DNA of 23,001 nt from assembly GCA_016212295.1 (NCBI GenBank), contig JACRGO010000151.1, forward strand, positions 1 to 23,001. Reading direction: 5' to 3'. This stretch comes from Nitrospinota bacterium. GTDB taxonomy: Bacteria > Nitrospinota > Nitrospinia > JACRGO01. The number at the start of each line of letters is the position of its first letter. The first letter of the stretch is position 1. Below are positions 1-23,001 of this stretch, piece after piece. The notes under the pieces are model-generated. The model was not told the origin of the DNA and made no database searches. It saw nothing but the letters and a program-made list of their open reading frames with translations. Both the position numbers and the translations under genes were made by a program.

Positions 1-726
1 CTTGCGGTAGTGGGAAAGGTCCTCCGGCCTGATCCAACTGGCGCGGATATAATTAATGGGGTTCTTGAGCTTCTCGCGCGAGCAGCGCATGATGCAGTAA
101 TCGAGGTAAAATCCCTTGTTCTTGTGCTTGGACTGCGAGGCGTGCGAGAGCATGTTCATGTGGGTGTTGGACATCCAGCATGAGTAAAAGCAACTGTTGT
201 TGGCAAGCAGTTGCAGATCGCATTTAACCGACTCGCGCATCCGCGACAAGAGCTTGAAGTCGCGATTGACCGCTATGTCCTCCAGGCATATACAGTCGGC
301 CCCTTCTTCCTCCCAGAACCTGGCCTTCTGGACGGTGTTGACTGCGGCGAATACGCCTATCCTGGTCTTGAAGGAATACCCCTTCTTGATCATTTTCAAA
401 AGAAGGGGATGGTTCAATGTGACTGAGTCAACCTTCATCCCGGCGAGCCAGTCCAGCAGGCGGCGGATGTCCTTTTGTCCGGTCCTGGTGAATTCAACGT
501 TTTCGAGGCATGAGGCGTTCAGGAGATAATTGAATTCAATCCCGGCCTCGTGGACCAGCTTCACGTAGTCACGCAGTTTTTTCCTTCCCACGTCCGGGAG
601 GGTAAAGGAGGCCCTGCCTCCGCCGGTGACGTCCGAGGTCATTTTCCCGTACAGCTCATACACCGGGAATTCCTTTAGAGCGGTAACGAGCTGGGGGTCA
701 AAATTACAGGCAACGCTTAATTTCAT
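1..726 (-). CDS. U32 family (collagenase-like peptidase family) protein, C-terminus beyond window
   Basis: An open frame of exactly 242 codons runs from ATG at 726 to the window edge with no stop, so the gene is partial. The N-terminal part reads as a TIM-barrel protein (MKLSVACNFDPQL at the start, then FNYLLNASCL at about 66-74). Four cysteines at residues 179, 183, 211 and 215 (NNSCFYSC and YCIMRC) fall where U32 proteins such as UbiU/UbiV and TrhP bind a [4Fe-4S] cluster. Members of this family are now mostly seen as Fe-S-dependent RNA or quinone hydroxylation factors rather than peptidases; the substrate here is unknown. AGGA lies about 9 nt upstream of the ATG. A long inverted repeat separates it from the upstream YceI gene. 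Family assignment is fairly sure, specific function is not. Confidence 0.8.
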   Translation of the reverse strand, partial: MKLSVACNFDPQLVTALKEFPVYELYGKMTSDVTGGGRASFTLPDVGRKKLRDYVKLVHEAGIEFNYLLNASCLENVEFTRTGQKDIRRLLDWLAGMKVDSVTLNHPLLLKMIKKGYSFKTRIGVFAAVNTVQKARFWEEEGADCICLEDIAVNRDFKLLSRMRESVKCDLQLLANNSCFYSCWMSNTHMNMLSHASQSKHKNKGFYLDYCIMRCSREKLKNPINYIRASWIRPEDLSHYRK

Positions 727-763
727 GTTGGACTATCCTTTCCCTGGTTTTTAAGAACATGTT

Positions 764-868
764 AGTGACTAAAGTTTAAAGTGAACTAAAGTGCCTAAAG
801 TTGTGGTAGGTTTTTTATAGTAGAAAAATAACTTCCACAACTTTAGCTCACTTTAAACTTTAGTCACT
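764..868. repeat. Long imperfect palindrome of ACTTTA-rich words
   Basis: The left arm (764-806) and right arm (835-868) are reverse complements over about 34 bp. The left arm carries one extra 9-bp block around 788-797. The loop (807-834) is AT-rich. The element fills the gap between the YceI stop and the U32 start and would form a strong hairpin in either transcript. Related words recur at 22,376-22,420 and 19,703-19,735, so this is a dispersed repeat rather than a dedicated terminator, although it may attenuate read-through from YceI into the U32 gene. Confidence 0.85.
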
Positions 869-877
869 TTAAACTTC

Positions 878-1513
878 TTAGCCCTGGCCTTCAAACAAGG
901 AGGCCGGGATATCCGTTTCAAAAAACACCTCAACCTTCTTGGCCACCCTGAAGATGAAAACTGACGGGTCGGGAATATTAAAATCCTGCAGATAGTTCAG
1001 CCATACATTCCCGTGGAAACTGTAGCCATTCGCCCTGTATTTGACCTTGACCGGTATGGCCACGCTTTTGGTGACGCCTTTTATTGTGAGGTCGCCCACG
1101 AGTGAAAACTCGAATTCCTTTTCCTTTTCCAGCCGGACGGGAAAATCCTTGAATTCGGTTGACCGGAAAATAATGTCCGGGTTTTTGTCAGCCTCGAAAC
1201 AGGTTTCATGCATCTTCTTGTCCCTTTCCTCATGGGCGGTGGTCATGTCCTTCACGGAGATAGTGATCTCGGCGGAATAGCCCTTTGGGTCCAGGCTGCG
1301 GGGAACAATCACCTTGCCATTGAATTTACGCGCGGTCCCATGCACCACGTGCAGGGTGGAGTCCAGGTGGAAGCCGATCTTTGTGTTCTCAAGCGAGAAG
1401 ATATGCTCTTCCGCCTCGCCGGACCCCGCCCGGCCGAAGGCCATGGCGGCAACGAAGACCATGAATGAAATAAAAACCCGTTTTACCGAATGCTCCTTAT
1501 GCTCCTTTTTCAT
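878..1513 (-). CDS. YceI family periplasmic protein
   Basis: 211 residues. A basic N-terminus and hydrophobic stretch (about 11-29, FISFMVFVAAMAFG) form a signal peptide, with the mature part beginning near residue 35. The mature part follows the YceI lipocalin-like beta-barrel plan: FSLENTKIGFHLDSTLH..HGTARKFNG near the start, DPKGYSAEITISVKDMTT in the middle, then the characteristic block (DKKMHETCFEADKNPDIIF) and FSLVGDLTIKGVTKSV. YceI proteins bind polyisoprenoids or other amphiphiles in the periplasm; the ligand cannot be told from sequence. An AGGGAG ribosome site lies 7 nt before the ATG. Length (about 175 mature residues) is normal. The gene appears to be transcribed alone, with repeats on both sides. 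Confidence 0.88.
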   Translation of the reverse strand: MKKEHKEHSVKRVFISFMVFVAAMAFGRAGSGEAEEHIFSLENTKIGFHLDSTLHVVHGTARKFNGKVIVPRSLDPKGYSAEITISVKDMTTAHEERDKKMHETCFEADKNPDIIFRSTEFKDFPVRLEKEKEFEFSLVGDLTIKGVTKSVAIPVKVKYRANGYSFHGNVWLNYLQDFNIPDPSVFIFRVAKKVEVFFETDIPASLFEGQG

Positions 1514-1531
1514 GTTTTTTCTCCCTAAACA

Positions 1532-1555
1532 ATTGACGATTGATGATTGACGATT
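1532..1555. repeat. 7-bp tandem repeat (ATTGAYG)
   Basis: Three consecutive copies of ATTGACG / ATTGATG / ATTGACG followed by a partial copy, just upstream of the YceI ribosome site. A second unrelated 7-bp tandem repeat lies about 190 bp away at 1741-1773. Confidence 0.7.
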
Positions 1556-1618
1556 TGTCTTTAGATACTTACCACTGAATATCTGATAATTTATCTCTCA
1601 CTATTTAAAAAAAATATA

Positions 1619-1712
1619 GAACGCGGATGATGCGGATTAAGCGGATCTACGCTGATTTTTAAAAACAATTTTTTATCCGCGCAAATCCGTTTTATCCGTG
1701 TCATCCGCGTTC
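1619..1712. repeat. Inverted intergenic repeat of the 'ATCCGCGT' family, copy 1
   Basis: Two 38-bp arms (1619-1656 and 1675-1712) are reverse complements with roughly 8 mismatches. They start with GAACGCGGATGA on the left and end with TCATCCGCGTTC on the right, around an 18-nt AT-rich loop. The same arms recur at 12,469-12,651 around a longer loop, and a short relative lies at 14,571-14,605. It sits between YceI and the MMPL gene and contains no reading frame. Confidence 0.88.
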
Positions 1713-1740
1713 CATTAAAATTTCAAATATTTTTTGGCTA

Positions 1741-1773
1741 GCCTTCAGCCTTCAGCCTTCAGCCTTCAGCCTT
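1741..1773. repeat. 7-bp tandem repeat (GCCTTCA)n overlapping the MMPL stop codon
   Basis: Four full copies of GCCTTCA (AGGCTGA on the coding strand) plus a partial fifth. The MMPL stop codon (1752-1754, TGA on the minus strand) lies inside copy 2, so the last residues of that protein (ERLKAEG) are encoded by the repeat. Confidence 0.85.
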
Positions 1774-3971
1774 TCACCCTTCACTTCCTCCCCTTTCCTG
1801 AAACAAAACAAAAGCGCGGGCAGTATCAGCAGGTTCCCGATCAGCGCCGCCAAGAAGGAAAAGGAGGAAAGAATGCCGAAGTTCCGCGTTGGAATGAATT
1901 GGGAAAAGGCGAAAACCAGAAACCCCAGGGAAAGGACCATGGAGGTGAAAATAATCGCCCCGCCGGTCTTCCGGTAGCCCAGGTAAACTGCCCCGCTTAT
2001 GTCCTCCTTCCAGGAAATGGATTTCAAATGGCAAAGGAAATGCCCGGTTTCGTCCACCGCGATCCCAAGTATCACGCTGGCCACCATGACATTAGCAACG
2101 TCGAAGTCCAGCCCAAGCGTGAACATAAGACAAAAAGCGCAAAAAATCGGAAAGAGATTCGGGATGACCGCCAGGAGGCCGAGGCTTAGGTCCTTGAGCA
2201 GCAGGAAAAAACAAATCAGGATAACCAGGAAGCTGGAGCCGAAGCTTTTAAACAGGGTCTCAAGCAGATAGCTTTGCGCGCTAAGGATAAGCGGGAATTG
2301 GCCGGTAACGGCCATCTTCATTTTCCGCGAAAGAGGACTTCTGTAAAACGCCTTTTCCACTTCCAGCTTGATCTGACGGAATTCCTCGTAATCGATGGTG
2401 GGAAGCCCCAATGTTATCCTGGCCTTGGAAAATGTGGGATTGACAAAGGAGCGCAGGACCTCAGGATTTTTTTCAAGAAGGGTTTGAAAATACACTCCAA
2501 CCAAAAAATCAGGGGGCGGCCTGAAGGCGCGGAATTTCAGTCCATGCAGCTCAGCCAGAAGGGACGCGACGGAATACGCCCTCCTGACTCCATTGATTTT
2601 TTCCAGATCAACGCCAAAGGCATAAATGTCATCCAGAATTTTAGCGCTCTTTAATTCGTTTTCTTCTCCCTCAATGACCATTTCGATGCTGGTTAAAGGC
2701 AGCCCGGCCTCTTCAAGGAAGGAGGTGTTTTGCCTTATGAAGCTGTCTTGCTTGAAATAGTACAGGCCGTTGGTTTGGAAATGGACGTCCTGGCAGTGGA
2801 GCAAGGCATAAGCCACTGGAACCACCGCCAACAACAGTATGGCAGCGCGCCATTTCCGGACCCCGGAAGCCATGTGTCTGAAAAAACCGTCCAGGTCGAC
2901 CCTGGTGGTTGACGGCCCTTTTTTCAGCAGGACCAAAAGCAGGGCCGGGAAAACAGAGAAGAGCAGGAATAGGGATATAAAGCAGCCGATAAAAAGATAA
3001 ACGCCAAGGGACTTGATGGGTCCCAACGGACTCAAGGCAAAAGAGCCGAAACCCACGGCTGTGGTGAAATTAGCGAATAGGCATGGGGCGAATTTTTCCC
3101 GCATGGTCTGAAGCAGTCCTTCCTCAAGCCGGCCTTCGGCCATCGGATGGGACGCCAGATGCTCAAGCAGGTGTATGGCGGCGGCAAGAGTGATGATGTA
3201 CAGGATCACCGGCGTGATGGAATTCACTATATTAAGATCGCTTCCCATGTACCCGATAAAACCCATCATGAAAATTTCCGTGAAAAGGATCAGGATCATT
3301 GGAGCAGCGACCAAGCGTATGTCGCGGAAAAGGTAAAAAAGGACCGCCACGGATATGATGAAAAGAAGCGGGAAGAATACCGCCACCGCCTCCTCGGGGG
3401 TCTCGCTGAGAAAGTGGTTCAACACGGGCTGCCCCGCGATTTTCACCGACTTCATGTCAACTCCGCATTGGACAAGGACCTTTTCCGCGTCGTGAAAGAT
3501 ATCTCCTCTTTGGGCGGATGAGGCGGCCTTGATCTTCAAGGCAAAGGCCAGGTAATTTTTGTCCAAGGACAGAAAGCCGCCCTTCTTTTCAAAGGGGTTG
3601 CCCTCCACCATCTCCTTCATCTTTTGGACGTCCAGCCGGCCCTCGGTTGCTGTCACGATTTCCGCGTATTTTTCAAGAGGATTGTACACCCCCTCAACGC
3701 CCTGGATTTGTTTCAGCCTTTTGCTGATCTCTCCATATAATGGGGAATCAAGGGTCTTCTCAATAGGGGCCTGGATCAGGACGAACAGATACTCGTCGCT
3801 CCCGAATTCCCGCTTGAACTGATCGTAGACCTCCTTGGCGGGGTCCCCGTCCGCGAAAAAAATTTCAGTGGAACTGTCCAGCCTTATCCTCATTGAGAAG
3901 AAAAGGGCGGGCAGGGCCAGGAGGAAGACACACGCCAGTATTTTGTAGTGATGGTCGAGAATGGTTTTCAT
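1752..3971 (-). CDS. MMPL/RND family exporter (HAE3-like)
   Basis: 739 residues, with the internal duplication typical of the RND superfamily. An N-terminal membrane helix (about 11-28) is followed by a large periplasmic domain, then a bundle of helices (from PEEAVAVFFPLLFIISVAV) and a linker. A second half follows with its own helix near residue 375, a second periplasmic domain and a final helix bundle. The motif GIAVDETGHFL in the second half matches the RND GhxxD-type proton-relay segment; the equivalent first-half helix (NIVNSITPVILYI) lacks the Asp. Such proteins, including HpnN, export lipids or other hydrophobic molecules from the inner membrane. It starts 5 nt after the stop of the upstream radical SAM gene, so the two form an operon. 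The substrate is unknown; a lipid is inferred from the family. The C-terminal tail is made of tandem-repeat DNA. Confidence 0.88.
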   Translation of the reverse strand: MKTILDHHYKILACVFLLALPALFFSMRIRLDSSTEIFFADGDPAKEVYDQFKREFGSDEYLFVLIQAPIEKTLDSPLYGEISKRLKQIQGVEGVYNPLEKYAEIVTATEGRLDVQKMKEMVEGNPFEKKGGFLSLDKNYLAFALKIKAASSAQRGDIFHDAEKVLVQCGVDMKSVKIAGQPVLNHFLSETPEEAVAVFFPLLFIISVAVLFYLFRDIRLVAAPMILILFTEIFMMGFIGYMGSDLNIVNSITPVILYIITLAAAIHLLEHLASHPMAEGRLEEGLLQTMREKFAPCLFANFTTAVGFGSFALSPLGPIKSLGVYLFIGCFISLFLLFSVFPALLLVLLKKGPSTTRVDLDGFFRHMASGVRKWRAAILLLAVVPVAYALLHCQDVHFQTNGLYYFKQDSFIRQNTSFLEEAGLPLTSIEMVIEGEENELKSAKILDDIYAFGVDLEKINGVRRAYSVASLLAELHGLKFRAFRPPPDFLVGVYFQTLLEKNPEVLRSFVNPTFSKARITLGLPTIDYEEFRQIKLEVEKAFYRSPLSRKMKMAVTGQFPLILSAQSYLLETLFKSFGSSFLVILICFFLLLKDLSLGLLAVIPNLFPIFCAFCLMFTLGLDFDVANVMVASVILGIAVDETGHFLCHLKSISWKEDISGAVYLGYRKTGGAIIFTSMVLSLGFLVFAFSQFIPTRNFGILSSFSFLAALIGNLLILPALLFCFRKGEEVKGERLKAEG

Positions 3972-3976
3972 AGTCT

Positions 3977-5398
3977 TTAAAATCTATGCCTTGAGCGGAA
4001 CTGGTCTCCCTGGAACCATCCCCTTATGTATTCAAAATTATTGAGCATGACCTTCAAGGACCCCTTTTCCCTGTTCCTTATTAGATTATTGTCGACAAAC
4101 CATCCTGGACGGAAAAACATTTTCATGTTCTCCCAATTCATGGCCCTGTTCAGTTGCTTGTTTGTCATGTGCCTGGTCCTGACGTTGCACATAAAGCCGT
4201 TGTAGCGGCTCAGACCGTTTTTGTTTGTCACAAGCCCCATTTCCAGAAGCTCTTCCCGCAGCTTCGTGCTTGGATACGGGGTCAGGCACTGCACTACCGC
4301 CAAGTCTATCCTGAGTTTTTTCGCCTCCTTGAACACGTTCCGCACGTCTTCCCTGGTGTCGTCCGGGTTCCCCACTATGAAGCCGCCCAGTATGGCGATG
4401 CCGCGGCTCTTCAGGAGATCAACGGCCTGGACGGTCTTTTCCCTTATATCGCCCTTCTTCAGAAACTGGAGGTTCTTTTTGTGAACGGACTCTATGCCGA
4501 GGAACACCAGCTTGAAATTGGCCGCGGCCATCTTGTCGACCAGTTCCGGGTCCTGCGCGATGCCAAGCACCGAGGCCTGCACGAAGTACTCCATGGAGTT
4601 GAGTCCCTTTTCCACTATGGCCTCGCAAATGGCCTTGAACCGTGGAACGTCCTGGGTGATGTTGTCGTCAACCATTAGCACGGTCTCCACCTTGCCGGAC
4701 TTAACCCGCTCCAGGTCCCGTATGACCCTGTCTATTGAATAGGGACGAAAACTCCTTCCGTACATATTGGCTATGGAGCAAAAACTGCATTGAAAGGAGC
4801 AGCCACGGGAGGTCTCGATTGCGTCCATCTTCTTGCTCAGGTAAGTAAAATTCTTGAGCAGCCTTGGGGAACGGTCCGGCAGTGGAAGAGTCGAAAGGTC
4901 CATCAACTCTCCGGGCGGATTGTGCGCGAACTTCCCGTTTTCCTTATATGAAAGTCCGGGGATGCCGGAAAACGAGGCCCCCCTTTCCAAGGCATCGGCC
5001 AGCATGGGGAAGGCCCTTTCTCCCTCGCCCCTGATTATAAAATCGAATGCCGGGTCCCGCTCTTCGGCCAGGGTCTTCCACTGGGTGGTGGCGTGGTAGC
5101 CGCCAAGGGCGATTTTTATCCCAGGATCAAATTGCCGGATAAGGGACATGGCCTTTTTGGCGGTCGGGTATTGAAAACTCATGCTGCTTACGCCTGCCAG
5201 GTCCGGCGTGAACTCACGAAGACAATCGCTTAAGCAAGCTCCAACGCCCTTGTGCGCCAGCACCAGGTCCAGGATTTTCACCTCATGGCCTTTCAGGTTG
5301 GCTGCAATGGAGCACAGACCCAGGTTGGGGATCTTGACCATCCTGAAGAAATTGTTCGCCGCGTCCGGCATGGCAATAAGAAGTATTTTCATGGGCAT
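3977..5398 (-). CDS. B12-binding domain radical SAM protein
   Basis: 473 residues. An N-terminal Rossmann-like cobalamin-binding domain (about 1-140: KILLIAMPD, TPDLAGVSSMSFQYPTA, IALGGYHAT, FIIRGEGERAF) precedes a radical SAM barrel with the cluster motif ETSRGCSFQCSFCSIANMYG (Cys 200, 204, 207). The C-terminal extension after about residue 380 (FMCNVRTRHMTNKQLNRAM) resembles that of class B radical SAM enzymes acting on lipids or tetrapyrroles. It is upstream of, and nearly contiguous with, the MMPL exporter, suggesting it makes or modifies the exported compound. Length and exporter context resemble hopanoid-associated HpnJ, but no other hopanoid gene is present and I do not assign that name. 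A second in-frame ATG at 5392 (MKILLIAM) is an equally good start. No strong ribosome site is seen. Confidence 0.9.
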   Translation of the reverse strand: MPMKILLIAMPDAANNFFRMVKIPNLGLCSIAANLKGHEVKILDLVLAHKGVGACLSDCLREFTPDLAGVSSMSFQYPTAKKAMSLIRQFDPGIKIALGGYHATTQWKTLAEERDPAFDFIIRGEGERAFPMLADALERGASFSGIPGLSYKENGKFAHNPPGELMDLSTLPLPDRSPRLLKNFTYLSKKMDAIETSRGCSFQCSFCSIANMYGRSFRPYSIDRVIRDLERVKSGKVETVLMVDDNITQDVPRFKAICEAIVEKGLNSMEYFVQASVLGIAQDPELVDKMAAANFKLVFLGIESVHKKNLQFLKKGDIREKTVQAVDLLKSRGIAILGGFIVGNPDDTREDVRNVFKEAKKLRIDLAVVQCLTPYPSTKLREELLEMGLVTNKNGLSRYNGFMCNVRTRHMTNKQLNRAMNWENMKMFFRPGWFVDNNLIRNREKGSLKVMLNNFEYIRGWFQGDQFRSRHRF

Positions 5399-5606
5399 AC
5401 TTTAGGCGCTTTTAATTTGGCAGCGGACAGAGGCCGCGCCGCGCCGTCAATTTTTAAATAAAGATGTATTGGAAAATAAGGAAAGAATGGGTTACAAGGA
5501 CTCAACAGGCTGAAGTGTGCATTAAAAGCGTAAATTCCCGGCGGTAATAATATTGATTATATTATCAATAATTTTGGGGGCCTTTTTCAACTCCCTACCG
5601 TTTCAG
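5399..5606. other. Gap upstream of the radical SAM/MMPL operon, with an AT-rich palindrome
   Basis: No coding frame is supported here. A palindrome TATTGAT-6 nt-ATCAATA spans 5551-5570 and could be an operator or a promoter-proximal element for the minus-strand operon, about 150 bp upstream of its first ATG. No convincing -35/-10 pair was found. Confidence 0.35.
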
Positions 5607-5607
5607 C

Positions 5608-5655
5608 AAAAAAATGAAGAAAAAGGGAGGATAACGGGACCCCCGCTATCCTCCC
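5608..5655 (-). terminator. Intrinsic terminator of the carbonic anhydrase gene
   Basis: A 14-bp stem (5625-5638 against 5642-5655) with a 3-nt loop lies 27 nt past the stop codon. In the minus-strand RNA every position pairs (one as G-U), while the plus-strand RNA would have an A-C mismatch. The downstream side on the minus strand is T-rich (5608-5624). Both features indicate that it terminates the minus-strand gene. Confidence 0.88.
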
Positions 5656-5682
5656 ATATTGGACGCCTGGACGTTGAAATTC

Positions 5683-6453
5683 CTAATCGTTGTCCTCTTT
5701 TATGGTCCTTCCGTGCAGGGCCTGCACCGGCCTGAAGTTGTCCTTGTGAACAGCTTGCAATTGCTTAATTTGCTTACTCGACATCTGAATGGGTTCCACC
5801 ATGACCAGCCACTTGACCCCCTCGGTGCAGGGAGGCGTGGTAAGGGACCCGTCATACCTGTAGGTTTTCTTGCCGTGGGGCAGAAGCGACGTCATATCCG
5901 TGTTGAATGGGATGCTTGTTTCATCGCCGGAATTCTTGATTTTAGAGAGCTTGCCCCACATCTTCGAGTATTTTGAATTGGTGTCGCCGTTCTCGATAAG
6001 GACCCCCACCACAGCGAGATTGCCGCTGGAATCCTTGTGGACGAAATGGGCCTCGGCGTCGTATTGCTTGCCGTTCACGGTATGCTCGCTTGGGCTGTGG
6101 AAATGGTACTGGAGCAGGGTGTAGGTTGTGCCATCCACCACTATGGTCCGGGTGGGGTCCATTTGAACAGCGTGCCCATTATTTATGATGCCCAGGTTCG
6201 GGTCATAGTTAAAGGTGATATCGGTCAGGCTCTCGGCCGTGGCGCCGGTGATGTCGATTGGCGATTGGCTAGTCCCGGAATCGCAGGCTTTGTAGGCTGT
6301 ATCAAGGCCGCCCCAATGCGCGGGGCCGTGGTCGCCTTCATAGGTCCAGTGGGCGGTCTCGGCCGCTGACAGCTCATGTCCAACGACCCCGTAAAAAGCG
6401 CAAAAACCCAGGAAAAACGCCAAAAACGAAAAATTCCTTATTTTGCTTCTCAT
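5683..6453 (-). CDS. Alpha-class carbonic anhydrase, exported
   Basis: 256 residues with a signal peptide (about 1-31, hydrophobic core FSFLAFFLGFCAFYGVVG). The enzyme hydrates CO2 to bicarbonate in the periplasm. All hallmark residues are present: zinc ligands His117 and His119 in QYHFHSPSEH, His136 in AEAHFVH, the gatekeeper Thr205 in SLTTPPCTE, and a proton-shuttle candidate His94 in NNGHAV. Cys57 (KACDSG) and Cys209 (TPPCTE) are placed for the disulfide typical of bacterial alpha enzymes, consistent with export. SQSPIDI near the mature start is also typical. Length matches bacterial relatives. It appears to be a single-gene unit, with its own promoter candidate (6558-6587) and terminator (5608-5655). 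AGGGAG lies about 11 nt from the ATG. Confidence 0.96.
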   Translation of the reverse strand: MRSKIRNFSFLAFFLGFCAFYGVVGHELSAAETAHWTYEGDHGPAHWGGLDTAYKACDSGTSQSPIDITGATAESLTDITFNYDPNLGIINNGHAVQMDPTRTIVVDGTTYTLLQYHFHSPSEHTVNGKQYDAEAHFVHKDSSGNLAVVGVLIENGDTNSKYSKMWGKLSKIKNSGDETSIPFNTDMTSLLPHGKKTYRYDGSLTTPPCTEGVKWLVMVEPIQMSSKQIKQLQAVHKDNFRPVQALHGRTIKEDND

Positions 6454-6557
6454 GGATTACTGTCTCCCTTTAAATTTTTGTGGTCCTGGTAAAAGAAAAA
6501 TCCATCCTTTGAATAAAGTATCTTCTCCCCCCTTTCCTGAATGATATAAGGAGAAGA

Positions 6558-6587
6558 ATGATAATTTATTTTTTACATTTGAGTCAA
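6558..6587 (-). promoter_or_regulatory. Candidate sigma-70-type promoter of the carbonic anhydrase gene
   Basis: On the minus strand TTGACT (6587-6582) and TATCAT (6563-6558) are separated by 18 nt. Each box is one mismatch from consensus. A start site near 6551 would give a leader of about 100 nt. Assignment is by eye only. Confidence 0.5.
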
Positions 6588-6656
6588 CAGACATTAATTT
6601 GCGTTTTCCGCTCAAATTTTTCAACCGTTTATTGGAATTTTTTTAAAAGCTATTCA

Positions 6657-6989
6657 TTATTCAAGGTGTGTGGACTCATTTGAGTTTCTTTTTCCCAGTG
6701 CTTCTCGAATCCAGGAAGGGTTGCGTCTCATATCCAAAACAGCAATTACTCTCGCGGTGTCCACGTCTGTTTCGTAATAAATGGCAAAAGGAAATCTCTT
6801 TGACAGCATTCGACGTAAACTGAATTGTTTGACATGGATTCCGGCATAAAGTTTTAAGGATTCGAGGTCGGAAATCAAACTATCGAAAAAATAATCACCT
6901 ATGCCTGGCTCTTTATGCTCATAAAAAAGCCGCCCTTCATATAGGTCCATTGCAACTTCTTTTAAGGCAAGGACCTTCCTTATCTTCAT
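6657..6989 (-). CDS. RelE/ParE-family toxin
   Basis: 110 residues with the ParE/RelE fold pattern. An N-terminal helix region (EVAMDLYEGRLFYEHKEPG, YFFDSLISDLESL) is followed by the C-terminal beta-sheet block RRMLSKRFPFAIYYETD and VIAVLDMRRNPSWI, typical of type II toxins that cut mRNA on the ribosome or poison gyrase. The target cannot be told. Its ATG overlaps the antitoxin stop by 1 nt (TGATG), so it is translationally coupled to it. Base composition is more AT-rich than the metabolic genes around it, as usual for mobile toxin-antitoxin loci. The gene looks intact. Confidence 0.88.
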   Translation of the reverse strand: MKIRKVLALKEVAMDLYEGRLFYEHKEPGIGDYFFDSLISDLESLKLYAGIHVKQFSLRRMLSKRFPFAIYYETDVDTARVIAVLDMRRNPSWIREALGKRNSNESTHLE

Positions 6990-7192
6990 CAGAGCGAGTC
7001 CTTCCTTAAGTCCTCAATGGCAATGAATTCAGCTTCACCATTTTCAATTTTCCTTTTTCTATACTCAAGAATTTTTCCATGCCATGCCGGTGACTTTATT
7101 TCCTGCTCTTCATGGCCTAATGCATTCCATAGTTCTTCCATCGCCTGTAAACGCTCAATTGTGGACATCTTCTTGATCTCGGCAGTAGTCAT
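6989..7192 (-). CDS. Addiction-module antitoxin (PF09720-like)
   Basis: 67 residues. The pattern MTTAEIKKMSTIERLQAMEELWNAL is characteristic of the small 'addiction module protein' antitoxins found upstream of RelE/ParE toxins. The remainder (SPAWHGKILEYRKRKIENGE) continues the family pattern up to the FIAIEDLRKDSL tail that would wrap the toxin. GGAGG lies 4 nt before the ATG. It precedes the toxin with a 1-nt overlap, the usual antitoxin-first order. Such antitoxins are expected to repress their own operon, but no operator was identified. Confidence 0.85.
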   Translation of the reverse strand: MTTAEIKKMSTIERLQAMEELWNALGHEEQEIKSPAWHGKILEYRKRKIENGEAEFIAIEDLRKDSL

Positions 7193-7486
7193 AATCCCTC
7201 CTAATTACTTTATTCAATTCCGCTTAATAATATTGTACCCAAAATTTAAGGTGTAAAATAATTTCCTTCTTTTACATGAGGATGAAAATCCGATTAATGT
7301 TTTGTCCGAGAATGAGATTGGTGATTAGGCCGCCTTGAATCGTGAGTTAACTTTAGTTTAGCTTCAATATTTATTTGCTTGAATTCTCCGGCTCGATTTT
7401 TTAAAAGATTTAATTTTAAACCATTGCAAAATTTAGGTTCAGTCAAAACATTTTTTTAAAACTATTTTTTATTCTATGTTGGATGT
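7193..7486. other. AT-rich gap with no recognised gene
   Basis: Nothing coding is recognised between the antitoxin start and the end of the SIR2 remnant. The promoter of the toxin-antitoxin pair should lie here; a TACAAT on the minus strand near 7236 is a possible -10 box, without a good -35. Confidence 0.4.
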
Positions 7487-8115
7487 TCAAGTTAACAATT
7501 TAGTTATTTTATGAGTTTCCTCAATCAGATCAGAAACATTTTGTTCTGTAGGTTCTCTATCTTTCTTATGTGGGCACAAATTCCGTATTGTACCCAAATA
7601 TTCAAGTTTTGCACGCTGAGTGTTATCAATAATTTTCGCCTTGTAGAGTTCCTCCTGAATGCAAAGCCGATGACAAATACAACATCAGCTTTGGCCAGTC
7701 TTTGGTTTAGACGTCCATGAAGCGACACAAACGGCTCAATCTCTGGGACGCCTTTGAATCCCGGGTAAAGAATTGCCATCTTGTCTGGGTCATCTGGAAC
7801 TGTGCTCGATCCAGAGCGGCTGCATCTTCCTTGTGCATCTCGATGCCAATCTAATGAGCCGTGTACTTTGAGAAATTATACATAATTAGAGTGCCACCCT
7901 ATCTCTCTCAATGTCTCTAATGTAGATAAAATCCATTCTATGTCGTCACTATATGCCTTCCCCAAGTAACCCATTACTTGATTGGTAATTGGGCGCATGC
8001 CGGACTTAACGTCGTCAATAAATCCTGTGGACGCAGGAAGACCAAGAGGAACAGAAGCGCCGGCTCCAGTGAAGACAAGGACCTTCTCAATTGTAGGCAC
8101 GGATAGCTCTCCCAA
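7487..8115 (-). pseudogene. Decayed SIR2-like (NAD-binding) gene with a C-terminal RNxxxH fragment
   Basis: Three pieces of one or two former genes lie in order on the minus strand. (1) From 8115 (a TTG) come VLVFTGAGASVPLGLPAS and DDIEWILSTLETL, the N-terminus of SIR2-like domains. (2) After an in-frame TAA (7876-7878) the same frame continues FLKVHGSLDWHRD, then MAILYPGFKG, EIEPFVSLHGRLNQRLA and DVVFVIGFAFR, the second half of a SIR2_2-type domain. (3) After a frameshift near 7665 a different frame reads EELYKAKIIDNTQRAKLEYL, RNLCPHKKDREPT and LIEETHKITKLLT before a stop at 7487-7489. Relative to normal SIR2 domains about 100 residues are missing between the GAG motif and the HGSLDW motif. 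SIR2-like proteins often act in phage defence. Nothing here looks functional now. Confidence 0.78.
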
Positions 8116-8280
8116 ATGGAAGTTATTAGGCAGTAAAAAATACTAACACAAAGCCTTGGGCTGCTCAATGCCCAGTAAATACTCGCTTCTTATCAATGGC
8201 CAATGACTATTCTATGCTATCAGCAATACGCAACTGCTTGATTCATAAGCGACAAAAATGGAAACATCTGCACTATACCA

Positions 8281-9687
8281 CTAATAGACATACTTCCTTA
8301 TCAAACCGCCGGCGAAGATCTCCTTCTGGCGCTCGATTCTGTGTGCGGCCTTGTTTATCCTGTAAACCCCTCCGCTGTAGAGCCTGTGAAAATCCTCGTC
8401 CCCCAGCGGACTGCAATTCACCTTTTGCGAAAAATAGGTGTAATGGCCGTAATGGTATTTATCCGGATCAAACCCCTCCTTCACCGCCATGTCAAACAAC
8501 GGCGTGCCGGGATGCGGCCTCACCTGGAACACCCTGGGAAAATCCAGCAGGGACCTCTCGGCGAAATCCATGGTGTCCAGCATCTCCTCCCTTGTTTCCG
8601 TGGGGAACCCTATCATGAAGAACCCGAAGGTGATGATCCCCAGTTCAGAGGCTATCTGGACGTTCTCCACCAGCTTCGGGATGTTGAGGTTTTTTTGCAG
8701 TAACTTTTGCAGACGCCTGGAGGTGGTCTCCACCGCGAAGGTCATGGAGTAGCACCCGGCGTCCTTCAACGCCTCTATGGTTTCGCGGTCCAGGATGTCC
8801 CCTCTAACGCCGTTGGGAAAGGAGATGCTTAAGTCCCATCCACGCTCAACTATCTTGCCGCAGAGTTCCAGGACCCGCTCACGGTGCAGATTGAATATAT
8901 CGTCTATGATCTGAATCTCGCGAATTCCGTACCGTCCATATAGGATTTCAAGCTCTTCGAGGATGTTACCGATTGACCGCAGCCTGATCTGTTTTCCATA
9001 AAGGTTGTGGCAATAGATGCAATGATAGGGACAGCCCCGCGATGTGAACATTGGGAAATACCGCTCGCTCCTCAGGAACGGAGCGTTGAAGTTAAAGGAG
9101 CAGGCATAGTCGTCGATATTCACCAGGTCCCAATCCGGGAAGGGAAGACCGTCCAACTCGTCCGGCCTTTTCCCCTCGCCGGTAAAAACGGGACGCCCGT
9201 CGCCGTTCCTGGACATGAAGCCTTTCACCTTGGACGCGTCTCCGCCGCCGGACAAGGCGTCGAGCAGTTCAACAAAGGTATACTCCGCCTCGTTCACGGC
9301 CACGAAGTCTATGTCCTTCTTTTCTGCTGCGTGTTTAGGGTCGGATGAGGCACAGGGTCCGCCCAGGACCACCGGACACGCCTTATTGTAATCCTTCACC
9401 ATCGCGGCGATTTCAAGAATCCTGTGCTCCTCACAGGTGAGTCCGCTTATTCCCGTGAAGTCCGGCGCGAATGAGTTTATCATGCCTTGCAGTTCGGCTA
9501 TCTTTCCCGTCTCCACCCCCACGTCCAGGAGCTTGACGTCGTATTGATGGCCGCCCCATTTCTTCAGGCAGGAGCTTAGATACATAAGCCCAAGGGGAGG
9601 CATGATGGCGTCCTGGTTCTGGGCCACGGTATGCCCCTTGGCGCCGGGAACAGTGCTTCTTATCAACAATACCTTCCTGGGTTTCAT
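8281..9687 (-). CDS. B12-binding domain radical SAM protein coupled to a MoaD-like carrier
   Basis: 468 residues. The N-terminal cobalamin-binding domain (about 1-150: KVLLIRSTVPGA, MPPLGLMYLSS, DFTGISGLTCEE, PVVLGGPCAS) is followed by a radical SAM barrel with the cluster motif FTSRGCPYHCIYCHNLYG (Cys 219, 223, 226). Later blocks (IIDDIFNLHRERV, FFMIGFPTETREEM, VRPHPGTPLFDMA) are standard for the class B family. The substrate is unknown. Its ATG overlaps the stop of the upstream MoaD-like gene by 4 nt, so the two are translationally coupled and probably act together. It is only distantly similar to the other radical SAM gene of the window and is not a recent duplicate. Confidence 0.9.
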   Translation of the reverse strand: MKPRKVLLIRSTVPGAKGHTVAQNQDAIMPPLGLMYLSSCLKKWGGHQYDVKLLDVGVETGKIAELQGMINSFAPDFTGISGLTCEEHRILEIAAMVKDYNKACPVVLGGPCASSDPKHAAEKKDIDFVAVNEAEYTFVELLDALSGGGDASKVKGFMSRNGDGRPVFTGEGKRPDELDGLPFPDWDLVNIDDYACSFNFNAPFLRSERYFPMFTSRGCPYHCIYCHNLYGKQIRLRSIGNILEELEILYGRYGIREIQIIDDIFNLHRERVLELCGKIVERGWDLSISFPNGVRGDILDRETIEALKDAGCYSMTFAVETTSRRLQKLLQKNLNIPKLVENVQIASELGIITFGFFMIGFPTETREEMLDTMDFAERSLLDFPRVFQVRPHPGTPLFDMAVKEGFDPDKYHYGHYTYFSQKVNCSPLGDEDFHRLYSGGVYRINKAAHRIERQKEIFAGGLIRKYVY

Positions 9688-9965
9688 TCCGACCCTCCGG
9701 CGACCGGGGTCAAGATAAAGACCTCGTCGCCTTCGCGCACCTTGGTCTCCATTTGCTGGTTAAAAAGAATATCGTTTCCGTTCACGTAGATCTTATAGAA
9801 GGACTTAAGATTTCCCTCCAGATCATAAAGATGCTCCTTGAGGTCCGGGAAGCTCCTGTTCAGGGAGTCCATCACCTCGCCCACCGTGTTTCCATCCAGT
9901 TTTATCAGGTCCACGCCCCCGATAAGCCTTGCTATCAAAGGGGGAACCAAAAGATTTACCGCCAT
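9684..9965 (-). CDS. MoaD/ThiS-like beta-grasp sulfur carrier, C-terminus GGSE
   Basis: 93 residues with the ubiquitin-like plan of MoaD-type carriers: NTVGEVMDSLNRSFPDLKEH, an LYDLEGNLKSFYKIYVNG segment, and DEVFILTPVAGGSE at the end. MoaD, ThiS and CysO carry sulfur as a thiocarboxylate on a terminal Gly-Gly. Here two residues (SE) follow the Gly-Gly, so activation would first need a protease such as a JAMM/Mec+ enzyme; none is in the window. GGAGG lies 6 nt before the ATG. It is coupled by a 4-nt overlap to a B12-radical SAM gene, with no molybdopterin gene nearby, so a role in molybdenum cofactor synthesis is not supported. It is a paralogue of the carrier at 22,051. Confidence 0.86.
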   Translation of the reverse strand: MAVNLLVPPLIARLIGGVDLIKLDGNTVGEVMDSLNRSFPDLKEHLYDLEGNLKSFYKIYVNGNDILFNQQMETKVREGDEVFILTPVAGGSE

Positions 9966-10009
9966 TAAGGTCCTCCAAGATTAAATTCAATGTTAAAAAG
10001 GAAAAACAA

Positions 10010-10160
10010 AAGCCCAAATGACAAATAGCAAATTACAAATAAATTACAAATTACAATTACTGAATGTCCAAAACAACTCCACTTCCTTGTTTGTCATTTA
10101 TAATTTTGGTTATTGAGATTTATTTGTTATTTAACAATTGAGATTTGGAACTTAATAGCG
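10010..10160. repeat. Degenerate AAATTACAAATTAC repeat with inverted halves
   Basis: The left half contains several degenerate copies of CAAATTACAAATAA. The right half carries the complementary words (TTTGTCATTTATAATTTTGG, TTATTTGTTATTTAACAATTG), so the block is a loose inverted repeat. It fills the gap between the M55 peptidase and the MoaD-like gene. No gene is present. Confidence 0.65.
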
Positions 10161-10181
10161 GGCATGGCCGCGCTGTGTTAA

Positions 10182-11087
10182 TTATTTTCTATAAACCATT
10201 CGCAGAAGCCGCGAACCCGCCGGCAGGCTAAGCAGAGGGCCTAATACCACAACCAGGGGATAAAGTCCCCTTGGTATGAAAAGAAAATTGAAAAGAGCGC
10301 GGAAGGCGCCCAAAAAATCCGGCCTCTCCAGCGCGAATCGGGCCGCTGAAATCCTTGTGAGTCCCCAGGTGTTTCTTGCTATTGGACTCTCCGGGAAGTG
10401 GAGTTCAATCTCCACGCGGACCGGGACCTGGAATTGAAACCTTTTCATCCCGCTTGCGCGCTCAACGGCCTTGCGGCTTTTTTCAAAGAGGTCCTTTCTT
10501 TCCCTCATAATGGTCTCGTCCCGCTTCGCCACGGTCTCAAAATCCCCAAGGCGCTTGGAGCAAGGGACCAGCTCCGCCCAGGGGAGCGTCCCGGCTATTG
10601 ACTCCAGGAGGACCGGGTCTCCGCTGACCAAACCCACCGGCGTTTCGAGTCCTTCGCCTATTACCGCTGCCATGATCTCCGCCTCTGAGACAATCCTTCC
10701 ATTCACGCTGATGGATTTAACATGGTGATGAAGGATATGCGGATAAAAGGCGCCGGGAGAGTCAACGGACGCATGGTGCGCGATCAAAAAAGCCATTGAG
10801 TATTTTGCCTTTTTCCCTATGGCCGGGAGCGGACGAAAACGAACGCCTCCAATAACCTCAACGGACCGGGGGAGCATGTCCCGCGCGACATTGGCTCCAA
10901 ATCCGTGATAATCCCTCACTGTGGCCTTCCGCAATCCAGCCCGGCTTGCGCCATCAATAGCGGAACGGATATCCTCTGACAGGCAAGTCCTGCCCCACCG
11001 TTTCCATTCCGGCGCTCCTGGGGTAAACTGTTCTTGTTTATAAATGCCGCAGGCGCCCTCCATGTCAGCGAGAATGTAAAGGCTCAT
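10182..11087 (-). CDS. M55 family D-aminopeptidase (DppA-like)
   Basis: 301 residues. It starts MSLYILADMEGACGIY, with Asp8 and Glu10 in the positions of the first DppA zinc ligands. The other expected ligands follow: His61 (RDYHGFGAN), His104/105 (FLIAHHASVDSPGAF) and Glu135 (NGRIVSEAEIMA). M55 enzymes release D-amino acids from D-peptides such as peptidoglycan fragments; the subunits assemble into a self-compartmentalised ring. Unlike Bacillus DppA, the sequence ends with a strongly hydrophobic segment (about 262-292, FRALFNFLFIPRGLYPLVVV) followed by a basic tail, which may anchor it to the membrane. No peptide transporter gene is adjacent. Upstream and downstream gaps are filled by repeats. 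Confidence 0.85.
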   Translation of the reverse strand: MSLYILADMEGACGIYKQEQFTPGAPEWKRWGRTCLSEDIRSAIDGASRAGLRKATVRDYHGFGANVARDMLPRSVEVIGGVRFRPLPAIGKKAKYSMAFLIAHHASVDSPGAFYPHILHHHVKSISVNGRIVSEAEIMAAVIGEGLETPVGLVSGDPVLLESIAGTLPWAELVPCSKRLGDFETVAKRDETIMRERKDLFEKSRKAVERASGMKRFQFQVPVRVEIELHFPESPIARNTWGLTRISAARFALERPDFLGAFRALFNFLFIPRGLYPLVVVLGPLLSLPAGSRLLRMVYRK

Positions 11088-11117
11088 AGACGCCCTTTTG
11101 GGCTATGATTTTTTTTT

Positions 11118-11155
11118 ACCACTAAGACACAAAGAAACACAAAGGCTGACAAAGG
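11118..11155. repeat. ACAAAG-type degenerate repeat, copy 1
   Basis: Repeated words ACACAAAG / ACAAAGG after ACCACTAAGACACAAAG. A second, longer copy with an inverted partner lies at 14,460-14,530. Non-coding. Confidence 0.6.
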
Positions 11156-11225
11156 ATATTTTAAATTTCAGATTAAGGATTATAGATTTAAAAAAATAAA
11201 AACTCGAGTGATGCTCCTCACCCAT

Positions 11226-11367
11226 GTAACCGTTCATGAGGTGCCATGAAAAAAGGCTTCACGCTGAATTACAGGGAAAACCACATCCCCCTTCGTCCCC
11301 CTTTGGTAGATGTAAAAAGTAGCTGCGTTTTTCTCCGGTTTTTCATGGCAAATCTGTGAATGGTTAC
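11226..11367. mobile_element. MITE-like element with about 28-bp terminal inverted repeats
   Basis: The ends 11226-11253 and 11339-11367 are reverse complements. Outer GTAACC..TTCA and inner TGCCATGAAAAA are identical, with several mismatches and a 1-nt length difference in between. The 85-nt interior contains no gene. The size (142 bp) and structure fit a miniature inverted-repeat element just upstream of the GT9 gene. No clear target-site duplication is visible, so it may be old, or it may be a large attenuator-like hairpin. Confidence 0.55.
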
Positions 11368-11411
11368 CGATTCATTTTATTACAGGCCCCGGTTAAATCC
11401 AAAATCATTCC

Positions 11412-12398
11412 ATGAAAATACTGGTTATTCGTAATGGGGGAATAGGCGACACATTATTATTGGTTCCCCTGCTCCAAGCCATAAAGCAGGAATTCACCCC
11501 TTTGGAATTGGCGGCAATGGGAAGGGAGGACGTCCTGGCCATCCTTGCCAGGGAAAGGATCATAGACAAATTCATCCCCTTCGAGCAGGACGGGATTTGG
11601 AAGCTGTATGGAGAAATAGAGGCCCTGCCGCAACAACTCTCAAACCTCCTTTCTTCCTTTGATATGATATTTTCCCTGATAGTGGACAAGGACGGCTGTT
11701 TTGAGGGAAACCTGAAAAAGAGCGGATGCGGAAAAGTCTTGACTGCCCCGCCCCTGCCTCCGGAAAATTGGACCGGACATGCCTCTGGTTATTACGCAGA
11801 GGCGTTCAGTCTCGCGCCTTTCCCATCACTGGACCAGGTGAGGCCCTTTGAAATACGGGAGGAAGACCGCGCCGTCGCCGGCCATTTTTCAAGAGCTCAC
11901 TGCGTTGATTTCACCAGGGACAACGCAGTGGCCATTCATCCAGGAAGCGGATCTAAAAATAAAAACTGGCCAATGGAAAATTTTCGCGAAGCCGCCGGGC
12001 TATTGGCGGAAAGAGGAAATAAAGTCTTATGGATCGCGAGCCCGGCTGAAGAAGAGCGCGGCGTACCCATGCGGCAGGAAATGAAAAACATCATCAGGGT
12101 CCAACTCCCCCTTGGCCGCTTGGGTTCCCTGCTCAAATTTTGCTCCGCGTACATAGGGAACGACTCAGGGATCAGCCACCTGGCCGGGCTGGCCGGGATT
12201 CCCAGCGTTGTGATTTTCGGTCCAACATCGCCGGATTCATGGGCGCCACTAGGACCCAAGGCCAGGCCGCTCTGGAAACGCCTGGAATGCCAGCCATGCG
12301 CGCCGGAGACGCGTCAAAGATGCGAGGGACGCGAATGTTTGTCGCTGATTTCCGTGGACGAGGCCGTGTCCGGACTTATTGGTTTTGATGAAAGATAA
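11412..12398 (+). CDS. Glycosyltransferase family 9 (heptosyltransferase-like)
   Basis: 328 residues. The N-terminal Rossmann domain begins MKILVIRNGGIGDTLLLVPL, the acceptor-side motif of GT9 enzymes. The C-terminal donor-binding domain shows AIHPGSGSKNKNWP (174-187) and YIGNDSGISHLAGLAGIPSV (247-266) followed by IFGPTSPDSWAPLG. A Cys cluster near the end (293, 296, 304, 309, in CQPC...RCEGREC) is common in this family. GT9 enzymes add heptose or related sugars to the lipopolysaccharide core from ADP-activated donors at the cytoplasmic membrane face. The exact sugar is unknown. No strong ribosome site precedes the ATG. It is divergent from the M55 gene and followed by a repeat-rich gap before proS. 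Confidence 0.9.
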   Translation: MKILVIRNGGIGDTLLLVPLLQAIKQEFTPLELAAMGREDVLAILARERIIDKFIPFEQDGIWKLYGEIEALPQQLSNLLSSFDMIFSLIVDKDGCFEGNLKKSGCGKVLTAPPLPPENWTGHASGYYAEAFSLAPFPSLDQVRPFEIREEDRAVAGHFSRAHCVDFTRDNAVAIHPGSGSKNKNWPMENFREAAGLLAERGNKVLWIASPAEEERGVPMRQEMKNIIRVQLPLGRLGSLLKFCSAYIGNDSGISHLAGLAGIPSVVIFGPTSPDSWAPLGPKARPLWKRLECQPCAPETRQRCEGRECLSLISVDEAVSGLIGFDER

Positions 12399-12468
12399 GG
12401 GGGTAGTTTAAAAAAAAACGCTGTATTATAATAGTAAATCCTGATAAAAAATATTTGAAATTTATATG

Positions 12469-12651
12469 GAACGCTGATGACACGGATTAAACGGATTTGC
12501 GCGGATAAAGAAATTATTTTTTTTGTAAGGTTTTAGATGTTTGAAAAAAATTTTTTTTGACACGTTGATTTTTTATGATCTTTGCTTTTAATCATAATTG
12601 ATATTTTTTTCAAATCCGCGTAGATCCGTTTTATCCGCGTCATCCGCGTTC
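12469..12651. repeat. Inverted intergenic repeat of the 'ATCCGCGT' family, copy 2
   Basis: Arms of 38 bp at 12,469-12,506 and 12,614-12,651 are reverse complements with a few mismatches and match the arms at 1619-1712. The 107-nt interior is very AT-rich. The right arm ends 15 bp before the proS ribosome site, so the repeat lies in the proS leader or contains its promoter. Confidence 0.88.
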
Positions 12652-12678
12652 TATCTCTCTTTTAAACCGGAGGCATTA

Positions 12679-14106
12679 ATGTCCAAGAAAATAACAACGA
12701 GATCGGAAAATTATTCCGATTGGTATATCGACATAGTGACCAGGGCGCAGTTGGCGGATTACGCCCCGGTCAAGGGCTGCATGGTCATACGGCCCAACGG
12801 ATACGAGATCTGGGAAAAAATGCAATCCGTGCTGGACAAAATGTTCAAGGACACCGGCCACCGCAACGCCTATTTCCCGCTCCTGATCCCGGAGTCCTTC
12901 CTTCAAAAGGAGGCGGAGCACGTGGAGGGGTTCGCGCCGGAATGCGCGGTGGTGACCCACGGCGGCGGAAAAAAATTGGCTGAGAATCTGATGCTCCGGC
13001 CCACCTCGGAAACCATCATCTGGCACATGTACTCGAAGTGGATAACCTCATACAGGGACCTCCCCCTTCTAATTAACCAGTGGTGCAACGTGCTGCGGTG
13101 GGAGATGCGGACTCGGCTTTTTCTGCGCACCACGGAATTTTTGTGGCAGGAGGGGCACACCGCCCACGCCGCAAAGGAGGACGCGGAAGAAGAGACCCTT
13201 AAAATGCTGAATGTGTACAAGACTTTCGCCGAGGAATACATGGCCATGCCTGTAACGGCCGGACTCAAAACGGAATCTGAAAAATTTCCAGGCGCGGTCA
13301 ACACCTACACCATAGAGGCCATGATGCAGGACAAGAAGGCCCTGCAGGCCGGGACCTCTCATTTCCTCGGACAAAATTTCGCAAAGGCCTTTGATGTGAC
13401 GTTCCAGGACGAGGCGGGGGAGAGGCGGCACGTGTGGGCCTCCAGTTGGGGGGTGAGCACCAGGTTGATCGGCGCTCTGATCATGTGCCACAGTGATGAC
13501 CAGGGGTTGGTCCTGCCTCCGAAACTGGCCGCGCGGCAGGTGGTCATAATCCCGATATGGAAAGGGGACGACGAGGCTTCGCGCGTCATCGAGTGCGCAC
13601 ACAAGATCAAGGAGGAGCTTTCGGTAAAATTCAGCGTCCATGTGGACGACCGGCGTCAATACAAGCCGGGCTGGAAATTCAACGAATGGGAACTGCTCGG
13701 CATACCCTTGAGGATAGAGATAGGGCCGCGCGACCTCGAAAGCGGCAACGTCGTCCTTTCAAGAAGGGACAAGAAGGAAAAATCCACGGTCCCAATGAAG
13801 TCCGTTTCGGATGAGACGGCGAGACTGCTCGAAACCATCCAGAAGGACCTCTTTCAAAGGGCCAGGGATTTTCGCGAGGCCAACACCTTTTTGGCGGATG
13901 ATTTCCAGGGATTCAAGGAAAGGATCGAGGAGAACGGGTTTTATCGCATCCACTGGTGCGGACAGGGCAAGTGCGAGGAAAGAATAAAAGAAGAGACAAA
14001 GGCAACTATCCGCTGCATCCCCTTGGACGCGGTCGAGGAAAGCGGAAAGTGCATCGTGTGCGGGGCGGCCTCTCCCAGGAGGGTACTGGCAGGGAGGGCC
14101 TATTGA
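12679..14106 (+). CDS. proS: Prolyl-tRNA synthetase, archaeal/eukaryotic type
   Basis: 475 residues from the ATG at 12,679, which has CCGGAGG 5 nt upstream. An in-frame ATG at 12,598 would add 27 residues encoded by the repeat and is rejected. The protein attaches proline to tRNA-Pro. The start [20 protein letters not shown] is typical of the short type without the bacterial editing insert. Class II motif 1 ([10 protein letters not shown]), motif 2 ([20 protein letters not shown]) and motif 3 ([20 protein letters not shown]) are all visible. The C-terminal domain retains a zinc-site-like Cys set (CGQGKCEE and CIVCGAA) and ends in the conserved tyrosine (AGRAY). It is followed after 2 nt by a PilZ gene. 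Confidence 0.95.
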
Positions 14107-14108
14107 GC

Positions 14109-14423
14109 ATGGACAGGAAACACGATCGGTATTCCATAGGGTCAACCGCTGAATTCATGTTCGATGGAAACTACTACCAGGGCATAGTGTCCAATAGCAG
14201 CATGGGCGGGACCTTGTTGGAATTGAGCGTCGAGGCCCCGTTGGGAATTTTCGTGGGTTCCGCCGTTGATATCCGCCTGTTCGATATATTTTCCGACCTG
14301 AGTTATGTCTATCCCTCCAAGGTAGCGAGAAAAGCCGGCAGGGAATTGGCCGTGGAATTTCTCCAACCCCTAACCGGCGTCCAGGAAAAATTCCTGGAAA
14401 GGTGGCTGGGCTGGCAGCCGTAG
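14109..14423 (+). CDS. PilZ domain protein, putative c-di-GMP receptor
   Basis: 104 residues. The start chosen is the ATG at 14,109 (MDRKHDRYSIG), 2 nt after the proS stop and with GGGAGGG about 8 nt upstream. Translation from an earlier in-frame site inside proS would add residues that only reflect proS in another frame. PilZ domains bind cyclic di-GMP through RxxxR and (D/N)xSxxG. Here Arg3-Lys-His-Asp-Arg7 and NSSMGG match both motifs. The rest (GTLLELSVEAPL, VDIRLFD, RELAVEFLQP) follows the beta-barrel pattern. As a stand-alone domain it may act as an adaptor. Its coupling to proS is probably for expression only; the target process is unknown. Confidence 0.82.
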   Translation: MDRKHDRYSIGSTAEFMFDGNYYQGIVSNSSMGGTLLELSVEAPLGIFVGSAVDIRLFDIFSDLSYVYPSKVARKAGRELAVEFLQPLTGVQEKFLERWLGWQP

Positions 14424-14621
14424 CGCGGCGCGGCTTCGCCGCAACCAAAACTGAAAGATAACCACAAAGGACACAAAAAATTCACAAAGAACACGGAGAA
14501 AAAACTTTGTGATCTTTGTGCCTGGTAAAAAGACTTTGCTAAAAAAACAAAGTTATATACATTATGTAGTACGGATTATCGCGGATAAAATTTCTTTTAA
14601 TCCGTTTAAAAAGGAAAAAAC
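14424..14621. repeat. Mixed repeat gap: ACAAAG family copy 2 and an 'ATCCGC' relative
   Basis: 14,430-14,442 is a short GC-rich hairpin (GCGGC-TTC-GCCGC) just after the PilZ stop. 14,460-14,530 contains CACAAAGGACAC and CACAAAGAACAC words followed by their complements (CTTTGTGATCTTTGTGCC), giving an inverted structure related to 11,118-11,155. 14,571-14,605 has ACGGATTA and TAATCCGT arms like the repeats at 1619 and 12,469. The nucleotidyltransferase promoter must lie within or just after this. Confidence 0.65.
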
Positions 14622-15119
14622 TTGTTTTACGAGCAGGTATTCAGGACATTAAATGTAAAAAAGGTAAAATATCTTATAGTTGGAGGCATTGCCGTTAATC
14701 TGCATGGTTTTCCAAGAGCCACCGGTGATTTAGATATAATGATGGATTTAAATGACGATAAAAGCCTTAAAGGATTTGTTTGCGCTGTCAAGGCATTGGG
14801 CTTTAAGCCAAAGATACCCGTTGAGGTTGAGGATTTTGCCGATGCGGTAAAAAGAAAATCGTGGATAGAAGAAAAACACATGAAGGTCTTTTCCGTATAT
14901 AATCCTTCGCGGGAGATTGAACATATTGATGTTCTGGTGGAAAATCCTATTGATTTTACCATTGCATATAAATCAAGAAAGGTTATTGATGTGGGAGATT
15001 TTGAAGTGCCCGTTATTTCAATAGATGGCCTTATAGAACTGAAGAAAATCGCCGGAAGAAAAAGGGATGAAATAGACATTGCCGCCTTAAAGGAAATAAA
15101 AAGGATGAAAAAAAGATGA
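14622..15119 (+). CDS. Nucleotidyltransferase-fold protein (AbiEii/MNT-like), possible toxin-antitoxin component
   Basis: 165 residues from a TTG start with AAGGA 6 nt upstream. The fold signature is clear: KYLIVGGIAVNLHGFPRATGD reads as GG..V..HG..R.T.DLDI, with the paired acidic residues in DLDIMMDL and a third in EHIDVLVENP. This matches the Pol-beta-type nucleotidyltransferases of AbiEii and related type IV toxin or minimal nucleotidyltransferase (MNT) families, which may add nucleotides to tRNA or modify a partner protein. Its stop overlaps the start of a 55-residue gene by 4 nt. Codon use is more AT-rich than the flanking proS and dacB genes, suggesting transfer. The actual substrate is unknown. 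Confidence 0.78.
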   Translation: MFYEQVFRTLNVKKVKYLIVGGIAVNLHGFPRATGDLDIMMDLNDDKSLKGFVCAVKALGFKPKIPVEVEDFADAVKRKSWIEEKHMKVFSVYNPSREIEHIDVLVENPIDFTIAYKSRKVIDVGDFEVPVISIDGLIELKKIAGRKRDEIDIAALKEIKRMKKR

Positions 15120-15283
15120 AAAAGAAAGATGAACTGGTTAACCTGGAAGACATAAAAGCCTACATGCGTATGCCCGCGAAAGACAAGCTTTGCTGGCTGG
15201 AAGACATGGAAAAATTTCTCCGGAAAATAACGCCCGTTGAAAACAGGGAAATATGGGAAAAATTAAAAACCAAGGGATTTTGA
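15116..15283 (+). CDS. Small 55-residue protein coupled to the nucleotidyltransferase
   Basis: ATG at 15,116 overlaps the upstream stop (ATGA) and the frame closes with TGA at 15,281-15,283. The protein is highly charged and predicted helical: it opens MKKKDELVNLEDIKAYMRM, has KLCWLEDMEKFLRKITP in the middle and ends EIWEKLKTKGF. No domain is recognised. The overlap and the regular charged-helix pattern support a real gene that works with the nucleotidyltransferase, perhaps as its antitoxin or binding partner. This is inference from the gene pair only. Confidence 0.68.
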   Translation: MKKKDELVNLEDIKAYMRMPAKDKLCWLEDMEKFLRKITPVENREIWEKLKTKGF

Positions 15284-15305
15284 AATAAAGGGAACTATTA
15301 AAGTC

Positions 15306-16781
15306 ATGAAAAAAATTTTTAAATGTAAATGCTCCGTAGCTCTCCTCTTTTTTGTCCTTGCCTTCCCGGCTTTCGCCGCGGAAAACCCTTCCACCGACGT
15401 CCCCAAGGAGGCGCATGCCGATTTTACCGCGAAAATTAATTCAGTGCTGAGCCGCGCTTGTCTTAAAAGCGACAGCCTGGGGATCTATATCGTTTCCTTA
15501 AAGGACGAAAACACCAATTTCACCTTGAACGGCGATAAGCTGTTTGTCCCGGCTTCAAACGTCAAACTGATCACATCAGCCGCGGCCTTGAAATATTTCG
15601 GATCGAATTACCGTTTTACTACCAATCTTTACAAGGACGGCGTGGAAAAGGGAAATATCCTGGAAGGAAACCTTTACCTCAAGGGTTTCGGCGACCCCCT
15701 TTTGGTTTCCGAGGAGATGTGGTTGATGGCAAAGGACCTGAAAAACGCGGGCATTCAAAGAATCACGGGTGATTTTTTTGTGGATGACTCCTATTTCGAT
15801 GAAGCGCGCATAGGGAACGGCTGGGGAAAGAATCCTGGCGCCCAGGCATACAACGCCAGGGTGGGGGCCACTTCCCTGAACTTCAACACCATCACGGTCT
15901 ATGTTTCGCCTGGGGACCAACCGGGAAGTCCGCCAAAGGTCATCACTGACCCGGAAACCGAATATATCAAGATCGATAATACCGCGGAAACGGTACAGCC
16001 TGGGAAGGGAAAGATGCTGATCGTCAACAGGGTGCCCGGCGAGAATTTCGATACCATAACAGTGAGGGGTAAAATAAGCACAAGGGCCGAGCGGCAAAGA
16101 TTTTACCTGAATATTTCCTATCCGCAGTTTTTCACTGCCAAGGCGTTCAGGGAGTCCCTGAAGGAGAGGGGAATACAGATTGACGGGGAGACGCGGTTCG
16201 GGACCACCCCGGAGAACGCCTCGCTATTGGTCGAGCATAAGTCAAAACCCCTGTCATTCATCGTCCGGGGCCTTAACAAGTACAGCAACAACTTCACGGC
16301 GGAGCAGTTATTGAAGACAATGGGGGCGGTCGCGGAAGGACCTCCAGGCACTTTCCAGAAGGGACTGAACCAGGTCTCCAATTATCTCGAAGGGCTTGGA
16401 ATCCCGAGAGGCAACTACGTGCTGGAGGACGGATCAGGCTTGTCGCGCCTGAATCGCGTCACTCCCAAGCAACTCGTCACTGTCCTGAAGGACGCTTATT
16501 CTGACTTCAAGATGAGGCCGGAGTACCTGGCCTCGTTGAGCATAATGGGCGTGGACGGGTCCGTGGAGAAACGGTTCAAGGGCGACGAGGAAATTTATTA
16601 CAGGACGAGGGTCAAGACCGGGACCCTTAACGGGGCCAGCGCCCTTTCGGGTTATGTGTCTGCTAAAAACGAGGAGGAGTTCGCCTTTTCCATTTTGGTG
16701 AATTATAAAAACGGCTGTTACGGGACCGCCCATGAGGTCCAGGACAACATCGTAAAGGAAATCGCGAAGTGGACGCGTTGA
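15306..16781 (+). CDS. dacB: D-alanyl-D-alanine carboxypeptidase/endopeptidase, PBP4 type (peptidase S13)
   Basis: 491 residues with a signal peptide (about 1-25, SVALLFFVLAFPAFAAE). The enzyme removes the terminal D-Ala of peptidoglycan stem peptides or cuts cross-links in the periplasm. The three active-site motifs of the penicillin-binding fold are present in order: SxxK at 84-87 (PASNVKL), SxN at 327-329 (KYSNNFTAEQ) and KTG at 437-439 (RVKTGTLNGAS). A long insert between the first two motifs (about 100-320) is typical of S13 enzymes. VLEDGSGLSRLNRVTP is also a family block. It starts 22 nt after the 55-residue gene, so it may share its transcript, but its codon use matches the chromosomal genes. 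The ribosome site is weak. Confidence 0.93.
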   Translation: MKKIFKCKCSVALLFFVLAFPAFAAENPSTDVPKEAHADFTAKINSVLSRACLKSDSLGIYIVSLKDENTNFTLNGDKLFVPASNVKLITSAAALKYFGSNYRFTTNLYKDGVEKGNILEGNLYLKGFGDPLLVSEEMWLMAKDLKNAGIQRITGDFFVDDSYFDEARIGNGWGKNPGAQAYNARVGATSLNFNTITVYVSPGDQPGSPPKVITDPETEYIKIDNTAETVQPGKGKMLIVNRVPGENFDTITVRGKISTRAERQRFYLNISYPQFFTAKAFRESLKERGIQIDGETRFGTTPENASLLVEHKSKPLSFIVRGLNKYSNNFTAEQLLKTMGAVAEGPPGTFQKGLNQVSNYLEGLGIPRGNYVLEDGSGLSRLNRVTPKQLVTVLKDAYSDFKMRPEYLASLSIMGVDGSVEKRFKGDEEIYYRTRVKTGTLNGASALSGYVSAKNEEEFAFSILVNYKNGCYGTAHEVQDNIVKEIAKWTR

Positions 16782-16795
16782 CGCTTATGGTCTCA

Positions 16796-16818
16796 CGCAA
16801 AGACACTCTGTGTTTGCG
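16796..16818. terminator. Possible bidirectional hairpin between convergent dacB and permease genes
   Basis: CGCAAAGACAC and GTGTTTGCG pair around a 3-nt loop with a small bulge, just after the dacB stop. There is no T-tract on either strand, so an intrinsic terminator is only suggested by position. Confidence 0.3.
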
Positions 16819-16868
16819 CGGCATTGAGTCATCAGTGCAATGTCCTGAATTCCGCTTGGGAAAATGCT

Positions 16869-18848
16869 TTATACCCTGATCGGCATGATCATAAAGGGCG
16901 TTCCCTCATGGTAAAACCGGCGTTGAAGCGCGAAGGTGACATAGTTATGCAGCCATTTGTTGATAAAGGTCTCTTCCGGAAACACCAACTGCCCTCCGAA
17001 AAAAACCACGCTTGAAAATCTTTCCTTTATTTTCGGCGCGAGATCTATTACTTCCCGGATTACGTCGTTTCCGATCGCCGTAAACGCTTCCGAGTAATAT
17101 CCTTGCCGCTTCATATACTCCACGTAGCGCTGGACCTCGCTGTTCGTGTTGGCGTGCAGCCGGCTTATTTCCTCCGATCCCTTGAATATCCCCGCGTCGA
17201 CCACCCCTATTTGGACAAAGACATAATTTTTGAATATGCCGCCGAACATCCGGACCACGCCCATAAGCGTGTGAATGCCTATGCCGTTGAAGCCATTCAC
17301 CAGAATAACGGCGGTTTTGGAATGAGGCCCATATTCCGGCGCCTTCCCTGAAGCCGGCTGGTCCATCTCCAGCGAAACAGAGGCGACAAGCATATCAAGC
17401 CTTTGCAGGATTTTCCCGGTCCGCGTGTAATGCCTTTTTATCAGGAGAACAGCGGCAATCAGCGAGCCGGTGACAAGGATCGTGACCCATCCCCCTTCAT
17501 GAAATTTCAACGACGCCACGGAGGCGAGGATAAAAAGCGTCAGCGTGAAACCGACCCCGTTGACCGCGAGGCGTCTTTTCCAATGCTTCTCCCTGTATCG
17601 GGCATTCCACCAGAGCCTTATCATTCCCAATTGGGAGAGGGCAAACGTGGCAAAGACGTTAATGCTGTAAAGAACCACCAGCAGCCGCACATCGCCGTGA
17701 GAGACGAGGACCGTGGCAAAGGCGGCCGCTCCCATCAGCAGAATGCCGTTCTGGGTCACCAGGCGATTGCTGAGCATGGCGAATTTGGAAGGGAACCATT
17801 GGTCCAACGCCATGGAGGCAAGCACGCGGGGTCCGTCCAAAAAACCTGTCTGGGCCGCAATTAACAGCAACGCCGCCTCTGAGAAAAGCGCCACCCATAC
17901 GAAGATATGCCCCGCCCGCCAGGGCCAATCCGCCGTCATCCGCTCAAAATAAACGGCGTTCAGGGTCTTGCTCATGTCCGGCGTGGGCGCCACATGATAG
18001 AGAATGTAGCCCAGCATCAAACCCACCACGGTAATTGACAGGGACACGGACATATATGTCATCGTCTTCCTGGCCGTCTCGATTTTAGGCTCCCTGAGTA
18101 TCGGGAGTCCGTTGCTCACGGCCTCAATGCCGGTAAAAGTCCCTCCGCCCATGCTGTAGGCCCTCATGATCAACATGAACAGGCCGAACATGCCCAGGTC
18201 CGAATACGCTGACTTGAATCCCGTCGCGGTTTCCGACACCACCCTCGGAAAATCCACGGCGTGAACAATCAGCGTGTATCCGAAGGCGAAGGCGTGTGTC
18301 AGGATAAAGGCAAGAAATACCGGGACCAGAGGCATGACCGATTCCCTTATGCCCCGCATGTTAGCCATGACGAGGAGAACGACCCCCGCCAAGGAGCAGA
18401 TCATCTTGTATTTCAACCAGGGGGACGGCAGGAAGCTGAAAAGGGCGTCCATGCCGCTTGATACTGACAGGCTGATGGTCAGGACATAGTCAACCAACAA
18501 AGCGCATCCGGAGAACATCCCGGCGGTGGGGCTCAGGAGCTTGGAGGCCACGACGTATCCGCCCCCGCCAGTCGGGAACGCCTCGATAATCTGCCTGTAG
18601 CTTGCGCTGATAATAAAAATCGTGGCTATTGTGGCAATGGCCACTATCAAGGCCAGGGACGGATGAAGAGTCAACTCCCTGAACGCCTCCTCCGGCCCGT
18701 AACAGGAGGACGAAAGCCCGTCCGTTCCAAGCCCTATCCACGCAAAGAACGCCATCAAGGAAAGTTTATGAAAGATGGCCGGGTCATTCAGGTCCCTGTC
18801 TTCGCCTATAAGCGCCTGTTTTATCTTTTTAAACAATGCGTATGGCAT
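16869..18848 (-). CDS. APC superfamily permease, KimA-like (probable potassium uptake)
   Basis: 659 residues if started at the ATG at 18,848 (MPYALFKKIKQALIG); an in-frame TTG at 18,914 would add 22 residues, and neither has a good ribosome site. About twelve membrane helices follow a cytoplasmic lead. The first helix block FFAWIGLGTDGLSSSCYGPE and the later IIEAFPTGGGGYVVASKLL, MGGGTFTGIEAVSNGLPIL and AQTGFLDGPRVLASMALDQW are typical of the KimA/YdaO-like branch of the APC superfamily. A soluble C-terminal region of more than 100 residues (from about AVILVNGFNGIGIHT) follows the last helix, as in KimA. KimA imports K+ by proton symport and is controlled by cyclic di-AMP. K+ specificity here is inferred, and amino-acid transport remains possible. 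It follows the DedA gene, probably in one operon. Confidence 0.82.
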   Translation of the reverse strand: MPYALFKKIKQALIGEDRDLNDPAIFHKLSLMAFFAWIGLGTDGLSSSCYGPEEAFRELTLHPSLALIVAIATIATIFIISASYRQIIEAFPTGGGGYVVASKLLSPTAGMFSGCALLVDYVLTISLSVSSGMDALFSFLPSPWLKYKMICSLAGVVLLVMANMRGIRESVMPLVPVFLAFILTHAFAFGYTLIVHAVDFPRVVSETATGFKSAYSDLGMFGLFMLIMRAYSMGGGTFTGIEAVSNGLPILREPKIETARKTMTYMSVSLSITVVGLMLGYILYHVAPTPDMSKTLNAVYFERMTADWPWRAGHIFVWVALFSEAALLLIAAQTGFLDGPRVLASMALDQWFPSKFAMLSNRLVTQNGILLMGAAAFATVLVSHGDVRLLVVLYSINVFATFALSQLGMIRLWWNARYREKHWKRRLAVNGVGFTLTLFILASVASLKFHEGGWVTILVTGSLIAAVLLIKRHYTRTGKILQRLDMLVASVSLEMDQPASGKAPEYGPHSKTAVILVNGFNGIGIHTLMGVVRMFGGIFKNYVFVQIGVVDAGIFKGSEEISRLHANTNSEVQRYVEYMKRQGYYSEAFTAIGNDVIREVIDLAPKIKERFSSVVFFGGQLVFPEETFINKWLHNYVTFALQRRFYHEGTPFMIMPIRV

Positions 18849-18944
18849 AAGTGGGATTTTTGAAGAGTCGAATGCCTGAAACCGTTGATCAGGTTCCGTG
18901 AGGAAATGGGACAAAAAAGTAAAACTTGAGTTGAGCGATATATT

Positions 18945-19562
18945 CTATTCAGCCGCTGCCGCGTTCCGGTTTTTCCGGCGGTGCATGGCGACGTAGACCG
19001 CCGCCAGTATGGCGCTGAAAATGACCACTCCTATCACGGCCTGGTGTGAATAGCGCATGATAAGTTCCTGGTTCTCGCCTATGAAGTAGCCTATCCAGGC
19101 CAGGATTGACACCCAAATGGCGGCGCCGAACAGGGTGTAGAGGGTGAATTTGACATGGTTCATATTGGCAAGGCCGGCTGGGAGAGAAATCAAGTGCCTG
19201 GCCACCGGCAGCAGCCGCCCGATGAAGGTGGATATCTCGCCGTGCTGGAAAAAGAACCGCTCAACGCGGTTGAAATGCTCCTCGGTGATCCTGACGTAAC
19301 GCCCGTATTTGATCACCAGCGGCCTGCCCAGCCAGCGGGCCGCGAAGTAATTGGCGTAGGCGCCCACAAGGCTCCCTGACGCTCCGCAAAATATCGCCAT
19401 GCCCATGTTCATTTTGCCCTGCTGGACCAGATATCCGGCGGGCGGCATCACCAACTCGCTTGGCACGGGGAATACGGAACTTTCCAGGGCCATCAGCAGG
19501 AAGATCCCGAGGTAGCCCATTGAGCCTATGGTGTTGACCAGCCAGTTGATGAGTTCGTGCAT
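18945..19562 (-). CDS. DedA family membrane protein
   Basis: 205 residues. The DedA/SNARE-associated pattern is clear: the re-entrant motif ESSVFPVPSELVMPPAGYLV (27-46) with conserved acids, then FIGRLLPVARHLISLPAGLA (113-132) with conserved arginines, then several helices and a basic tail (HRRKNRNAAAAE). DedA proteins such as UptA/YghB/YqjA flip undecaprenyl phosphate or other lipids or support proton-dependent homeostasis. GGAG lies 7 nt before the ATG. The gap to the downstream permease is under 100 nt, suggesting a joint transcript. The assignment to the family is firm, the substrate is not known. Confidence 0.92.
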   Translation of the reverse strand: MHELINWLVNTIGSMGYLGIFLLMALESSVFPVPSELVMPPAGYLVQQGKMNMGMAIFCGASGSLVGAYANYFAARWLGRPLVIKYGRYVRITEEHFNRVERFFFQHGEISTFIGRLLPVARHLISLPAGLANMNHVKFTLYTLFGAAIWVSILAWIGYFIGENQELIMRYSHQAVIGVVIFSAILAAVYVAMHRRKNRNAAAAE

Positions 19563-19702
19563 TCTTGCTCCTTATCCAAAAATAGCGGTTCATTTTTGAA
19601 AAATTTATAATTCGTGAATAAATGACTTGAGAAATGTTAACAGAATTGTGTTTTAAAATCAAAAACCTAAAAAATCCGCTTTTTTACCGCGGCTTCAGCG
19701 CG

Positions 19703-19735
19703 CTTTAAACTTTGGCCTCTTCAAACTTGACAACA
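19703..19735. repeat. Fragment of the ACTTTAAACTTT repeat family
   Basis: CTTTAAACTTTGGCCTCTTC and CAAACTTGACA resemble one arm of the palindrome at 764-868. It contributes the TTGACA of the tentative cysK promoter. Confidence 0.4.
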
Positions 19736-19750
19736 TTGGCGGGGTATAAT
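19727..19750 (+). promoter_or_regulatory. Tentative promoter boxes upstream of cysK
   Basis: Perfect TTGACA (19,727-19,732) and perfect TATAAT (19,745-19,750) occur on the coding strand about 95 nt before cysK, but only 12 nt apart, well short of the usual 16-18. Either the TATAAT works with another -35, or the match is fortuitous. Confidence 0.3.
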
Positions 19751-19844
19751 AACATTAAAACCTAAACTTTTGGCCTTGATTTACCCGTTTAATATCCGAT
19801 AAATCCATTGCTTTTTTGAACAACCAGGCCCTTCTTTTTCCCAG

Positions 19845-20783
19845 ATGAAAAAAAATAATTCCAGGATTCCAGGCCAGGCAACGGACCTGATCGGGAACAC
19901 ACCCATGATCCGGCTCAAGCATCCCGGCGGCGCTGGCGCCGCCGCTGTCTTCGCCAAGCTGGAATGCTATAATCCAGGGGGAAGCATAAAGGACCGCATA
20001 GCTCTGAGCATGGTGGAGGCCGCTGAGCAAAGCGGAAAGCTGAAGGAAGGGGCCACTATTATCGAGCCCACCAGCGGAAATACCGGCATCGGACTGGCCC
20101 TGGTGGGGGCGATCAAGGGCTATCGGGTGATCCTGGTGATGACCGAAAGCATGAATGAAGAGCGGCGCATGTTCCTTAAAAATTTCGGCGCTGAAACCGT
20201 CCTCAGCAGGGCGGAACTGGGCATGCAGGGCTCGGTTGATCTGGCCGAGGAAATGGCGGCCCAGAACCCTGATTATTTCATGCCTCAGCAGTTCAACAAT
20301 CCGGCTAATCCGGAAATCCACCGGCGGACCACCGCCCTGGAAATTCTGGAGACAATGGGCGAGGTCCCCATCCACGCCTTTGTGGCCGGGGTGGGAACAG
20401 GCGGGACCTTGACCGGAATCGGGGAAGTGCTGAAGGAGAAATACCCTGATATCCGCGTTGTGGCCGTGGAGCCCGAGGCCTCGCCGGTCCTGTCAGGCGG
20501 CCTGCCGGGCGGACACAAAATCCAGGGCATAGGCGCCGGGTTTGTTCCTAAAATTCTCAACCGGGAAATCATTGACGAAGTGATTACCGTTTCCGACGAC
20601 CAGGCGTACCGCGCCTCCATAAGGTTGGCCAAGGAGCAGGGCCTCACCATGGGCATCTCATCAGGGGCGGCTTATTCCGCCTCGGAGGCCCTGGCCAGGC
20701 GGCTTGGACCAGATAAAAACATTGTGACTATCTTCCCGGACGGCGGCGAAAGATACGTCTATTACCAAAAGTACTTTAATTAG
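19845..20783 (+). CDS. cysK: Cysteine synthase (O-acetylserine or O-phosphoserine sulfhydrylase family)
   Basis: 312 residues, fold-type II PLP enzyme. The start GQATDLIGNTPMIRL is typical. Lys49 in NPGGSIKDR is the PLP lysine, TSGNTG (76-81) binds the substrate carboxylate, GVGTGGT (182-188) holds the cofactor phosphate, and SSGAAY (272-277) is also conserved. The enzyme replaces the activated side chain of serine with sulfide or a thiocarboxylate to give cysteine. Sequence alone does not separate CysK from CysM or from a CysO-dependent form. Downstream thrC follows after 8 nt and a sulfur carrier after that, which favours a carrier-protein sulfur source. No good ribosome site is visible before the ATG. 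Confidence 0.9.
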   Translation: MKKNNSRIPGQATDLIGNTPMIRLKHPGGAGAAAVFAKLECYNPGGSIKDRIALSMVEAAEQSGKLKEGATIIEPTSGNTGIGLALVGAIKGYRVILVMTESMNEERRMFLKNFGAETVLSRAELGMQGSVDLAEEMAAQNPDYFMPQQFNNPANPEIHRRTTALEILETMGEVPIHAFVAGVGTGGTLTGIGEVLKEKYPDIRVVAVEPEASPVLSGGLPGGHKIQGIGAGFVPKILNREIIDEVITVSDDQAYRASIRLAKEQGLTMGISSGAAYSASEALARRLGPDKNIVTIFPDGGERYVYYQKYFN

Positions 20784-20791
20784 GAAGAAAT

Positions 20792-22030
20792 ATGAGTTTT
20801 GTAAAAGGCCTTCAGTGCAGGGAATGCAAAAGGGAATATCCCAAAGACCCGGTCCACGTATGCGAGTTCTGCTTCGGTCCCTTGGAGGTTAATTATGACT
20901 ACGAGGGAATACAAAAGGTCCTCACCAGGAAAAAAATTGAAAGCCGACCACCTAACATGTGGCGGTATAAGGAATTGCTGCCCATTGACGAGGACCCTAT
21001 AGTCGGCCTGTACGTCGGGTGGACGCCCCTTATCAAGGTCAAGAACCTTGCCAAGGCGTTAGGCATGAACAACCTTTATATAAAGAACGACGCGGTGAAC
21101 CATCCGACCCTGTCCTTCAAGGACCGCGTGGTGTGCGTGGCCGTGTCCAAGGCCAGGGAGTTCGGTTACGACACAGTGGGCTGCGCCTCAACCGGAAACC
21201 TGGCCAATTCCGTGGCCGCCCATGCCGCTGAAGCCGGGATGAAAAGCTATATCTTCATTCCGGCTGACCTTGAGCGTGGCAAGGTGCTGGGGACCTTGAT
21301 CTACGGCACAAACCTTGTGGGGGTGCATGGGAATTACGACGAGGTAAACCGCCTGTGCAGCGAGATCGGGGCCAAGTACCACTGGGCCTTCGTGAACATA
21401 AACATACGCCCTTATTACGGGGACGGGTCCAAGTCGTTCGGATACGAGATCGTGGAACAATTGGGCTGGCGCACGCCCGATAACGTGGTGGTGCCGGTGG
21501 CCGGAAGCTCCCTCATCACCAAGATACACAAGTCGTTCAAGGAGTTCAAGGACCTGGGCCTGATAGAGAAGGCCGATTGCAAAATCTTCGCGGCCCAGGC
21601 GACCGGCTGCGCCCCCGTGACCACAGCCATAAAAAACCGCACTGACGTGATAAGGCCCGTGAAACCGAACACCATCGCGAAATCCATCGCCATCGGGAAC
21701 CCGGCGGACGGATATTACGGCGTGAAGACGGTATCGGAAACAGGCGGATGGGGCGAGGACGTCACGGACGATGAAATCATTGACGGCATGAAGCTCCTGG
21801 CCCAGACCGAAGGGGTTTTCACCGAGACCGCCGGAGGGGTCACCGTCGCCGTTACCCGCAAACTGATTCAGCAAGGGCGAATCAAGCCGGACGAGTTGAC
21901 CGTTATTTCCATAACAGGGAACGGACTAAAGACGCGCGAGGCCATTGAAAAGAGCGTCGGCGAGGCCGGGATCATCGAGCCCACCCTGGCCGCCTTTGAA
22001 GCATTCTTTTCCAATTTAAAAAACCATTAG
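20792..22030 (+). CDS. thrC: Threonine synthase with N-terminal zinc-ribbon
   Basis: 412 residues. An N-terminal Cys4 ribbon (Cys9, 12, 24, 27, in LQCRECK and VCEFCFG) precedes a fold-type II PLP domain with Lys110 in NHPTLSFKDR and the substrate loop CASTGNLANS (131-140). PVAGSSLITK and SITGNGLKT are further family blocks. The enzyme converts O-phosphohomoserine to threonine. AGGAAG lies 5 nt upstream of the ATG, and cysK ends 8 nt before. Because threonine synthase-like enzymes share the homoserine-ester substrate with homocysteine synthesis, and a MoaD-like carrier follows, a role in thiocarboxylate-dependent homocysteine formation is conceivable, but the threonine synthase assignment is preferred. 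Confidence 0.9.
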   Translation: MSFVKGLQCRECKREYPKDPVHVCEFCFGPLEVNYDYEGIQKVLTRKKIESRPPNMWRYKELLPIDEDPIVGLYVGWTPLIKVKNLAKALGMNNLYIKNDAVNHPTLSFKDRVVCVAVSKAREFGYDTVGCASTGNLANSVAAHAAEAGMKSYIFIPADLERGKVLGTLIYGTNLVGVHGNYDEVNRLCSEIGAKYHWAFVNINIRPYYGDGSKSFGYEIVEQLGWRTPDNVVVPVAGSSLITKIHKSFKEFKDLGLIEKADCKIFAAQATGCAPVTTAIKNRTDVIRPVKPNTIAKSIAIGNPADGYYGVKTVSETGGWGEDVTDDEIIDGMKLLAQTEGVFTETAGGVTVAVTRKLIQQGRIKPDELTVISITGNGLKTREAIEKSVGEAGIIEPTLAAFEAFFSNLKNH

Positions 22031-22050
22031 ATCTTTTGGAGGTATGACCC

Positions 22051-22329
22051 ATGCCAGTGATTGTACGCATCCCTTCCCCCTTGCTGAAGCTTACCAAAAA
22101 CCAAGGAGAGGTTTCCGCCGAGGGGAACAACGTCAAGGAGGTTTTCAATAACCTTGACTCGCAGTTTCCAGGACTCAAGGAGCGGCTTTATGACGAAAGC
22201 GGCAACTTGAGGAGGTTCGTCAACGTTTATGTTAACGACGAGGACATCCGTTTCAAGGATGGAGAAGCCACCGCGTTGAAGAACGGCGACGAGGTCTCCA
22301 TTATCCCGGCAATAGCAGGGGGGAAGTAA
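22051..22329 (+). CDS. MoaD/ThiS-like beta-grasp sulfur carrier, C-terminus GGK
   Basis: 92 residues. NNVKEVFNNLDSQFPGLKER, then LYDESGNLRRFVNVYVND and GDEVSIIPAIAGGK show the MoaD/ThiS/CysO fold with Gly-Gly followed by one lysine. GGAGG lies 8 nt before the ATG, 20 nt after thrC. Threonine synthase/MoaD-like pairs are found in several bacterial groups, and carriers of this kind (CysO of mycobacteria, HcyS of Wolinella) donate sulfur to cysteine or homocysteine after thiocarboxylation. The extra lysine implies prior trimming by a metalloprotease that is not in the window. An out-of-frame ATG at 22,044 was rejected as it gives an unrelated frame. Confidence 0.88.
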   Translation: MPVIVRIPSPLLKLTKNQGEVSAEGNNVKEVFNNLDSQFPGLKERLYDESGNLRRFVNVYVNDEDIRFKDGEATALKNGDEVSIIPAIAGGK

Positions 22330-22333
22330 ATCA

Positions 22334-22420
22334 GTTGCCGGTTTCCGGTTGACGGTTTTCGGTTTTTACAGATCCAGTTTAAAGTGACTAAAGTGTCAAG
22401 TGAGCTAAAACTGCGGTATA
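22334..22420. repeat. Two degenerate repeats after the cysK-thrC-carrier operon
   Basis: 22,334-22,367 consists of GCCGGTTTCCGGTTGACGG-like words (CGGTTT repeated). 22,376-22,420 carries TTTAAAGTGACTAAAGTG and AGTGAGCTAAA, a degenerate copy of one arm of the palindrome at 764-868. Neither codes for protein. Confidence 0.65.
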
Positions 22421-22471
22421 AAAGCAAATTTTTTATTCAGCCCCAGAGTAGGTTCAGTTGCCAACTCAAGG

Positions 22472-22600
22472 CTGCCTATATAACCCCGCTGGGGTAAACG
22501 GCCTTATGTCCTGAAGGGGCTTAATATGACAGCCAGGGTTGCGGAGCTACCCTGGGGGGGGGGCTAAGTCAAACAATTACAATACCCTGAAAGGGTTATA
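22472..22600. repeat. Cluster of short GC-rich hairpins with a G10 run
   Basis: At least three perfect hairpins follow each other: ACCCC-GCT-GGGGT (22,483-22,495), CCAGGGT/ACCCTGG (22,533-22,539 with 22,549-22,555) and ACCCT-GAA-AGGGT (22,584-22,596), with CCTGAAGGGGC between the first two. A run of ten G follows the second. The surrounding DNA is AT-rich. The arrangement resembles palindromic intergenic elements; no transposase is present. Confidence 0.65.
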
Positions 22601-23001
22601 TAAAAAAACTTTGAAAGTTTATAATCCTTTGAAATTGAATTTAATTTTTACCCATATTAATATCCTTATTTAGATCCTTCCAGTAACTTCAATAAGTTCT
22701 CCTATTACATTCAGACCGGTAACTTGGGCTGAAATTCCTTGGCTGTCAAAATGTTTTTTGTGCCACTGAAATCAAACAATAGAGCCTACGCATAAATTAA
22801 AAATCGGCAAATCTATTTTTTAAAATACAATAAAAACAATGAGTTAGATTTTTGGCATAGAATAATCGCGGAATTTAATTTGTAAAATTCTTTCAAAAAA
22901 TCCAAAAAATGCACATAAAATATGCATCTGAGGCATAAAGCTATGTTGAAATTTACAAATTTCAAATAGTCTCCGCATAAATTAAACTCTTTAAAAACAA
23001 A
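22601..23001. other. AT-rich non-coding end of the window
   Basis: No gene is recognised. The word CGCATAAATTAAA occurs twice (22,790-22,802 and 22,974-22,986) and a perfect 9-bp-arm palindrome (TTGAAATTT-AC-AAATTTCAA) spans 22,946-22,965. These may mark the edge of an element that continues beyond the window. Confidence 0.4.

Follow-up and report, generated by a model that had tools for sequence, protein, structure and literature searches.

A three-gene unit found in one genus

The window, by which we mean the whole 23,001-nt stretch of Nitrospinota DNA analysed here (contig JACRGO010000151.1), comes from a 3.74-Mb draft genome with a completeness of 90.5% and a contamination of 0.4%. Its minus strand carries, in this order, a gene for a family M55 peptidase (DppA-like D-aminopeptidase family; 10182–11087), a gene for a 93-aa CysO-like carrier of the ThiS/MoaD fold (PF02597; 9684–9965) with the C-terminus ...TPVAGGSE, and a gene for a 468-aa radical SAM enzyme with the Pfam domains B12-binding and Radical_SAM (8281–9687). 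The stop codon of the carrier gene overlaps the start codon of the radical SAM gene by 4 nt in the sequence ATGA (9684–9687), and GGAGGG is read just 5' of that ATG. The coordinates, the Pfam domains and the ATGA all agree with the original prediction of a carrier ending in VAGGSE and overlapping a B12-binding radical SAM gene by 4 nt. The prediction was right about this pair but overlooked the M55 gene, which lies just upstream in the same orientation, belongs to the unit and is separated from the carrier gene by a 216-nt AT-rich spacer in which a repeat search found imperfect inverted repeats (9982–10160, without strand).

Comparison with a single genus-mate, a Nitrospinia metagenome assembly (record JAJDAS010000341.1), revealed the same gene order and orientation, from the M55 peptidase through the carrier (ending in VAGGLT) to the radical SAM enzyme. 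There, the carrier and radical SAM genes overlap at the same place by GTGA and the M55 and carrier genes by 10 nt, so that all three genes are overlapping; the spacer with its inverted repeats is absent, and the repeats in the window are possibly an inserted small repeat element. Protein identity between the two species is 78% for the carrier, 77% for the radical SAM enzyme and 54% for the M55 peptidase, whereas third codon positions of the orthologues are near saturation, which shows that selection acts on the encoded proteins; as judged from these sequences, the carrier and radical SAM genes are genuine. The genes flanking the trio differ on both sides between the two genomes. Among 77 Nitrospinota genomes, the M55 gene is present in exactly the two that carry the carrier–radical SAM pair. 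Thus, the adjacency is not unique to the window's genome and the link between carrier and enzyme looks real within one genus, the conserved unit being, on this genomic comparison, a predicted M55–carrier–radical SAM operon found in that genus only. Because both draft genomes belong to the same genus, inheritance of the trio counts as one evolutionary event. Beyond the 3' end of the trio, the genus-mate has a gene for a 609-aa B12-radical SAM protein that is extended by an additional region at its N-terminus, followed by a methyltransferase gene (L189:10555–13794).

The M55 peptidase scores 144 bits against PF04951 (cut-off 25). When aligned with DppA (1hi9), the protein keeps the DMEG, two His and Glu positions, which we take to be the metal ligands. 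DppA, the characterised member of the family, is an aminopeptidase for short D-peptides and would be an unlikely choice for cutting the carrier after its Gly-Gly; we know of no DppA-type M55 enzyme that cuts there.

A divergent CysO-like carrier

The carrier of the trio scores 42.4 bits against the ThiS-family model PF02597 (cut-off 22.5) and its best sequence matches in the PDB are CysO of Mycobacterium tuberculosis (3dwg, 5.8e-11) and CysO of Amycolatopsis (4n6e). Its predicted structure matches SAMP1 and CysO with TM scores of 0.81–0.84 (0.81 for CysO), SAMP1 being the best match, and the tail (residues 89–93) is disordered. SAMP1 is also the best profile match (NF041918), at 54.1 bits against a cut-off of 60. 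These two SAMP1 matches raise the idea that the carrier acts as a protein modifier, conjugated to the radical SAM enzyme or binding and regulating it in the manner of Urm1 or SAMP1. However, the profile score lies under the cut-off, the operon has no dedicated conjugation or deconjugation gene and nothing indicates a conjugate, which makes this role improbable.

The genome encodes four carriers above the ThiS-family cut-off: MoaD next to moaE and moeA on contig C103, a short ThiS-family carrier near thiH on contig C111, the carrier of the trio, and an ordinary CysO-like carrier in the window (22051–22329, plus strand) that ends in AIAGGK and passes the SAMP1 cut-off with 60.7 bits. The latter is directly preceded by thrC (20792–22030) and, 5' of that, cysK (19845–20783), both on the plus strand; this cysK–thrC–carrier cluster (19845–22329) is the common arrangement across Nitrospinota. 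Genes for molybdopterin, thiamine or tungsten enzymes, stated in the original prediction to be missing nearby, are indeed missing there, but the second CysO-type carrier with its cysK and thrC had been overlooked. Identification of the trio carrier as MoaD was rejected (no match to TIGR01682, and the MoaD–MoaE–MoeA locus on C103 is separate), as was its identification as ThiS (16.2 bits against 37.45, no adjacent thi genes, and the ThiS-family carrier on C111 lies elsewhere). The scenario in which the carrier is a true MoaD with its moaE elsewhere in the genome does not apply either, MoaD and MoaE forming their own locus. Of the earlier label 'MoaD-like', the ubiquitin-like, β-grasp fold stands, but by sequence the protein is closest to CysO.

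We conclude that the trio carrier is a divergent CysO-like carrier. It has the β-grasp fold, the C-terminal Gly-Gly and the closest sequence similarity to CysO, and the genome contains an E1, a CysM-like enzyme and a JAMM protease, but the carrier lacks the linkage to thrC, cysK/cysM, E1 or JAMM genes that marks the type. Together with its orthologue, it differs at 16 of the 34 positions at which at least 80% of 24 other CysO-like carriers agree, including four (L11, N58, R67 and P86) that are invariant in all 24; the same leave-one-out count gives 0 to 12 differences for the others. The AGG motif is kept despite these losses, as would be expected for a carrier with a changed partner. In a poorly resolved tree, the carrier and its orthologue pair alone on a long branch, apart from the thrC-linked carriers of the phylum. 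An origin of the trio carrier by recent duplication from the nearby thrC-linked one is not supported, the two carriers being only 40% identical and the trio-type pair having its own long branch.

A profile of the two trio-type carriers was searched against 387 genomes and, at 112 loci of CysO-like carriers, the neighbouring 1.5 to 6 kb were inspected, some contigs ending inside this range; B12-radical SAM neighbours were recognised by the two radical SAM queries from the window. Ninety-nine of these loci adjoin ThrC, CysK/CysM, E1 or JAMM protease genes, 11 have neither these nor a B12-radical SAM neighbour, and the two that adjoin a B12-radical SAM gene are those of the window and the genus-mate. 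Outside Nitrospinota, no B12-radical SAM gene was found within the 1.5–6 kb flanks of any of 82 loci. Accordingly, the adjacency, for which the original prediction had proposed a count across genomes, does recur in the genus-mate but is rare (2/112 carrier loci, one genus). A different pairing is seen in two distant genomes, where CysO-like carriers lie beside a repeat protein that, from its sequence, appears BNR/sialidase-like (L073:1501–2891 and L183:1333–2832).

The restriction of the unit to a single genus, the absence of such neighbours at the 82 outside loci and the existence of radical SAM homologues without a carrier are what would be expected if the genes were linked without sharing a reaction, the carrier being a spare CysO paralogue for cysteine or Fe-S supply that is kept in the operon by chance in one genus. 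On the other hand, a normal carrier of the CysO-like type is already encoded in the genome, and the trio carrier has diverged strongly from it while remaining 78% identical between species whose third codon positions are saturated. Moreover, the three genes, overlapping in the genus-mate, stay together despite changed flanks, and the M55 gene tracks the pair. On balance, we consider linkage without a shared reaction unlikely.

The original prediction remarked that the two residues after Gly-Gly would require trimming. Such a need would not be unusual, since an extra tail is the norm among the CysO-like carriers examined: only about one in five stops right at Gly-Gly, the majority carry from one to a few extra residues, and in about a fifth the chain continues into another domain, of the E1 or NIL type. 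The frequency of such tails in bacteria suggests that trimming of CysO-like carriers by JAMM proteases is probably routine. The machinery anticipated at unlinked sites of the genome, a JAMM protease and a MoeB/ThiF-type E1, is present in both parts: contig C97 encodes a JAMM protein with an intact HSHx7SxxD pattern, and contig C16 a MoeB-like E1 whose gene adjoins that for a CysM-like synthase. As to the NIL-type domains, one of about 80 residues follows the Gly-Gly of a CysO-like carrier at L101:1264–1860 (checked against Pfam), and similar-looking tails are seen at L102, L103, L109, L119, L135, L145, L152, L153, L155, L169 and L172; NIL-tailed carriers often adjoin thrC, cysM or E1 genes.

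The B12-binding radical SAM enzyme

The enzyme matches Radical_SAM (PF04055) with 80 bits and B12-binding (PF02310) with 54.4 bits, and its domain order, with the B12-binding domain at the N-terminus and the radical SAM domain, bearing a CX3CX2C motif (residues 219–226), after it, places it in class B. The presumed use of cobalamin is to be read with the top fold match, AprD4, in mind: AprD4 retains a B12 domain without needing cobalamin. The AlphaFold model (pLDDT 89.7) has as its nearest folds in Foldseek the class B enzymes CysS, MgmA, OxsB, TsrM and TokK and the B12-fold relative AprD4, which share its domain order and whole-chain fold with Z scores of 24–31 over 369–425 residues, at only 16–24% identity; these Foldseek and VIA-align comparisons assign the class of the enzyme, not its reaction. 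Most of these solved neighbours are methyltransferases and some act on tethered substrates, CysS and TokK having been solved with pantetheinylated ones. No NCBIfam equivalog attains its cut-off with this protein.

Methylthiotransferases of the MiaB/RimO/MtaB class were rejected as an identity (TIGR00089, 31 bits against 251; TIGR01125, 25 against 357), and there are no invariant cysteines beyond CX3CX2C that would fit this class. A defence-system reading was likewise set aside, the PADLOC match being weak and restricted to the radical SAM domain. The window has another B12-radical SAM gene (3977–5398, minus strand), which scores 152 bits with the BchE model, far under its cut-off, and is directly followed by a gene for an HAE3/MMPL-type transporter, the whole region spanning 1752–5398 on the minus strand.

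No radical SAM orthologue of more than 42% identity was found beyond the genus in the 387 genomes and three small additional phylum samples. A peptide-pattern scan of a collection of 84,980 species, which detects close relatives only, returned a single full-length match above 42%, that of the genus-mate. Near the homologues of 33–42% identity in other genomes, neither a carrier nor an M55 gene was found within the flanks covered. These homologues occupy varied settings, some beside genes that, from their sequences, appear glycosyltransferase-like or sulfatase-like. In one genome, four related B12-radical SAM genes are clustered beside a gene for a membrane protein that appears glycosyltransferase-like (L186, contig C46 of G380).

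Across 36 homologues, the cysteines of CX3CX2C are the only invariant ones, although the enzymes of the window and the genus-mate share a few further single cysteines. No conserved auxiliary cluster that could serve as a sulfur source is thus evident, and an outside sulfur donor would therefore be needed for a sulfur-inserting reaction. The trimmed carrier, as a thiocarboxylate, might supply this sulfur for a thiolation or methylthiolation involving the enzyme: carriers of the CysO type are sulfur donors (PMC3227635) and the genome has both the E1 and the JAMM protease. However, the solved structures that come closest in fold are those of AprD4 and methyltransferases, we found no use of a thiocarboxylate by this enzyme class in the open-access literature, and the M55 peptidase is left unexplained. 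We consider simple sulfur donation unlikely taken by itself, but a close rival of the pathway that we favour.

A possible carrier-tethered pathway

The reading that we prefer, to which we assign a probability of only about 0.35, is that the C-terminus of the carrier is the site at which an amino acid is assembled, to be modified there by the radical SAM enzyme before a peptidase sets it free. It covers all three genes of the trio, which simple sulfur donation does not. We infer every chemical step, as well as the substrate, the adduct and the role of the M55 peptidase. The JAMM protease would trim the carrier to Gly-Gly and the MoeB-like E1 would activate it to a thiocarboxylate, which the CysM-like PLP synthase could turn into a carrier–amino acid adduct, as in CysO-dependent cysteine synthesis. 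The radical SAM enzyme would next act on the residue so tethered, methylation being the likeliest change, and either JAMM or M55, as the metallopeptidase, would release or finish the product.

Published work offers two points of comparison. CysO-thiocarboxylate is converted by CysM to a carrier–cysteine adduct that is then cleaved by a protease, and one E1 is able to serve both MoaD and CysO (PMC3227635). In pearlin biosynthesis, TmoD, a cobalamin radical SAM enzyme, modifies an amino acid while it is attached to the C-terminal end of a carrier peptide; a protease releases it, and the gene cluster includes a metalloprotease (PMC9303977). Besides the TmoD precedent and the pantetheinylated substrates of CysS and TokK, the tethered pathway is supported by the conserved order and orientation of the trio amid differing flanks, by the restriction of M55 to the same 2/77 Nitrospinota genomes as the pair, by the divergence of the carrier at 16/34 positions with AGG kept, and by the presence in the genome of the MoeB-like E1, the CysM-like synthase and the intact JAMM protease. 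Against it, the two draft genomes that carry the unit are of a single genus, the operon itself has neither a PLP synthase nor an E1, and a carrier that has lost positions typical of CysO might not be accepted by CysM any more. In addition, the enzyme class does not need a carrier, because the homologues of 33–42% identity have none adjacent.

We found no published system in the open-access literature in which a cobalamin radical SAM enzyme is paired with a carrier of the MoaD-like or thiocarboxylate kind. In broader terms, at somewhat less than even odds, a ubiquitin-like CysO-type carrier may have come to serve a B12-radical SAM enzyme as its scaffold or sulfur donor. With a peptidase encoded in the operon as well, this would be a kind of carrier-based biosynthesis not previously described. 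If so, ubiquitin-fold thiocarboxylate carriers would meet cobalamin radical SAM chemistry, two enzymologies not known to be joined, and β-grasp carriers would join acyl carrier proteins and peptides as supports for the tethered synthesis of small molecules. The compact, overlapping three-gene unit is amenable to direct in vitro testing.

Among known systems, the CysO/CysM/Mec+ (JAMM)/MoeZ cysteine synthesis of M. tuberculosis is alike in the fold, sequence and Gly-Gly end of its carrier and in the E1, CysM-like enzyme and JAMM protease, all present in the window's genome. Here, however, the genes for these partners are not linked to the carrier gene, whose neighbours in the operon encode a B12-radical SAM enzyme and an M55 peptidase instead, and the carrier lacks 16 of the 34 conserved CysO-type positions. 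Pearlin biosynthesis, with the carrier peptide TmoA, TmoD and the metalloprotease TmoG, likewise brings together a carrier, a B12-radical SAM enzyme and a metallopeptidase, and the modification that we propose for an amino acid tethered to its carrier would be shared, by analogy only; in contrast, the carrier here is a β-grasp protein rather than a short peptide, the peptidase belongs to M55, and no PEARL ligase was seen among the surrounding window genes examined. To our knowledge, the thioquinolobactin system has no radical SAM enzyme. Its small sulfur carrier protein QbsE is nevertheless a case of recruitment into a specialised pathway (PMC3053476), and it is in such recruitment that the carrier of the trio would resemble it.
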